Source: Thauera aromatica K172
Lineage (GTDB): Bacteria > Pseudomonadota > Gammaproteobacteria > Burkholderiales > Rhodocyclaceae
Direction: 5' to 3'
DNA: 64,000 nt
Assembly: GCF_003030465.1 (NCBI RefSeq)
Contig: NZ_CP028339.1
Coordinates: forward strand, 3,356,041-3,420,040
Shown: piece by piece, positions 1-64,000 of the stretch
Layout: each line of letters starts with the position of its first letter
Numbering within the stretch: position 1 is the stretch's first letter
Translations under genes and position numbers: made by a program
Notes under the pieces: generated by a model
The model's input: only the letters and a program-made list of their open reading frames with translations
Databases searched by the model: none
What the model was told of the DNA's origin: nothing

Positions 1-303
1 GATGCGCTGCGGGAAAGGCGCGTGCGACGGCGCCGAAGACAGCTTTTCGTAGCCGGCGGAGAGGTGTTCGGAGAGCGCCCTGTAGGAGTCCGCCATCGAC
101 ACGAACAGGGTCGCGGTCTGGTCGAAATGCGCCGCGACCTCCGCGCGGTAGCGGTCGACTTCGTCCTGCTGCCGGCCCAGCTCGGCTTCCAGCTCGTCGA
201 TACGCGCCTTCCCGGCGCCGAAGCGGCGGCCGACAAAAAAGCCGATCAGGGCCGCGACGATGACGGCGGAAATGGCGAGCAGCCAGGCGGTCTGTGGGGT
301 CAT
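1..303 (-). CDS. zapG: YhcB/ZapG family (DUF1043) inner-membrane protein, 3' end beyond the window
   Basis: The first 101 codons are visible and the stop lies off the left edge. The protein opens with one membrane helix (about residues 6-25), followed by a charged coiled-coil stretch with heptads such as IDELEAELGRQQDEVDRYRA and then the motif HFDQTATLFVSMADSYRALSEHL. This is the layout of the DUF1043 family (E. coli YhcB/ZapG), which links cell division and envelope growth. The ATG at 303 has a strong AAGGAGG about 8 bases upstream and begins 20 bp after the apbE stop, so it is the last visible gene of a gshA-gshB-apbE-zapG run. The family assignment is confident; the role here is inferred from the family. 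Confidence 0.85.
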   Translation of the reverse strand, partial: MTPQTAWLLAISAVIVAALIGFFVGRRFGAGKARIDELEAELGRQQDEVDRYRAEVAAHFDQTATLFVSMADSYRALSEHLSAGYEKLSSAPSHAPFPQRI

Positions 304-322
304 GGTCTGGTCCTCCTTGCGT

Positions 323-1378
323 TCAATCGATCACCGTCACCTCGAGCGGTGCGGGAAACTGCAGCCGCGCGCGCAGCGCGCGGGTCACTTCGATGCGGCC
401 GTCCTCGCCCACCCGCAGGCCGTGCTCGATGCCGTAGCGGCGCAGGTAGTCGCGCCAGGCGCCGCCGGCGAGGTAGGCGGGCTTGCTCGGCGCGTCCGAC
501 AGCGTACCCGCGCCGGGACGCGGCGTGACCAGGATGGTCAACGACTGGGTGCCGTGCGCCGGCTGGCCGCTGCGCGGATCGAGGAGGTGGGCGTAGCGTT
601 CGCCGTCGAGCTCGAAATAGCGCTGATAGTCGCCCGACGTGCCGACCGCTTCGCCGTCGTACAGCGGCAGGGTGGCGAGCGGCGCCGGCGCGCGCGGGTG
701 CTGGATGCCGATCCGCCACGGCTGGCCGCCCTTGTCGCCGAGCGCCATGACGTTGCCGCCGATGTTGATCAGCGCATTGTTCACCCCTCGTTCGCGCAGG
801 ATCGCCGCGGCGCGGTCGAGCGCGTAGCCCTTGGCGTAGCCGCCGAGGTCGAGCTGCACCGCGCGGTTGCGGCTTGCCACCCGGTTGCCGTCGATGACCA
901 GGTCGGCCATCTGCGGGCGGGCCGCGAGCAGCGCCTGCAGCGCCGCCGGATCGGGCCGCCGGGGCACGAAGGTGTCGGTGTGAAACCCCCACAACGCGAC
1001 CAGGGCGCCGAGCGCGGGGTTGAACAGCTCGTCGCCGGTGGCGGCGATGCGCTGGGCATCGCCGAGCATCGCGGCGAGTTCATCGGACACGGTGGCCGGC
1101 TCGCCGCGCGCGATCGCCTCGTTGAGCGCGGTCAGCCCGGACGGCTCCCAGGCGTGATAGGCGCGGTGGAGGCGGTCGAACTCGCGCAGCACCACTGCGG
1201 CCGCGGCGTCGGCCTGGGCCTGGTCGGCGCCGTAGACGGCAACATCGACGCGGGTGCCGAAAACGAAGGCTTCATGGTGGAACACCTGCGGCCGCGAACA
1301 GGCGCCGAGCGCGAGCGCGGCCACGAGCAGTGCCAGCAGCCGGAACAGGGCGCCGCCGGAACGGCGGGAAACCCTCAC
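323..1378 (-). CDS. apbE: FAD:protein FMN transferase, ApbE family lipoprotein
   Basis: 351 aa. A type II signal peptide ends in LALGACS, so the mature protein is a lipoprotein facing the periplasm. The body matches ApbE: FGTRVDVAVYG near the N-terminus, the central LDLGGYAKGYALDRAA region, a following NIGGNVMALG, and GTSGDYQRYFE. These enzymes move FMN from FAD onto Thr residues of exported flavoproteins. The GTG start at 1378 is supported by GGAGG 7 bases upstream. It lies 43 bp after gshB. Its partner flavoprotein (for example RNF, NQR or NosR type) is not in this window. Confidence 0.93.
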   Translation of the reverse strand: MRVSRRSGGALFRLLALLVAALALGACSRPQVFHHEAFVFGTRVDVAVYGADQAQADAAAAVVLREFDRLHRAYHAWEPSGLTALNEAIARGEPATVSDELAAMLGDAQRIAATGDELFNPALGALVALWGFHTDTFVPRRPDPAALQALLAARPQMADLVIDGNRVASRNRAVQLDLGGYAKGYALDRAAAILRERGVNNALINIGGNVMALGDKGGQPWRIGIQHPRAPAPLATLPLYDGEAVGTSGDYQRYFELDGERYAHLLDPRSGQPAHGTQSLTILVTPRPGAGTLSDAPSKPAYLAGGAWRDYLRRYGIEHGLRVGEDGRIEVTRALRARLQFPAPLEVTVID

Positions 1379-1421
1379 CGTCCCGCCTCCGCAAGCTCCC
1401 GCCGCGCCCTCGCCACCGTGC

Positions 1422-2378
1422 TCAGCCGCATGCCTGCTCCAGCACGTCGATAACCCGCGCGGCGACGTCGAAGCCCTGCTGCGCGGCGATCTCGACCATG
1501 CAGGTGGGGCTGGTGACGTTGATCTCGGTGAGGTGGCCGCCGATCACGTCGAGGCCGACGATCAGCAGGCCGCGCGCCCACAGGATCGGGGCGAGGAATT
1601 CGGCGATCTCGCGCTCGCGTGCGGTCAGCGCCATTGCCACGCCGCGCCCGCCGGCGGCGAGGTTGCCGCGCGTCTCGCCCGCCTTCGGGATGCGCGCGAG
1701 CGCATAGGGCACGACTTCGCCGCCGATGATCAGCACGCGCTTGTCGCCGTCGACGATCTGCGCCAGGTAGCGCTGCGCCATGATCGTGCGCGTGCCGTCG
1801 TGGGCGAGCGTCTCGACGATGACGTTGCGGTTGGGGTCGTCGGCGCGCACGCGGAAGATCTGGCTGCCGCCCATGCCGTCGAGCGGCTTCAGGATGACGT
1901 CGCCGAGCTCGTCGATGAAGGCGTGGATGTCGGCCGGGTCGCGCGCCACCAGGGTGGTCGCGGTGAACTGGGGGAATTCGGTGATCGCGATCTTTTCGGA
2001 GTGGTCGCGCACCGCGCGCGGGTCGTTGAACACGCGCACACCGGCCTGCACCGCGCGCTCGAGCAGCCAGGTGGCGGTGACGTATTCGAAATCGAAGGGC
2101 GGGTCCTGGCGCATCAGCACGGCGTCGAACGCGGCCAGCGGTCGCGCTTCGGCCGCGCCGGCGCGGTACCAGTCGTGATCCTCGTCGGCCAGGCTCAGCG
2201 GCACGCAGGCGGTGCCGGCGACCACGCCTTCGCGCCAGGCGAGCCCGGCGCGCTGCAGCGCCCACACGGCGTGGCCGCGGCGGGCGGCGGCACGCATCAT
2301 GGCGACGCTAGAGTCCTTGTAGGCCTTCAGGCCGTCGAGCGGATCGAGAATGAACAGGAGCTTGAGCGGGCGGGACAT
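1422..2378 (-). CDS. gshB: Glutathione synthetase
   Basis: 318 aa, the normal length. It catalyses the ATP-dependent addition of glycine to gamma-glutamylcysteine in the cytoplasm, the second step of glutathione synthesis. Family marks visible are LLFILDPLDGLKAYKDSS at the start, MRQDPPFDFEY, the ATP-grasp lysine region ILKPLDGMGGSQIF, and the C-terminal LLIVGLDVIGGHLTEINVTSPTC. The ATG at 2378 begins the conserved MSRPLKLLFI. It sits 68 bp downstream of gshA on the same strand, so both pathway steps are probably co-transcribed. Confidence 0.96.
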   Translation of the reverse strand: MSRPLKLLFILDPLDGLKAYKDSSVAMMRAAARRGHAVWALQRAGLAWREGVVAGTACVPLSLADEDHDWYRAGAAEARPLAAFDAVLMRQDPPFDFEYVTATWLLERAVQAGVRVFNDPRAVRDHSEKIAITEFPQFTATTLVARDPADIHAFIDELGDVILKPLDGMGGSQIFRVRADDPNRNVIVETLAHDGTRTIMAQRYLAQIVDGDKRVLIIGGEVVPYALARIPKAGETRGNLAAGGRGVAMALTAREREIAEFLAPILWARGLLIVGLDVIGGHLTEINVTSPTCMVEIAAQQGFDVAARVIDVLEQACG

Positions 2379-2446
2379 GGGCGTTTCCGGAAATCGGTGC
2401 GGGAAGGAAAGGACGGCGGCGCGGGGCGGCGGGCGCCCCGCACGGC

Positions 2447-3748
2447 TCAGGCGGCGAGGCGGTCGTCGTCCGCGGCCGGCGCGGTTTCCTCGATTTCCAC
2501 CGAGGCCGCGAGCAGCGCCAGGCGCGCGACCACGCCGTAGGCGTAGAAGCGGTTGGGCGGCGCGTCCGGCCCCTGGGCACGGTCGGGCAGGGTGCAGCAG
2601 GTGTCGAAGGCGAGCGGCTTGAAGTGCATGCCCGGGGCGTTGAGGTTTTCGTCGCGCCCGCGCTCCGTATGGACGCGGTAGAAGCCGCCCACGACGTAGT
2701 GGTCCATCATGTAGACGACTGGCTCGGCGACGCCGTCCTCGACCGTCTCGAAGGTGTGCACGCCTTCCTGGATGATCACCTCCTGCACCTGCAGGCCCTC
2801 CTTCACCACCGCCATCTTGTTGCGCTGGCGGCGGTTGAGGCCGACCACTTCGGAGGCGTCCTTGACCGTCATCACTCCCATGCCGTAGGTCCCGGCGTCG
2901 GCCTTGACCACCACGAAAGGCTGGTCGGTGACGCCGTATTCGCGGTACTTGGCGCGGATCCGGGTGAGCAGCGAGTCGACCTGGGCGGCGAGGCATTCCT
3001 CACCGGTGCGCTCCTGGAAGTTGATCTGGCCGCAGACGCCGAACTCGGGATTGATCCGCCACGGGTCGATGCCGATCTCCGCGGCGAAGGCGCGCGCGAC
3101 GCGGTCGTAGCACTCCGCATGCCGCGACTTGCGCCGCGAATGCCAGCCGGCATGGAGCGGCGGGATCAGCCATTGCTCGTCGAGCCCTTTCAGCGGCGCG
3201 GGGATGCCGGCCGAAAGGTCGTTGTTGAGCAGCACCGCGCAGGGGTCGAAGCCGTCCACGCCGATGCGGCTACCGCTGCGGCGCAGCGGCTCCAGGGTCA
3301 GGGTGCTGCCGTTGGCCAGTTCGAGCACGGTGGGCGCGACGATCTCGGGCAGCAGGCTGCCGATGCGCACTTCCACTCCGGTCAGGCGCAGGATCGCCAC
3401 CAGCTTGGCGACGTTCTGCAGGTAGAACTGGTTGCGGGTGTGATTCTCCGGGATCAGCAGCAGCTTGCTCGCCTCCGGGCAGATGCGCTCGATCGCCGCC
3501 TGCGCCGCCTGCACGCACAGCGGCATGAAGGCGTCGTTGAGGTTGTTGAAGCCGCCGGGAAACAGGTTGAGATCGACCGGGGCGAGCTTGAAGCCGGAAT
3601 TGCGCAGGTCGGTCGAACCGTAGAACGGCGGCAGATGGTCCTGCCACTGGGCACGGAACCATTTTTCGATGTCGGTGGCGTTGTCGAGGAACTGGCGTTC
3701 CAGTTCGAGCAGCGGTCCGGTGAGGGCGGTGGTGAGGTGGGGAACCAT
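2447..3748 (-). CDS. gshA: Glutamate-cysteine ligase, proteobacterial/Acidithiobacillus-type GshA
   Basis: 433 aa from the ATG at 3748. The open frame continues about 37 codons upstream, but family members start near MVPHLTTALTGPLLELE. It catalyses the first, rate-limiting step of glutathione synthesis. It belongs to the ATP-grasp-like family found in beta-proteobacteria (TIGR02049 type), unrelated to E. coli GshA. Marks include FYGSTDLRNSGFKLAPVD, LIPENHTRN, NPEFGVCGQINFQERTG and KADAGTYGMGVMTVKD. It is first in the gshA-gshB-apbE-zapG run and is divergent from putA across about 240 bp. Confidence 0.93.
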   Translation of the reverse strand: MVPHLTTALTGPLLELERQFLDNATDIEKWFRAQWQDHLPPFYGSTDLRNSGFKLAPVDLNLFPGGFNNLNDAFMPLCVQAAQAAIERICPEASKLLLIPENHTRNQFYLQNVAKLVAILRLTGVEVRIGSLLPEIVAPTVLELANGSTLTLEPLRRSGSRIGVDGFDPCAVLLNNDLSAGIPAPLKGLDEQWLIPPLHAGWHSRRKSRHAECYDRVARAFAAEIGIDPWRINPEFGVCGQINFQERTGEECLAAQVDSLLTRIRAKYREYGVTDQPFVVVKADAGTYGMGVMTVKDASEVVGLNRRQRNKMAVVKEGLQVQEVIIQEGVHTFETVEDGVAEPVVYMMDHYVVGGFYRVHTERGRDENLNAPGMHFKPLAFDTCCTLPDRAQGPDAPPNRFYAYGVVARLALLAASVEIEETAPAADDDRLAA

Positions 3749-3991
3749 GGATGTCTGTCTCTCGGGAGGACGCTGCGGCGGGGCAGTCCGCAGCGGATGG
3801 ATTGGCCGGAATGTTACACCAAGGCCTGTGCCCGCCGGCGCGCGTGGCGCGCGCTTCACTCCGGCCGCCGATTATGGCTTCATATGTCCTCCTGCGGTGT
3901 GCCCGTTCGCGCCGCAGGCCGGCACCGGCGCCGGGTGGAACGCCCGCCCGCCACCGGCAGCGAGCGTCCCCCCCTGCAGGAGTTCCCGACC

Positions 3992-6900
3992 TTGAATCCG
4001 CCGCCCCTCCCGTCGCCCTCCCCGCCCGCCCTTCCGGACACCGGGACCGCCGCCGCAGCGCTGCCGCAGACGCCGCGCGGCGCCCTGCGCGCGGCCATCG
4101 AAGACGCCTGGCGCACGCCCGAGCCGGCCTGCGTGCCGCCCCTGGTCGAGGCCGCACGCCTCGATTCCGCGAGCGCGGCCCGGGTCCAGGCGCTGGCACA
4201 CGAGCTGGCCACCGGCCTGCGGGCGGCACGCAGCCACGCGGGCGGGGTCGATGCGCTGATGAGCGAGTTTTCCCTGTCGAGCGCGGAAGGCGTGGCCCTG
4301 ATGTGCCTCGCCGAGGCCCTGCTGCGGGTGCCGGACCGGGCCACCGCGGACCGCCTGATCCGCGACAAGCTGGCCGGCGGCGACTGGCACGCCCATCTCG
4401 GCCACAGCCCCTCGCTGTTCGTCAACGCCGCCGCCTGGGGGCTGCTGATCGGCCGTCGGCTGCTCGCCCCGCACGACCACGGCAGCCTGTCCGCGGCCCT
4501 TACCCGCCTGCCCGGCCGCGGCGGCGAGGCCCTGATCCGCAAGGGCATGGACCTGGCGATGCGCCTGCTGGGCGACCAGTTCGTCACCGGCCGCGACATC
4601 GGCGAGGCCCTGCGGCACAGCCGGGGGCCCGCGAAACGGGGCTACCGCCATTCCTTCGACATGCTCGGCGAAGCGGCGATGAGCGCGGCCGACGCCGAGC
4701 GCTACTTCGGCGCCTACGAAGCGGCGATCCACGCCATCGGCCGGGACGCCGCCGGGCGCGGCGTGATCGACGGCAACGGCATCTCGGTGAAGCTGTCCGC
4801 GCTCCACCCCCGCTACACCTGGTCGCAGCGCGAGCGCGTGCTCGCCGAGCTGCTGCCGCGCCTGCGCGCGCTGTGCACGCTCGCCCGCGGCTACGGCATC
4901 GGCCTCAACATCGACGCCGAGGAAGCCGACCGCCTCGACCTTTCGCTCGACCTCCTCGAAGCGCTCGCGGCCGACGACACCCTCGCCGGCTGGCAGGGCC
5001 TGGGCTTCGTCGTCCAGGCCTACCAGAAGCGCGCCCCCAGGGTGCTCGACTTCGTCATCGCCCTCGCCCGCCGCAGCGGCCGGCGCCTGATGGTGCGCCT
5101 GGTCAAGGGCGCCTACTGGGACACCGAGATCAAGCGCGCCCAGGTCGACGGCCTCGCCGGCTACCCGGTGTATACCCGCAAGGCCCATACCGACATCGCC
5201 TACCTCGCCTGCGCCAGACAGCTGCTCGCCGCGCGCGACGCGGTGTACCCCCAGTTCGCCACCCACAATGCCCACACCCTGGCCGCGGTGTTCCACCTCG
5301 CCGCCGCCGACGGCCGCACCTGGCAGCCGGGCGACTACGAGTTCCAGTGCCTGCACGGCATGGGCGAAGCGCTCTACGACCAGATCGTCGGCCACCCCGA
5401 ACGCCACCGCCTGGTGCGCATCTACGCCCCGGTCGGCACCCACCGGACCCTGCTCGCCTATCTGGTCCGCCGCCTGCTCGAGAACGGCGCCAACACCAGC
5501 TTCGTCAACCGCGTCGTGGACCCGGACATCCCGATCGGGGCGCTGATCGCCGACCCCGTCGAACACGCCGCTCCGCTCGCCGGCGCGCCGCACCCGGACA
5601 TCGTCCTCCCGGCCGCCCTGTTCGGCGCCGCACGGACCAATTCCACCGGCTTCGACCTCGCCAGCGAAACGGTGCGCGCCCGCCTCGCGGCCGCCCTCGC
5701 GCAATCGCGCACGATGCGCTTCAGCGCCGCGCCGCGCCCGTCTGCCGCGAACCTTGCCGCAGCCACGGCAACCGGCGCCCCCGGGCCCGCCTCCGGACTC
5801 GCCCCCGCCTCACCGCCGCCGGGCGCACGGCCGGTGCGCAATCCGGCGGCACACGGCGAGATCGTCGGCTACGTGACCGAGGCCGACTCCGCCACCGTCG
5901 AAGCGGCGCTCGCCGCCGCCCATGCCGCCGCCCCCGGCTGGGCCGCCCATCCCGCCGCCGCACGCGCGCAGATCCTGCTGCGCGCCGCCGAACGCTACGA
6001 AGCGAAGGCCGACATCCTGTTCGCGCTGGCGGTGCGCGAAGCGGGCAAATCCTGGGCGAGCGCAGTTGCCGAGCTGCGCGAAGCGGTCGACTTCCTGCGT
6101 TACTACGCGCAGCAGGCGCGCCGCTTCGACGCCGCGAGCCATCCACCGCTCGGTCCGGTGCTGTGCATCAGCCCGTGGAACTTCCCGCTGGCGATCTTCA
6201 CCGGCCAGCTCGCCGCCGCGCTCGCCGCCGGTAACCCGGTGCTCGCCAAGCCCGCCGGGCCGACGCCGCTGATCGCCGCGTGCGCCGTCGACCTGCTCCA
6301 CGAGGCCGGCATTCCCGCCGACGTGCTGCAGCTGCTGCCCGGCCGCGGCGAAGTCGTCGGCACCGCGCTGGCGGCCGATGCGCGCGTTCGCGCAGTGATG
6401 TTCACCGGCTCCACCGCGGTCGCCGTGCACCTCAATCGCACCCTCGCCGCACGCGGCGGCAACGTGCCGCTGGTCGCCGAGACCGGCGGCCAGAACGCGA
6501 TGATCGTCGACTCCACCGCACTGCCCGAACAGGTCGTCGCCGACGCCCTCGCCTCCGCCTTCGATTCCGCCGGCCAGCGCTGCTCGGCACTGCGCGTGCT
6601 GTGCCTCCAGCACGACATCGCCGACGACCTGCTGCGGATGCTGTGCGGAGCGCTCGACGAGTTGCGGATCGGCGACCCGGCCGACGTCCGCACCGACCTC
6701 GGCCCGGTGATCGACGCCGCCGCGCGCGACGGGCTGGAAGCCCACGTCGCCGCGATGCGGGCAGCCGGGGCCGCGGTCACGCGCCGACCCCTGCCCGCCG
6801 CCTGCGCACACGGCACCTTCGTCGCCCCGACGGTGATCGAGATCGACCGCCTGTCCGCGCTTCGCGGCGAACACTTCGGCCCCGTCCTGCACGTGCTGCG

Positions 6901-7783
6901 CTACCACGCCGGCGAACTCGACGCCCTCGTCGATGCCCTCAATGCCACCGGCTACGGCCTGACCCTGGGCGTGCACAGCCGCATCGACGAAACCATCCGG
7001 CGCGTGGCGGCGCGCGCACGGGTCGGCAACCTGTATGTGAACCGCAACATGATCGGCGCCGTGGTCGGCGTCCAGCCTTTCGGCGGCGAAGGCCTGTCGG
7101 GCACCGGGCCGAAGGCGGGCGGGCCGCTCTACCTGCACCGTCTGCTCGCGCGCAGTCCCGGCCCGGCACTGGCCGACGGCGCGCTCGCGCTCAGCGCGGG
7201 CGACGAAGCCCGCGCCGCCGAGGCCCGCCTCGCGGCCCTGCTTGCCTGGCTCGATGGCGATGGCCGCACCCTGGTCACGGCCGCCGAGCACGCCGCGCTG
7301 CACGCCCGCGCCGACACCTGCCGCAGCCGTCGCCTCTCCGGCCTGACCCTGACCCTGCCCGGCCCCACCGGCGAGCACAACAGCCTGCGCTTCTGCGCCC
7401 GCGGCACCCTCGCCGGCCTGGCCCGCGACATCGCCGGCTACCTGCACCAGCTCATCGCCGCACTAGCCAGCGCGAACCGGCTGCGGACCAACGACGGGGA
7501 GACGGTGCGGCGCCTTCACGGCGCCCTGCCGGCGGCGCTGCAGGCGCACCTCTGCTGCGATCCCGGCTGGTTCGAGGCGGACTTCGGCGCCCTGCTCTTC
7601 GACGGCTCCGACACCGAGGCCGACGCCTGGCAGCGCCGCCTCGCCGCGCGCGACGGCCCCATCGTGCCGTTGCTGCGCCCCGCCCCGGACTACGATCCCG
7701 CCCGCCTCGTCCACGAACGCACGCTCAGCATCAACACCGCCGCCGCAGGCGGCAACGCGAGCCTGATGGCGATGCACGCCTGA
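3992..7783 (+). CDS. putA: Bifunctional proline dehydrogenase / L-glutamate gamma-semialdehyde dehydrogenase
   Basis: 1263 aa from a TTG start at 3992, chosen because AGGAG lies 9 bases upstream; the frame stays open for 1.3 kb further back only because of the high GC. It oxidises proline to glutamate. The proline dehydrogenase barrel spans about residues 210-550 (FDMLGEAA, GLNIDAEEADRLDLS, RLVKGAYWDTEIKRAQ, FATHNAHT). The aldehyde dehydrogenase domain spans about 640-1030 (SPWNFPLAIFTGQ, FTGSTAV, AETGGQNA, catalytic Cys in GQRCSALR). A further C-terminal domain of about 220 residues resembles the extra domain of long PutA proteins. No ribbon-helix-helix DNA-binding domain is visible at the N-terminus, so it is probably not autoregulatory like E. 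coli PutA. Confidence 0.95.
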   Translation: MNPPPLPSPSPPALPDTGTAAAALPQTPRGALRAAIEDAWRTPEPACVPPLVEAARLDSASAARVQALAHELATGLRAARSHAGGVDALMSEFSLSSAEGVALMCLAEALLRVPDRATADRLIRDKLAGGDWHAHLGHSPSLFVNAAAWGLLIGRRLLAPHDHGSLSAALTRLPGRGGEALIRKGMDLAMRLLGDQFVTGRDIGEALRHSRGPAKRGYRHSFDMLGEAAMSAADAERYFGAYEAAIHAIGRDAAGRGVIDGNGISVKLSALHPRYTWSQRERVLAELLPRLRALCTLARGYGIGLNIDAEEADRLDLSLDLLEALAADDTLAGWQGLGFVVQAYQKRAPRVLDFVIALARRSGRRLMVRLVKGAYWDTEIKRAQVDGLAGYPVYTRKAHTDIAYLACARQLLAARDAVYPQFATHNAHTLAAVFHLAAADGRTWQPGDYEFQCLHGMGEALYDQIVGHPERHRLVRIYAPVGTHRTLLAYLVRRLLENGANTSFVNRVVDPDIPIGALIADPVEHAAPLAGAPHPDIVLPAALFGAARTNSTGFDLASETVRARLAAALAQSRTMRFSAAPRPSAANLAAATATGAPGPASGLAPASPPPGARPVRNPAAHGEIVGYVTEADSATVEAALAAAHAAAPGWAAHPAAARAQILLRAAERYEAKADILFALAVREAGKSWASAVAELREAVDFLRYYAQQARRFDAASHPPLGPVLCISPWNFPLAIFTGQLAAALAAGNPVLAKPAGPTPLIAACAVDLLHEAGIPADVLQLLPGRGEVVGTALAADARVRAVMFTGSTAVAVHLNRTLAARGGNVPLVAETGGQNAMIVDSTALPEQVVADALASAFDSAGQRCSALRVLCLQHDIADDLLRMLCGALDELRIGDPADVRTDLGPVIDAAARDGLEAHVAAMRAAGAAVTRRPLPAACAHGTFVAPTVIEIDRLSALRGEHFGPVLHVLRYHAGELDALVDALNATGYGLTLGVHSRIDETIRRVAARARVGNLYVNRNMIGAVVGVQPFGGEGLSGTGPKAGGPLYLHRLLARSPGPALADGALALSAGDEARAAEARLAALLAWLDGDGRTLVTAAEHAALHARADTCRSRRLSGLTLTLPGPTGEHNSLRFCARGTLAGLARDIAGYLHQLIAALASANRLRTNDGETVRRLHGALPAALQAHLCCDPGWFEADFGALLFDGSDTEADAWQRRLAARDGPIVPLLRPAPDYDPARLVHERTLSINTAAAGGNASLMAMHA

Positions 7784-7926
7784 ATCCCGCCCGGCACGGA
7801 AACCTGCCGCCATTCCCGTTCGCCCCGAGCAACCCGCAAAGCGGGTGCGTCGAAGGGCATTTCGATGTGACAACGGCGGTTTCCAGGATAATCCGCCACG
7901 CCCACGATTTCCGTCCTTCGCCCCCC

Positions 7927-8868
7927 ATGATCACGCCCTTCCAGGCCCTGGCCTGCCCCCTCGACGGCGAGCCCCTGCAGCGCGACGGCGCCGCCTGGCG
8001 CTGCGCCGCCGGCCACAGCTTCGACATCGCCCGCCAGGGCTACACCAACCTGCTGCCGGTGCAGCACAAACGTTCCCGCGACCCGGGCGACAGCAAGGAG
8101 ATGGTCGCCGCCCGCCACCGTTTCCTCGACCCCGGCTCCGGCACCGGCACCGAGCCTTGCCCGCCCGGCCCTTACCAGCCACTCGCGGCTGCGGTCAGCC
8201 GCGCGCTGCTCGCCGGCCTCGCCCCCGGCGCCGCCGCCAGCTGCCTCGACGCCGGCTGCGGCGAAGGCTACTACCTGCGCCAGCTCGCCGCCGCGGCCGG
8301 GGAGCGCCACCCGCTCGCCCTGCTCGGGCTCGACATCTCGAAGTGGGCGGTGATGGCCGCGGCGAAGCAGGACAAACGGGCGAACTGGGTAGTGGGCAGC
8401 AACGCCGGCCTGCCGGTGCAAACGGGCACCCTCGACCGGGTGCTGTGCATGTTCGGCTTTCCGGTCCACGCCGAATTCGCCCGCGTGCTCCGGCCCGGCG
8501 GCGAATTGCTGCTGGTCGATGCCGGGCCCGACCATCTGCGCGAGCTGCGCGAAATCATCTACCCCGCGCTGAAGCCGGAACGCCCTGCAAACCCCCGGGC
8601 GCCGGACGGCTTTGCCGCGCTGCCGGCGGAGACCGTCCGCTACCGCCTCGAGCTCGCCGGCGCAGCGCAGATCGCCGACCTGCTGGCGATGACGCCGCAC
8701 CTCTACCGCGCCAGCGCCGCCGGCCGCGCCCGGGCCGCGGCGCTGGACGCGCTGACGGTCACCGTGGACGTGCGCCTGGCGCGCTTCCGCCGGATCACTG
8801 CGTCAACCGCCGCTACGTCAGCGGGGACATGCGCCGAGGCGCCGACGCGAGCGAGCGAGAGCCGGTGA
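7927..8868 (+). CDS. rlmA: 23S rRNA guanine-N1 methyltransferase, RlmA/RrmA family
   Basis: 313 aa. The N-terminal part resembles the RlmA zinc knuckle and ends in GYTNLLPVQHKRSRDPGDSKEM, a family hallmark. A Rossmann methyltransferase domain follows (LDAGCGEGYYLRQL binds S-adenosylmethionine). RlmA methylates G745 of 23S rRNA. The second of four zinc ligands is altered: the family has CPLC, here it is CPLD (C10, D13, C26, H30). There is also a short extra loop (about residues 71-80) and a Ser/Thr/Ala-rich tail. The start ATG at 7927 fits MITPFQALACP. It is a single gene between putA and cynS. Confidence 0.87.
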   Translation: MITPFQALACPLDGEPLQRDGAAWRCAAGHSFDIARQGYTNLLPVQHKRSRDPGDSKEMVAARHRFLDPGSGTGTEPCPPGPYQPLAAAVSRALLAGLAPGAAASCLDAGCGEGYYLRQLAAAAGERHPLALLGLDISKWAVMAAAKQDKRANWVVGSNAGLPVQTGTLDRVLCMFGFPVHAEFARVLRPGGELLLVDAGPDHLRELREIIYPALKPERPANPRAPDGFAALPAETVRYRLELAGAAQIADLLAMTPHLYRASAAGRARAAALDALTVTVDVRLARFRRITASTAATSAGTCAEAPTRASESR

Positions 8869-9242
8869 GGAAATCGTAGCGAGCAGGGCCGAGTACAACG
8901 CACGGGCAAGCGAACGGCGATACATATCAACGGGATAGGTGAGGAGTGAGCGAGTGCGCAACGCAGCAATCGGCCGGCGCGAAAGGGGAACGCCGGCGGA
9001 GGCCACTCCCCGGACGAAACTTTGCCCGGCCTGCGGCAAAACCCCGCCACCGCCAGCTTCCTGGCCGAACGCCTGCAGCCCCCGCGGCGCCCCGGGACTT
9101 GCGCACCCGCGTCATCGGCTCCCGCCCCGCCCGATATGACTCCGTTTTACGGCATGGGAGAGTTGGGCTACGATCGGGCGCGATTGCACCGGCACCTTGC
9201 GCGGTGACGTCCCAGAACCGATTCCTGCCTCCGGAGAATGTG
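8869..9242 (+). other. 374-bp gap between rlmA and cynS, no gene recognised
   Basis: No open frame here looks like a real protein on either strand. The left part is rich in GAGCGAGCG-like short repeats and the right part must contain the cynS promoter. No convincing sigma-70 or sigma-54 box, CynR-type operator or RNA gene was identified. The cynS ribosome-binding site GGAG at 9233-9236 closes the region. Confidence 0.5.
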
Positions 9243-9692
9243 ATGATTTCCAGCCGTGACGAAGTAACCAGAACGATCTTGTCGGCCAAGGTCCGCAAGG
9301 GCATCAAGTGGGCCGATGTCGCCAAGGCCATCGGCCTGTCCAAGGAATGGACGACTGCCGGCTGCCTGGGGCAAATGACGTTCACCAAGGCCCAGGCCGA
9401 AATCATCGGCAACCTCTTCGGCCTCTCCGACGAAGCCGTCGCCTGGCTCCAGATCGCCCCCTACAAAGGCTCACTGCCCACCGCCGTACCGACCGATCCG
9501 CTGATCTATCGCTGGTATGAGGTCGTCAACGTGTACGGCAGCACGATCAAGGAGCTGATCCACGAAGAATTCGGCGACGGCATCATGAGCGCAATCGATT
9601 TCTCGCTCGACATCCAGCGCGAGGCGGACCCGAAGGGCGATCGCGTCAACGTGGTGCTGTCGGGCAAGTTCCTGCCCTACAAGAGCTACTGA
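9243..9692 (+). CDS. cynS: Cyanate hydratase (cyanase)
   Basis: 149 aa, slightly shorter than the 156-aa E. coli enzyme. It catalyses the bicarbonate-dependent breakdown of cyanate to ammonia and CO2, in the cytoplasm as a decamer. The N-terminal helical domain carries KGIKWADVAKAIGLSKEW, and the C-terminal domain carries the catalytic triad: Arg90 and Glu93 in IYRWYEVVNVYG, and Ser116 in FGDGIMSAIDF. The ATG at 9243 follows GGAG. No cynR, cynT or cynX partner is adjacent, so it appears to be a stand-alone detoxification or nitrogen-scavenging gene. Confidence 0.97.
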   Translation: MISSRDEVTRTILSAKVRKGIKWADVAKAIGLSKEWTTAGCLGQMTFTKAQAEIIGNLFGLSDEAVAWLQIAPYKGSLPTAVPTDPLIYRWYEVVNVYGSTIKELIHEEFGDGIMSAIDFSLDIQREADPKGDRVNVVLSGKFLPYKSY

Positions 9693-9734
9693 ACGAGCGC
9701 CGGGAAGCGGCTCCCGCCGACCGGCGCGGTGGAG

Positions 9735-9943
9735 CTGCTTCCCCACGGACGGAGAGACCCGCTGCACGGTGCGGATAGCGCTGCCGGCCTCGGGGTCGCT
9801 TCCCCACGCGAGGAGGCCCGGTGGAATAGCAGCGTTCAGAAATGGACGCTTGAGTTGCGTCCCCGCGCAGGGAGAGGCCCGGCCGGTAGCTGCCGCCGCG
9901 AGCGCGGAAGCGCGGTTGCTCTCCTGCGTACGGAGCGGCCCGG
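9735..9943. CRISPR. Degenerate CRISPR-like array, four repeats, no cas genes
   Basis: Four related segments of about 28 bp start at 9735, 9796, 9855 and 9916, a period of 59-61 bp. They share the pattern TTGCKTCCCCRCGCANGGAG followed by AGGCCCGG. Pairs compared by eye agree at about 21 of 28 positions. The three intervening segments of about 32 bp are unrelated to each other. This spacing and the C-rich/G-rich half-dyad are like type I (I-E-like) arrays. The repeats are badly eroded and no cas gene is in the window, so a dead relic or chance periodic repeat are both possible. Confidence 0.4.
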
Positions 9944-9999
9944 GCTCAAGCGCCCCATTACCGCCCTGCCGGCACAGCACCGGAGTCGAGCGCCGCGCC

Positions 10000-10239
10000 T
10001 CATCCGTCCGCCCCTTGCCCGGCCTCGCCGCCTTCCCCCGCCGCCTTGCCCGCTTCCTGCGCGGGAATCTCCAGCCCCCAGTCCCCGTACAGGTACCAGT
10101 CGTCGCCGAGCATCTCCGCCGGGTGCATCGTCCGCCCGGAGCCGTTGCCGCAGCCCAGCGAATCCGCCGGGCAGTACTTGTCGCAACCCCAGCAGATGCG
10201 CTCGGGATGCTTCGGATGCAAAGGGAATTTCTTGGCCAT
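10000..10239 (-). CDS. Small DUF3079 family protein, Cys-rich
   Basis: 79 aa from the ATG at 10239 (MAKKFPLHPKHPERICWGC). The frame extends 11 codons upstream, but family members begin at MAKKFPLHP. The conserved core is ICWGCDKYCPADSLGCGNG, with four Cys that could bind metal, then GDDWYLYGDWG. The C-terminus is a low-complexity Gly/Ala/Glu tail. The function of DUF3079 proteins is not known; they are small cytoplasmic proteins of proteobacteria. No partner gene is adjacent. Confidence 0.85.
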   Translation of the reverse strand: MAKKFPLHPKHPERICWGCDKYCPADSLGCGNGSGRTMHPAEMLGDDWYLYGDWGLEIPAQEAGKAAGEGGEAGQGADG

Positions 10240-10268
10240 GATCGACAACCCTGCAGGGCATGGAGCGC

Positions 10269-10318
10269 CCACATAGTTGAGTAGATTAGTCGACTATGTG
10301 GAGATGAATTTGATCTCC
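10269..10318. promoter_or_regulatory. Two adjacent hairpins upstream of the DUF3079 gene
   Basis: A 12-bp arm inverted repeat (CCACATAGTTGA ... TCGACTATGTGG, one mismatch, 9-base loop) at 10269-10301 is followed at once by a second dyad, GGAGATGAATTTGATCTCC, at 10300-10318. They are AT-rich compared with the surroundings and lie 30-80 bp upstream of the DUF3079 start. They could be an operator or a transcription end for rightward or leftward reads. No assignment to a known regulator is possible. Confidence 0.45.
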
Positions 10319-10396
10319 ATCAAGTGCGCTCGACCTCGATCTCCCGATTCCCCACCGGTTTCGATCTCCCCTGTCGGCGACCTTGCCACCGCAGGG

Positions 10397-10671
10397 GCGA
10401 CAACGGCACCGTAGGGGCGACCCGGCGGGTCGCCCCTACAACGTTCGACGACCGACCAGGCCGGTGCGGTAGCGCCCACTGTTCGGAACCCGAATCCATG
10501 CGGATTTAGCGTCGATTGCACGTTCCATCACATCAAGAACGAAGCCTTGCGTTAAAATGCCATTCGCGTAACCATAGCGCCCCTGCCCACGCCCGAAACG
10601 GCGCCTGCCGGCCTCGCCGGAGAAGCGATGGGGCAACGTCCCCGGGATGACGCTGGCACCGCAAGCGCCGC
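10397..10671. repeat. 275-bp direct repeat, copy 1
   Basis: Identical to 10711-10985 except for one base seen by eye (T/C in GAYGGGGC). It begins GCGACAACGGCACC, contains one REP palindrome, and ends GCAAGCGCCGC. On the minus strand it can be read as the end of a protein (GFVLDVMERAIDAKSAWIRV), possibly a relic coding end, but no start or family is recognisable. Confidence 0.95.
10411..10439. repeat. REP palindrome 1
   Basis: Perfect 13-bp arms GTAGGGGCGACCC / GGGTCGCCCCTAC around a 3-base loop. Identical palindromes lie at 10725-10753 and 15264-15292, and a one-base variant lies inside the RAYT gene at 14833-14861. Confidence 0.93.
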
Positions 10672-10710
10672 TGGCGAGCCGGCGCAGAAGGCGCAGAAGG
10701 CGCAGAAGGC
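10672..10710. repeat. 9-bp tandem repeat spacer between the two 275-bp copies
   Basis: The 39 bp linking the two copies contain three units of GGCGCAGAA. A related degenerate run (GGCGCGGAAGGCGCAG) lies just beyond the right end of the transposon at 14497-14512, showing that this spacer type also followed the second copy before the transposon inserted. Confidence 0.8.
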
Positions 10711-10985
10711 GCGACAACGGCACCGTAGGGGCGACCCGGCGGGTCGCCCCTACAACGTTCGACGACCGACCAGGCCGGTGCGGTAGCGCCCACTGTTCGG
10801 AACCCGAATCCATGCGGATTTAGCGTCGATTGCACGTTCCATCACATCAAGAACGAAGCCTTGCGTTAAAATGCCATTCGCGTAACCATAGCGCCCCTGC
10901 CCACGCCCGAAACGGCGCCTGCCGGCCTCGCCGGAGAAGCGACGGGGCAACGTCCCCGGGATGACGCTGGCACCGCAAGCGCCGC
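10711..10985. repeat. 275-bp direct repeat, copy 2, interrupted downstream by the transposon
   Basis: Second copy, offset exactly 314 bp from the first and with one mismatch. It carries the REP palindrome at 10725-10753. It ends 9 bp before the left target-site duplication of the transposon. Confidence 0.95.
10725..10753. repeat. REP palindrome 2
   Basis: Identical to the REP at 10411-10439, with arms GTAGGGGCGACCC and GGGTCGCCCCTAC and a 3-base loop. It is part of copy 2 of the 275-bp repeat. Confidence 0.93.
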
Positions 10986-10993
10986 AGGTGGCC

Positions 10994-10999
10994 GCTGGC
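10994..10999. repeat. Target-site duplication, left copy (GCTGGC)
   Basis: GCTGGC directly precedes the TGAG end of the transposon and recurs at 14477-14482 directly after its CTCA end. With the insert removed, the sequence reads GCCGCTGGCGAGCCG, the same as the end of the first repeat region near 10671. Confidence 0.85.
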
Positions 11000-11030
11000 T
11001 GAGCACGGTCACCGCTGCTGATGCCTTTTC
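11000..11030 (+). repeat. Left terminal inverted repeat of the transposon
   Basis: Reads TGAGCACGGTCACC then GCTGCTGATGCC. Compared with the right end read inward, the blocks TGAG, G, TCACC, TGATG and C coincide. Confidence 0.75.
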
Positions 11031-11141
11031 CCGGCGGAATGATCAAGCAGCGTGATGGCGGAGGGGGGATCCCCCTCAGGGAACTTGAACAAACGAACCC
11101 CTCGGGGGAGTCTCTGGTTACCAAGCCAAGAGACCGCTCAA

Positions 11142-11711
11142 GTGTGCCACGTTCAACTGCAGACGCACCCGTTTTTCCTCTTTCTGACTCGCCTCGATGA
11201 AGAACTCGCAGCCCAGGCACAGGCCGTGGGGTGTGCCTGTGGCGGCGCGCTCCATCGTGCCAACTATCCCCGCAAACCCCGGGGTTGCCCGACGCTGGCG
11301 ATCCGCGAGGCGTTCTCGTCCCGGCTGAGCTTTTGCTGTAGTCGCTGCCGCCGGCGCACGACCTCGATGTCGGTGCGCTTCCTGGGCCGGCGCGTGTATC
11401 TGGGCTTGGTGGTGGTGCTGTGTTCTGCCCGGCATGCCGGGCAGAACACAGCGGCGGCGACGCTGTGTGAGGCGCTCGCGGTGCCGCTGCGCACCTTGCA
11501 GCGCTGGCGACGGTGGTGGCGTGAGGACTTCATGCACACCCCGCTGTGGCAGGTGATGTGCGCCCGCTTCATGCCGCCGGTGTCGGCCGAGCGGCTGCCG
11601 GGCGATCTGCTCGCACGCTTTGGCGGCGAGGCGGCCGAGGCGCTGCAGCGCCTGCTGTGCTTTCTGGCGCCGATCACGGTCCGCGCGGCCACGCTGGCCG
11701 AGGGGCGCTGA
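11142..11711 (+). CDS. Transposon-encoded zinc-ribbon / HTH-like protein
   Basis: 189 aa from a GTG at 11142 (protein begins MCHVQLQTHPFFLFL). The frame is open back to 11052, so the start is uncertain. An N-terminal Cys pair (CACGG) and a second pair (CSRC), about 49 residues apart around YPRKPRG, suggest a zinc ribbon. Then comes CEALAVPLRTLQRWRRWWRED, which looks like a helix-turn-helix used by transposase helper proteins. It lies just inside the left end and upstream of the transposase gene, pointing to a role in end or target recognition, but no named family was recognised. Confidence 0.7.
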   Translation: MCHVQLQTHPFFLFLTRLDEELAAQAQAVGCACGGALHRANYPRKPRGCPTLAIREAFSSRLSFCCSRCRRRTTSMSVRFLGRRVYLGLVVVLCSARHAGQNTAAATLCEALAVPLRTLQRWRRWWREDFMHTPLWQVMCARFMPPVSAERLPGDLLARFGGEAAEALQRLLCFLAPITVRAATLAEGR

Positions 11712-11808
11712 TGTCCCGCAGAGGATGCGCATAGCCACCCAGGGCGAGGCTTCGTAGCCTGCACTCCCAGTGGCGTCACCCCCCGGTGCGCCCGAACCGG
11801 GAGTCCTC

Positions 11809-13260
11809 TTGAACACACCGACCGATCCCCCGCAACGCGATCGATGGGCGCGGCTGCGCTTCTCGATCATCGGCCCCTTGCTGGCCGCACCGCCCGCGCC
11901 GGGCGAGGTGCACGATGCGCTGGCCACGCTTGCCGCCCGCACCTGGCGCCATCCCATCAGCGCATTGGATGTACGCTTCGGGCTGTCGACGATCGAGCGC
12001 TGGTACTACGCCGCGCGCAGCGCCGCCGACCCGATCGCGGCGCTGCGCGACCGGCCACGCCCCCGGGGCCGCTTCGCGAGCCTGGCGCCGGGCGTCATCG
12101 ACGCGCTGGTGCAGCAGTACCGCGAACACCCGGGCTGGACCGCGCAACTGCACCTGGACAATCTGCGCGTCGCGCTCAACGGCAGCGGACTATCCGTGCC
12201 GTCCTATCCGACGGTGCGTCGCTACCTCAAGGCCCGGGGGATGTTCCGTCAGGCGGCACCGAAGCGCACGAGCGTGGGCGCCGTGCTTGCCCGTGATCGG
12301 CTCGAGCAGCGCGAGGTGCGCAGCTTCGAGCTCGATCACGTGTCGGCGCTGTGGCATCTGGACTTCCACCACGGCGCGCGCCGCGTGCTCACCCGCGCGG
12401 GCACCTGGGAGAAGCCCTTCCTGCTGGGCATCGTGGACGACCGCTCACGCCTGGTCTGCCACCTGCAGTGGTACCTGGACGAGAGCGCGCAGAGCCTGGT
12501 CCATGGCCTGTCGCAGGCCTTCATGAAGCGCGGGCTGCCGCGCGCGCTGATGACCGACAACGGCGCGGCCATGCTCGCCGACGAGACGGTGTCGGGCTTG
12601 AGCCGGCTCGGGGTGCTGCACCAGACGACGCTGCCGTACTCGCCCTACCAGAACGCCAAACAGGAGTCCTTCTGGGGGCGCGTCGAGGGGCGGTTGATGC
12701 CCATGCTCGAGGGCGAGCCCGCGCTCACGCTGGAATTGCTCAATCAGGCGACCCAGGCCTGGGTCGAGCATGAGTATCACCGCACGCTGCACAGCGAGAT
12801 CGGCGCGACACCGCTCGCACGCTATCTGGCCGGTCCCAACGTGCGCCGCGACTGTCCCACTCCCACGGTACTCGCCGACGCGTTCCGCATCGAGGTGCCA
12901 CGACGCCAGCGGCGCGCCGACGGCACCGTGACCCTGCATGGGCGGCGCTTCGAGATCCCGTCGCGCTACCACGCGCTGGCCGTGGTGCACCTGCGCTATG
13001 CGCGCTGGGACCTGACCCGGGTCGATCTGGTCGATCCGCACACCGGCGCCGTGCTGTGCCCGATCACCCCACTCGACAAGTCGGCCAACGCCGAGCGCAC
13101 GCGCCGGCCCCGCGCACCGACGGCGGTCGATCTGTCGCCGCTGCCGCCCTCGGGCATGGCGCCGCTGCTCACCCAGTTGCTCGCCGACTACGCCGCCACC
13201 GGCCTGCCGCCGGCCTATCTGCCTGCCCCCGCTTCCCCCACCGAACAGGATCTCGCATGA
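11809..13260 (+). CDS. DDE (integrase-core) transposase
   Basis: 483 aa from a TTG at 11809, chosen because GGGAG lies 5 bases upstream; a GTG at 11770 in frame is the alternative. An N-terminal HTH region (LDVRFGLSTIERWYYAAR) is followed by the rve-type catalytic core. The likely triad is Asp in WHLDFHHGAR, Asp in ALMTDNGAAM and Glu in NAKQESFWGRVE. A C-terminal beta-rich domain follows (TVTLHGRRFEIPSRY), as in Mu/Tn552/IS481-like transposases. The stop overlaps the ATPase start as ATGA, so the two are translationally coupled. All three catalytic residues are present. Confidence 0.92.
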   Translation: MNTPTDPPQRDRWARLRFSIIGPLLAAPPAPGEVHDALATLAARTWRHPISALDVRFGLSTIERWYYAARSAADPIAALRDRPRPRGRFASLAPGVIDALVQQYREHPGWTAQLHLDNLRVALNGSGLSVPSYPTVRRYLKARGMFRQAAPKRTSVGAVLARDRLEQREVRSFELDHVSALWHLDFHHGARRVLTRAGTWEKPFLLGIVDDRSRLVCHLQWYLDESAQSLVHGLSQAFMKRGLPRALMTDNGAAMLADETVSGLSRLGVLHQTTLPYSPYQNAKQESFWGRVEGRLMPMLEGEPALTLELLNQATQAWVEHEYHRTLHSEIGATPLARYLAGPNVRRDCPTPTVLADAFRIEVPRRQRRADGTVTLHGRRFEIPSRYHALAVVHLRYARWDLTRVDLVDPHTGAVLCPITPLDKSANAERTRRPRAPTAVDLSPLPPSGMAPLLTQLLADYAATGLPPAYLPAPASPTEQDLA

Positions 13261-14102
13261 ACACCAAACTGCTCGCCCTCTACGGGCTCAAGTGGCATCC
13301 CTTCACCACCGAGGTGCACACCGAGGCGATCCATGTGCCCGCGCGCCTCGAGCACTTCTGCTGGCGCATCGAGCAGGGCCTGATCGGCGAAGGGGGCTTT
13401 GCGATGATCCACGGTGACCCGGGCACCGGCAAAAGCGTGGCGCTGCGCCTGCTGGCCGAGCGCCTGGCCCGTATCCCCGATGTCACCGTCGGCGCGATCA
13501 CGCACCCGCAGAGCAACCTTGCGGACTTCTATCGCGAGATGGGCGATCTCTTTGGCGTGCCGCTGCGCCCGCACAACCGCTGGGGCGGCTTCAAGGCGCT
13601 GCGCGAGGCGTGGTTCGCCCACCTGGAATCGACCCGGCGCCGCCCGGTGCTGCTCATCGACGAGGCCCAGGAGATGAGCCCGGCGGTGCTCTCGGAGTTG
13701 CGCCTGATGGCCAGCGCGAAGTTCGACTCGCAGTCGCTCCTGTGCGTGGTGCTCGCGGGCGATGCGCGCCTGCCCGAGAAGCTGCGCCGCGAGGAGCTCA
13801 TCCCGCTGGGCTCGCGCATCCGCACCCGGCTCACCACCGAAGCGGCCAGTCGCGAGGACTTGCTCGCCTGCCTGCAGCATCTGGTGAGCGCGGCCGGCAA
13901 CGCCAGCCTGATGAGCTCCACCCTCATGCACACGCTGTGCGATCACGCCGTCGGCAACTACCGCATCCTCACCACGATGGCCGCAGAGCTGCTCGCCGTG
14001 GCCGCACACCGCGACCTGCCTCAGCTCGACGAGAAGCTCTACCTCGACGTCTTTGCCCCACCCGAAACCGTCGCCCCGCGCCGGGCAGCGGCACGACGCT
14101 GA
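13257..14102 (+). CDS. Transposition AAA ATPase (TniB/ExeA-like)
   Basis: 281 aa. It begins MNTKLLALYGLKWHPFTTEV, typical of ExeA/TniB-like proteins, then Walker A GDPGTGKS, Walker B VLLIDEAQEM and a sensor region VLAGDARLPEKL. It is the likely MuB/TniB-type helper that binds target DNA and activates the adjacent transposase. AGGA precedes the ATG by about 7 bases. It overlaps the transposase gene by 4 bp. Confidence 0.93.
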   Translation: MNTKLLALYGLKWHPFTTEVHTEAIHVPARLEHFCWRIEQGLIGEGGFAMIHGDPGTGKSVALRLLAERLARIPDVTVGAITHPQSNLADFYREMGDLFGVPLRPHNRWGGFKALREAWFAHLESTRRRPVLLIDEAQEMSPAVLSELRLMASAKFDSQSLLCVVLAGDARLPEKLRREELIPLGSRIRTRLTTEAASREDLLACLQHLVSAAGNASLMSSTLMHTLCDHAVGNYRILTTMAAELLAVAAHRDLPQLDEKLYLDVFAPPETVAPRRAAARR

Positions 14103-14121
14103 CCGCCAACAGGAGACCCTC

Positions 14122-14349
14122 ATGCACAACCCCTCCTCGAGCGCATCGCTGTCGTGGCCCCAACTGCCCGATGAGGTGGCTCTGGCCCTTCAGGGCGTAC
14201 TCCACGACTTCGTCATCCTGTTCGAGTCCCACTACCTCGGCCAGATCGAACGCTACTACCGCGAGCGATCGCGCGCGCACCTCGCCCAGCCCGACTTCAT
14301 CCAGCCTGACCTGTTCCGCTCGGCCAACCCGGACGACCCGCCGTTCTGA
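14122..14349 (+). CDS. Small transposon protein of unknown function
   Basis: 75 aa. The ATG at 14122 follows CAGGAG, and the gene begins 19 bp after the ATPase stop. It is acidic and helical in appearance (VALALQGVLHDFVILFESHYLGQIERYY) and ends NPDDPPF. It lies between the ATPase and the terminator, fully inside the element. No family recognised; its strong ribosome-binding site and position suggest a real accessory protein. Confidence 0.7.
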   Translation: MHNPSSSASLSWPQLPDEVALALQGVLHDFVILFESHYLGQIERYYRERSRAHLAQPDFIQPDLFRSANPDDPPF

Positions 14350-14366
14350 ACCGCTCACCTTCAAGC

Positions 14367-14403
14367 AAAAACGCCGCCGGTCATCGTCACCGGGCGGCGT
14401 TTC
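14367..14403. terminator. Rho-independent-type hairpin ending the transposon genes
   Basis: Stem ACGCCGCCGG / CCGGGCGGCGT around TCATCGTCA, preceded by AAAAA and followed by TTCC. The U tract is good for minus-strand transcripts and weak for the rightward transposon operon, so it may also block transcription coming in from the right. Confidence 0.7.
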
Positions 14404-14445
14404 CATCTGCCGATCGCCCTCTGCGGACCATCGCGATACGTGACC

Positions 14446-14476
14446 ACCGGGACATCAAATCGGGTGATCACACTCA
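14446..14476 (-). repeat. Right terminal inverted repeat of the transposon
   Basis: Read inward it starts TGAGTGTGATCACCC and continues ATTTGATGTCCCGG, matching the left end at TGAG, TCACC, TGATG and the following C. Confidence 0.75.
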
Positions 14477-14482
14477 GCTGGC
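14477..14482. repeat. Target-site duplication, right copy (GCTGGC)
   Basis: Exact copy of 10994-10999 directly after the CTCA end of the element. Confidence 0.85.
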
Positions 14483-14559
14483 GAGCCGATGCGGAAGGCG
14501 CGGAAGGCGCAGACGATAAAGCTGGTGGACGATTTCGTGTTGTCGCAAGAGAACCGCCG

Positions 14560-15129
14560 ATGACTTCTCCCCCCGATCTGCACCGCCGCAGCTTGCGCCT
14601 GCAAGGCTATGACTACGCGCAGGCCGGCGCGTATTTCGTGACCCTCTGCACGCGGGGTCGGGAATGTCTGTTCGGGGAAATCGTGGATGGGGCGATGCGG
14701 CCGAATGACGCGGGTAGCGTGGTCTCCGACGAATGGTTCAAGACCGCGCGAATCCGCGAGCACATCCGATTGAATGCCGATGAATTCGTGGTCATGCCCA
14801 ACCACGTGCACGGCATCCTCTGGATCGTGGACGCAGGGGCGACCCGGCGGGTCGCCCCTACCCGACCGGGGCCGCGGCCTGCCGGTCCCGTGTCCGGATC
14901 GGTCGGCGCGATCATGGCCCAGTTCAAATCGGTCGTCACGAAACGGATCAACGCCCTGCGCGGCACCTCCGGCATGCAAGTCTGGCAGCGCAATTTTCAC
15001 GAGCACATCATCCGCGACGACGACACCCTGAGCCGCATCCGGGAATACATCGTGAACAACCCCCTGCAATGGGCATTGGATCGGGAGAACCCGGCGAACG
15101 CTGGAGCAACCCGCAGGACGCAGGGGTAA
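14560..15129 (+). CDS. REP-associated tyrosine transposase (RAYT, Y1/HUH type)
   Basis: 189 aa. N-terminal RSLRLQGYDYAQAGAYFVTLCTRG, then the HUH motif VVMPNHVHGILWI, and a C-terminal helix with the likely catalytic Tyr in IREYIVNNPLQW. RAYTs are single-copy, HUH-fold enzymes that cut and join REP hairpins. The start ATG at 14560 follows GTCGCAAGAGAACC. A REP palindrome is embedded in the coding sequence and read as GATRRVAPTR between the HUH motif and GSVGAIMAQFKSVV. The stop TAA falls inside the first unit of an 18-bp tandem array. It is intact by these marks. Confidence 0.93.
   Translation: MTSPPDLHRRSLRLQGYDYAQAGAYFVTLCTRGRECLFGEIVDGAMRPNDAGSVVSDEWFKTARIREHIRLNADEFVVMPNHVHGILWIVDAGATRRVAPTRPGPRPAGPVSGSVGAIMAQFKSVVTKRINALRGTSGMQVWQRNFHEHIIRDDDTLSRIREYIVNNPLQWALDRENPANAGATRRTQG
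14833..14861. repeat. REP palindrome inside the RAYT gene
   Basis: Same 29-bp palindrome as the other REPs apart from C for T at the second base (GCAGGGG...). It is in frame with the RAYT and adds about ten residues after the HUH motif. Confidence 0.9.
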
Positions 15130-15263
15130 CGTCTGGCGTAGGGGTAACGTCCGGCGTAGGGGTAACGTCCGGCGTAGGGGTAACGTCCGGCGTAGGGGTA
15201 ACGTCCGGCGTAGGGGTAACGTCCGGCGTAGGGGTAACGTCCGGCGTAGGGGTAACGTCCGGC
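15120..15263. repeat. 18-bp tandem array, eight units
   Basis: Exactly eight units of 18 bp, consensus GTAGGGGTAACGTCCGGC. The first unit differs at two bases and contains the RAYT stop codon. The unit resembles the left arm of the REP (GTAGGGGCGACCCGGC), and a full REP follows directly at 15264. Confidence 0.95.
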
Positions 15264-15292
15264 GTAGGGGCGACCCGGCGGGTCGCCCCTAC
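15264..15292. repeat. REP palindrome after the tandem array
   Basis: Identical to REP 1, with perfect 13-bp arms. Its right end supplies the stop codon of the minus-strand phosphatase gene. Confidence 0.93.
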
Positions 15293-15984
15293 ATCCGCTC
15301 GACCTGCAGGATGCGGCGGCGGCCGCGGTAGGCGGCGTGGAGCCCGTCGGCGTCGCGCCAGAAGAAGGCGGCCTCCAGGTAACGCGGCCAGCGCGACCCC
15401 CCGCGCGGGGGACCGACGAGGCGGGCGGCGGTGATCGCGAGCAGGATGTCGTGGGTGACGAAGACGTGCACCCCGGGCACCTCCGCCGCGGTGTCGAGCA
15501 TGTGCGCCAGCAGGATGCGGGCGCCGTCGTCAGGCGCGCGGGTGCCGGGCAGGCCGGGGCCGCCTGCGGCCATGCGCGCCATGATCCCGGCGCTGCCCAG
15601 GGTCTCCCAGTTGTGGCGGGCGAGCGCGGCATCGACGACGTAGGCGCCGGGGTCGCCGAGGAAGCGGTCCTCGACCACCGTCCCTTCCGCCCCGGCCGCG
15701 GCGCGCAGCAATTCGGCGGTCTCCTGGCAGCGCTGCAGCGGACTGCTGTGCACGGTGCGCAGGCGCCCGCGCAGGGCCGCGCCGAAGCGGCGGGCGAGTT
15801 CCTCGCCGAGGGCATTGAGCGGATGGGCGTAGCCGATGTCGCCGGGCGCAAGTTCGTCGCGCACCGAATGGCGCAGCAGCACGCACACCGCACGGTCGGC
15901 CGGCAGGGTACGGAGCCAGCGCCAGGTGGAGCGGGGAATCGCCCCCTCCGGGGCGGTGGTGTCGCCAGCGGCGATACCGTGCAC
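15289..15984 (-). CDS. Histidine phosphatase superfamily protein (RHS variant)
   Basis: 231 aa from a GTG at 15984; the frame is open far upstream, so the true start is uncertain. Marks of the phosphoglycerate-mutase-like branch are VCVLLRHSVRDEL (catalytic His, with RHS instead of RHG), LRTVHSSPLQRCQETAELL, and the late HVFVTHDILLA. It is likely a cytoplasmic phosphatase; the substrate is unknown. The last codons and the stop overlap a REP, suggesting that REP insertion reshaped the C-terminus. It lies downstream of the methyltransferase on the same strand, separated by a microsatellite. Confidence 0.8.
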   Translation of the reverse strand: MHGIAAGDTTAPEGAIPRSTWRWLRTLPADRAVCVLLRHSVRDELAPGDIGYAHPLNALGEELARRFGAALRGRLRTVHSSPLQRCQETAELLRAAAGAEGTVVEDRFLGDPGAYVVDAALARHNWETLGSAGIMARMAAGGPGLPGTRAPDDGARILLAHMLDTAAEVPGVHVFVTHDILLAITAARLVGPPRGGSRWPRYLEAAFFWRDADGLHAAYRGRRRILQVERM

Positions 15985-16175
15985 CTCTTGCGCGGCGCGC
16001 CGGTCGACGCCGGAGGCACGACGATGAAATCCGGTTTTAGCCGTCACCACGTTGCTTCGCCATGCTGTACTCCGTGAAGTTCCCCTACCGCAGGCCCCGC
16101 CCTGCCCGTCTGGGGGAGGCGACGTGGACGGACGACTCGCCATGCGGTCCCGTCCGCCGCAGGCCCCGCCCTGTC

Positions 16176-16240
16176 TTGCCTTTCCTTTCCTTTCCTTTCC
16201 TTGCCTTGCCTTGCCTTGCCTTGCCTTGCCTTGCCTTGCC
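16176..16240. repeat. Pentanucleotide microsatellite, 13 units
   Basis: One TTGCC, four TTTCC and eight TTGCC units in a row with no interruption. On the coding (minus) strand this is (GGCAA)8(GGAAA)4. It starts one base after the stop codon of the methyltransferase and about 190 bp before the phosphatase start. A unit length not divisible by three makes slippage frame-changing if translated. Just left of it, a 20-bp phrase (CCGCAGGCCCCGCCCTG) occurs twice. Confidence 0.97.
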
Positions 16241-16241
16241 T

Positions 16242-17492
16242 TCAGTGTGCCGGCAGGAAGGCGGCGAAGGCCGCCGGCAGCGGCGCGTGTTCCAGGCTGC
16301 GCTGGGTAAACAGGAAGCGTCCATCGCAGACGAAACCCAGATCGGCCCAGTCCACCGCGTTGAGCGCGGTGCAGAACGCCGCCAGATCGATGTCGGCGCG
16401 GCGCGGAAACACCGCCAGCACGGCGCCGTCGTAGTCGGTGCAGTCGTGGAGGAAAAACGGCTGCGCGACCCGCGTCTTGCCGTTCACATAGACCCGGGGC
16501 GCCGTGCTGCGGTGGTGCAGCCGCCCCCACATCCACCAGTTCGATTCGTCGAAGCGGGTCACCTTGCGCTGCAGCAGGCGGGCCTTGTGCGGCGCCAGCA
16601 CGGCCGGCGGCGGCTCGCCCGGCTCGCTCCAGATCATGCGCCGGGTGCGCCCGCTGCTGACCGTCGACGAGCACACGAAGTCGCGGTTGCCATGGACCTC
16701 GTCGGCGTACAGCTCGTCCGCGCCCGACACCGCGCCGACCTTGACGAAGGCGAGCTCGGCCAGGCGCAGCGGGTAGTCGCCGCGGGCGAACATCAGGTGG
16801 CCGCCGCACTCGAGGAAATGGCGCGTCTGCCAGGCCGGCGCGGCGAGCGCGGCGTCGAGGTCGGCGCCGGTGCCGGTGCCGATCTCGCAGTAGCGCATCG
16901 TGCGCTCGGTGCAGTCCTTCTCGAAGCGCCAGATCAGGCAGTTCGGCAGCGCGTCGGGAAAGACGCGGGCGTCGCCGAGTTCGATCGCCTCGGTGATCGA
17001 GCCGGCCTCGTACAGCAGGCGGTTGAGCTTCACCGCCGAGGTCGCCTTGAGGAAGTCGCGCGGCGTGATGAAGATCAGCTCGCCGCCCGGGGCGAGCTGG
17101 CGCACGCACTTCTCGATGAAGAACAGGTAGAGGTTGGAGCGCCCGTCGAGACCGCGTCCGTGGCCGCCGCGTTCGATCAGCGCGCGGGTGGCGGGCGGGA
17201 TGTCCTGGTAGCGCACGTAGGGCGGGTTGCCGATGATGGTGTCGAAGCGCTCGCCCTCGGGGTAGGCGAAGAAATCCATCGCCTGCGCTCCGGGCGGGCA
17301 GTGGTCGGCGTCCAGTTCGAGCCCGACCGCGCCCGGCAGGTAGCGCAGGAAGGCGCCGTCGCCGCAGGACGGCTCCAGCACCCGGCCGGCGTTGCGGCGC
17401 AGTGCCAGCATCGCGCGCACCACGCTGTCGGGGGTGAACACCTGGCCGAAGGCGGCGACGTCGCGCAGCCCGAGGGCGAGCTGGGCGCTCAC
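16242..17492 (-). CDS. N6-adenine DNA methyltransferase, Eco57I/TaqI-like, orphan
   Basis: 416 aa from a GTG at 17492 with AGGAGG 8 bases upstream. Motif order FGQVFTPDSVVRAML, LEPSCGDGAFLRYL (SAM binding), then IIGNPPYVRYQD (catalytic NPPY) is that of gamma-class adenine methyltransferases. A C-terminal part of about 200 residues should carry target recognition. No restriction nuclease or specificity subunit is adjacent, so it is either solitary or a bifunctional type IIG remnant; no nuclease motif was seen. Transcription runs into the microsatellite and the phosphatase gene. Confidence 0.9.
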   Translation of the reverse strand: MSAQLALGLRDVAAFGQVFTPDSVVRAMLALRRNAGRVLEPSCGDGAFLRYLPGAVGLELDADHCPPGAQAMDFFAYPEGERFDTIIGNPPYVRYQDIPPATRALIERGGHGRGLDGRSNLYLFFIEKCVRQLAPGGELIFITPRDFLKATSAVKLNRLLYEAGSITEAIELGDARVFPDALPNCLIWRFEKDCTERTMRYCEIGTGTGADLDAALAAPAWQTRHFLECGGHLMFARGDYPLRLAELAFVKVGAVSGADELYADEVHGNRDFVCSSTVSSGRTRRMIWSEPGEPPPAVLAPHKARLLQRKVTRFDESNWWMWGRLHHRSTAPRVYVNGKTRVAQPFFLHDCTDYDGAVLAVFPRRADIDLAAFCTALNAVDWADLGFVCDGRFLFTQRSLEHAPLPAAFAAFLPAH

Positions 17493-17776
17493 CGGACGTC
17501 CCTCCTGCCGCTACGCAATCTCCTCTCCGGGGCAGGCGGGCACCCCCCTCCGGGCGGCCGTGCGGGCGCGCTCACGGCGCACCCCGCGGCCGGCGGCACG
17601 ACGGGGAAGGGGAAGCAGGGGCGGGGCAGGATCATTTCGTCGCCAATCCGGTCTGATGCGGAAAAGGCAGCACGATAAGCGCAGCGGACCCGGGGTGCAA
17701 TCCCGCGCTGCCGCCGCGGACCCGCGACCGGTCCTCTCCGCGTCATCGCCCCGGGGCCGCCAACCGGATACGGCCG

Positions 17777-20593
17777 ATGTCGAGTTCTCTTCCCGCCCCT
17801 GAACAGCGCAAAGCCCCCGCCCCTTCCGCCGACGCACTGCTCGAACTGATCGATGCACTGGTACGCGAGTTGCAGCCGGGCAGCCGCCTGCAGGCCGGGC
17901 TCGACAGCGCGCTCGACCGCGACCTCGGCCTCGACAGCCTCGCCCGCGTCGAGTTGCTCGCCCGCGTCGAACGCCACTTCGCCGTCCGCCTCGCCGCCGA
18001 AACCCTGGGCACGTGCGAGACGCCGCGCCAGCTGCTGGGCGCCGTCGCACAGGCGGCGAGCGCCCCCCTGCCACCGCCTGCCGCCCCCGGCGCGCCCCTG
18101 CCGCCACCCGCGCCTGCGCACGGCGAGCCCGGCGCCGCCGCCACCTTGTTGCAGGTCCTCGGATGGCACGCCGGGCGCCATCCCGAGCGCGTGCACGTGA
18201 CCTTCTACGACCGCGACGAGCGCACCGAGACCCTCACCTACGGCGAACTCGCCGACGCTGCCGGACACACCGCGGGCGCCCTGTTCGCGCTCGGCCTGCA
18301 CGCCGGCGACCGGGTCGCCCTGATGCTGCCTTCGGGGCTGGATTTTTTCCGCGCCTTCTTCGGCATCCTCAGCGCCGGCATGGTGCCGGTGCCGATCTAT
18401 CCGCCGGCGCGCCCGAGCCAGCTCGAGGACCACCTCCACCGCCAGGCCGCGATCCTGCGCAACTGCGAGGCCCGCGCATTGATCACCTTCGAGCGCGTGC
18501 GCCCGCTGGCACGCATGCTCGCCGGCCTCGCGCCGGCCCTCGCCCGCGTGGCGACCCCCGCCGAGCTGGCCGCGGCGCCCGCAGTCCGTCCGCTGCCGGC
18601 GAGCGCGGGCGAGCTCGCCCTGATCCAGTACACCTCCGGCTCCACCGGCGAGCCGAAGGGGGTCATGCTGACCCACGCCAACCTGCTCGCCAACATCCGC
18701 GCCTGGGGCACGGTCGCCGCCCTGAGCCCCCGCGACGTCTGCGTGAGCTGGCTGCCGCTGTACCACGACATGGGCCTGATCGGCACCTGGATGGGCAGCC
18801 TCTACTACGCCTGCCCGCTGGTGCTGATGTCGCCGCTCGATTTCCTCGCCCATCCCGAGCGCTGGCTGTGGGCGATCCACCACCACCGCGGCACGGTGGC
18901 CGCGGCCCCGAACTTCGCCTTCGAGCTGTGTGCCAAGCGCCTCGCCGGCGCAGCCCTCGATGGCCTCGACCTGTCGTGCTGGCGGCTTGCCGCCAACGGT
19001 GCCGAGCCGGTCAACCCCGATACCCTGCAGCGTTTCGCCGCCACCTTCGCCCCCTACGGCCTGCCGGCCACCACCGTCACTCCGGTGTACGGCCTCGCCG
19101 AATGCGCGGTCGGTCTGTGCGTGTCGCCGCCCGGACGGGGCGCCGTCATCGACCGCGTCGAGCGCGCTGCGCTGCATCTCGGCGGTGACGCCGTGCCCAC
19201 CGCCGCCGACGGCGAGGCCCTGCGCTTCGTCTGCTGCGGACCGCCGCTGCCCGCTCATGAAGTGCGCATCGTCGATGGCGCCGGCCATGTCCTCCCCGAG
19301 CGCAAGGTCGGCCACCTGGAGTTCCGCGGCCCGTCGGCGACCGCCGGCTATTACCGCAACCCGGCGGCGAGCGCGGCGCTGTTCGACGACGGCTGGCTCG
19401 TCACCGGCGACCACGCCTACCTTGCCGACGGCGAACTCTATGTCACCGGGCGCGCCAAGGAGGTGATCATCCGCGCCGGGCGCAACCTCTATCCCTACGA
19501 CCTCGAGCAGGCGATCGGCGCGCTGTCCGGAGTGCGCAAGGGCTGTGTCGCGGTGTTCGGGGTCAGCACCGACGGCGGCGAAGAGCGCCTGATCGTCATC
19601 GCCGAGACCGTCGTCGACGATGCCGGCGCCCGCCACCGCCTGCAGCGGCAGATCGTCGCCGCGGCGCTGGCCGAATTCGACCTCGCCCCGGACGCGGTGA
19701 TCCTCGCCCCGCCGCACACGGTGCTGAAAACCTCGAGCGGCAAGATCCGCCGCGCAGCGCTGCGCGAGGCCTACCTCCGCGGCCGTCTCGGCACCCCGCT
19801 CCGCCCGCCGTGGCTGCAGCTGCTGCGCCTGCAGCTGGCCAGCACCCGCGCGCGGCTGCGCCGCCACCTGCAGGCCACTCCTGCGGTCGTGCGCGCAGCC
19901 TGGATGTGGGCCATGTTCGCGGCGCTGGCGCCGCTCGCGGTGGCGGCGATCCTGCTGCTACCGCGACTCGACCAGCGGTGGACGGCGATCCACCGCCTCG
20001 CCCGCCTGTGCCAGCGCCTGTGCGGCTGCCCGCTGCGGGTCGAAGGCCTGGTCCACCTTCCCGCCGCCCCCTGCATCCTCGTCGCCAACCATGCCAGCTA
20101 CATCGACGGGCTGGTGCTCGTCGCCGCCCTGCCGCAGCCGGTGCGCTTCGTCGCCAAGGCCGAGCTCGCCGGCAACCGCGTACTGGGTCCGCTCTTCGCC
20201 CGCATGGATACCTGCTTCGTCAATCGCGTCGACTCCCGCCAGAGCGTGGAAGACATCCGCCGCCTCGGCGCCCTCGCAAGCACCGGCGCACCGCTGCTGT
20301 TCTTCGCCGAAGGCACGTTCACCGCGCAGGAAGGGCTGCGCGAGTTCCGCCTCGGCGCCTTCCAGAGCGCTATCGAGCAGGCCCTGGCGGTGGTTCCGGT
20401 CGCCCTCGCCGGCACCCGCCGGGTATTGCGCGACGGCAGCTGGCGGCCGCAGCCGGGCGCGCTCGCGGTCACCGTCTACCCGCCGCTGGCGCCGGCGGGC
20501 GAGGACTGGCACGCCCTGCTCGCCCTGCGCGATGCCACGCGGACATCGATCCTCGCCCACTGCGGCGAAGTCGACGCCGCGGCACCGCGCTGA
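17777..20593 (+). CDS. Three-domain protein: acyl carrier protein + fatty-acid adenylate-forming ligase + PlsC-like acyltransferase
   Basis: 938 aa. Residues about 20-90 form an acyl carrier domain with phosphopantetheine Ser54 in DLGLDSLARVEL. Residues about 110-690 are an adenylate-forming enzyme (TSGSTGEPKGVML, WLPLYHDMGLIGTWMG, GYYRNP, TGRAKEVIIRAGRNLYP), closest in look to fatty-acyl-AMP ligases. A membrane helix lies near 705-730. Residues about 745-930 are a lysophospholipid-type acyltransferase (NHASYID, FVNRVDS, FAEGTF). The order suggests that a fatty acid is activated, loaded on the built-in carrier and placed on a lipid at the inner membrane. It faces the patatin-related gene tail to tail. 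Confidence 0.92.
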   Translation: MSSSLPAPEQRKAPAPSADALLELIDALVRELQPGSRLQAGLDSALDRDLGLDSLARVELLARVERHFAVRLAAETLGTCETPRQLLGAVAQAASAPLPPPAAPGAPLPPPAPAHGEPGAAATLLQVLGWHAGRHPERVHVTFYDRDERTETLTYGELADAAGHTAGALFALGLHAGDRVALMLPSGLDFFRAFFGILSAGMVPVPIYPPARPSQLEDHLHRQAAILRNCEARALITFERVRPLARMLAGLAPALARVATPAELAAAPAVRPLPASAGELALIQYTSGSTGEPKGVMLTHANLLANIRAWGTVAALSPRDVCVSWLPLYHDMGLIGTWMGSLYYACPLVLMSPLDFLAHPERWLWAIHHHRGTVAAAPNFAFELCAKRLAGAALDGLDLSCWRLAANGAEPVNPDTLQRFAATFAPYGLPATTVTPVYGLAECAVGLCVSPPGRGAVIDRVERAALHLGGDAVPTAADGEALRFVCCGPPLPAHEVRIVDGAGHVLPERKVGHLEFRGPSATAGYYRNPAASAALFDDGWLVTGDHAYLADGELYVTGRAKEVIIRAGRNLYPYDLEQAIGALSGVRKGCVAVFGVSTDGGEERLIVIAETVVDDAGARHRLQRQIVAAALAEFDLAPDAVILAPPHTVLKTSSGKIRRAALREAYLRGRLGTPLRPPWLQLLRLQLASTRARLRRHLQATPAVVRAAWMWAMFAALAPLAVAAILLLPRLDQRWTAIHRLARLCQRLCGCPLRVEGLVHLPAAPCILVANHASYIDGLVLVAALPQPVRFVAKAELAGNRVLGPLFARMDTCFVNRVDSRQSVEDIRRLGALASTGAPLLFFAEGTFTAQEGLREFRLGAFQSAIEQALAVVPVALAGTRRVLRDGSWRPQPGALAVTVYPPLAPAGEDWHALLALRDATRTSILAHCGEVDAAAPR

Positions 20594-20634
20594 AGCGCCC
20601 GGCCAAGGCGGCATCAGCGCGGGTACGGCCCGGT

Positions 20635-23154
20635 TCACAGCGCCGCCACCGCGGCCGTCACCCGGGCGATCAGCTCGGGAACGCCCTGCAGCCGCACCGC
20701 CTCCTCGGCCAGGATCGCCTCGAACGCGCGCTTCTTGAACGCCCGCAGTTCGCCCTCGGCGAGCCCGCCGTTGCCCGGGAGGGCGCCGGCGACGAGGTCG
20801 ATGAGGCGGTCGGCGGCGTGCAGCCGCCCCCACAGGTAGTCGTTTTCGCGCGCCTTGCGGCTGAGGAAGCCGCCGAAGTTGCCGAACGAGGTGCCGAACA
20901 GCACCGCCTGCCCCTGCCCGACATCGGCCAGGGTGGTCGCATCCTCGGGGCTGATGCGGTCGATCAGCACCTCTTCGAGCGGCCCGGTGCCGAGCGCGAG
21001 CGCGCCGAGCGCGGGGCGCAGGATCACGTCCCAGTAGAAGTAGCCGAGGTAGGCAGTGAGCAGCTGGCGCCGGCAGCTGGCGTCGATGCGCTGCACCCGC
21101 GGCGAGGCCAGCGCCCGATCCATGTTGGCGTTCGATTCGGCGATCCCGCACTCGTCGCCGAGGCGCTCGATCAGGGCACCGAGCGTCTGACCATGCTGGA
21201 GCACGAAATCCTGCACTGCGCTGCCACCGAACTCGCCCGCGTCCGGGGCCCCGGGGTGGAGCAGCGCGCGCGCCGCGGTGGCGGTCACCTCGTCGATGAA
21301 GTCGCTGCCGTCGTAGATCGCCAGCCCGTCGAGGCATTCGTGGATTTCCGCCTTCACCGCGTCGAGCGTGCCCGGGCTGGTGGCGCAATACGTATCGAGC
21401 GGCAGGTACTGGTACAGCGCGTTGAGCTCGTGGAGCACGAAGTTGATCCGCCGCCGCTTGTACTCGATGCCGAAGCGGATGACCATGCGTGCGAAGCGCG
21501 GCATGTCGGCGTTCCCGTACACCTCGTCGGGGATGCGGTACTCGGTGCACAGCACGCCGTTGCACGCCGCCCATTCCTCCACCACCAGCTGCAGCCAGCG
21601 CGCCGCCGGCGATTCCTGGGAATAGCCGCACAGCTTGCGCAGCAGGCCGGCGACGAAATCGAGCGCCTCCAGCACCAGCGCCCGCCACCAGGCGTTGTAG
21701 ACGAGCGTGGAAGTGGCCAGCAGGTTGGTCGAAGTGAGGCGCCAGTGGCGCAGCTCGTCGAGCGTGTAGTGCCCGCCCAGGGCACCGGCGGTCGCCTGCT
21801 CGACCAGCGCCTCGACCTGCGGACGGGTTTCCACGATCGTCGCCTTGAGACGGCGGATCTGGCGGTTGTAGCGGCTGATCTCGGCCAGTTCGCTGTGCAC
21901 CGGCTGCTGCCGGGGCAGGTCCGACAGCGCGCCGCGCAAGGTCTCGAACCACCCCGGCACGGCCCCGGCGCCGGCTTCACGCCCGGTCTCGCGCCCGTAC
22001 TGCGGGGCGGCGTGCGGATCGATGAAGATCAGCCGCCGGTCCACTTCGCGGAACGCCCGGTGCAGGCGGATGTGGCGTGCCGCCGCCATGATCGGCTTGT
22101 TGTCGAGCACGCTGCCGTCGAGCAGCACCAGCTCTTCCGGGTTCATGCCCTGCTCGCGGTAATGGCCGAAGTTGCGCTCGAGGAAGCGTTCGCGCGTCGG
22201 CCACGCCATTCCGCGTGCCGCCAGCAGGGCATCCATCTCCGCCATCCGCGCGGGCGGAAAGGCGCCGGGATAGGATGCCGAGGCGCGCGCGGCAAACGCG
22301 AGCGAAGGCGCGTTGTCGAGGCCGAAGTCGCTTTCGATCACGCCGCTCTTGCGGTGTTCGCAGGCGAACTGCAGGACGTGGCGGTGCTCGCGCTCGCGCA
22401 GCAGCGGCGGATCGTGGGTGAAGATCGTCCGGTCGATGCCGTGGTAGTCGGTGACCGTCACCGCCAGCGACAACTGAGTGCCCGACGGCAGCAGCGAGCG
22501 CGGCGCCCCGCCGGGCATTTCTTCCATCGCCAGCAGGCCATCGAGCAGCACTGCACTGAGCCGGGCGCCGTCGAGCGGCGGGTTGAACCAGCGCGAACGC
22601 ACGAAGCTCAGCACGCGCTCGGCCATCTCGTGGTCGGCGGTGACGGGCAGCATGCCTTCGCGCCGCAGCCACGACAGCATCGGCCGCAGCAGGGGGCGGA
22701 AATACCACTTGTTCCAGGCCTTGGGGCGCGCCTCGGGAGCGATCAGGCGCTGCATGTCGGCTTCTTCCAGCCACAGCGTGGTCAATGTCTCCAGGCTCAG
22801 ATCGTGGGCGATCGCGCGCGCCAGCGCGATGCCGTTGACCGCGCCCGCAGAGGAGCCCGAGACGACGTCGACCAGCACGCGCAGATCGACCACCCGCCCC
22901 AGACGCTTGAGGAGATCGAAGTACACTTCCGCGCTCAGGGCGTCAGTCTCGTCTCCGGCGCCGCGTCCGGTACGGTCGCGGGCGTGGGCGAACACATGCG
23001 TCGCCGCCTGTTTGGCGGCGACGCTGTCGGTGTCGTGGTAGGCCTTCGACGCACGCGCGAGATTGAGCACCTCGCGGTTGATGCCGTGCTGGTAGATCGC
23101 GAGCGACACCCCGCCGAACAGCACCAGCGCCAGACGGAGTTCCTTTTCCTTCAT
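20635..23154 (-). CDS. Patatin-related phospholipase-like protein
   Basis: 839 aa, from an ATG at 23154 with TGGAGG 9 bases upstream. It matches the long patatin-related family (TIGR03607 type). [16 protein letters not shown] is the oxyanion region, the nucleophile is Ser102 in [13 protein letters not shown], and the catalytic Asp is in [11 protein letters not shown] near residue 348. Such enzymes hydrolyse acyl esters of lipids. The long C-terminal half has no recognised domain. No signal peptide is visible, so it is likely cytoplasmic or membrane associated. It converges with the acyl ligase/acyltransferase gene, leaving 41 bp. Confidence 0.9.
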
Positions 23155-23339
23155 CGTCGGTCGGCCTCCACTTCCACCGGGGAACGCCCTTAAGCTCGCA
23201 CCCGCTCCGGGCGGCGTCAAGCGCCCTTTCCCGGTCCCTTTCCCGGTCCCGGGCCGCCAGCGGCAAACTCCTGCCGCCCCCGCCCCGTGTTTGCCTATAC
23301 TTCGATCACCTCCGCCAACAACATCACAAGGAAGCCCGC

Positions 23340-24317
<978 letters not shown>

Positions 24318-24338
24318 GCCCACGGCACGGGCCGGCAC

Positions 24339-24719
24339 ATGCCGATCCTGGTCAAACGCATCCATGACGCCGCCGCCCCCGGCGACGGCTGTCGCGTGCT
24401 GGTGGACCGGTTGTGGCCGCGCGGGCTGACGAAAGCGCGCGCAGCCGTCGACCTGTGGCTGCGCGAGCTCGCCCCGTCGACCGCGCTGCGCCAGTGGTTC
24501 GGCCACGACCCGACGCGCTGGGACGAATTCCGCCGCCGCTACGCCGCCGAGCTCGATGGCGACGGACCGGCGCCAGCGCTGGCGCAGCTGCGCGAACTGC
24601 GCGCCCGCCACCCAGTCCTGACCCTGCTCTACGCCGCCCGCGACCCCGAGCACAACAACGCGGTCGCGCTACGCGCCTGGCTCGAGGCGGCGGACGACGA
24701 CAGCGCCGCGGCGCCATGA
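24339..24719 (+). CDS. DUF488 family protein
   Basis: 126 aa. The marks are IHDAAAPGDGCRVLVDRLWPRGLTK, LAPSTALRQWFGHDPTRWDEF and LLYAARDPEHNNAVAL, all typical of the short DUF488 branch found in proteobacteria. The biochemical function is not established; relatives are small cytoplasmic proteins. It starts 21 bp after cysK and is probably read through from it. The C-terminus overlaps nothing; panE converges from the right. Confidence 0.9.
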   Translation: MPILVKRIHDAAAPGDGCRVLVDRLWPRGLTKARAAVDLWLRELAPSTALRQWFGHDPTRWDEFRRRYAAELDGDGPAPALAQLRELRARHPVLTLLYAARDPEHNNAVALRAWLEAADDDSAAAP

Positions 24720-24760
24720 GCGCCGGCCGGCCTTCACCCGGCCGTTGTCCACGCACCGGA

Positions 24761-25687
24761 TCAGTGCGGGCGTTGCAGGCGAGCGTCCGCCGATGTCGTC
24801 GCGCGCCCCTCGAGCAGCTTCACCAGCGCATGCAGCGTGCGGTTGACCGGCGTCGCCACCCCCTGCGCCGCGCCGCGGCGGACCACGTAGCCGTTGAGGT
24901 GGTCGATCTCGCTCGGCTTGCCGCGCGCGAGGTCCTGCGCGGTCGATGAAGTCTGCGTCGGCATCGTGCGCGCGATCGCCTCCACCGCCGCCCACATCCC
25001 GTCCGGCACGACGACGCCGTCGCCCTGCGCCACCGCCAGGCATTCGGCCACCGCGTCGCGCATCATGCCCTCGACGCCCTCGCCCTGCACCAGCCGCCCG
25101 TAGGGCAGCTGGGTGATCGCGGAGAGCGCGTTGTAGGCGCAGTTGAGGATCAGCTTCGCCCACAGCGCACCGGCGACGTTGTCCGAGACCTCGACCGCCA
25201 CCCCGGCGCCGCCGAACAGCGCGACCAGCTCGGCGGCCGCGGCCAGCGGGCCAATCACCAGCTCGCCGCGGCCGTGGTGGCGCAGGTGGCCGGGCCCGGC
25301 CATCTCGGTCGCGACATACACCACCGCCGGCCCGACCTCGCGGCCGAGCCGCGCCTGCAACCGGGCGGCGTTGTCGACACCGTTCTGCAGGCTCAGCACG
25401 ATCGCCTCCGGCGCCAGATGCGGCGCGATCTGCGCCGCAGCCGCCTCGGTATCGGTCGACTTCACGCACACCAGCACCAGGCGCGCGCCACGCACCGCCT
25501 CGGCCTCGGTGCTCGCACCGATCGGCACGCACCCGCGGAAGGTGGCCATCTCCATCCGCAGGCCGTCGCGCCGTATCGCCTCGACATGCCGGGCGCGCCC
25601 GATCAGCACCACCTCGTGGCCAGCACGCGCCAGCATCCCGCCATAGAAGCAGCCGACCGCGCCGGCGCCCATCACTGCGATCTTCAT
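24761..25687 (-). CDS. panE: 2-dehydropantoate 2-reductase (ketopantoate reductase)
   Basis: 308 aa. It reduces ketopantoate to pantoate with NADPH for coenzyme A synthesis. The NADPH-binding start MKIAVMGAGAVGCFYGGMLA, LVCVKSTDTE, LSLQNGVDN, and the C-terminal catalytic region ALWAKLILNCAYNALSAI and KPSEIDHLNGYVVRRG are all present. ATG at 25687 has GGAGGA a few bases upstream. Paralogs act on other 2-oxoacids, so panE is the likely but not certain name. Confidence 0.9.
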   Translation of the reverse strand: MKIAVMGAGAVGCFYGGMLARAGHEVVLIGRARHVEAIRRDGLRMEMATFRGCVPIGASTEAEAVRGARLVLVCVKSTDTEAAAAQIAPHLAPEAIVLSLQNGVDNAARLQARLGREVGPAVVYVATEMAGPGHLRHHGRGELVIGPLAAAAELVALFGGAGVAVEVSDNVAGALWAKLILNCAYNALSAITQLPYGRLVQGEGVEGMMRDAVAECLAVAQGDGVVVPDGMWAAVEAIARTMPTQTSSTAQDLARGKPSEIDHLNGYVVRRGAAQGVATPVNRTLHALVKLLEGRATTSADARLQRPH

Positions 25688-25817
25688 GTCCTCCGCCTCC
25701 ACCAATCCAAAAATTCGATCCGTCTGCGCCCGAAGCATATCGGCACCACGCCGGCGGTGCACCTCGGGGTCCGACTGAGCTAGGCTAAGCCTTGGTCCAC
25801 TCCGGCCGGAGCCAAGC

Positions 25818-26057
25818 ATGCAGGTCGTCAACATCCATGAAGCCAGGACCCATCTGTCGCGCTTGCTCGAATCGATCGAACGCGGCGAGGAAGTCGTCAT
25901 TGCGCGTGCAGGCCGCCCCGTTGCCACGCTGACCGCCTATCGTCCGGTGCGCCGCAAGCTTGCTGCACCGGGAAGCATGAAAGGCCGCGACTGGCGGATG
26001 GCCGACGATTTCGATGCGCCGGTCGATGAGCTGTTTTCCTGCCTGCAACAACCGTAG
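25818..26057 (+). CDS. Phd/YefM-family antitoxin
   Basis: 79 aa. It starts MQVVNIHEARTHLSRLLESIERGEEVVIARAGRPVATL, the classic Phd/VapB-type DNA-binding fold, with a C-terminal arm (GSMKGRDWRMADDFDAPVDELF) that would neutralise a PIN-domain toxin. It looks complete. The toxin gene next to it is broken, so this is now an orphan or solitary antitoxin. Confidence 0.92.
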   Translation: MQVVNIHEARTHLSRLLESIERGEEVVIARAGRPVATLTAYRPVRRKLAAPGSMKGRDWRMADDFDAPVDELFSCLQQP

Positions 26058-26086
26058 GGCGAAACCGGCGTCCCCGGAGCCGCCCG

Positions 26087-26176
26087 GTGAGGCTGCTGCT
26101 CAGCACGCATTTCGCCTTCTGGTGGCAGACCGGCGACCCACGCATCACCGAAGAAATCCGTGCTTTGGTGGAATCT
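26087..26176 (+). pseudogene. Truncated PIN-domain (VapC-like) toxin
   Basis: Starts with GTG 29 bp after the antitoxin. The reading MRLLLSTHFAFWWQTGDPRITEEIRALVES is the N-terminus of a PIN toxin (usual form RLLLDTH..LWW..). Only about 30 codons remain of the usual 125-130. The first catalytic Asp is Ser here. From about 26175 the sequence turns into a fragment of a helicase gene in another frame, so the toxin is dead. Reading the toxin frame onward gives only shadow sequence. Confidence 0.85.
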
Positions 26177-26267
26177 GACCATGCGCAAGCTGTTCGTCGG
26201 CGCAACACGGGCGACGATGAAGCAGATCATGGTGGCGTCAGCGCGGACGAGCACAACCCTGATCTGA
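26175..26267 (+). pseudogene. C-terminal fragment of a UvrD-like helicase gene
   Basis: In the frame starting at 26175 the sequence reads LTMRKLFVGATRATMKQIMV and ends at TGA 26265-26267. This matches the C-terminus of the intact helicase in this window (LTLRKLFVGATRATLKLILI near residue 520). It is therefore the last 30 codons of a paralogous helicase fused to the toxin remnant by a deletion. Confidence 0.8.
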
Positions 26268-26398
26268 TACGCGCGCAAGCGGTCGGCTGGACATTCAATT
26301 GTAAAATATGCCACACGGCTAGTGTCGCAACTTAATATAGCTATTCATTCATGGCATCATCCTGAAACAAGACGTTACTGACCGAACTGCAAGCAAAC
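26268..26398 (+). promoter_or_regulatory. AT-rich region before the CHASE2 operon, probable promoter
   Basis: The stretch around 26290-26350 (TTCAATTGTAAAATATG, CAACTTAATATAGC) is markedly AT-rich compared with the window and is the only leader available for the six-gene operon. No -35/-10 pair with good spacing could be fixed by eye. Confidence 0.4.
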
Positions 26399-28054
26399 AT
26401 GCATCAACCGTCGCCGGCAGAGCCCAGCGCCCACGGGGCTGCTGACGACTCCAGTACACCGCCTTCCAGGCTGTGCATGCAGCGACTGCTATTCTGCATC
26501 GAGCCGTTCGAGACACTGGCCGCGGCCAGTTGGGGTTGGCGACTCACCGGACTCTCGATCTCTTTCCTGTTGCTGGTTGGCGTCTCGTTCGCGCTGCTTT
26601 CATTGGCCGACAGGATCAATGCGTCGGGCATGGTCATCACACGCTTCATGGCACGTAGCCAGGCGCCGTTAACCGCACACTTTTACCCCCCGGCAGCACG
26701 GAATCAAATCACCGTGCTGATGTACGATCCGGCCTTCCTCGATAGCAGCCGCAGCAACTGGCCCATTCCTTACGGCGATCACGCCGACTGGCTGCTTCGC
26801 ATCAGCAGCAACCCCAATGCCCGCCCGCGCGCCATCATGGTCGACGTCACCTTTGGCCAGGAACGCGACGACCCGACCCTGCCTCAGTTGCAGGAAGCGC
26901 TATGCACCATCCAGAACGACTACGGCGTGCCGGTCTTCCTCGCCGCACTGGCCTCGGTCAACGATGGCGCGCTGTATGTGCGCAAGGGCCTGTCGCCAAC
27001 ACATCCGACGGATGGACGCACCTGCTTCACGCTGGTCGATGTGGGCTACGAAGCCGACCCGCTCGATCGCCTGGTCTGGAATTACCCGATGACCCGGCAT
27101 CTCGGCCCCAACGGTTGGCTGGACGGTGCAGCCGCCAACGACACCACACCCACGCTGCGCAGCGCCGCAATGCGCATCGCGCAAGATGCGGCCGGGCTCA
27201 ACCTGGGCGTCACAACGCCGCCAATGGCCCTGGTCTGGGGTCTGCGCACACCCGACCTGAGCATGCGTCCAGCGTTGCTCAATTACTGCCGCGAAGGCAT
27301 CACGCAGTGGTCGCGACTGGTACCCGGCGTCGTCAGAGACGTGTTCTCGAACGAGCCGAGCGGGTCGATCTGCCCGTATCACACCACCCTGTCGATGAGC
27401 CAGGTCGCCAGCCTGGAAGAGGACGTCCTCAGGCCCTTGCTGGCCAACCGCTTCGTCATGGTGGGCGCCTTCGTGCCGGGCTACAACGACCTCATCAACG
27501 CCCCCATCCACGGCCTCATCCCGGGCATCTACATGCACGCGATGGCGCTGGACAACTTGCTGACCTACGGCGATCACTACAAGCTTTCCACCGACTGGGC
27601 GGATCTGTGGACGACCCCGGAGCTGATCAAGGCCGCGTTGGCGGCGGTTGCAGCCATCTACGTCGTACACCTGGCCTGGTCTCTCGCTCGTCGCCGCCTG
27701 CTCGCGTGGCAGACCTTCATGGACTGGCGCACCAGCATTCCCGGGCTGGCGTGGTACGAGCGCAAACACTCCTTGTCACGTCGTACCCTCAAACTGTTGC
27801 TGGACATGCTGGCCTGGCTGCTGAAGCGCATGGCGCAGACTGCCGCCGCACTGTTGCTGGTGGCCTACCTGCAAAGCGAATTCCGCATCGGCATGCTGCC
27901 GGTGGTGGAGCTTGTGACCATGACGCTGGTTGCCGAGGGCCTCGATGCCATGGCGCGCATCCGGCGTTTCATCAGCGGTGAGGATGACAAGCCCGCGTCC
28001 ACGCCAGCGTCACCCGACATCACGCAAGAACAAGCAAAGAAGGAGTCCGCATGA
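26399..28054 (+). CDS. CHASE2-domain membrane protein without an output domain
   Basis: 551 aa. A membrane helix (about residues 50-70, TGLSISFLLLVGVSFALLSL) leads to a large extracytoplasmic region of about 330 residues (ITVLMYDPAFL, RAIMVDVTFGQERDD, VMVGAFVPGYNDLINAPIHGLIPGIYMHAMALDNLL) that matches the CHASE2 sensor domain. Three further hydrophobic helices follow at about 415-435, 470-495 and 500-520. CHASE2 usually sits on kinases, cyclases or GGDEF proteins, but no effector is fused here; the C-terminus is a short Pro/Asp tail. The start at 26399 has a poor ribosome-binding site, and ATG 26477 is an alternative. It overlaps the next gene by 4 bp (ATGA). Confidence 0.85.
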   Translation: MHQPSPAEPSAHGAADDSSTPPSRLCMQRLLFCIEPFETLAAASWGWRLTGLSISFLLLVGVSFALLSLADRINASGMVITRFMARSQAPLTAHFYPPAARNQITVLMYDPAFLDSSRSNWPIPYGDHADWLLRISSNPNARPRAIMVDVTFGQERDDPTLPQLQEALCTIQNDYGVPVFLAALASVNDGALYVRKGLSPTHPTDGRTCFTLVDVGYEADPLDRLVWNYPMTRHLGPNGWLDGAAANDTTPTLRSAAMRIAQDAAGLNLGVTTPPMALVWGLRTPDLSMRPALLNYCREGITQWSRLVPGVVRDVFSNEPSGSICPYHTTLSMSQVASLEEDVLRPLLANRFVMVGAFVPGYNDLINAPIHGLIPGIYMHAMALDNLLTYGDHYKLSTDWADLWTTPELIKAALAAVAAIYVVHLAWSLARRRLLAWQTFMDWRTSIPGLAWYERKHSLSRRTLKLLLDMLAWLLKRMAQTAAALLLVAYLQSEFRIGMLPVVELVTMTLVAEGLDAMARIRRFISGEDDKPASTPASPDITQEQAKKESA

Positions 28055-28404
28055 AGTTCGCAAACGTTCTGCTTGCCGGCCTGCTCGCCCTGGCCAGCCC
28101 TGCGCTGCTGGCACAAGAGGCGATCGTGGGCGCCAGTCCAAGCTCACGCACCGCACTGGACCTTTATGCGCAACCCGGTGGCACACCCAGCGGCACTGTG
28201 GCGCTGTCCGAGCTTGCGCTGCCCCTCACTGTGATCGCGTCACAGTCGGGTTACCACAAGATCGATGTTGCCGGACAGGAAGCCTGGATCAAGGGCGCCC
28301 AGGTGCGCATCAAGCGCAACTCGCAAGCCAGCTGCGCCGGGAAGATCAGCCAATTCACGACCACCGGGTCGATTGCCGGAGCGGGTGGCGATGCGTGCAA
28401 GTAA
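28051..28404 (+). CDS. Small exported SH3-like protein
   Basis: 117 aa. A signal peptide (MKFANVLLAGLLALASPALLAQ) is followed by a bacterial SH3-like segment (LDLYAQPGGTPSGTVALSELALPLTVIASQSGYHKIDVAGQEAWIKGAQVRI cut into strands by eye). Its closing part has two Cys (SCAGK and DACK), which could form a disulfide. It is probably periplasmic and may bind peptidoglycan or a partner protein. AAGGAG precedes its ATG, which overlaps the CHASE2 stop; its own end overlaps the next gene by 14 bp. Confidence 0.8.
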   Translation: MKFANVLLAGLLALASPALLAQEAIVGASPSSRTALDLYAQPGGTPSGTVALSELALPLTVIASQSGYHKIDVAGQEAWIKGAQVRIKRNSQASCAGKISQFTTTGSIAGAGGDACK

Positions 28405-30034
28405 ACCCGCCTGCAAGCCGCTGCGGCTCCTCCTTGCCGCCAGCCTGTGCGTGGGCGCGCTGACGGCCTGTCAGTCCGTGCCACAGACCCTGGCCGGGAT
28501 CCCGTTGGTGGGCGAAATCGTCGCGCCGCCGCTGGCGCCCACCGCCGATCTCCCGCCGCCCGCCGAACGGATCTGGCCAGATTCTGCACAGGACGTGCTG
28601 AACCAACGCGCGCGCGGCTACGGCCTAGCACACATGCCCGAATTGCAGCAGTACCTCGACGACCTGCTGTCGCGCATCAAGACCCGTGCTGGCGTGCCCG
28701 CATGGCCGGGCAAGGTGTACATCCTGGCAACCCCTGCACTCGAGGCCTATGCAACGGCTGCAGGCAACATCTATCTGTCGCCGAGTTGGGTTTCCGAAGC
28801 TCAGAGCGAGGACGAACTCGTCGCCCTGCTCAGCCACGAATTCGGCCACGCTTACCTGCACTACCATCAGCTCGAGGGTGCGGTGCAGGATTCGGACCAG
28901 GTCGCCCAATACGCCGCGCTAGGCGTGGCGCTTGCAAAGAAAACCGGCCAGGCAACGGGCTGGAACCAGGTCGACAGCCTTATGACCGCCTACACGATGG
29001 GTCGGGCGCTGACGACCGCAGCCTGGGGTCGCGGCCAGGAGTCCGCCGCGGACGCCTTTGGCCTCAACCTGAGCCTGAAACTGGGCTATTCCTACGAACA
29101 CGGCATGAAGGTATTCCTCGAGCGCCTGGCCTCATGGGAAGAGAGCAATGCCGAGCGACAGGCAGCGATCAAGGTGCAGCTGCTTGAGCAGGTCAGGCAG
29201 GACGCGAGCCAGCAGGCGCTGAAAAAGCAGGGCAGCGCCCCGGACAATCAGCTTGGCACCGCGATGGCTCAGCCCCTGGCGGACCTGAACGCGGGCATCG
29301 CCGGCGCACTGTTCCAGGGTGCAGACGCGGCAAAGAGCATCATTGACGCCACCACGAGCACGCACCCGCAAATCCTTGCGCGCCTCGATGCTGTCGCCAA
29401 GGCCGCAGAATCCCTGCCGGACGACATCGCAAACCGCGACGCCACCACCGACGCCCTGCTGCGCGCGCAGCGTGACAAACGCACCGCCACGCTGTTCAAG
29501 CACTACCAGCTGGCCGCCCAAGCGATGTCCGACCCCGCCGCGCCCGACGCCCTCAAGCTGGCCCGGCAGGCAGCCAGCGGCCCGAGCGCCCGTCACGCAC
29601 TGCCCTTGCTCGCCCTGTATCGTTCCCAGCAGGCCGAACCGGCCACCGGCAAACGACGCAAGGACGACGCTGCCGCCAACCTGCTCGATGCGAACCTCAA
29701 ATCCGATATGGATCGCGCCTGGGTGGTGTACGTGGAACGCAGCACCCAGCTCGAAGCGAGTGGCCAACGCAAAGTAGCGACCCGCGTCATGGACGAAGGC
29801 CTGTCCTACTTCGACCAGGCGGGCGACGTCTGGCCGCAGGCGATCGAGTTCTACGGCCAGACGGCCGGCTGGGACCAGGCCAAGAAAATGGCCCAGACGT
29901 GTAACGAACGCTTCAGGTCCATGGCCGCAGCCTGTACCAACGCTGCGGCAACGCCCCAGGAACGCGCAGAAAACACGCGCAAGTCGGAAGAAAAAGGTGA
30001 ACAGCTCGTCAACAAGCTTCTGAAGAAGAACTGA
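28391..30034 (+). CDS. M48-family metalloprotease, outer-membrane or periplasmic lipoprotein
   Basis: 547 aa. The lipoprotein signal ends in GALTAC (Cys27). The zinc motif is HEFGH (His149-His153) in LLSHEFGHAYLHYHQ, with the third ligand in GRGQESAADAFG. This resembles LoiP/BepA-type M48 proteases that check the outer membrane. Unlike BepA the C-terminal half has no clear TPR repeats; it contains Ala-rich helical sequence and a Lys-rich tail. The ATG at 28391 is taken as the start. It is the only enzyme with a clear catalytic motif in this operon. Confidence 0.9.
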   Translation: MRASKPACKPLRLLLAASLCVGALTACQSVPQTLAGIPLVGEIVAPPLAPTADLPPPAERIWPDSAQDVLNQRARGYGLAHMPELQQYLDDLLSRIKTRAGVPAWPGKVYILATPALEAYATAAGNIYLSPSWVSEAQSEDELVALLSHEFGHAYLHYHQLEGAVQDSDQVAQYAALGVALAKKTGQATGWNQVDSLMTAYTMGRALTTAAWGRGQESAADAFGLNLSLKLGYSYEHGMKVFLERLASWEESNAERQAAIKVQLLEQVRQDASQQALKKQGSAPDNQLGTAMAQPLADLNAGIAGALFQGADAAKSIIDATTSTHPQILARLDAVAKAAESLPDDIANRDATTDALLRAQRDKRTATLFKHYQLAAQAMSDPAAPDALKLARQAASGPSARHALPLLALYRSQQAEPATGKRRKDDAAANLLDANLKSDMDRAWVVYVERSTQLEASGQRKVATRVMDEGLSYFDQAGDVWPQAIEFYGQTAGWDQAKKMAQTCNERFRSMAAACTNAAATPQERAENTRKSEEKGEQLVNKLLKKN

Positions 30035-30081
30035 CCCCGAATCCACTTGCAACACCCCTCCTTTCATTCGAGAGACACCCG

Positions 30082-30969
30082 ATGAAAACGAACATGAAGC
30101 TGACTGTCCTGGCCGTCGCAACCTGCGTCGGCCTGAGCACCGGCTGCGCCAACATGTCGCAGAACGCCTACCTGAACAACGAGAACATCGGCACCGTCGT
30201 CGGCGCTGCAGCGGGCGTGCTGATCGGCAGCCAGGTCGGCAAGGGCAGTGGCCGCACCGCCGCCATGCTGGTCGGCGCACTGGCTGGCGGCATGCTGGGC
30301 AAGAGCATCGGCGCCAGCCTGGACGAGCGTGATCGTCAGGCGCTGGCGGCGCAAAGCCAGCAGGTGCTCGACGCCACCCAAGACGGCCAGGTGACGACCT
30401 GGCGTTCCGAGCATAGCGGCGCGACGGCACAGATCACGCCGGTGTCGACCGAAACCTTCACCCGCCCGGTTGCCGTGAAGCGCACGGCCAAGGTGCAGTC
30501 GGTCAGCAACCTGCAGATGCTCAACAAGCCTTACCGCGCCATCAAGAGCGCCAACGTGCGCAGCGCGCCCGACGCCAACGCCGAGAAAGTCGGCGGTCTC
30601 GCCGCCGGCAGCACCTTCACCGCGATCGGCCGCACCGACAACAACTGGATTGCCGTCGGCCGTCGCGGCGTGACGGTCGGTTATGTTCATGCCCCGCTGG
30701 TCGCACCCGCGCCCGTGGTCCAGCAGGCCGCCAAGGCCACGACCGGCGCGCCCAAAGCCGCCGACACCGCGACCGACCTCGATGCACTCGATGTCGCCAG
30801 TGCGCAGGACCAGGGCTTCGACCTCGACAGCGCCCCGGTGGTGGAAGACAAGGTTGCGGCGACGACAACCTGCCGCACCCTGCAATACACCGTGAATGCG
30901 GGCGGCAAGAGCGACAAGCAGGACGTCAAAGCCTGCCAAGCCGCCGACGGCGCATGGGAGCTGAGCTAA
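30082..30969 (+). CDS. Glycine-zipper and SH3-domain lipoprotein
   Basis: 295 aa. A lipobox (LSTGCAN, Cys22) is followed by a glycine-zipper helix pair (GTVVGAAAGVLIGSQVGKGS and AMLVGALAGGMLGKSIG) as in SlyB/YMGG-type proteins. A bacterial SH3 domain follows (YRAIKSANVRSAPDANAEKVGGL, IAVGRRGVTVGYVH), and then a Cys-containing end. This is an outer-membrane-linked envelope protein. It starts 47 bp after the protease gene and 4 bp before the next gene. Confidence 0.85.
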   Translation: MKTNMKLTVLAVATCVGLSTGCANMSQNAYLNNENIGTVVGAAAGVLIGSQVGKGSGRTAAMLVGALAGGMLGKSIGASLDERDRQALAAQSQQVLDATQDGQVTTWRSEHSGATAQITPVSTETFTRPVAVKRTAKVQSVSNLQMLNKPYRAIKSANVRSAPDANAEKVGGLAAGSTFTAIGRTDNNWIAVGRRGVTVGYVHAPLVAPAPVVQQAAKATTGAPKAADTATDLDALDVASAQDQGFDLDSAPVVEDKVAATTTCRTLQYTVNAGGKSDKQDVKACQAADGAWELS

Positions 30970-30973
30970 GACG

Positions 30974-32854
30974 ATGAAAATCAAGACCCTTCCCCTCCTC
31001 AGCCTGCTCGCACTGAGCGTCTCGGCCATGGCGGCAGACTCCGCGCACCGACTGGCGTTTTCGAAAGCCGAGAACCTTGAAGTGTTCGTGGATCACGCAG
31101 CCGGCCAGCCGTGGTGCGGCCCGGCGCTGAAACTGCGCTTCGCGTTCGGCGGTGCACCCAACCAGGATGCCGTCGAGCGCCTGATGCCGCGCCTGGGCGG
31201 CCTGCTGGGCAAGGAGTGCCCGGATGCGAGCACGGCCACCTGGCGCAGCACCGACGCCAGCGGCGCGCAACTGGCCAGCGGCACCTCGGCCAAGAGCAAC
31301 GGCTGGGTCGTGGAGGCTCGGGCTGCACCGGCCGCACCGGCCGCAGTCGCGGCGGCACCTGTGCCTGTGGCAGCGCCCGCGCCTTCGGCCAGCGCCGCTG
31401 CCACAAGCGCCCACGCTCCGACGGCTAATGCGCCTGCAACCCCCAGCACCCCGGCGCCGACACCTGTCGCCACAGCACCCGTTCCGGCCGTCGCCACCCT
31501 AGCGGTCGCCGCGGCACCAGCGCCCACGCCCGTTGCCGCGCCTGCCGAGCCAGCACCGCCTGCCGCGGTGCCCCCTGCGGCGGCACCGCGGCCTGACTTC
31601 ACCGTGGCCGGCTGGAAGCCGCCGCGTGAAGACGACGCCCTGGCGGCCGCCAGCTTCCTGACCATCCTGCAGGACCAGACGGGCTGCCGCTACCGCCTCG
31701 CCTACAAGCCGGATGTCGCGCCGGAGTTCCTGCGTGTCGAGGCACAAGGCCCGACTTGCGGCCGCGACGGCTTCGCCACCGGCATGGGTTCGCTGTCCAT
31801 CATGCGCAGCGACGGCGTTCAGCTGAAGCGCATCAAGGCCAACTTCCATCGTGGCTTGCCGATTGTGGACGGCAACTCGGCCTGGCCGGTGGTGGGCTTC
31901 GACGACGAGCGCAACATGCTGGTGTCGCTGGGCAGCGACGCTGCCCAGGGCGTTCACCACCTGGCCCAGTTGCCACTGGTCAGCCATGACGGCACCTGGC
32001 ACGCTCCCAGCCTGTTCACTATCGCCATCACGGAAAAGATCGACCTCTTCCGCGACATCGACAGCATCCGCGCGGTGGTGATGGCGCCGGTCGCGGCGGT
32101 CGAACAGCAGGGCATCCGCACCAACTCGCTCCGCGTCTATGCAATGCGCAACTTCGAGCAAGGCCTGCTGAAGGCGCAGCGCAACGACTGGCTGTACGAG
32201 GTCGTGATGCAGCGCAACTGGCGCAGCAAGGAAATGGGCTTCGACCCCAACCGCGCCACCAACCACCTGTTCAACTTCGAACGCCGCCAGGCCGAGATCG
32301 CCCAGCGCGAAGCCGCCGAACGCGAGCGCGCCGAAATGCGCCAGCGCCAGCAGATCGCGATGCAGGCCGAAAACGAGCTGCAGCTGTATCGCTCGTTGGA
32401 AGAACAGGTCCGCAACCCGCAGCAGCTGATGGCCAGCCTGGTCCATGGCATCAACCCGGACTCGGACTACAGCGCGCTGATGAGCGGGCGCCAGAAAGAA
32501 GTGCGGCTCATCGTCCGCGTCAGCAGCACCAACGACGAGGGCGGGCGCCTGGACTACCCCTACGACGCGCAGATGAGCACCTTGAACGGGGAGAAGCTGT
32601 CGAAGGGCTGGTACCTGATGTCGGGCACCGCCAAGCTCGACCCGCAGATGCTGGATGAACAGAAGCTGCCGCTGACGCGTTTCTCGCCGCAATCGCTGGT
32701 GGCGTGCGAAAAGGACGGCTGCGCCGACCTGCGCGATCCGGTCAAGCTGACGCGCCACCGTCTTGGACGCCAGGACTGGACTCCCGAGGATGCGATGGAA
32801 AAAGTCCGCAGTGTGTGGCCTGAGCGCTACGCCCAAGCCGGCAAACAGGAATGA
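30974..32854 (+). CDS. Exported protein of unknown function with Ala/Pro linker
   Basis: 626 aa. A signal peptide (MKIKTLPLLSLLALSVSAMA) is followed by a small Cys-containing domain, then an Ala/Pro-rich linker of about 90 residues (about 115-205), then a large domain of about 400 residues. That domain has Cys in QTGCRYRLAY and GPTCGRD and a charged coiled-coil stretch (EIAQREAAERERAEMRQRQQ). No family recognised. The linker suggests two domains separated across the periplasm. It overlaps the next gene by 4 bp, so it belongs to the six-gene operon. Confidence 0.75.
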   Translation: MKIKTLPLLSLLALSVSAMAADSAHRLAFSKAENLEVFVDHAAGQPWCGPALKLRFAFGGAPNQDAVERLMPRLGGLLGKECPDASTATWRSTDASGAQLASGTSAKSNGWVVEARAAPAAPAAVAAAPVPVAAPAPSASAAATSAHAPTANAPATPSTPAPTPVATAPVPAVATLAVAAAPAPTPVAAPAEPAPPAAVPPAAAPRPDFTVAGWKPPREDDALAAASFLTILQDQTGCRYRLAYKPDVAPEFLRVEAQGPTCGRDGFATGMGSLSIMRSDGVQLKRIKANFHRGLPIVDGNSAWPVVGFDDERNMLVSLGSDAAQGVHHLAQLPLVSHDGTWHAPSLFTIAITEKIDLFRDIDSIRAVVMAPVAAVEQQGIRTNSLRVYAMRNFEQGLLKAQRNDWLYEVVMQRNWRSKEMGFDPNRATNHLFNFERRQAEIAQREAAERERAEMRQRQQIAMQAENELQLYRSLEEQVRNPQQLMASLVHGINPDSDYSALMSGRQKEVRLIVRVSSTNDEGGRLDYPYDAQMSTLNGEKLSKGWYLMSGTAKLDPQMLDEQKLPLTRFSPQSLVACEKDGCADLRDPVKLTRHRLGRQDWTPEDAMEKVRSVWPERYAQAGKQE

Positions 32855-33846
32855 ACACCATGCAGAAAAACATCAAGATCATCGCGCCGGCTGCGGTCGC
32901 AGTCGTCGTCGCCGGCTACTTCGGGCTCGGGGCCTATGCCAGCAGCCAGGCCGAAAAGGACATCGAGGACTGGCTCTACGACAACAACCTGAGCGGCAAG
33001 GTGCGCTGGGACTCGGTCAGCTCGACACCCTTCGGCGGCACGGTCACCCTGAAAGGGGTCAGGATCGAAGAGAAGAACCCGCTTGTCGGCAACATCGAAG
33101 TCGACATTGCGCGGGTGGAGATTTCCGATTTCGAGAATGAGCGTGACCGCAAGCGCATCAAGCTCGACCTGGCCGACGTTGCCCTGTCCGACACCCTCAA
33201 GGGGCCGGGCAACCTGCCCCTGAAGGGCCTGCTGCATGCCAGCGGCCGCACTGAAATCGGCGCATTCGATACGCGCGTCGATGCCGACTACGACGTCAAG
33301 GCCGGCGATCTCAGCCTGCAGTACAGCATCACGGTGCCGGAGCTGCTGTCGGCCGACACCCGCATCGAGCTGAAGAACCTGCCTGACATGGAATCCATCG
33401 CTTCCACGGTAGCAGCGGGCATGGGCGGATTTGGCGGCGGCCCTCTGGCGATGCTTGGGGAACTGGAAAGCGTGGAGATTGGCAAGAGTTCCTTCACCGT
33501 ACGCGACCTGGGCTACTTCAAGCGTCGCAGCCTGATCGAGCAGCGCCACAAATATGCGCTCGACCCGATGAAGGGTGATGCCGACAAGCAGCGCAAGGCC
33601 GCATTCGAGGCCGACGTGGAACGTCAGCAGCGCGGCTGCGAACAGGAGCTCGGCAAACTGCTGCCCTCGGCAAAAGACGCGTGCGAGGCATGGATCGACC
33701 TCGCCAACGGCAAGGGCGAAGGCGCAAAGGTGGCCATCGCTCCCGAACGCCAGGTGCGCGTCAGCGACATCAGCCGTCTGTTCATGGCGCCCGAACAGGC
33801 CGGCCCCATGATCAAGCGCCTGCAGCTCGAGGTGGACAGCCTTTGA
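32851..33846 (+). CDS. Membrane-anchored periplasmic protein, DUF945/AsmA-like in style
   Basis: 331 aa. One N-terminal helix (IIAPAAVAVVVAGYFGLGAYA) anchors a periplasmic domain of beta strands (VRWDSVSSTPFGGTVTLKGVRI, KIDLADVALSD-like repeats), reminiscent of DUF945 or AsmA-like proteins; this is only a resemblance. The second half has a charged stretch (DADKQRKAAFEADVERQQRG) with two Cys. It overlaps the previous gene by ATGA and is the last gene of the operon. Confidence 0.7.
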   Translation: MNTMQKNIKIIAPAAVAVVVAGYFGLGAYASSQAEKDIEDWLYDNNLSGKVRWDSVSSTPFGGTVTLKGVRIEEKNPLVGNIEVDIARVEISDFENERDRKRIKLDLADVALSDTLKGPGNLPLKGLLHASGRTEIGAFDTRVDADYDVKAGDLSLQYSITVPELLSADTRIELKNLPDMESIASTVAAGMGGFGGGPLAMLGELESVEIGKSSFTVRDLGYFKRRSLIEQRHKYALDPMKGDADKQRKAAFEADVERQQRGCEQELGKLLPSAKDACEAWIDLANGKGEGAKVAIAPERQVRVSDISRLFMAPEQAGPMIKRLQLEVDSL

Positions 33847-34102
33847 GCAACCCAACCCCGCGCCGTGCGCATGCCAGGTGTCCCTGAAGAAACGACGATG
33901 CGTTACAAAGTGAATGGCAGTGCCGAGATGACCGACACGTCATTGGTGCGAGCGCGCGGCGTTAGGCGACGCCGTGTTGCGAGCCCGTCTCTGAGAACAG
34001 AGGCCGTCACTCCGCGCTTGAAGAGCGAGAGCGTTTTCGCTACTCGGCCCGGGTGACGCCGAATGTATTCTTCTCCCTCTCCCCTCCGGCAGCTTGCCCA
34101 AC
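33847..34102 (+). other. 256-bp gap after the envelope operon
   Basis: A small open frame (33865-34056) exists, but it has no ribosome-binding site and low-complexity Arg-rich sequence. No clear terminator. An inverted-looking phrase around 33955-34035 may be a relic. Nothing firm can be assigned. Confidence 0.4.
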
Positions 34103-34540
34103 GTGAAAAAACGCTCCCCCTCCCCCGCCGCAACGGACTGCCCCTGCGCCAGCGGCCGCCCGCTGGCCGACTGCTGCGGCCGCTACCACGCCGGCGAGGC
34201 GGCGCCCGGCGCCGCGGCGCTGATGCGCTCGCGCTATACGGCCTACGTGCTCGGCAACGAAGCGTACCTGCTCGCTACCTGGCACGCGACGACGCGGCCG
34301 GCCAGCCTGGAACTCGACGCCGGGGACACGCCGCAGTGGCTGGGCCTCGAAGTGCGGAGTCACGAGACGAGCGGCGCGGACGCGGCGACGGTGGAGTTCG
34401 TGGCGCGCTACAAGGTCGGCGGACGCGCCCACCGGCTGCACGAAACGAGCCGCTTCGTGCTCGACGGCGGGCGCTGGTATTACGTGGACGGCGTGCTCCA
34501 CGAAGCGCCGCCGGCCGGCGCGCAGACGCGGAGGCGGTGA
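34103..34540 (+). CDS. ychJ: YchJ family (UPF0225) SEC-C motif protein
   Basis: 145 aa from GTG 34103; an in-frame TTG 9 bases upstream is possible. The N-terminal zinc motif is CPCASGRPLADCCGRYH, followed by MRSRYTAYVLGNEAYLLATWH and LGLEVRSHE in an NTF2-like fold. YchJ proteins are conserved but not well understood. The next gene converges from the right after 28 bp. Confidence 0.92.
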   Translation: MKKRSPSPAATDCPCASGRPLADCCGRYHAGEAAPGAAALMRSRYTAYVLGNEAYLLATWHATTRPASLELDAGDTPQWLGLEVRSHETSGADAATVEFVARYKVGGRAHRLHETSRFVLDGGRWYYVDGVLHEAPPAGAQTRRR

Positions 34541-34568
34541 AGCCGATCACGGAGTGGAGCGACACAAG

Positions 34569-35222
34569 TCAGGCCGGCGGGGCCCCCGCCGCGCGGTGGT
34601 CGAACGCGCCCGTCAGGAGGAAATGCTGCGCCTGCTCGAGGCAGATCCGCGACACCAGCATCTGGCTGTGGGTGACCGGGAGCACGATGTGGTCGCGCGC
34701 GCCCGGCCAGCGCGTCTCGCTGACCGCGACCATGCCGTCGTTCGGGGTCGGCAGGCCGGGCAGCAGGCGGCCGCTGCCGAGCGGCCGGTTGCCGGCGATC
34801 GTGCCGATGTCGACCGCGGCGTCCACCTGCGGCAGGGGGCGCGCCAGCCACTGCGCCAGTCCGCGCCCGACCAGCCCGCGCAGAACCGGCAGCCGCAGCA
34901 GCACCGCCGCGCTGTGCGAGCCCTGGCAGGGTGCGCCGAGCAGCACCGCGCGCGCCACCTGCGGCGGACGCCGGCGGGCGAGCATGTCGAGCACGACCAG
35001 GCCGCCCAGGCTGTGGCCGAGCAGATGCACCGGCGTTTCCCCCAGCGCGGCGACGAACTCGGCCAGCGCGTCGGCCGCCCCGTCCAGCGTCCCGCGCACC
35101 GAGCGATAGGAAAACGCATGGCTGCGCCAGCCCCGCCGCTGCAGACGCCGGCGCTGCAAGGTGAACACCCAGCCGTGCATCCACAGCCCGTGCACCAACA
35201 CGATGTCGCCCGGCGCCGTCAT
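34569..35222 (-). CDS. Alpha/beta hydrolase
   Basis: 217 aa. IVLVHGLWMHGWVF (oxyanion hole), the nucleophile elbow GHSLGGLVVLD, and the late LPVTHSQMLVS (His) form the expected triad. It looks like a small lipase/esterase-like hydrolase; the substrate is unknown. The ATG at 35222 is chosen because it opens the conserved first strand; the frame is open further upstream. It follows the LOG gene on the same strand with a 29-bp gap. Confidence 0.88.
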   Translation of the reverse strand: MTAPGDIVLVHGLWMHGWVFTLQRRRLQRRGWRSHAFSYRSVRGTLDGAADALAEFVAALGETPVHLLGHSLGGLVVLDMLARRRPPQVARAVLLGAPCQGSHSAAVLLRLPVLRGLVGRGLAQWLARPLPQVDAAVDIGTIAGNRPLGSGRLLPGLPTPNDGMVAVSETRWPGARDHIVLPVTHSQMLVSRICLEQAQHFLLTGAFDHRAAGAPPA

Positions 35223-35251
35223 CGCCCCTTTCCCGGCGCGGCCCGCCGCGC

Positions 35252-36151
<900 letters not shown>

Positions 36152-36209
36152 CGACAAAGGCTCTCGGTTGATTGCGGGGCGTGCATCATCGCATCCTCGC
36201 CCCGTTTTG

Positions 36210-37295
36210 CTACAGCAGTGCCACCGACTTGATCTGCGCCCACAGCGTGCGCCCCGGGCGCACCATCAGCTGCTCGCTCGAGCGCCGGGTGATGCGCGCG
36301 AGCAGCGGCGTGCCGCCGGCGTCCAGGCGGATGAGGACATGGGCGGGGGTGTCGGCGCCGACGATCTCCTGCACCGTGACCGACAGCAGGTTGAGGATGC
36401 TGCTGCCCTCGACGCGGTGATCGGCGAGGCTGACGTCGCGCGCATGGACCCGGAAACGCATCCGCTGCCCCGGCGCCGCCCCCTGGCGGGCGACGAACAC
36501 CGCGCCGCCGGGGAAGTCGAGCCGGGTCAGGTGGTAGTGCTCGTCGTGCTCGGCGACGATACCGTCGATGACCACCCCCGCATCCTCGGTGAACGCAGTG
36601 GGCAGGTCGAGGCGCGCCATCGTCGCGTGCAGTTCGCCGGACGCCATCACCCGGCCCTCGCCCAGCATCACCACATGGTCGGCGAGGCGCACCACTTCCT
36701 CGGGGGAGTGGCTGACGTACAGCACCGGGATGTCGAGTTCGTCGTGCAGGCGTTCGAGGTAGGGCAGGATCTCCTGCTTGCGCCGCGGGTCGAGCGCGGC
36801 CAGCGGCTCGTCCATCAGCAGGATGCGCGGGCTGGTGAGCAGCGCGCGCGCCATTCCCACGCGCTGGCGCTCGCCGCCCGAGAGGTGGGCGGGCATGCGT
36901 TCGAGGAGGGCGTCGATGCCGAGCAGGGCGGTGGCCTGGGCGAACGACACCCGGCGCGCGGCGGGCGGGATCCGGCGCAGGCCGAACTCGAGGTTGCGCC
37001 GCACCGACAGGTGGGGAAACAGGCTCGCCTCCTGGAACACGTAGCCCAGCGCGCGGCGGTGGGTGGGCACGCACACCCCGCGCGCGCTGTCCTGCCAGCA
37101 TTCGCCGTTGACCGTCAGCCGCCCCTGCGCCGCCGGCTCCAGCCCGGCGACGCAGCGCAGCAGGGTGGTCTTGCCCGAACCGGAATGGCCGAACAGCGCG
37201 CTCACTCCGCGCCCCGGCAGCACCAGATCGACGTCGAGGGTGAACCCCGGGTAGGCGACCCGGAAGCGCGCTTCGATGCGGGCGTCGATGCCCAT
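36210..37295 (-). CDS. modC: Molybdate ABC transporter ATP-binding protein
   Basis: 361 aa. Walker A is GHSGSGKT (residues 36-43), the signature is [15 protein letters not shown], and Walker B is [13 protein letters not shown]. The C-terminal domain ([29 protein letters not shown]) is a TOBE/Mop molybdate-binding domain that allows feedback. It forms modABC with the genes upstream and starts 1 bp after modB. It would supply molybdate for nitrate reductase and other Mo enzymes. Confidence 0.96.
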
Positions 37296-37296
37296 C

Positions 37297-37974
37297 TCAG
37301 CTCCAGCCCGGGCGCAGGCGCCGGCTCGAATACAGCAACAGCAGCACGATGAAGGCAAACGCCACCATGCCGCCCGCCAGCCAGTGCGCCTGGGCGTATT
37401 CGAGGGCCTCGACGTGGTCGTAGATCTGCACCGAGACCACCCGGGTACGCTCCGGGATGTTGCCGCCGATCATCAGCACCACGCCGAACTCGCCCACGGT
37501 GTGAGCAAAACCGAGCACCGCGGCGGTGACGAAGCCGGGGCGGGCGAGCGGCAGGACGACGCTGAAGAAGCTGTCCCACGGCCCCGCGCGCAAGGTGGCG
37601 GCGGCTTCCAGCGGGCGCCGCCCGACGGCCTCGAAGGCCTGGCGCAGGGGCTGGACGACGAAGGGCAGCGAATAGATCACCGAGCCCACCACCAGCCCGG
37701 CGAAAGTGAATGGCAGCGTGCCCAGGCCGAGCGCGGTAGTGAAGCGCCCGATCGGCCCCTCCGGCCCCATCGCCACCAGCAGGTAGAAGCCGAGCACGGT
37801 CGGCGGCAGCACCAGCGGCAGCGCCACCACCGCGTCAATCGGCGCCTTCCAGCGCGACGGGGTGGTCGCCAGCCACCACGCCAGCGGAGTGCACAGTAGC
37901 AGCAGGATCGCGGTGGACAGCGCGGACAGCTCCAGCGTCAGGCGGATCGCGGCGAGGTCGGTGGCGTCGAGCAT
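37297..37974 (-). CDS. modB: Molybdate ABC transporter permease
   Basis: 225 aa. Several membrane helices and the cytoplasmic coupling loop [20 protein letters not shown], which fits the EAA motif. [16 protein letters not shown] and [20 protein letters not shown] are typical for ModB. It lies 7 bp after modA and 1 bp before modC. Confidence 0.95.
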
Positions 37975-37981
37975 CGGCGCG

Positions 37982-38740
<759 letters not shown>

Positions 38741-38880
38741 TCAGCAGCAGGCGGGGCGGGCCGGCAAGGGCAGCCCCGCTTTTACTTCACTCCCCGCCAT
38801 CGTGTAAAGCCGTCCGCACCCGCATTCGTACTTATCCCCGCACTCGCCCCCGCACCGCAGGCGGGCGCGGACGGCGCCGC

Positions 38881-39633
38881 TCAGCCCACCGTGTATCCGC
38901 CGTCGACGACGATCTCCTGGCCGTAGATGTTGCGCGCGTCATCGGAGGCGAGAAACACCGAAGTCGCGGCGATGTCTTCCGGGCGGCCGAAAGCGCCCGG
39001 CAGCAGGCGCGCGGTGAGGCTGTGCGCAACGTTGTCGAGCACGTCCGCAGGCAGCCCGACCGTGCCCCACAGCGGCGTGCCGATCGGCCCCGGGGCGATC
39101 GCATTGACCCGGATGCCCTGCGGCGCGAGCTCGGCCGCGAGCGTCTGGGTGATCGATTTCAGCGCCGCCTTGCTGGCGCTGTAGATCGCCAGCCCGGGAA
39201 AGCCGACCTGGGTCAGGAAGGTGCTGATGAACTGCACCGAGCCGCCCTTGCGCAGATGCGGCAGCAGGCGGCGGACGGTCTCGACCGCACCGAACAGGTT
39301 CACCGAGAACTGGGTGTCGAAAGCTTCGGGCGTGCTGTCCTCGAAGGACACGACCCGGGCGATGCCGGCATTCGGCACCACGATGTCGACGCCGCCGAAG
39401 GCCTTCACCGCCTCGTCGGCGAGGCGCTGCAGGTCGGCGGGGCGGGTGACGTCGCCGCTGACGGCGAGCACCGCCCCCGGATGGGCGGCGGCGAGCGCCT
39501 CGAGCGCCGCCCGGTTGCGGGCAAAGGCGACCACCTTCGCTCCCGCGGCGACGTAGTGTTCGACGATCGCACGGCCGATGCCGCTGCTTGCGCCGGTGAT
39601 CACGGCAGTTTTTCCTGCCAGCCTGTGGTCCAT
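38881..39633 (-). CDS. Short-chain dehydrogenase/reductase
   Basis: 250 aa. NAD(P) motif TGASSGIGRA; NAG in VPNAGIARVV; catalytic Ser, Tyr and Lys in FISTFLTQVGFPGLAIYSASKAAL (YxxxK); the end AAT.VFLASDDARNIYGQEIVVDGG is typical of SDRs. Substrate unknown. The ATG at 39633 follows GGAG by 6 bases; an ATG 5 codons upstream is less likely. It stands alone between modA and the transporter gene. Confidence 0.92.
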   Translation of the reverse strand: MDHRLAGKTAVITGASSGIGRAIVEHYVAAGAKVVAFARNRAALEALAAAHPGAVLAVSGDVTRPADLQRLADEAVKAFGGVDIVVPNAGIARVVSFEDSTPEAFDTQFSVNLFGAVETVRRLLPHLRKGGSVQFISTFLTQVGFPGLAIYSASKAALKSITQTLAAELAPQGIRVNAIAPGPIGTPLWGTVGLPADVLDNVAHSLTARLLPGAFGRPEDIAATSVFLASDDARNIYGQEIVVDGGYTVG

Positions 39634-39724
39634 GATGTGCTCCTTCAAAATGGGAAAATCGACCTCCGCCGAGGCAAGCTTTCGACCTGCCCCCGCCCCC
39701 TATCGTGCCCTACGCCGGGCGCGG

Positions 39725-40561
39725 TTACAGCGTCTCTTCGGCGAGTACGGCCGGCTCCGCATCCGGCGCCGCGGCCGGATGGCCGAAATGCAGCAGCAGC
39801 CCGGTGAGCACGACACCGCCGATCAGGTTGCCGACCGTGACCGGAAGCTGGTTCCACCACAGCCACTGGCCGACGCCGATGTCGGCGCCGAGGGCGATCG
39901 CGGTCGGCACGACGAACATATTGACCACCGAATGCTCGAGCCCGAGCCCGAAAAACATCGAGATCGGCAGCCAGACCGCGGTGACCTTGCCGATCGACGA
40001 AGTCGAACCGAGGCCGAGCACGGTGCCGAGCGCCACCATCCAGTTGCACAGCACGCCGCTGACGAGCGCGGTGAACCAGCCGCTGGCGCCGGCGTGCTGG
40101 TAGGCCAGCGTCTTCGCTTCGGCGACGGCGACGATCCTCGCTCCGAGCGCACCCGCGCTCTCGGTGAAGCCCTTGGTCAGGGCGAAGGTGAGCAGGCCGC
40201 CGACGAAGACGCTGCCGAGGAAGTTGGCCAGATAGACCCAGCTCCAGTTGCGCACCACCGCGCCGCGCCGGTTGCTGCCGCGCGCCAGGCCGAACGGCAG
40301 GACGGCGAAGTTGCCGGTGGCCAGTTCGAGCCCGAGCAGCACGATGATCGCCGAGCCGGCGGGAAACACCGCCGCCGACACCAGGGTGGCGACCCCTGCC
40401 GGCAGGCCCTCGGACACGGTAAAGGCGAAGGCCGTGGCGTAGGCGAACAGCGCACCGGAAAGAAAGCCTTTGAGCAGCATCCCGGCGATGCTCAGCGCGG
40501 CCTTGTTGCGGCTGGTCGCTGCGATCTCGTCCATCAACCGGGAGGAAGAAAAATGGTCCAT
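39725..40561 (-). CDS. Formate/nitrite transporter (FNT) family channel
   Basis: 278 aa with about six membrane helices. GLELATGNFAVLPFGLARG and NWSWVYLANFLGS, LCNWMVALGTVLGLG and GLEHSVVNMFVVPTAIALGADI are the FNT signature. It moves formate or nitrite (or both) across the inner membrane. A sigma-54 promoter and enhancer sites lie just upstream, so it is likely controlled by the neighbouring activator, which makes nitrite the more probable cargo; this part is inference. Confidence 0.9.
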   Translation of the reverse strand: MDHFSSSRLMDEIAATSRNKAALSIAGMLLKGFLSGALFAYATAFAFTVSEGLPAGVATLVSAAVFPAGSAIIVLLGLELATGNFAVLPFGLARGSNRRGAVVRNWSWVYLANFLGSVFVGGLLTFALTKGFTESAGALGARIVAVAEAKTLAYQHAGASGWFTALVSGVLCNWMVALGTVLGLGSTSSIGKVTAVWLPISMFFGLGLEHSVVNMFVVPTAIALGADIGVGQWLWWNQLPVTVGNLIGGVVLTGLLLHFGHPAAAPDAEPAVLAEETL

Positions 40562-40608
40562 CGCGATTTCTCCGCGAACATTGTTTGAGCGTTACATCAT
40601 CCTGTGAC

Positions 40609-40624
40609 GCAAATTCCGTACCAA
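40609..40624 (-). promoter_or_regulatory. Sigma-54 promoter of the FNT gene
   Basis: On the minus strand: TTGGTACGGAATTTGC, with GG and GC exactly 10 bases apart as required for sigma-54 (-24/-12). The start of the transporter gene lies about 48 bp downstream. Confidence 0.85.
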
Positions 40625-40690
40625 TTTTGCAATTCACTGTTTTTATTGAAAAACAAATTCATCCGCGGTGAACGCGACCGTCCACCCCAG

Positions 40691-40740
40691 CGTTAACGTC
40701 CACCATAAACGTTCAACTTGCGTCCACAATGAACGTCCGC
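40691..40740. promoter_or_regulatory. Activator-binding sites (enhancer), block A
   Basis: Two related sites: GTTAACGTCCACCATAAACG (near 40692) and GCGTCCACAATGAACGTC (near 40720), each a rough dyad of ACGTYC and GAACGT. They lie about 70-130 bp upstream of the sigma-54 box, a usual enhancer distance, and are shared with the start region of the activator gene. The same sites recur in block B. Confidence 0.6.
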
Positions 40741-40775
40741 TACACTGCGCCCACCGTCCCCGAAGGAAAGGCCCG

Positions 40776-42164
<1,389 letters not shown>

Positions 42165-42234
42165 GTTGCTCGTTCCGGGCCGGTCGTTCCAGGCCGTCGG
42201 TCCGGGCCGGCCGCAGCGCGCCGGAGCGGATCGC

Positions 42235-42888
42235 TCAGGCCGGCTGCCCGTCGGCGCCGCGCCCGGGAGCGGCGCACGGCGGACGCCGGCCGGCGAACAG
42301 CCCGCCCAGCCAGAAGGCGAACAGCAGCAGCGCGAGCCCGATCATCCACCAGCCGACGCGCGCCTGCTCATCGACCCGGTAGGTGTTGCACACCCGCAGC
42401 GGGGCGGCGAGGTACAGCCAGCCGGTGAACCCGAGCATGCTGATCAGGTTGGTCCAGATGAAGCCCCGGCCGATCAGGCCGAGCCGCTCCCAGGCGAGTG
42501 CGAGCGGCAGGCCGACGAGCAGCGGCAGGCTGGAGAACTTGGCGAGCGCGGCAAGCGGATCGAGCACCGCCGCATCCAGCGCCCGCGGCAGCATCCAGTA
42601 GGTGGACGCAAACACGGCAGCGAGCAGGCAGGCGAGCGGCCCGCCCAGCGCCGCCCGCAGCGCGGCCCGGCGCGGCGCCGGCAGCAGCAGGCCGGCGCAC
42701 ACCCCGAGTGCGGCCAGCAGCGGGATCTGGATCAGCATGTGGCCGACCATCGACGCTTCCAGCCAGGCGCGTGCCGGCGGCAGGGCGAGCGCCAGATAGA
42801 CGGCGGCGAGCGCGACCGCCGCCGGCTTGCGGGGAATGCGCCACGAACTCACAGCCGGATTTACAGCCGGATTTACAGCCGGACTCAC
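42235..42888 (-). CDS. Multi-pass membrane protein of the NOR-like operon
   Basis: 217 aa from GTG 42888, with about six hydrophobic helices (VALAAVYLALALPPARAWLE, MLIQIPLLAALGVCAGLLL, LIGRGFIWTNLISMLGFTGW, WWMIGLALLLFAFWLGGLF). The N-terminus (SPAVNPAVNPAVSS) comes from a 12-bp tandem repeat. No family recognised; CtaG-like oxidase-assembly proteins have a similar style. The gene overlaps the SCO gene by 4 bp (GTGA), so it belongs to the same operon and may help build the enzyme. Confidence 0.65.
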   Translation of the reverse strand: MSPAVNPAVNPAVSSWRIPRKPAAVALAAVYLALALPPARAWLEASMVGHMLIQIPLLAALGVCAGLLLPAPRRAALRAALGGPLACLLAAVFASTYWMLPRALDAAVLDPLAALAKFSSLPLLVGLPLALAWERLGLIGRGFIWTNLISMLGFTGWLYLAAPLRVCNTYRVDEQARVGWWMIGLALLLFAFWLGGLFAGRRPPCAAPGRGADGQPA

Positions 42889-42890
42889 AG
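42850..42890. repeat. 12-bp tandem repeat at the start of the membrane-protein gene
   Basis: ACAGCCGGATTT occurs about three times in a row and continues as ACAGCCGGACTC, followed by another ACAGCCGGG. It encodes VNPAVNPAV and lies across the SCO stop and the next start. Confidence 0.9.
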
Positions 42891-43499
42891 CCGGGCTCCG
42901 AGCGCGGCGACGAACGGCGCCACCGCGTCGAGGTCGCGGATCTCCTCGAGCCGGCCGTCGCGGCCGACGAGGTGCAGCGCGGCGTTGTGCTCGAAACCCC
43001 CGAACGCATCGGGAATCACGACGACGCCGAACGCGGCGAGCAGCGCGCGCAGGCCGTCGGCATCGGCCGGGCGCGCGATCCGCCAGTGCCCGCCGTCCGC
43101 ACCGAAGCGGCGACCGTAGTCGCGCAGGCGGGCGGGCGCGTCGTGCCCCGGATCGAAGCTGATGCTCAGCAGCGCGAACTCACGCCCGAGGGCAGCGGCC
43201 GGCACCTGGTCGCGGATCTGCCTGAAGGCGGTGCCCAGGCTGTAGCAGATCGTCTCGCAGCGAGTGTAGATGAACTCCACCGCGAGCAGCCGCCCGCGGT
43301 AGTCCTGCAGCGTGAACCGCCGGCCGTCCTGGTCTTCGAGGGCGACGGCCGGCAGCGGGCGCGGATTTTCCAGCACGCTCAGGCGGCGCGCCGCCTCGCT
43401 GGTGAAGGCAGTGAAGCCGTCGCTGCCCCACCACAGGGTGGCGGTCCCGAGCGCGGCGACCCCCACCGCGGCAGCGAAATTCCGCGCCCCGGACTTCAT
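42885..43499 (-). CDS. SCO1/SenC-type copper protein
   Basis: 204 aa. An N-terminal membrane anchor (AVGVAALGTATLWWG) and a thioredoxin-like domain. The copper site is FIYTRCETICYSLG (CxxxC), with the later His in IRDFG-like sequence FGGFEHNAALHLV. SCO proteins insert copper into the CuA centre of oxidases. Its place directly after subunit I and near the CuA subunit fits this role. ATGA overlap with subunit I. Confidence 0.9.
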   Translation of the reverse strand: MKSGARNFAAAVGVAALGTATLWWGSDGFTAFTSEAARRLSVLENPRPLPAVALEDQDGRRFTLQDYRGRLLAVEFIYTRCETICYSLGTAFRQIRDQVPAAALGREFALLSISFDPGHDAPARLRDYGRRFGADGGHWRIARPADADGLRALLAAFGVVVIPDAFGGFEHNAALHLVGRDGRLEEIRDLDAVAPFVAALGARL

Positions 43500-45001
43500 A
43501 CCGTGACCACTCCGGCCGGCACGCTCGCCCGCATGTGGCTGCTGCCGGCATGGCCCAGGCGGGCCAGGAAGCGCAGCACGAAGACCAGCGCCGCGGCGAT
43601 GATCAGCGCCGCGAACAACGAGCCGGCGCGGTCGTACGGCACCCATTCAGGCAGATGCTCGGCGTAGCGGCGGGCAACGCTTTCCTTGCCCGAATAAAGG
43701 AAGGTCAGCGTGAACCCGAGCGAACCGACCAGATAGGCCCAGTAGGCGAGGCGATCGAGGGCCGACTCGGCCGCACCCGCACCCGCCCCATCCTTCGCCG
43801 GCTTGGTCAGGTAGTACATGAAGCCGAACAGCATCGACACCATGCCGAGCAGCAGGTAGGTGTGGAAATGCCCCGGCACCCACAGGGTGTTGTGCATCAC
43901 GTAGTTGACCCGGATCGTGCCGTCGATGAAGGCCGGCATCGCCCCCGCCGCCCACCCCAGCATCGACAGGAACAGCAGCCGCGTGCCCATGTCCCAGCGG
44001 ATCCCCGAGCGGTACACGATCATCAGCGCGCCGTAGCCGGTCACCACCAGGATCGGCACCGTGTTCAGGTAGCCGATGATGTGGCCCACCATCAGCATCC
44101 ACTTCGGGAAGCCGAAATCCATCAGCAGGTGGTGCGGGAAGATGAACATCACCATCAGCGTCGACGCCGTCCACGAGGCGAGGAAGACCTTGTTCGACTT
44201 CCACGGCCGGCGCGTGTAGCGCGGCAGGATCTCGTACACCGCGATCACCGCCATGTAGATGGTGGCGTTGATGAAGACGTGACCAAAGAAGTAGATCATG
44301 CCCTTCGCCAGCAGCGGATCGATGGCGAACCCGGGCGCGTAGAGATTGACCAGCATCATCGCCAGGATGCTGGCGCCGACGACCAGGCCGACGACGTTGA
44401 CGATGGTCACCATTGCGCTCGCGACCACGGTCGGCGGCGGGGCGTTGCCGTCGTCGGTGCCGAACAGCTGGGGCCAGCCCAGGGCGCGGGCGAAGCTGCC
44501 GTAGCGGGCGATGAGCGCGCGCGCGATGTCGAGGTGGAAGAGCAGGAAGCCGGTGCCGATGACCAGCATCCCGGCGAGGAACAGCGCCGCCGCCCCGGTG
44601 CTCCACAAGCCCATCGAATGGCTGGGCAGCGGATACAGGAAGGTCCACGCGGCGTGGAAATTGCCCAGGAAGACGCTGCCCAGGACCATCGCCACCCCGA
44701 TCAGGAACAGCACCAGATTGACCAGCAGCAGGCGCGCCGAGAGCGCGACGTAGTGGCCGAGGAAATGCCACATCACCGCCGCACCGCCGATGCCGGCAAT
44801 CCCGACCATGCCGGCGCCATGGACGGTCATGAGCTGGTAGAACCCGTTCGGGCCGAGCTCGATCAGCTCCCCCTGCTCCAGCCGCATCAACAGGCCGAAC
44901 ACCATCAGCAGCAGCAGGACCGCCGCCGCGGTCACCAGGTAGGCGAGCACGCCGGCCTTCGCGCCGTGGTCCGGCGCGGGATGATAGTTGTAGGCTGCCA
45001 T
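43496..45001 (-). CDS. Heme-copper oxidoreductase subunit I, predicted NO reductase (no catalytic Tyr)
   Basis: 501 aa, about 12-13 helices. Likely heme and metal ligands: low-spin heme His61 and His380 (VPGHFHTYLLLG), high-spin heme His378, second metal His241, His290 and His291 (FPHHLLMDFG). In A/B-type oxygen reductases the motif is HPEVY with the cross-linked Tyr; here it is HVFIN, so Asn245 stands at that place. The Tyr used by cbb3 enzymes (six residues before HH) is Val. Loss of both points to NO reduction rather than O2 reduction. The subunit II partner has a CuA site, like sNOR/CuA-NOR types. Membership in a named NOR class is inference. Confidence 0.85.
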   Translation of the reverse strand: MAAYNYHPAPDHGAKAGVLAYLVTAAAVLLLLMVFGLLMRLEQGELIELGPNGFYQLMTVHGAGMVGIAGIGGAAVMWHFLGHYVALSARLLLVNLVLFLIGVAMVLGSVFLGNFHAAWTFLYPLPSHSMGLWSTGAAALFLAGMLVIGTGFLLFHLDIARALIARYGSFARALGWPQLFGTDDGNAPPPTVVASAMVTIVNVVGLVVGASILAMMLVNLYAPGFAIDPLLAKGMIYFFGHVFINATIYMAVIAVYEILPRYTRRPWKSNKVFLASWTASTLMVMFIFPHHLLMDFGFPKWMLMVGHIIGYLNTVPILVVTGYGALMIVYRSGIRWDMGTRLLFLSMLGWAAGAMPAFIDGTIRVNYVMHNTLWVPGHFHTYLLLGMVSMLFGFMYYLTKPAKDGAGAGAAESALDRLAYWAYLVGSLGFTLTFLYSGKESVARRYAEHLPEWVPYDRAGSLFAALIIAAALVFVLRFLARLGHAGSSHMRASVPAGVVTV

Positions 45002-45004
45002 CGC

Positions 45005-45541
45005 TCAGCTCCTTTCTTCGACGGTAAATTCGGCGAACATGTTGTGGTGGCCGAGGCCGCAGTACTCAAGGCACAGCACGCGGTAGGTGCCGGGCCGGGT
45101 AAAGGTGTGGCGCAAGGTGTTGGTGAGCCCGGGCATCGCCTGCACCTGGGCGACGATCTTCAGTTCTTCGTCGTAGATCGCGAAGCCGTGGTTGATGTCG
45201 GCGCTGCGGACGCGGAACTCCACCGGCCGGCCGGCCTCGATGCGCTCCTCGCTCAGTTCCCAACGCCACATGTAGCCAGTGGCGTCGACCACCTGGGCCT
45301 CGCCGCCGGCCTGCGCGGGGCGGACCGCGTCATACGGCAGGTCGCTCAGGGTGAGCACCATCGGCACCCCGAACACCGCCACCAGCCCCCAGAACAAGCG
45401 CGCCCGCAAACGGTAGGCGCGCTGTTGCAGCGGGGCGTAATTCTCTTCGCGCGCGCCCGAATTGAGCAGCACGAAGCCCCAGCCGAGGCCGACCACGGCC
45501 ATCAGCACCAGCGAGATGATCCAGACAATGTCTTGCAGCAT
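45005..45541 (-). CDS. CuA-containing subunit II
   Basis: 178 aa from ATG 45541, with GGGGAG upstream. Two N-terminal helices (IVWIISLVLMAVVGLGWGFVLL, LFWGLVAVFGVPMVLTL) and a cupredoxin domain ending in CLEYCGLGHHNMF, a perfect CxExCGxxHxxM CuA site. It passes electrons from a cytochrome c or similar donor to subunit I, which starts 3 bp downstream. It is shorter than normal cox subunit II. Confidence 0.92.
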   Translation of the reverse strand: MLQDIVWIISLVLMAVVGLGWGFVLLNSGAREENYAPLQQRAYRLRARLFWGLVAVFGVPMVLTLSDLPYDAVRPAQAGGEAQVVDATGYMWRWELSEERIEAGRPVEFRVRSADINHGFAIYDEELKIVAQVQAMPGLTNTLRHTFTRPGTYRVLCLEYCGLGHHNMFAEFTVEERS

Positions 45542-45708
45542 GTTTTCTCCCCTTTCCTCGATTTCAGGCGTGGTCCCGCCACGCGCCCCGCTCACTGCCC
45601 CGGTGGCGCCCGCTCGCCGGGCGGCGAGCGGAGTGCACCGATCCGGGCCGGCCTGGCGGGATCGCGGGCCGGGTGGCGCGTGGCGCCATCACCGGCCTGG
45701 TCCGGCAC

Positions 45709-46044
45709 TCAGTGCCCGGGCGCATACATCGCCTCGAACACCTTCACCGAATCCGGCGTCGGGACATATTCGTAGGCCTGGTAGCGGCCCTTGACGAGCA
45801 CCGCCTGGCCCGGCGCGACGAAGTACTCGGCGATATCGTTGCCGTCGGGATTGCCTTCGGAAACCACGCCGTGGCCGGTGCGGACGAGCACTTTCAGGGT
45901 GGTCTGCCCCTGGTTGGTCAGTTCCACCAGGCGCTCGGCGCCGAGCGTGACGATTGCCTCGGAAGTCACGATCTTGGCCTGGGCCGGCGCAGCGGCGGCG
46001 ATGGCGAGGACGAGCGCGGGGATGGTCAGGAATTGCTTTTTCAT
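45709..46044 (-). CDS. Small periplasmic protein of the NOR-like operon, unknown
   Basis: 111 aa. A clear signal peptide (MKKQFLTIPALVLAIAAAAPAQA) and a mature domain of about 88 residues with no Cys. AGAGAGG precedes the ATG. It is the first gene behind the sigma-54 promoter of block B, followed after 167 bp by the CuA subunit. Family not recognised. Confidence 0.75.
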   Translation of the reverse strand: MKKQFLTIPALVLAIAAAAPAQAKIVTSEAIVTLGAERLVELTNQGQTTLKVLVRTGHGVVSEGNPDGNDIAEYFVAPGQAVLVKGRYQAYEYVPTPDSVKVFEAMYAPGH

Positions 46045-46107
46045 TGTGAGCCTCTCTAAGTTTGTCGATAAGCAGCGCACCATGCACTGCTTACATCACC
46101 TTATGAG

Positions 46108-46123
46108 GCAAATTCCGTACCAC
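46108..46123 (-). promoter_or_regulatory. Sigma-54 promoter of the NOR-like operon
   Basis: On the minus strand: GTGGTACGGAATTTGC, with GG and GC 10 bases apart. It lies about 64 bp upstream of the small periplasmic protein gene and would drive that gene and probably the subunit II, subunit I, SCO and membrane-protein genes. Confidence 0.85.
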
Positions 46124-46190
46124 TTTTGCAACTTGCTGTTTTTATTGAAAACAAAATTCACCGCGGGGAAGTGCGACCGTTTACTACGGC

Positions 46191-46238
46191 CGTTACGTCC
46201 ATTATGAACGTTCATATTTCGTCCGCAATGAACATCCG
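46191..46238. promoter_or_regulatory. Activator-binding sites (enhancer), block B
   Basis: Two sites: TTACGTCCATTATGAACGTT and TTCGTCCGCAATGAACATCC. They match the two sites of block A in order and spacing. The first is almost a perfect dyad (ACGTCCAT ... ATGAACGT). Confidence 0.6.
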
Positions 46239-46249
46239 TTACGCTGCGC

Positions 46250-46855
46250 CTACCGTCCCGGAAGATCCTTGTCCGCCTGCCAGCGCACCCGCCCCTGGCC
46301 GGCCTCGTTCAGGCGTGCCACCAGCGCTGCGGCCGCATCCTCGGCCAGGCTGAAGCACAGCTCGACTTCGGCCCCGTGCACCACCTCCAGCCCCTGCGCA
46401 CCGGCGGCATCGAGCTCGCGCCGCAGCAGGCCTTCGAGCGCATAGGGAATGACGCAGCACAGCGTCTTGAGGCGCACGATCGGCACTTTTTCGGCCTGCA
46501 GCAGGGCCTGCGCCACCGCGTCGGTATACGCGCGCACGAGGCCGCCGGCCCCCAGCTTGACCCCGCCGAAGTAACGCACCACGGTGGCGAGCACGCCTTC
46601 GAGGTCCTTATGGCGGAGCACGTCGAGCATCGGCCGCCCGGCGGTGCCGCTCGGCTCGCCGTCATCGACCGCCGCCGACTGGCCGCCGGCGAGCAGCGCC
46701 CAGCACACGTGGCGCGCGCCCGGATGCTGCGCCCACAGCGCGGCCACCACCTTCTGCGCCCCGGCGCGGTCGGCCATCGGCTGCACGCAGCCGATGAAGC
46801 GGCTTTTCTTGATGATCAGTTCGCTATGGACGGGGGCGGCGAGCGTGAGCGGCAT
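46250..46855 (-). CDS. yigZ: YigZ/IMPACT family protein
   Basis: 201 aa. IIKKSRFIGCVQPM, ALLAGGQSAAVDDGEPSGTAG and VVRYFGGVKLGAGGLVRAYTDAV are the family marks (UPF0029). The family is related to eukaryotic IMPACT; the function in bacteria is not settled. The gene end lies inside the duplicated block B. Confidence 0.93.
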   Translation of the reverse strand: MPLTLAAPVHSELIIKKSRFIGCVQPMADRAGAQKVVAALWAQHPGARHVCWALLAGGQSAAVDDGEPSGTAGRPMLDVLRHKDLEGVLATVVRYFGGVKLGAGGLVRAYTDAVAQALLQAEKVPIVRLKTLCCVIPYALEGLLRRELDAAGAQGLEVVHGAEVELCFSLAEDAAAALVARLNEAGQGRVRWQADKDLPGR

Positions 46856-46900
46856 GGGGCGGGATTGTAGAGCAAGGGCGGGCAGGCTTCGCCAGCCCCC

Positions 46901-47251
46901 TCACACGGCAGGATAGGCGGTGACCAGCCGCGGACAGGCGGCACCCTTGCGCAACTCCCACACGGTGCGGATGCACGGCGCCGAGTCGTCCGGCATCGGT
47001 ACCCGGCAGTCGATCTGAAACAGCCGCGCGCGCCCCTGCGGATCATCGCGCACGCCGACGACCGGATTACGCCGCGCGTGCTCGATCAGGATATTCGCGA
47101 AGGTTTCCCAGGCATCCGCACGCGCGCCGCGGGCAAGGAAGAAGCGCGCCTTCGGCCCGCCGTCCGGATGTGCGGTCGCGAGCAGGTAATCGAGCACCTT
47201 GCGGCGTTCGACCTGCGCACACTCCACCCCCGGCAACATCTCGGCGGCCAT
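46901..47251 (-). CDS. DUF6883 family protein
   Basis: 116 aa from ATG 47251, with GTGAGG directly upstream. ERRKVLDYLLATAHPDGGPKARFFLARG, then HARRNPVV and PDDSAPCIRTVWELRKGAACPRLVTAYP match the DUF6883 pattern. Such genes are often paired with small DUF4926 genes; here the DUF4926-like unit is the tail of the Res protein upstream. The start lies 2 bp before the res stop region, so they are coupled. A toxin or effector role is inference. Confidence 0.8.
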   Translation of the reverse strand: MAAEMLPGVECAQVERRKVLDYLLATAHPDGGPKARFFLARGARADAWETFANILIEHARRNPVVGVRDDPQGRARLFQIDCRVPMPDDSAPCIRTVWELRKGAACPRLVTAYPAV

Positions 47252-47253
47252 CC

Positions 47254-50193
47254 TCACGACACCCGGCGCAGCACGGCCGCAGCAGCGAAGACGACACCCA
47301 TCGGGCCGGCCATCGCCCCGAATTCGACCGCATAGGCCGCACCACCGTCGTACACCGACACCACCGTGCCTTCGCTGCCCGCAGGCACCACACCACCGTC
47401 GAAACCGATGTCGACCCGCGCGACCACCCGGGCATGCTCCGGAATCGCGCACTCGCCAGCACCGATACAGGTACGCAACTGCTCGGCCACACCCCGCCCC
47501 TGTGCATCACGCTCGACCGCGAGCAGGAACAGGTTGCCGCTCAAACCCGCCCACAACTCGCCCACGCGCTGCTTTTCCACCGCGTCGTCCGAACTCTTGT
47601 AGCCCTCGCCCTTGTACTCGACTACCAGCAGGCGGCCGTCCTCGAGTTCGGCGACGAAGTCGGGGTAGAAGCGGTCGCTCGCGGTCGGTAGCCAGAACGA
47701 GAACTCCGGAAAGCGCGGCAGGTTGCGCACCCAGTGCCGCACCTCGGCCAGGCCATCGAGCGCGACCGCGCAGTGGTATTCGTGGTCGCTCTGGCGCGCC
47801 GCAGCCTCCTGCAGATCACCGACCACGCCGTAGTAGTGCTTGGCGAAGCGGTAACGCCCGGTGTAATACGGCGGGCGCGCCGGATACAGCCCACGGCCGA
47901 ACACGAACACGTACTCGGCGCTGATGCAGGCCGGGGTCTCGAAACCGGTCAATACGCGCTGCAGGCCCTGGCGCTGGGCGTGCTCGCGCAGCACGCGCAA
48001 GCGTTCGGCGAGCGCATCGGCGAGCCGGTTGCGATGGCGCACCAGGGCGGTCAGCGTATGGCCTTCGTGGCGCTCCAGCCAGCGCAGCACGCGAACGAGC
48101 CAGGCGAGCATCTGCGGTTGCGGCGTACCCGGCTCGCGCAGGCGAGCGTCCAGCCAGTGCAGCAGGTCGGTCTCGCTCACCGTGGTCGGCACCAGATCCA
48201 GATTCACCGCGTAGCCGGCGCGTTCCTGTTCGATGCGCAGACGCCCGCGATCCAGATCCACCAGGTAGGCACCCGGCGCCTCGTCCGGGTGGAATCCGGG
48301 AAGTTCCGGCGGCTGCTCGGCCAGCGCGAAGCCGGCCAGATCGAGCAGCGTCTCGCGCTCGGCCAGTTCCAGCTCGCCTTGCGCATCGCGCACGCACAGC
48401 AGGGGCAGCGGGCGGAAGGCAACGCCGCGCTGCGAAGGCGAAGTGAATGCGCGGTGGCGAAGTTCGAAGCGGTCGAGCTCGTGCATCAACGCCTCGCGCG
48501 CCTTGCGCTCGGGCAACGCGCCAACCAGGGCGGCACGCAGCTCGGGCGGTGGCGGGGCATCGAGGCAGACGCGCAGATCACCATCGGGCCGCGTCTCGAT
48601 GCGCAGCGCCGGCATCGCCGCCCCCCCATCGAGCGCGAACAGGCCGGCCGCCGCGGCCGCCGGTAGCACCAGCTCCAGCGCGGGCAAGGCGGGTGCGGAC
48701 GGTTCGCCCTCCGCGCCCGCATCGCCAAACAGCGGCAAGCTGGTCGGGAACACCGCCTGCACCGCCTCCAGCTCCTCGAAGCCCATCGCCACCAGGCGGT
48801 CGGCGAGCTCCCCGGCCACGCGCGCGCTCTGCGTACTCGCCAGATGAGCGTAGGCGCGGTTGAGCAGTTCGCTGCGCCGCCGCTTCGCGTAGGGCATGCG
48901 CAGCACGCGGCCGAGCAGCTGCTCCATGTCGCGGCTCGAGCCGACGTTCTGCAGGCTGCAGAACACATAGGCGAAGGAGCAGTCCCACCCCTCCTTGAGC
49001 GCCTCGACGGTGATCACCACCTCCACCGGGCAGGCGGGATCGAACAGGTTCACGCCGTCCAGTTCGCGCTGCGTGCCGGTGGCGACCGCGATGCGCTCGG
49101 GGGCGACGTGCTCCTGCGTGATCAGATGTTCGCGCAGGCGCTCGACGGTGATCTCGCCGCGCTTGTCCTCGGCCTGCAGCAACAGGATCGGGCGCAGGTA
49201 ATCGCCGCCCGCGGCCAGCTCGCGCGCGGCCTCCTCGGCGAGCCGGGTGCGGGTCAGCAGCGCATCACGTACCGCCTCCTCCCAGTTGGGATGGGCGCTG
49301 AGCACGATCGGCAGCTTGATCATCTCCTCGGCCTTCAGCTCCTCGGCCGAGACGTGATAGAGCACGTTGCTGCGGTGGCGGCCTTGGCGCACCGGCGTGG
49401 CGGTCATCTCGATCAGCGCCGCCGGGCGCAGGCGGGCGAAGCTGTCGTAGCTCAGCGGCGTGCGTGCGTTGTGCGCCTCGTCGATGATCACCACCGGGCG
49501 GTGCCAGTACATCAGGTTGGCGAAGCTGCGCTTGACCTTGCCCAGGTCGCCACACCCCAGGTAGGGCTGGGCCTCGAGATCGCGCTCGCCCACGCGCTCG
49601 AAGCCGGGCAGCTCGGGCGCACGCTCGAAGTGCGGCTCGAAGGCCTCCTTGTAGGCATAGACGTCGCGCCCCGAGGTGTCGTCCACGCGCAGGGCCTGCA
49701 GCGTGCCGACGATCACCAGCGCACGCGCGCCGATGTCCTGCGGGCGGATCTGGTCGCTGTCGGCGATGTCGAGCACGCGCACGCCATCCACGCCGAAATG
49801 CGCCTCCAGCGCCTCACGGTAGGGGTGGCCGGGGGTCTTCAGGGCGACAAGCGTCTGCTGGCGGATCACGTTGGTCGGCACCAGCCACAGCGCCAGCGGG
49901 CGGTCCTGCCCGGTGTAGTGGCGGGCCGCGGCGGCGAGCGCGTGCGCGCCGAGCAGGGTCTTGCCGCCGCCGGTGGGAATGCGCACGCACACGTAGGGTG
50001 TGGCCCCTTCGTCGCTGACGAAACCTTGCGCCAGATAGGGCGGGATCGTCTCCGCCGCGTGCTCCTGTTCAAGCAGGGTCTGGCGGAAGGCGGCGTCGAG
50101 CGCGGCCTCGTCGCGCGCGCCGCGGGCCAGGGTGAAGAAGCGCGCGAGCGCGGCGAGCGCCTCGCGCTGATAACGCTTGAGCGTCAGCGCCAT
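47254..50193 (-). CDS. res: Type III restriction enzyme Res subunit with DUF4926-like C-terminal tail
   Basis: 979 aa. Superfamily 2 helicase: Walker A RIPTGGGKT (residues 73-79), DEAH box VVIIDEAHNART, IEMTATP, and LLGRVLRMPY. A nuclease site PD-(D/E)xK is seen late: FYPDFVAELEDGRLLVVEYKG. The last 55 residues (about 925-979: IPEHARVVARVDIGFDGG, AGSEGTVVSVYDGGAAYAVEF, VLRRVS) resemble DUF4926, a unit normally coded by its own small gene. It cuts DNA unmethylated by Mod using ATP. It overlaps mod by 10 bp and precedes the DUF6883 gene. Confidence 0.92.
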   Translation of the reverse strand: MALTLKRYQREALAALARFFTLARGARDEAALDAAFRQTLLEQEHAAETIPPYLAQGFVSDEGATPYVCVRIPTGGGKTLLGAHALAAAARHYTGQDRPLALWLVPTNVIRQQTLVALKTPGHPYREALEAHFGVDGVRVLDIADSDQIRPQDIGARALVIVGTLQALRVDDTSGRDVYAYKEAFEPHFERAPELPGFERVGERDLEAQPYLGCGDLGKVKRSFANLMYWHRPVVIIDEAHNARTPLSYDSFARLRPAALIEMTATPVRQGRHRSNVLYHVSAEELKAEEMIKLPIVLSAHPNWEEAVRDALLTRTRLAEEAARELAAGGDYLRPILLLQAEDKRGEITVERLREHLITQEHVAPERIAVATGTQRELDGVNLFDPACPVEVVITVEALKEGWDCSFAYVFCSLQNVGSSRDMEQLLGRVLRMPYAKRRRSELLNRAYAHLASTQSARVAGELADRLVAMGFEELEAVQAVFPTSLPLFGDAGAEGEPSAPALPALELVLPAAAAAGLFALDGGAAMPALRIETRPDGDLRVCLDAPPPPELRAALVGALPERKAREALMHELDRFELRHRAFTSPSQRGVAFRPLPLLCVRDAQGELELAERETLLDLAGFALAEQPPELPGFHPDEAPGAYLVDLDRGRLRIEQERAGYAVNLDLVPTTVSETDLLHWLDARLREPGTPQPQMLAWLVRVLRWLERHEGHTLTALVRHRNRLADALAERLRVLREHAQRQGLQRVLTGFETPACISAEYVFVFGRGLYPARPPYYTGRYRFAKHYYGVVGDLQEAAARQSDHEYHCAVALDGLAEVRHWVRNLPRFPEFSFWLPTASDRFYPDFVAELEDGRLLVVEYKGEGYKSSDDAVEKQRVGELWAGLSGNLFLLAVERDAQGRGVAEQLRTCIGAGECAIPEHARVVARVDIGFDGGVVPAGSEGTVVSVYDGGAAYAVEFGAMAGPMGVVFAAAAVLRRVS

Positions 50194-51752
50194 GCCGGAG
50201 CCTCCTGCCGCGCGCGGATGTCATAGGGAATCTGGCGGAAATCGATACCGAGTGCACGGCGACGCAGCTCGGACAGGCGGCAGGCCTCGCCGAACACCAC
50301 CCGCGGCGTCCCCGCCGCTACCCCGGCGCGTTCGGCCGTCTCGTCGAGCAGCGCCGCCACCGCCGAGGTCAGCACGTTGCCGCCCTGCGGCCGGCGGTCG
50401 CCGAGCACGCCGTTGAAGAGCAGGAAGTAGGCGCGCCCCTCGTGCACACCCAGCAGCGGCGAGACCGGCTGCGCGTCGACGAGCTCGGGCCGCCACGGCG
50501 TGCGCGTCTCCTGGTACCAGATCCACGCCGCCAGGGTGGTGAAGCCGATCTGCGGATCGACCTGGCCGTCGGGCAGGAACACCGGCGCGCCGAGGCGGGC
50601 AAAGCGCACCCCGCCGCCGCCCTGCCAGTCCACCGCCCTGGAGATCCCGCCCTGCTCTCCCGCGATCACCTTCTGCAGCCGCGGCAGGCAGTGGGTGCGC
50701 GCGTGCTCGCCCATCTCGATGCCGATGTAGCGCCGGCCCATCTTGTGCGCGACCGCGGCGGTCGTGCCCGAGCCGAGGAAGCTGTCGAGCACGAGGTCGC
50801 CGGGGTCAGTGGCGATGTGGAGAATGCGTTCGATCAAGCGCTCGGGTTTGGGAGTACCGAAGACTTCCGAACCAAACAGCCCGATCCCCTCCCGCTTGGC
50901 GTCCTGTGTATGCCCTACCTCGTCGTAATGCCACCAAGTCTGCGGCACAACTCCCTGCTTCACTTCCGAAAGAAACCGCTTGATCGCTGGCACGTTGTTT
51001 CCGTCCTTCCCCCACCAAATCCGGTTGTCGCGATCAAGTTCCTGCAACTTCTCCTTCGAAACTCGCCAGTACGTTCCCGGTGGGGGCCCCGACAATTCTC
51101 TCCCCGACGGGCAAGTGATGGAGTAAATGCCAAGGCTGTACGGGTTTCGAGCCGACAAGTCACCAGGTTTCCAAGGTCCGCGGGGGTCGCTGTCGGGATT
51201 ACGGTAAGCCTTGTCCTGTTTCTCCGTCCGCGGCATTGGATTCGGCGTCCAAGCCTCGCCGTTCTTCGCATACACCAGTAAGTAATCGTGGTCTTCGGAG
51301 AAGTGGCGAGCACTCGACTTGGGTGAGTAGTTCTTCCGCCAAATCACCGTCGTCACAAAATTCCCCCGCCCGAACACCTCGTCCATCAACACCTTCAGGT
51401 AGTGCCCCTCGTTGTCGTCGATCGACACCCAGATGCTGCCGTCCTCGGCGAGCAGTTCGCGCAGCAGTTCCAGCCGCGGCGCCATCAGCGACAGCCACTG
51501 GCTGTGCTCGAGGTTGTCGTCGTAATGCTCGAAGGCGGAGCGGGTGTTGTAGGGCGGATCGATGTAGATGCACTTGACCCGCCCAGCATGGAAGGGGAGC
51601 AGCGCCTTGAGCGCCGCGAGGTTATCGCCCTGGATCAGCCAGTTGTCGGCCGCGGGCTCGCCGTGCACGGCTTCGATGTCGAGCAGATGGTAGGGCACGG
51701 CGGCGGCGGCCTGCAGGGCCTGGCGCTTGTTCAGCCAGTCGAGGATGGGCAT
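50184..51752 (-). CDS. mod: Type III DNA adenine methyltransferase Mod subunit
   Basis: 522 aa. It has the beta-class order: KCIYIDPPYNT (residues 65-68 catalytic DPPY) first, target-recognition region next, then DSFLGSGTTAAVAHKMGRRYIGIE (SAM site) near 345. The middle part (about 50870-51370) is visibly less GC-rich than its flanks, as expected for a swapped target-recognition domain. The end (ALGIDFRQIPYDIRA) overlaps res. It modifies the recognition site and is also needed for Res cutting. No phase-variable repeat is seen inside. Confidence 0.93.
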   Translation of the reverse strand: MPILDWLNKRQALQAAAAVPYHLLDIEAVHGEPAADNWLIQGDNLAALKALLPFHAGRVKCIYIDPPYNTRSAFEHYDDNLEHSQWLSLMAPRLELLRELLAEDGSIWVSIDDNEGHYLKVLMDEVFGRGNFVTTVIWRKNYSPKSSARHFSEDHDYLLVYAKNGEAWTPNPMPRTEKQDKAYRNPDSDPRGPWKPGDLSARNPYSLGIYSITCPSGRELSGPPPGTYWRVSKEKLQELDRDNRIWWGKDGNNVPAIKRFLSEVKQGVVPQTWWHYDEVGHTQDAKREGIGLFGSEVFGTPKPERLIERILHIATDPGDLVLDSFLGSGTTAAVAHKMGRRYIGIEMGEHARTHCLPRLQKVIAGEQGGISRAVDWQGGGGVRFARLGAPVFLPDGQVDPQIGFTTLAAWIWYQETRTPWRPELVDAQPVSPLLGVHEGRAYFLLFNGVLGDRRPQGGNVLTSAVAALLDETAERAGVAAGTPRVVFGEACRLSELRRRALGIDFRQIPYDIRARQEAPAWR

Positions 51753-51993
51753 GGGCGGAAAGTGTTCGCGTCAATGTTGATGTCATTGTAGCCGCAGCCG
51801 GCGGCGGCGCGGAGTGCACCAGCGCAGGTGCCGCGCAAGGCCGACGGGCGAGGATAGCGCATCGCGCCCCCACTTCGACGGCACGGCGGTGAACAATGCC
51901 CCTGCAGCGGCGGGAATCAGGTTTAATCCGGCTTGCCGCCGCAGGTTCGCCCGCGCGGACCACTCCACCAACGAACCCCGCTTTCTGCAGCCC

Positions 51994-53529
51994 ATGACCG
52001 AAACCAACGCTTCCACCCCGCACGTCATCGATCCGCTCGGGGCGATGAGCCGCATCTTCGACAGTGGCGTCGGCGTGATTCTCGAATCGAACGACTTCTC
52101 CACCCTGCTCGCCCACCTGCAGCAGGCCCTGCGCCCGCTCGCCGCAGCCTTCGCCGCCGAGGACGAAGAAGCCACGCCGGGCGACGTGGAGCGCGCCGCC
52201 CGCGGCCTGGCCACCCACATCGCGTTCGAACTGTGGAACACGACCCCGATCCCGGACAACCACTTCCGCCCGCGCAAGCTCGCCCGCCCCGAACGCAACG
52301 CCCCCTGCCCCTGCGGCTCCGGGCACAAGTACAAGCAGTGCTGCGGCGCGGTCGACACCCCGCCGCTGCTCCTGCCGCCCGACGAGATGCTGGCGCGCGT
52401 GCTCGGCCATCTGCCCAGGGAAGGCCTCGCCGACGTCGGCGCACCGCCGCAGGTGCTCGGCCTGGTCGCCGAACGCTGGTTCGACGAACGTCGCTTCGAT
52501 GACGTCGTCGCCTTGCTCGAACCGCTCTTCGCCGACCCGGCGAAGCTCGACGAGCGTGCCGAACACGCGGCCAATATCCTGCTGAACAGCTACCTCACCC
52601 TGCAGCGGTGCGAACAGCGTGATGCGCTGCTCGCCCGCCTGGAGAAGGCTCCGGACCGGATCTTGCGCAGCACCGCCCTGCAGCGCGCGGCAACGATCCG
52701 TTCCGACTGCGGCGACTCCGCCGGCGCCTGGCAGGCATTCAAGGAAGCGCAGCGCCTCACCCCGGATGACCCGACGCTGTCGCATCTCGAAGTGCTGCTG
52801 CTGCTGGCCGAAGGCCGGCGCGACGAAGCGCGCGCACGCGTCGAGTTTTGGTCCGCCCGGCTTGCGCGCGACTCCGACTACGACCACCGCCCCCTGATCG
52901 AGGCCTTGCACGCGCTGGTCGAGGGCGATGCGATCGGCGACCTGCTCGACGAACTTCCCCGGGACTACCCCGAACGCCGCCTGCTGCTGCATATCGCCCT
53001 GGAGGATATCGAGCCGCCGATCTGGCGCCGCCTCGAGGTCGAGAACACGCTGAGCTTCGCCGCGCTCCACCACCTGATCCAGACCGCGATGGGCTGGGAG
53101 GATGCCCACCTGCACGAATTCGAGGTCGGCGGCTACCGCATCGGCAATACCGCCGAATACGACCACTCCTTCGGCGAAACCGTCCTGCCCGGCGAAGAAG
53201 TCGAACTCGGCCAGGTGATCGGCCGGCGCAGAAGCTTCACCTATGTGTACGATTTCGGCGACGACTGGCGCCATCGGATCACGATCGAAAAACGCCTGCC
53301 GAGCGACCCCCTGCGCAGGCCGGCCGCCCTGATCGACGGCGCGCGCGCCTGCCCGCCGGAAGATTGCGGCGGCGTTTACGGCTACGACCGCATCCTCGAA
53401 GCGAAGCGCACCCCGCGCAGCGCCGAGAGCCGCGAACTGCTCCAGTGGCTCGGCCCGTACCAGCCCGAGACCTTCAAGCTCGCCACTCATCAGAAGCGGG
53501 TCGACGCCCTGTTCAAGCGCATCCGCTGA
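51994..53529 (+). CDS. SEC-C / TPR-like / plasmid pRiA4b ORF-3-like protein
   Basis: 511 aa from ATG 51994. Residues 100-120 hold a SEC-C zinc motif (RNAPCPCGSGHKYKQCCG). About 140-320 look like helical TPR-type repeats. About 330-505 match the pRiA4b ORF-3 (IS1096-like) domain: HIALEDIEPPIWRRLEV, FDFGDDWRHRI. The function is not established. It is divergent from mod, and the helicase gene starts 8 bp after its end, suggesting a common operon. Confidence 0.87.
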   Translation: MTETNASTPHVIDPLGAMSRIFDSGVGVILESNDFSTLLAHLQQALRPLAAAFAAEDEEATPGDVERAARGLATHIAFELWNTTPIPDNHFRPRKLARPERNAPCPCGSGHKYKQCCGAVDTPPLLLPPDEMLARVLGHLPREGLADVGAPPQVLGLVAERWFDERRFDDVVALLEPLFADPAKLDERAEHAANILLNSYLTLQRCEQRDALLARLEKAPDRILRSTALQRAATIRSDCGDSAGAWQAFKEAQRLTPDDPTLSHLEVLLLLAEGRRDEARARVEFWSARLARDSDYDHRPLIEALHALVEGDAIGDLLDELPRDYPERRLLLHIALEDIEPPIWRRLEVENTLSFAALHHLIQTAMGWEDAHLHEFEVGGYRIGNTAEYDHSFGETVLPGEEVELGQVIGRRRSFTYVYDFGDDWRHRITIEKRLPSDPLRRPAALIDGARACPPEDCGGVYGYDRILEAKRTPRSAESRELLQWLGPYQPETFKLATHQKRVDALFKRIR

Positions 53530-53537
53530 AGCCCGCT

Positions 53538-55244
53538 ATGGCCCGCACCCACCCCGAAGGCTGGCGCCTGCTTCCCGCCGAAGGCGCGCGCGGGCGCGCA
53601 CTCGCCACCCTCGCCCGCCTCGCCGCGGCGCTGCCCGACGACAGCACGATCTATCACGGCCTGCACTGGACGCGCGCCGAGGGCGACACGGCGGTGTTCG
53701 GCGCGGTCGATTTCGCCGTCGTCGGCGCGGGCGGGCGGGTGCTGCTGATCGAGCAGCACGCCGGCTTTCTCGACGAAACCGCCGCCGGCCTGGTGCCCCC
53801 CGGGCGGCGGCGCACGCACAGCATCAGCGTGGCGCTGGCACGCAACGCCGACGCCTTGCGCACCCGCCTGCGCCCGCTGCTCGGCGGTGCCGAACCGGTG
53901 CTCGACGTGCTGCTGCACTGCCCCGACCACACCGTGCGCCAGCCGGGCACCGCCGGGCTCGATCCGGCCCGGATCGTCGACGCCGCCCACCGCGACGCCT
54001 TGCCCGAACGCGTCGCCGCGCTGACCCGGCCGCAGGACGGCGACCCGGTGCTCGACCCCGCCCAGCGCCAGGCCCTGCACCGCTTCTTCGCCGATCTGCT
54101 GGAGCTGGTGCCCGACGTGCAGGCCTACGCCGGCCAGGCCGACGCGCTCACCACCCGGCTCGCCGGCGGGCTCACCGAATGGGCGCGCCGGATCACGCTC
54201 GCGCCGCACCGCCTGCGGGTGACCGCCACCGCCGGCAGCGGCAAGACCCAGCTCGCGCTGGCCGCCTACACCGACGCCCTCGCCGCCGGCCGGCGGCCGC
54301 TCTACGTGTGCTACAACCGCCCGCTCGCCGACCACTTCGCGCGCATCGCCCCGCCCGGCGGCGAAGTGGCGACCTACCACCAGCTCTGCGACCGCCGCCT
54401 GCGCGACGCCGGGCGCAAGCCGGCGTTCGGCGCGCCCGGCGCCTTCCGCCGCATGGAAGCCGACTTCGCCGCGCTGGCGCAAGAACAGCCCGATCCTGCC
54501 TGGCTGTTCGACGAGCTGATCGTCGACGAGGGCCAGGACTTCACCGAAACCTGGCGCGATGCCCTGCTCGCGCTGCTCCGGCCCGGCGGCCGCGCCTGGT
54601 GGCTGGAAGACCCGCTGCAGAACCTCTACGGCCGCCCGCCGGTGGCGCTGCCGGGCTGGGCGGGGCTGAGCGCCGACACCAATTACCGCACGCCGGCGGA
54701 CGTGCTTGCCCTGCTCAACGCCTGCCTGCCGCTGCCCGCGCCGGTGCGCGCCGGCAGCCCGGTGGCCGACAGCGCGCCCGAAGTGCTCGCCTGGCGGGAC
54801 GAAGCCGGGCTGATGGAGGCCACCAAGCGCGCGATCACCCGCGCCCTGGGTCTCGGCTTCCGCCGCGAGGAGATCGTGCTGCTGACGTTCCGCGGCCGCG
54901 AGCACTCGCGCTTCACCGCGCTCGCGCAGCTCGGCCCGCATCGCCTGCGCGCCTTCACCGGGCGCTACGACCTCCTCGGCGAGCCCGAGCACTCGCCGGG
55001 CGAGTTGCGGATCGACTCGGTGTACCGCTTCAAGGGCCAGTCCGCGCCCTGCATCCTGTTCACCGAAATCGACTTCGAGGCGATCGACGAGCTCACCCTG
55101 CGCAAGCTCTTCGTCGGCGCCACGCGGGCGACGCTGAAGCTGATCCTGATCGCATCGGAGCGCGCCGCTGCCCGGCTCACGCCGGACGCCGCCGCAGCAG
55201 CTAAGATGGAAGCATCGGAACTCCCGCAGCGAGGCCCATCATGA
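53538..55244 (+). CDS. UvrD/Rep-like helicase with a nuclease-like N-terminus
   Basis: 568 aa. The N-terminal 220 residues (YHGLHW, AVDFAVVGAGGRVLLIEQHAG) look like a degenerate NERD- or PD-(D/E)xK-type region. Then the helicase: Walker A TATAGSGKTQLA near residue 230, LIVDEGQDF, DTNYRTPADV, and the end YRFKGQSAPCILFTEIDF and LFVGATRAT. The stop overlaps the HicA start by 4 bp. A paralog must once have existed, because its tail lies at 26175-26267. Confidence 0.87.
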   Translation: MARTHPEGWRLLPAEGARGRALATLARLAAALPDDSTIYHGLHWTRAEGDTAVFGAVDFAVVGAGGRVLLIEQHAGFLDETAAGLVPPGRRRTHSISVALARNADALRTRLRPLLGGAEPVLDVLLHCPDHTVRQPGTAGLDPARIVDAAHRDALPERVAALTRPQDGDPVLDPAQRQALHRFFADLLELVPDVQAYAGQADALTTRLAGGLTEWARRITLAPHRLRVTATAGSGKTQLALAAYTDALAAGRRPLYVCYNRPLADHFARIAPPGGEVATYHQLCDRRLRDAGRKPAFGAPGAFRRMEADFAALAQEQPDPAWLFDELIVDEGQDFTETWRDALLALLRPGGRAWWLEDPLQNLYGRPPVALPGWAGLSADTNYRTPADVLALLNACLPLPAPVRAGSPVADSAPEVLAWRDEAGLMEATKRAITRALGLGFRREEIVLLTFRGREHSRFTALAQLGPHRLRAFTGRYDLLGEPEHSPGELRIDSVYRFKGQSAPCILFTEIDFEAIDELTLRKLFVGATRATLKLILIASERAAARLTPDAAAAAKMEASELPQRGPS

Positions 55245-55534
55245 GCAACAAGCACCGCAATGTCCTGGAGGCGCTGTTCCGCGAGCCGCCGCCGGCCGGC
55301 ATCCAGTGGCGCGAGGTCGAATCCCTGCTCCACCACCTCGGCGCCGTCGTCGAGGCCGGCCACGGCGCGCGCTTTCGCGTCGTCCTCAACCGCCACGAGT
55401 TCCTCCTCCACCACCCCCATCACGGCAACGAGTTCAACCGCCAGGCAGTCAAGCAGCTGCGCGAGTTCCTCGCCGACGCCGGAGTCACGCCCGCGCGCTA
55501 TGACGCCGAGCGCGCGCACGAGACCGGTTCCTGA
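55241..55534 (+). CDS. hicA: HicA-type toxin, no HicB partner
   Basis: 97 aa. SNKHRNVLEALFREPPPAGIQWREVESLLHHLGA and HPHHGNEFNRQAVKQLREFLADAG match the HicA (YcfA-like) family. HicA toxins are small double-stranded-RNA-binding-fold ribonucleases. The catalytic His normally in the G-S/T-H-x-x-F region is present as RHEFLLHHP, only approximately conserved. No HicB antitoxin follows. It overlaps the helicase gene. Confidence 0.85.
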   Translation: MSNKHRNVLEALFREPPPAGIQWREVESLLHHLGAVVEAGHGARFRVVLNRHEFLLHHPHHGNEFNRQAVKQLREFLADAGVTPARYDAERAHETGS

Positions 55535-55555
55535 GCACGGCGGGAGGAGCGTCCG

Positions 55556-55927
55556 ATGGCGACCGCGCGGGACCCGCTCACCGTCTATTACGACGGCGCC
55601 TGCCCGCGTTGCGTGCGCGACCGGGCGCGCTACGAGCGGCTTGCCGGCGAGCACGCCGCAGACACCTGCTGGGTGGACATCAGCGGCCGCGACGACGAGC
55701 TGCGCCGCCGCGGCATCGACCCGCACGCGGCGCTGCGGGAGCTGCACGTGGCCGGCGCCGACGGCCGCATCCACCGCGAACTCGATGCCTACATCGTGCT
55801 GATGGCGCGCACGCCGCGGCTGCGCCCGCTGGCCTGGCTGATCGGCCTGCCGGTGATCCGCCCGCTGCTGTCGTGGCTGTACCGTACGGCCGTACTCCAC
55901 CGCCTGCGCGCGAGCGGGCGGCTGTAG
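55556..55927 (+). CDS. DCC-family (DUF393) thiol-disulfide oxidoreductase-like protein
   Basis: 123 aa. It starts with the motif VYYDGACPRCVRDRARYERLAG (DxxCxxC), the mark of the DCC family. It is predicted to be a cytoplasmic or membrane-linked redox protein. The C-terminal part contains a hydrophobic stretch (RPLAWLIGLPVIRPLLSWLY) that may dip into the membrane. GGAGG lies upstream of the ATG. Confidence 0.88.
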   Translation: MATARDPLTVYYDGACPRCVRDRARYERLAGEHAADTCWVDISGRDDELRRRGIDPHAALRELHVAGADGRIHRELDAYIVLMARTPRLRPLAWLIGLPVIRPLLSWLYRTAVLHRLRASGRL

Positions 55928-55968
55928 GACGGCGGCGGGCGCCCCCCAGCGCAGCCCGGCGCGGCATT

Positions 55969-57375
55969 TCAGTCCAGCAAGCCGGCGACCGCCTCGACCG
56001 CCGCGTCCCGCTCCTCCCCACCCTCACCGGAGCCGCCCGCGCGCACGCTCCACTCCGGGTGGGCGCGCGCGCGCACCAGCGCCGGGGGCAGCGCTCCGCT
56101 ACGCCAGCGCTGCACCGCGGGATCGGCGCCAGCGGCCGGCGACGGCAGCACGATCGGCGTCATCGCCGCATGCCCCCGCCCTTCGAGCGCCAGCAGCAGC
56201 GCGCGCTGGCGCAGCGCGACGAGGCGCAGGATGGCGTCGTCCACGGTGAGCTCGCGCTGCCCCCGCAGTTTCGCCGCGATGCGCTCGCCGTAGTGGCCGA
56301 ACGCCTGCCACAGGCCACCGGCGACCGCGCCCAGCGCGGCAGCCGCCCCCAGGGTCAGGCCGCCGGCCACCAGGTCGATGCCGAGCCCGGCCGCCGCGCC
56401 CGCTGCCGCCCCGGTGCCCAGGCGGATGCCCATCTGGCGCAGGGTCTCGGGGTTGAACAGGTCGTCGTCCCAGCGTCCGTCGGTGAGCGGCAGCTCGCCG
56501 GCGCGCGCATCGTCGGCGCGGAAGCGGTACAGGCGCAGCAGCGCATCGACACAGCCCTGCTCACGCGCGCGGACCTCGTCGCGCAGCGCGGTCAGCGCCT
56601 GCTGCAGGGCGGCCTCGTCGTCACCGGCGACCGGCTCGCGCCGCGCCGCGAGTTCCACCAGCAGTTCGGCCACCAGCCGGCGGGCGGCGCTGCGGCGCTC
56701 GCCGGCCTCGCGCGCACGCGCCTCGATCAGGCGCTGGAGCGCAGCGCGGTGTCCATGGACGAGGGTGGCGAGGGTGTCGAACAGCTCGCGCTCGCCATCG
56801 AGCGGCGGCGCCACGGTGTCGAAGCCGAGCACCGCGTGGAGGCCGAGGCGGGCGAGCGCAGCGCGCCAGTCTGCGGCCCGGGTGGCGGGGGCGGCGACGA
56901 AGTTGAGCACCGGCAGCAAGGGCCGGGCACAGGCGGCGAGCAGCGCCAGTTCGTCGCGGTGCTTGGGCAGCACCGGGTCGCGCGCATCGACCACGTAGAG
57001 CGCAGCGTCGCTCGCCAGCAGCTGGCGCAGCACTTTCGCTTCCTGCTCGAAGCGGGTGCCAGCCTGCGCCGTGGCGAGGAAACGGGCGATGCGCTCGGGG
57101 CCGTCGATGCGCTCGCCGGGCGCCGCCAGGCCGTCGATGAATTCGAGCAGGGCGATCGCGTCTTCCATGCCCGGGGTGTCGAACAGGGCGAGCGCCGGGA
57201 TCCCGTCGGCGATCAGCTGCAGGCCCTCGACATGGCGGGTGGTGCCGGCGGCATCGGACACTTCACCGAAGCCGACGTCGCGCGCCAAGGTGCGCAGCAG
57301 CGAAGTCTTGCCGGTATTGGTGTGGCCGACCACGGCCACGCGCAGGATTTCGCCCATGCCGCTCATGCCACTCAT
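55969..57375 (-). CDS. DUF3482 family GTPase
   Basis: 468 aa from the ATG at 57375; two later in-frame ATGs are possible (MSGMSGMGEIL). It has the G1 motif GHTNTGKTSLLRTL, then FDTPGMEDAIALLE (G3) and DARDPVLPKHRDEL. A C-terminal half with Ala/Gly-rich helices ([31 protein letters not shown]) may insert in the membrane. Its start overlaps the DUF2868 stop (ATGA), the usual gene order of this pair. Confidence 0.9.
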   Translation of the reverse strand: MSGMSGMGEILRVAVVGHTNTGKTSLLRTLARDVGFGEVSDAAGTTRHVEGLQLIADGIPALALFDTPGMEDAIALLEFIDGLAAPGERIDGPERIARFLATAQAGTRFEQEAKVLRQLLASDAALYVVDARDPVLPKHRDELALLAACARPLLPVLNFVAAPATRAADWRAALARLGLHAVLGFDTVAPPLDGERELFDTLATLVHGHRAALQRLIEARAREAGERRSAARRLVAELLVELAARREPVAGDDEAALQQALTALRDEVRAREQGCVDALLRLYRFRADDARAGELPLTDGRWDDDLFNPETLRQMGIRLGTGAAAGAAAGLGIDLVAGGLTLGAAAALGAVAGGLWQAFGHYGERIAAKLRGQRELTVDDAILRLVALRQRALLLALEGRGHAAMTPIVLPSPAAGADPAVQRWRSGALPPALVRARAHPEWSVRAGGSGEGGEERDAAVEAVAGLLD

Positions 57376-58847
57376 GCGTCGTCCGCCTCCGGAGTCTCCA
57401 GCCAGGCGCGCACGCCGGCCGCGTCCTCGAACAGCGCCGCCGCATCCAGCCCGATACGGCCGAGCCCCGCACGCCACTGCGCGGTGCGCCCGACCGGCGC
57501 GTGCGCGCCGGCGCACAGCCACACCCGCGTCGCCACGGCGCACGCGGCGAGCTCCGCGACCAGGCCGAGCGTACCGCGATCGGGGGTCTGGCGCGCATCG
57601 ACCGCGACCAGCAGGCGCGCCGGCGGCCGCGCCGCGAGCCGGCCGAGGACGGCGCGGCGCTGCTCACGGCTGTCGAGCCGCCCGCCATCCTCCCAGGCGC
57701 CGCGGCCGCGCGTGCCCCCGGCCCCCGCCTCCGCTCCCTCGGCAACGGCCGGCGGCCAGGCGAGGTCGTCGCCGAGCTCGATCGCCACCGCCACCGCAGC
57801 GGCCCCGTGGCCGGCCGGCGACGCCGGGCGAGGCGGACAGGGCAGGACCGCAGGCGCGGGGTCGCTGACCCCGATGCGCGCACTGCCGGGCATCAGCACC
57901 GCACGCAGGCGGGCATAGCCGGGGCGCGACAGGTCCAGCCGCAGCCGGCCCAGGCCGCGGCGCCACAGCCCGGCACAGCACAGGGCGAGCAGCAGCCGCG
58001 GCAGCACGCCATACACCACCATCGCCCCCACCAGCCAGCCCGCCCAGGCCCGCCGGCCCGCCTCGTCGAGCAGCGGCGCCTCGCCGCTGGCCGTCACCAT
58101 CGCCGCATCCGGCACCGGAAAGCCGAGCAGCGCGGGCAGGGCGCCCACCGCGGCGCTCAGATCGACAAAGCTGCGCGCCGGCAGGATCGTCGTTTCCCAC
58201 ACGAAGCCGTAGCGCCGCGTCGCCAGCAGCAGCAGCACGCCCCCCGTCGCGCCGAGCAGCGCGGCCAGCCACAGCGCATGGCTGGCCGCGCCGATGCCCC
58301 AGCCGGCCAGCCGGCCGCGCCCGAGCAGGCCGCCGAGCGCCAGCGGCAGGTCCGCCGCCGTCCGGCTGCGGTCGAAGAAGGCGACCAGGCGCAGCCACAC
58401 CCATCCAGCGCTGCCGCCGCCGCGGATGCGCCCGCCGCCCCGGCCCTGCAAAGCCATCGCGGCCAGCCACAGCAACAGGCTCAGGGCGTGCACCCCGAGC
58501 AAGCCGCCCAGCGTCCACACCACGTTGACCGGCCGCGAGCCGTCGCCGAGCACGCCCGCCGCGGCGCCAAAGCCCAGCACCAGCGCCAGCGCCAGCGCGA
58601 CCAGCAGCAGCGTCCGGGCGCGCCGCCGCCAGGCGAGGATGGCGGCGCGCCAGCCCTGGCGCGCTCCGAGCCGCTCTGCACGGCACAGGATCCGGCCTTC
58701 GAAATCGGGAACCGCAGCGGGAGCCGCAGCGGACGCCGCCGCCGGCTCGGCCGCATCTTCGAGCAGGCCGTGATGTTCTTCATGACGGCGGACGACTTCG
58801 GCCAGCCAGCGCGCTTCGAACAGGGACAGGGAAACGGGAGCGGTCAA
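57372..58847 (-). CDS. DUF2868 family membrane protein
   Basis: 491 aa. Two or more membrane segments early (TLLLVALALALVLGFGAAAGVL, LLGVHALSLLLWLAAMAL) and one in the middle (HALWLAALLGATGGVLLLLA), and a cytoplasmic C-terminal region with ELGDDLAWPPAVAEG. It is always found with DUF3482 GTPases; function unknown. The pair may be a membrane-linked GTPase system. Confidence 0.88.
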   Translation of the reverse strand: MTAPVSLSLFEARWLAEVVRRHEEHHGLLEDAAEPAAASAAAPAAVPDFEGRILCRAERLGARQGWRAAILAWRRRARTLLLVALALALVLGFGAAAGVLGDGSRPVNVVWTLGGLLGVHALSLLLWLAAMALQGRGGGRIRGGGSAGWVWLRLVAFFDRSRTAADLPLALGGLLGRGRLAGWGIGAASHALWLAALLGATGGVLLLLATRRYGFVWETTILPARSFVDLSAAVGALPALLGFPVPDAAMVTASGEAPLLDEAGRRAWAGWLVGAMVVYGVLPRLLLALCCAGLWRRGLGRLRLDLSRPGYARLRAVLMPGSARIGVSDPAPAVLPCPPRPASPAGHGAAAVAVAIELGDDLAWPPAVAEGAEAGAGGTRGRGAWEDGGRLDSREQRRAVLGRLAARPPARLLVAVDARQTPDRGTLGLVAELAACAVATRVWLCAGAHAPVGRTAQWRAGLGRIGLDAAALFEDAAGVRAWLETPEADDA

Positions 58848-58947
58848 GACGGTACGGCACAGGACAGGGACGAGGACAACAGGATAACAATGTCCGCCGC
58901 CGGGCGCCGGGCCCCATCACTCCGGGCGAGGCAGGCTCGCGCCGCGC

Positions 58948-61395
58948 TTACTGCCATGACGCATCCGGACGCCAGCTGCCGACCCACGCCGGCAGATCGG
59001 CGGCCGGCATCGGGCGGGCGATGCCGTACCCCTGCGCCCGCTCGCACCCCAGGGCCAGCAGCATCGCGCCGTGCTCGGCGGTTTCCACCCCCTCGGCGAT
59101 CACCGTGCGCCCGAACACCCGCGCCAGGCCGATGACGCCCTCGACGATGGCGCGGTCCTCGGCGTCGGCCAGCATGTCGCGCACGAAACTCTGGTCGATC
59201 TTGAGCACCTGCGCCGGCAGGGCCTTGAGATAGGACAGCGAGGAGTAGCCGGTGCCGAAGTCGTCGACCGCGAACGCCACTCCCAGCTCGCGGCACTCGC
59301 GGATGAGCGCCGAAACATGCTCCAGATCTTCCAGCGCCGCGGTCTCGACGACTTCGAGCTTGAGCGCATGGCGGGGCAGCTGCGGGCAGGTGTCCAGATG
59401 CTCGCACAGCCGGGAAACGAAGTCGGTGCGCAGCAGGTGGCGGGCGGCGATGTTGACGCTGACCTGCAGCTCGAGCCCCGCGCGCCGCCAGGCTTCAAGC
59501 TGGACGAGCGCGGTCGCGATCACCCAGTCGCCGAGTTCGACGATCAGGTCGCTGTCTTCGATCGCGGGCAGGAACTCGGCCGGCGCCAGCAGCCCGCGCT
59601 GCGGATGCTGCCAGCGCACCAGCGCTTCGGCGCCGAGCACGCGCCCGGAGCGCATGTCGACCTGGGGCTGGTAGTGGAGGACGAGTTCGTGGTCGCGCAG
59701 GGCCTGGGCAATCCGCGCCTGGCGCTCGGTGCGTTCCCGCACGCAGCGGTCCTGCTCGGTGTCGAAGACGTGGAAGCGGTTGCGCCCCCCCTGCTTGGCC
59801 AGGTACATCGCCTGGTCGGCATGGCGCAGCAGGGTGTCGGTATCGGCATCGTCGCGCGGGTACAGTGCGGCGCCCAGGCTGGCCGAAACCGCGACTTCGC
59901 TGCCGCCCACCCGCAGCGGCTGCGCCACGGCGGCGAGGACCCGCCGCAGCGCGGTGTCGACCGCGCCGGTGTCGCCCAGCCCCTGCAACAGGAGCACGAA
60001 CTCGTCGCCGCCGATGCGGGCCACGGTGTCGTCACCGCGCACACAGCCCTTCAGGCGGCGGGCGACCTCGATCAGCACGCCATCCCCTTCCTGGTGGCCG
60101 AAGCGGTCGTTGACCGGCTTGAAGCCGTCCAGGTCCAGATAGCAGACCGCGAGCAGGGTGCCGGCGCGGTCGGCCTGGGCCACGGCCTGCCGCATGCGGT
60201 CGAAGAGCAACGCACGGTTGGGCAGGCCGGTGAGCAGGTCGTGGCTGGCGATGTAGCGCAGTTCGTCCTGGTGCGCCTTGCGCTGGGTGATGTCGCGCAC
60301 GAAGACGCCGATTTCCTCATCGCGGCGCAGGCAGGTCGCCGTCACCTCGACTTCGACCAAGCTGCCGTCCTTGCGCCGCCAGTGCGTCTCGAAGCGGTCG
60401 TTGCCGGTGGCGAAGATGCGCCGGGCGTGGGCGGCGGCTTCATCCGCAGATTCCAGCGCCTCGAAGCGGCTCATGGGGCTGCCGAGGACTTCCTCGCGGA
60501 GGTAGCCGGTGAGCGCGCACACGGCGGCATTGCATTCGCGCACCCGGCCGTCCGCTCCGACGGCGAGAAAACCGTCCATCGCCAGGTTGATGACGCTTGC
60601 GTGGCGCTCGATGGCCCGCCTGGTCGCCGAGATATCGGCGATCACGCCGACGAGGCCGCGCTCCACCCCCTGCGCATCGTGAAAGCGGCGCCCGGTCAGA
60701 TGGCCCCAGAATTCACTGCCATCGGCACGCAGGTAGAGCCGCTCGAGGTCCACCGCAGCGATCTTGCTCGCGAGCAGCGCCCGCATCCGCTCACGCCCGG
60801 TGTCACGCTCGGCCGGATGGATATGGTCCACGTACTCGCTGCCGACCAGTTCCGCCAGCGGATGGCCGAACATTTCCGCCATCCGGCGGTTGGCATGGGT
60901 GATGACGCCGTCCCGGTCGACGAGGAAGATCGCGACGCTGGCGGTGTCGAGGATGTCGCTCAGCAGCGATTCGCGCTCCCGGAGCGCGATCTCGGCAAGC
61001 TTGCGCGCGGTGATGTCGGTGGACACGCCGAGGACGCCGACAACGGCGCCGTCGTCATCGAACAGGGGCTGCTTGACGGTGTCGTAGTAGCGGGTTTCGC
61101 CGCTGCAGGCGACGACGTTGCGCTCCTCACCTTCGATCCGGACCGCCTCCTCGACCACCCGGCGGTCGTGGTCGCGCAGGTCGTTGGAGACCGAAAGATC
61201 GAAAAAGCGCTCGTCGGTGCTGCCGAGGATGTCTTCCGGCGCGGTGCCGAACAGTTCGGACACCATCCGGTTCACATAGGTGTAACGGCCGTCGCGATCC
61301 TTGATGAAGACATGGGCGCCGACATGGTCGAGAGCGCTGCGCAGGCGGAGGATTTCGTCCTCGTTCTGACCCCGGTCTGGATAAGGACAGCTCAT
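58948..61395 (-). CDS. PAS-PAS-PAS-GGDEF-EAL cyclic-di-GMP enzyme
   Basis: 815 aa from ATG 61395; the frame is open further upstream. Three PAS domains (about 10-130, 135-260, 265-385), then GGDEF with an intact RIGGDEFVLLLQG near residue 457, then EAL with an intact GAEALVRWQHP near 588, EVVETAALEDLE and DDFGTGYSSLSYLK. Both sites look active, so it may make and break cyclic di-GMP. No signal peptide or membrane segment, so a cytoplasmic sensor. Confidence 0.95.
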   Translation of the reverse strand: MSCPYPDRGQNEDEILRLRSALDHVGAHVFIKDRDGRYTYVNRMVSELFGTAPEDILGSTDERFFDLSVSNDLRDHDRRVVEEAVRIEGEERNVVACSGETRYYDTVKQPLFDDDGAVVGVLGVSTDITARKLAEIALRERESLLSDILDTASVAIFLVDRDGVITHANRRMAEMFGHPLAELVGSEYVDHIHPAERDTGRERMRALLASKIAAVDLERLYLRADGSEFWGHLTGRRFHDAQGVERGLVGVIADISATRRAIERHASVINLAMDGFLAVGADGRVRECNAAVCALTGYLREEVLGSPMSRFEALESADEAAAHARRIFATGNDRFETHWRRKDGSLVEVEVTATCLRRDEEIGVFVRDITQRKAHQDELRYIASHDLLTGLPNRALLFDRMRQAVAQADRAGTLLAVCYLDLDGFKPVNDRFGHQEGDGVLIEVARRLKGCVRGDDTVARIGGDEFVLLLQGLGDTGAVDTALRRVLAAVAQPLRVGGSEVAVSASLGAALYPRDDADTDTLLRHADQAMYLAKQGGRNRFHVFDTEQDRCVRERTERQARIAQALRDHELVLHYQPQVDMRSGRVLGAEALVRWQHPQRGLLAPAEFLPAIEDSDLIVELGDWVIATALVQLEAWRRAGLELQVSVNIAARHLLRTDFVSRLCEHLDTCPQLPRHALKLEVVETAALEDLEHVSALIRECRELGVAFAVDDFGTGYSSLSYLKALPAQVLKIDQSFVRDMLADAEDRAIVEGVIGLARVFGRTVIAEGVETAEHGAMLLALGCERAQGYGIARPMPAADLPAWVGSWRPDASWQ

Positions 61396-61621
61396 AGGCA
61401 GGCGACGAAGAAATCGATGGATGGGGTACCACGCTATCAGAATTCGCACCGATGATCGAACCCCGGATGGCGCCCACCGCGGCGCAGGAAAGCCGCGTGC
61501 GGGCAAGGAGCGCCGGTGCCCGCGGAGAACTTGATCGAGATCATTCTTCGGCCGGCGGCAAAGGCTAGTCTCCCGGATTCGGACACCCTGTCCTCCTCTC
61601 CCCGCCCTTTGCCGAGACGCC

Positions 61622-62095
61622 ATGCGAACCCGACTGAAAACGGCCCTCCTTCCCGTGCTGCTCGCCGCCCTGGGCACCGCCGCCCACGCCGCGGAGCTGT
61701 CCTGCCCCGATCTGAAGGAGGCGGTACAGGTCGCCGCCTGCCCGACCGATGCCGAACTCCGCTTTACCTTCATGGGCTATTGCGGCGACAACGCCCGCCT
61801 GTACGGCCGCGACGTGCTGACTTGTGCCAGTTTCGAGAATTACCGCGCGGTGAAGAACATCGCGCTGTGGGAATCGGCCGACGGTAGCTTCAGCGGCTAT
61901 CTGTCGTGCAACGTGCCGCCGGCGCAGATCCGCGCCTCGCAGGCGCTGCGCATGAAAGTGGAGCGCCAGAAGAACCTGACCCGGCTGATCTGCGACTACG
62001 ACAACGACCACCGCCTCGAACATCGCGGCAAGGCGGCGTGCGCGGTGGAGGCCGCGGACTGCAGCACGGGAGATTGCCGCGCGGTGTGCGAGTGA
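61622..62095 (+). CDS. Cys-rich periplasmic protein of unknown function
   Basis: 157 aa. A signal peptide (KTALLPVLLAALGTAAHA) and ten Cys in the mature part (for example LSCPDLKEAVQVAACPTDAE, YCGDN, LTCASF, LICDYDNDH, STGDCRAVCE). Up to five disulfides are possible. No family recognised. It lies alone between two convergent or divergent minus-strand genes. Confidence 0.75.
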   Translation: MRTRLKTALLPVLLAALGTAAHAAELSCPDLKEAVQVAACPTDAELRFTFMGYCGDNARLYGRDVLTCASFENYRAVKNIALWESADGSFSGYLSCNVPPAQIRASQALRMKVERQKNLTRLICDYDNDHRLEHRGKAACAVEAADCSTGDCRAVCE

Positions 62096-62112
62096 GCGCC
62101 GCCGAGTTGTGA

Positions 62113-63147
62113 TCAGTCCGGCGCCGTCGACGGCGGCCCGATGAAGGCGGCCAGGATCGCGGCCACTTCGTCCTGCGCCAGGTCGCGGACGATGAAGACG
62201 AGACGGCTGTGGCGCTTCTCGCCGGGCGGCCACGCCGCCAGGCTGGTAGCGGGATAGACGCTGTGCTGGACACACTGCAGCACCCGCGGCAAGGGATCGC
62301 CGGCGACGTCGAGCACGCCCTTGACCCGCAGGATGCGTCCGCCATGGACCTGGAGGAGCAGCGCGAGGGCGTCGGAAAATTCGTACCAGGGCAGCGGCGC
62401 ATCGTAGCGCAGCACGAAACTGCCCACTCCGGCGTCATGGCGCGGGGTGCGCCCCAGCGCCGCCTCCCCGAGCCAGGCGGTGACGTCCGGCGCCTTGCCG
62501 GCGGCATCGTACAGGCCGCAGTCGAACAGTTCGGCGGCCGCCACCACGCCGCCGCACACTTCCACCTGGCGTGCCCCCGGGTTGAGCAGGGCGAGGCGGG
62601 TAGCCACCGCCGCGCGCGCCGCCGCATCGGCGAGGTCGCACTTGGTGAGCAGCAGGCGGTCGGCCATCGCCACCTGGCGCACGGCCTCGTTGTGTTCGGC
62701 GAGCTGGGCCAGCGCACGGGTCGCATCCACCGCGGCGACCACGCCGTCGATGCGGTAGCGCTCGGCGAGGAAGGGCTCGGCCATCAGGGTGTGGATCAGC
62801 GGCGCCGGATCGGCCAGCCCCGTGGTTTCGATCAGCACCCGGCGCAGGCCCTTCAGCTCGCGCCGCAGCGCGCGCATGAACAGCCCTTTCAGCGCCCGCA
62901 CCAGATCGCCGCGGACGCTGCAGCAGACGCAGCCCGAATCGAGCACGATCAGGGTCTCGTCGACCTTTTCCACCAGGTGGTGGTCGACGGCGACGGCACC
63001 GAGCTCGTTGATCAGCACCGCGCAGCCCTCCATCCGCGGCTGGCGCAGCAGGTGGTTGAGCAGCGTGGTCTTGCCCGCACCGAGAAAACCGGTGAGCACG
63101 GTGACGGGAATGCGGCGGTCGTCGGGGCGGGAAGCGTCGTCGTTCAT
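62113..63147 (-). CDS. CobW/YjiA-type GTPase (COG0523), metal-chaperone-like
   Basis: 344 aa. Walker [18 protein letters not shown], the metal-binding CxCC motif [25 protein letters not shown] (switch II) and LLTKCDLAD. The C-terminal domain of about 120 residues ([30 protein letters not shown]) is the CobW C domain. Such proteins serve Zn, Co or other metal delivery. The ATG at 63147 starts [12 protein letters not shown]. It is not followed by a nitrile hydratase or cobalamin gene here. Confidence 0.92.
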
Positions 63148-63247
63148 GTCCGGGGTCCTGGTAGCGCGCGCAAAGGCCGGATGGGCGGCCCGGCGGAGCG
63201 CAGGGCCATTTTCACACTCCGGGCGATGCGCGGCGAGCGCCAGGGTA

Positions 63248-64000
63248 TCAGGCTGCGGCCGGCAGCGCGGCTGCGCCGTCCCCCGCCACGCCGGCGAGGC
63301 AGCCGGTGCTGCGGAACAGGTGGCGGTAGAGAAAGCCCTGGACGTGATCGAAGCCGATCGCGGCGGCGAACGCACGCTGCCATTCGTGCTCGATGCCTTC
63401 CAGGATCGTCTGCTTGCCGCACTCGCGGGCGAAGGCGACCAGGTGGCGCAGCGCGGCCACGCGCACCGGATCGTCCGGGTGGAGGATCCACGAACGGTCG
63501 AACTTGAGGAAATCGACCGCGAGCAGGATCGGCAGCGACAGCATCGTGTGCGGCGCGCCGATGTCGTCGAGGGCGAGTTCGACCGCAGTTCCGGCGAAGG
63601 CGGCGACCATCGCGTCGCTCAGATCGGCATCGTTGATGCTGCTGTTCTCGATGATTTCGACCACCACGCCAGGGCGGGCGGCGAGCAGCGCCACCAGCGG
63701 GTGGCGCTCGTCGGCGACGGCGACCTGGAAGGCGTCGGGGTCGAGATTGACGAACAGGCGCCCGGCCTCCGGCGGCGCATGGGCGAGCTGCAGGCGCTTC
63801 ATTTCGTACTCGACCTGGAACAGGCTCAGCGGGCTGCTGTGGAGCGAATCGAACACCTGCTGCGGCGGCAGCATGCCCCCGTGCGCATCATGAAAGCGCG
63901 CCAGCGCCTCGTAACCGATGACCGCCCCGTCGACGAGCGAAAGAACGGGTTGGTACTCGACACCGAAACGGCGCTGCTCGATCAGTTCGAGCAGCGCCTG
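63248..64000 (-). CDS. EAL-domain protein, N-terminus beyond the window
   Basis: 251 codons are visible and the beginning lies off the right edge. The first visible part reads [18 protein letters not shown] and [12 protein letters not shown], an EAL motif. Later sequence such as [34 protein letters not shown] and FLKFDRSWI follows the EAL-fold order but several catalytic positions look weakened (DDIGAPHT instead of DDFGTGYS). It may be a catalytically poor or degenerate phosphodiesterase. The end LPAAA is natural. Confidence 0.85.

What the first reader, a model, noticed from the sequence alone, without database searches (positions are those of the whole stretch)
43496..45541. Heme-copper enzyme with CuA subunit but no catalytic tyrosine: probable unusual NO reductase
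Subunit I keeps all six histidine ligands (61, 241, 290, 291, 378, 380) but the residue four after His241, the cross-linked Tyr of A/B-type oxygen reductases, is Asn245 (HVFIN for HPEVY). The Tyr position of cbb3-type enzymes is Val284. Without either Tyr an enzyme would not be expected to reduce O2 well. Subunit II has a perfect CuA site, unlike cNOR (heme c) or qNOR. This fits the sNOR/CuA-type NO reductases proposed from genomes. The flanking SCO gene and the FNT transporter and activator support a nitrogen-oxide role.
Basis: partly seen in the sequence, partly recalled or inferred. Interest (0 to 1): 0.75.

Follow-up and report, generated by a model that had tools for sequence, protein, structure and literature searches.

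The report
sNOR-type nitric oxide reductase gene cluster
The window carries a complete gene set for sNOR, a copper-fed enzyme already proposed to turn nitric oxide into nitrous oxide; its neighbours, a probable nitrite channel and what looks like a dedicated switch, suggest that it works on nitrogen oxides rather than oxygen.

Summary
In detail: subunit I has the six histidine ligands, Asn245 where A/B-type oxidases have the cross-linked Tyr, and Val284 where cbb3 enzymes have theirs; subunit II has a full CuA site. The enzyme is a member of sNOR (norSY-senC-orf1), a named family. It lies in a 100/100-supported sNOR clade with Nitrosospira multiformis, apart from O2 reductases, bNOR-like, eNOR-like, cNOR and qNOR rows. 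The order II-I-SCO-orf1 recurs in nearly all of 80 named loci. The host genome is a denitrifier with cNOR and a second sNOR. NO reduction is inferred, not shown; one published paper argues for O2 reduction. New as far as my searches reach: (i) an FNT channel beside sNOR in 40 of 80 loci, though FNT genes are rare; the window's has the FFHV constriction of nitrite channels; (ii) a sigma-54 activator with a PAS/Cys4 sensor (25 of 80) that comes with a -24/-12 promoter and an array of GTTCA/TGAAC sites; in the window this regulatory region is duplicated, one copy for sNOR, one for FNT; (iii) an NsrR-like gene in 22 other loci, never with the sigma-54 gene. All point to NO/nitrite.

The parts
43496..45001 (-). 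sNOR subunit I (norY): 12 long helices, six His ligands, Asn245 in place of the cross-linked Tyr
   Evidence: PF00115 167 bits; residues; clade; model pLDDT 82, HCO fold
45005..45541 (-). sNOR subunit II (norS): two N-terminal TM helices and a CuA cupredoxin domain (ORF to 45595; Met19 is the likely start)
   Evidence: PF00116 24.0 bits, cut-off 22; CuA ligands 81/81; TM segments
42885..43646 (-). SCO1/SenC copper chaperone (probable CuA loading); ORF overlaps subunit I, so the true start may lie inside
   Evidence: PF02630 50.6 bits; present in 78 of 80 loci
42235..42888 (-). orf1: conserved membrane protein of the norSY-senC-orf1 cluster, probable third subunit or assembly factor
   Evidence: 79 of 80 loci; model pLDDT 88, no PDB fold match at E<=0.001; weak DUF1404 match in 5 of 25 members, not in the window's
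45709..46083 (-). small, probably exported protein (ATG start at 46044) between the sigma-54 promoter and subunit II; function unknown
   Evidence: signal-like N-terminus by eye; found in 4 of 80 loci; no Pfam match
46091..46264 (-). regulatory region, copy 1 (sNOR operon): inverted repeat TGTTCA-N14-TGAAC (about 46209-46235) and -24/-12 element TGGTACGGAATTTGC (46108-46122)
   Evidence: 174-nt repeat, 78% identity to copy 2
40592..40765 (-). regulatory region, copy 2 (FNT promoter, between FNT and the divergent regulator): CGTTCA-N14-TGAAC (about 40710-40736) and TGGTACGGAATTTGC (40609-40623)
40668..42164 (+). sigma-54-dependent activator: PAS domain with C-x8-C-x3-C-x5-C, AAA+, Fis-type HTH (likely start ATG 40776)
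   Evidence: PF00158 231 bits, PF02954 HTH, weak PAS; Cys motif 26 of 26; RpoN present in genome
39725..40561 (-). FNT anion channel, central constriction FFHV as in NirC-alpha (nitrite)
   Evidence: PF01226 210 bits; residues; only FNT gene found in the genome

Best explanation
This is a sNOR (norSY) operon. Electrons enter at CuA in subunit II, pass to a low-spin heme and then to a high-spin heme/CuB centre in subunit I, where two NO are reduced to N2O; Asn245 stands where oxidases carry the Tyr that helps split O2. SCO probably loads CuA and orf1 probably helps assembly or is a third subunit. A sigma-54 activator with a Cys4 PAS sensor probably switches on both the sNOR operon and the FNT channel through a duplicated promoter region with TGAAC/GTTCA enhancer sites; the FNT probably moves nitrite. 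SHOWN by sequence: family membership, ligands, gene order, duplicated promoter region, enhancer-site enrichment. INFERRED: NO as substrate, the electron path (from family knowledge), the signal sensed, direction and substrate of the channel, roles of SCO and orf1.
For: Tree: 31 sNOR rows incl. window one clade, 100/100. Asn at H+4 in 79 of 80 named loci, one unreadable, the residue listed for sNOR (PMC8756737 Table A4) and the one found at the cross-linked Tyr's place in bNOR/CuANOR, an NO reductase purified from B. azotoformans (PMC3475470). Gene order II-I-SCO-orf1: II 80, SCO 78, orf1 79 of 80 loci, as in norSY-senC-orf1 and Bacillus qCuANOR type II. Genome of a denitrifier: cd1-type NirS family genes, 2 NarG, 2 NosZ, cNOR with a CxxCH subunit. 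FNT beside sNOR in 40 of 80 loci against 13 FNT genes in 12 whole genomes, about 0.16 expected per 80 flanks. TGGYAY-N7-GC between regulator and subunit II in 21 of 23 loci against 1 of 55 loci without the regulator. 98 TGAAC/GTTCA half-sites against 8.8 in shuffles. NsrR-like gene in 22 of 80 loci, with the Cys triplet in 21 of 22.
Against: No NO reductase activity of an sNOR is measured here or in the passages read; PMC6967387 (passages) reports induction under O2 limitation in N. europaea and argues for a high-affinity oxidase. The own genome already has cNOR and a second sNOR, so the need for this one is unclear. The second sNOR cluster has no sigma-54 site upstream, no enhancer core, no FNT and no regulator of either kind within the 16 kb looked at, so the switch is not essential to sNOR. 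40 of 80 loci show no FNT and 33 of 80 show neither regulator type within about 4 kb. The FNT residue at the L79 position is Ser, not the Phe/Tyr of NirC-alpha. The one Rrf2 neighbour shown scores below the NsrR model's cut-off (107 of 182 bits), and all 21 scanned also match RirA. Relatives are not independent draws.
Confidence: 0.82

Rival explanations
1. sNOR is chiefly a high-affinity terminal oxidase that works under low O2 in the presence of NO; NO reduction is a side reaction.
For: Argued in PMC6967387 from induction under O2 limitation and the affiliation with B-type enzymes (passages); heme-copper fold, nearest solved folds are oxidases, His-ligated CuB and CuA; SCO gene as in oxidases.
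Against: No Tyr at either known position; recurrent neighbours are FNT (40 of 80), NsrR-like (22 of 80) and sigma-54 (25 of 80) genes, and HPP transporters in 4; the window's genome already has A-type and C-type (cbb3-like) oxidases.
Confidence: 0.12
2. The enzyme is a bNOR (CuANOR of Bacillus azotoformans type), not sNOR.
For: Same Asn at H+4 and a CuA subunit; bNOR also has SCO and a six-helix membrane gene nearby, and PMC3475470 itself links the type I enzyme with the name sNOR.
Against: bNOR-like rows L128/L129 group with B-family oxidases (100/99) and away from the sNOR clade; 12 helices in subunit I and two TM helices in subunit II, as in type II of that paper.
Confidence: 0.02
3. The conserved neighbours reflect shared ancestry and operon inertia only; FNT and regulators have no functional tie to sNOR.
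For: Relatives share ancestry; half of the loci lack FNT nearby.
Against: FNTs with different pore residues, FFHV and FFHA/LLFNV, sit beside sNOR in different lineages; in the window FNT carries a 78% identical copy of the sNOR promoter region; FNT is near sNOR in Pseudomonadota, Bacillota and Nitrospinota loci.
Confidence: 0.12

Closest known systems
sNOR / norSY-senC-orf1 of ammonia-oxidising bacteria (Nitrosospira, Nitrosomonas, Nitrosococcus)
   Same: Clade, Asn at H+4, CuA subunit, gene order; 72-74% identity to Nitrosospira/Nitrosovibrio subunit I
   Different: Host is a denitrifier with two sNOR copies; sigma-54 activator and duplicated promoter region; the activator was found near none of the 10 Nitrosomonadaceae loci
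qCuANOR type II of Bacillus azotoformans / Geobacillus (PMC3475470, section 15 read)
   Same: Asn for Tyr, 12 helices in I, two TM helices in II, SCO and a 4-5 TM protein
   Different: The Bacillota loci fetched here (taken as this type) are 52-54% identical, read H-x-x-A-N and carry Thr at 284
bNOR (CuANOR, type I)
   Same: Asn for Tyr, CuA, SCO
   Different: bNOR-like rows form a separate clade beside B-family oxidases and keep the PSLMT stretch where the window reads PILVVT
cNOR (NorBC), present in the same genome
   Same: Likely same reaction
   Different: Glu at H+4 and a CxxCH (heme c) subunit instead of CuA
NorR (sigma-54 NO sensor)
   Same: Sigma-54 activator with tandem enhancer sites upstream of a NO reductase operon (PMC1274295, passages)
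   Different: PAS with Cys4 instead of the GAF iron sensor (recalled); 330 bits against NorR cut-off 476; GTTCA/TGAAC sites instead of GT-N7-AC
NirC-alpha FNT channels (PMC5525234, passages)
   Same: FFHV constriction; the YMANV slit reported for nitrifier members is seen in L079 and L088
   Different: Window protein has Ser at the L79 position

Membership tests
sNOR | Subunit I falls in the sNOR clade, apart from O2 reductases and other NORs | tested here: met
   31 of 31 sNOR rows one clade, 100/100; gNOR and nNOR references not available
sNOR | Asn at H+4 in place of cross-linked Tyr | tested here: met
   N245; Table A4 of PMC8756737
sNOR | CuA cupredoxin subunit II | tested here: met
   Ligands conserved 81/81
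sNOR | norSY-senC-orf1 gene order | tested here: met
sNOR | No conserved proton channel (published as 0) | tested here: inconclusive
   The Ser of the B-family K-path helix is Ile317 in the window, but Thr321 is invariant; which residues make the K-path is recalled
sNOR | NO reduction to N2O | not testable with these tools
   Needs enzyme
bNOR / CuANOR | Clade with B. azotoformans-type enzymes | tested here: not met
   L128/L129 (HTLVN, taken as bNOR by motif) lie elsewhere
B-family O2 reductase | Cross-linked Tyr at H+4 | tested here: not met
   Asn
cNOR/qNOR | Glu at the equivalent position and clade | tested here: not met
eNOR | Gln at H+4 | tested here: not met
   Asn; eNOR-like L124 has HSSQQ
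gNOR | Asp at the active-site position (Table A4) | tested here: not met
   Asn at H+4; clade not tested
NorR (for the regulator) | NorR model score and GT-N7-AC sites | tested here: not met
   330 against cut-off 476 bits; different site
NirC-alpha (for the FNT) | Val at A212 position (FFHV) and Phe/Tyr at L79 | tested here: inconclusive
   FFHV met, L79 position is Ser
NsrR (for the Rrf2 neighbours in other loci) | Rrf2 domain with three cluster Cys | tested here: inconclusive
   Cys triplet 21 of 22; all 21 scanned match NsrR but also RirA; the one shown is below the NsrR cut-off

The most novel reading that the evidence does not exclude
A so far undescribed sigma-54 activator with a PAS/Cys4 sensor (perhaps an Fe-S or metal cluster attacked by NO) is a dedicated NO switch for sNOR. 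It binds TGAAC/GTTCA arrays and drives both sNOR and a nitrite channel, forming with them a nitrite/NO handling module; other lineages use an NsrR-like repressor instead. This would argue strongly, from genome context, that sNOR is a NO reductase and not an oxidase.
Probability: 0.5. Interest if true: 0.62.

Novelty: new member of a known kind. Interest (0 to 1): 0.42.

Why it matters
sNOR occurs in nitrifiers, denitrifiers and Bacillus, is annotated as plain cytochrome c oxidase by KEGG (PMC11388526, passages), and its substrate is disputed in print. The conserved NO/nitrite context found here gives an independent argument for NO reduction, i.e. for N2O production, and names a regulator, binding motif and channel that can be tested directly.

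Tried and rejected
Rejected: bNOR, eNOR, cNOR/qNOR, B- and A-family oxidase membership of subunit I. Rejected: regulator = NorR. Led nowhere: orf1 fold search (no match at E<=0.001); Pfam on orf1 relatives gave only a weak DUF1404 hit (5 of 25, best E 0.0003); Pfam on the 124-aa gene gave nothing; the pattern TGGCAYN5TTGCW with one mismatch over the window gave no more than chance (4 against 2.5) and did not pick up either promoter; the solved-structure sequence search finds only cytochrome c oxidase subunit 1 chains (ba3 type) at E about 1e-7 to 6e-5. The models come without coordinates, so the geometry around residue 245 was not inspected. My first promoter score (24 of 25 against 10 of 54) used ad hoc weights; I rely on the simpler count, whose two arms differ in the length searched (regulator-to-subunit-II gap against 500 nt). 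The motifs were chosen after seeing the window's promoter, so the window copies are not independent evidence. In the own genome the enhancer pattern with one mismatch gives 51 matches against 8 for its reversed control, but it is nearly its own complement, so many places count twice and most lie outside the window.

Rows dropped: the tree used 61 of 138 rows; L141 gave no HCO row. Alignment A3 holds 34 and A2 24 of the 80 named loci; several were left out after because tblastn coordinates ran over stop codons, others for size. L058 was left out of A4 as a near copy of L057. The 12 genomes of the FNT count were picked by hand, L032 and L064 because FNT was known there.
Full report
1. What is there. 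On the minus strand lie, in order, a 124-aa ORF for a small, probably exported protein (45709-46083), subunit II (45005-45541), subunit I (43496-45001), SCO1/SenC (42885-43646) and a membrane protein, orf1 (42235-42888); a plus-strand sigma-54 activator (40668-42164) and a minus-strand FNT channel (39725-40561) follow. Val284 is at the column where all seven C-family rows carry Tyr. The model of subunit I (35 rows, pLDDT 82) has 12 long helices by my count and a heme-copper oxidase fold; the 50 listed PDB matches are oxidases, bo3 first, ba3 at rank 49.

2. Family. One scan of GTDB contigs with an alignment of 13 relatives gave 459 confirmed candidates, of which the best 80 were kept. They include Aromatoleum, Sulfuritalea, Nitrosospira, Nitrosovibrio, Nitrosomonas, Neobacillus, Roseomonas, Pseudoalteromonas and a Nitrospinaceae MAG. 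In a tree of 61 rows (IQ-TREE, LG+C20+F+G4) the 31 sNOR rows are one clade at 100/100; bNOR-like, B-family and eNOR-like rows group together (100/98); A-family, C-family and cNOR/qNOR rows stand apart. The stem of the sNOR clade is long (3.7 changes per column), the tool warns of long branches that meet, and the sister group is not resolved (84/43 with A-family), so I say nothing on its origin. Family labels of reference rows rest on motif and size, not on named proteins: HPLVY for B-family, HTLVN for bNOR, HSSQQ for eNOR-like.

3. Literature. norSY-senC-orf1 is listed for N. europaea and Nitrosospira multiformis among others (PMC4940428, passages). Table A4 of PMC8756737 gives N for sNOR and for CuANOR, Q for eNOR, D for gNOR, E for cNOR/qNOR (passages). 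PMC3475470 (section 15 read) describes a Bacillus type II cluster with the same genes, Asn for Tyr, 12 helices and two TM helices in subunit II. PMC11388526 (passages) says that sNOR, gNOR and nNOR are proposed from phylogeny, while cNOR, qNOR, bNOR and eNOR are characterised. PMC6967387 (passages) argues for O2 reduction in N. [quoted passage not shown] A 2024 PNAS paper on these families, recalled, is not held.

4. Gene order across loci. By tblastn, within about 4 kb on either side (less at contig ends), subunit II is found in 80 of 80 loci, SCO in 78, orf1 in 79, FNT in 40, the sigma-54 regulator in 25 and the 124-aa gene in 4. A phmmer count over 81 loci (L005 included) gives II 80, SCO 79, orf1 81, regulator 25, FNT 38, 124-aa gene 4.

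5. FNT. PF01226 finds 13 genes in 12 whole genomes (about 50 Mb), about 0.16 expected in 80 flanks, against 40 seen: 29 downstream on the same strand, 11 in other layouts. In the window's genome the only FNT gene is this one; in those of L041, L087, L088 and L064 the single FNT also lies by sNOR, and in those of L066 and L032 one of three does. Against: 3 of the 12 genomes have no FNT and in two (L072, L093) it is not adjacent. Of 39 FNT rows (window and 38 loci), 23 have FFHV (NirC-alpha pattern of PMC5525234, passages), 12 have FFHA/LLFNV, 2 FFNA and 2 are incomplete. So different FNT types sit beside sNOR in different lineages. The pore signature speaks for nitrite but does not prove it; the window's Ser at the L79 position is odd.

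6. Regulators. All-against-all comparison of other ORFs found an Rrf2 family in 22 loci; the representative's best equivalog model is NsrR, below that model's cut-off, and 21 of 22 have a Cys triplet. All 21 scanned match NsrR, and also RirA. In Nitrosococcus oceani a gene named NsrR (Noc2967) lies two locus tags from senC (Noc2969; PMC3772326, passages). No locus has both this gene and the sigma-54 regulator (0 of 80; hypergeometric 5e-5, without correction for kinship); 33 of 80 have neither within the flank.

7. The sigma-54 switch. Window 40592-40765 and 46091-46264 are 78% identical over 174 nt; a gapped alignment scores 202 against at most 29 in 200 mononucleotide shuffles. Each copy holds TGGTACGGAATTTGC and, about 110 nt upstream, a GTTCA-N14-TGAAC inverted repeat. 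TGGYAY-N7-GC occurs between the divergent regulator and subunit II in 21 of 23 loci with that layout (L032 and L053 miss; in L037 and L064 the regulator lies downstream), and within 500 nt upstream of subunit II in 1 of 55 loci without the regulator. In the stretch 130 to 50 nt upstream of the element, 25 of 25 promoters tested (23 loci, L037 and L064 among them and L032 and L053 not, plus the two window copies) have two or more GTTCA/TGAAC half-sites, 98 in all against 8.8 in dinucleotide shuffles; the 55 loci without regulator have 0.16 per 80 nt, in 600 nt upstream of subunit II. In the own genome CGTTCA-N14-TGAAC without mismatch is found at the two window promoters and at two other places, and RpoN is present. 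The regulator's C-x8-C-x3-C-x5-C is kept in 26 of 26. I found no description of this regulator or of the FNT link in the listings of searches or in the passages read; most subscription papers are not held.

8. Own genome. 3.71 Mb, 99.95% complete: A-type and C-type oxidases, cNOR (NorB-like with a CxxCH-bearing frame just upstream), two sNOR, three cytochrome cd1-type (PF02239) genes of which the best is probably nirS, two NarG, two NosZ over the cut-off, no NirK match. The second sNOR cluster (L016/L169; 73-74% identity in subunit I) has the same order; within 16 kb I found no GAACGTTC core, FNT or either regulator, and none of three matches of the loose promoter pattern lies upstream of its subunit II. 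Two unnamed 'same family' genomes share contig lengths with records titled Rhodocyclaceae (G037/L037, G106/L036), so the host is probably of that group.

9. Verdict. An ordinary but well-supported sNOR; the reaction is inferred. What lifts it above routine is the conserved NO/nitrite context and a testable, apparently undescribed regulator.

Noticed in passing
L169 5779-9037 (own genome G000:C1 about 2408.8-2412.0 kb): Second complete sNOR cluster in the same genome, 73% identical subunit I, without a sigma-54 site upstream and without FNT nearby.
   Followed up: partly
window 45709-46083: Small exported-looking protein between promoter and norS, in 4 of 80 related loci, no Pfam family.
   Followed up: partly
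L124 (Roseomonas sp. HF4 genome, contig G454:C30): eNOR-like subunit I (HSSQQ) about 6 kb from an sNOR gene.
   Followed up: no
L130 (Pseudoalteromonas sp. NBT06-2, G453:C442): Divergent C-family-like heme-copper gene about 1.2 kb from sNOR.
   Followed up: no
L028, L029, L033, L059: HPP transmembrane protein family (PF04982 in the one scanned, L059; recalled as nitrite transporters) near sNOR.
   Followed up: no
L061, L063, L065, L073, L075, L078, L084, L095: A recurrent further ORF near sNOR in eight loci; the representative (L084) is SCO1/SenC-like.
   Followed up: no
L052, L053: sNOR clusters with no SCO gene found by tblastn between subunit I and orf1.
   Followed up: no
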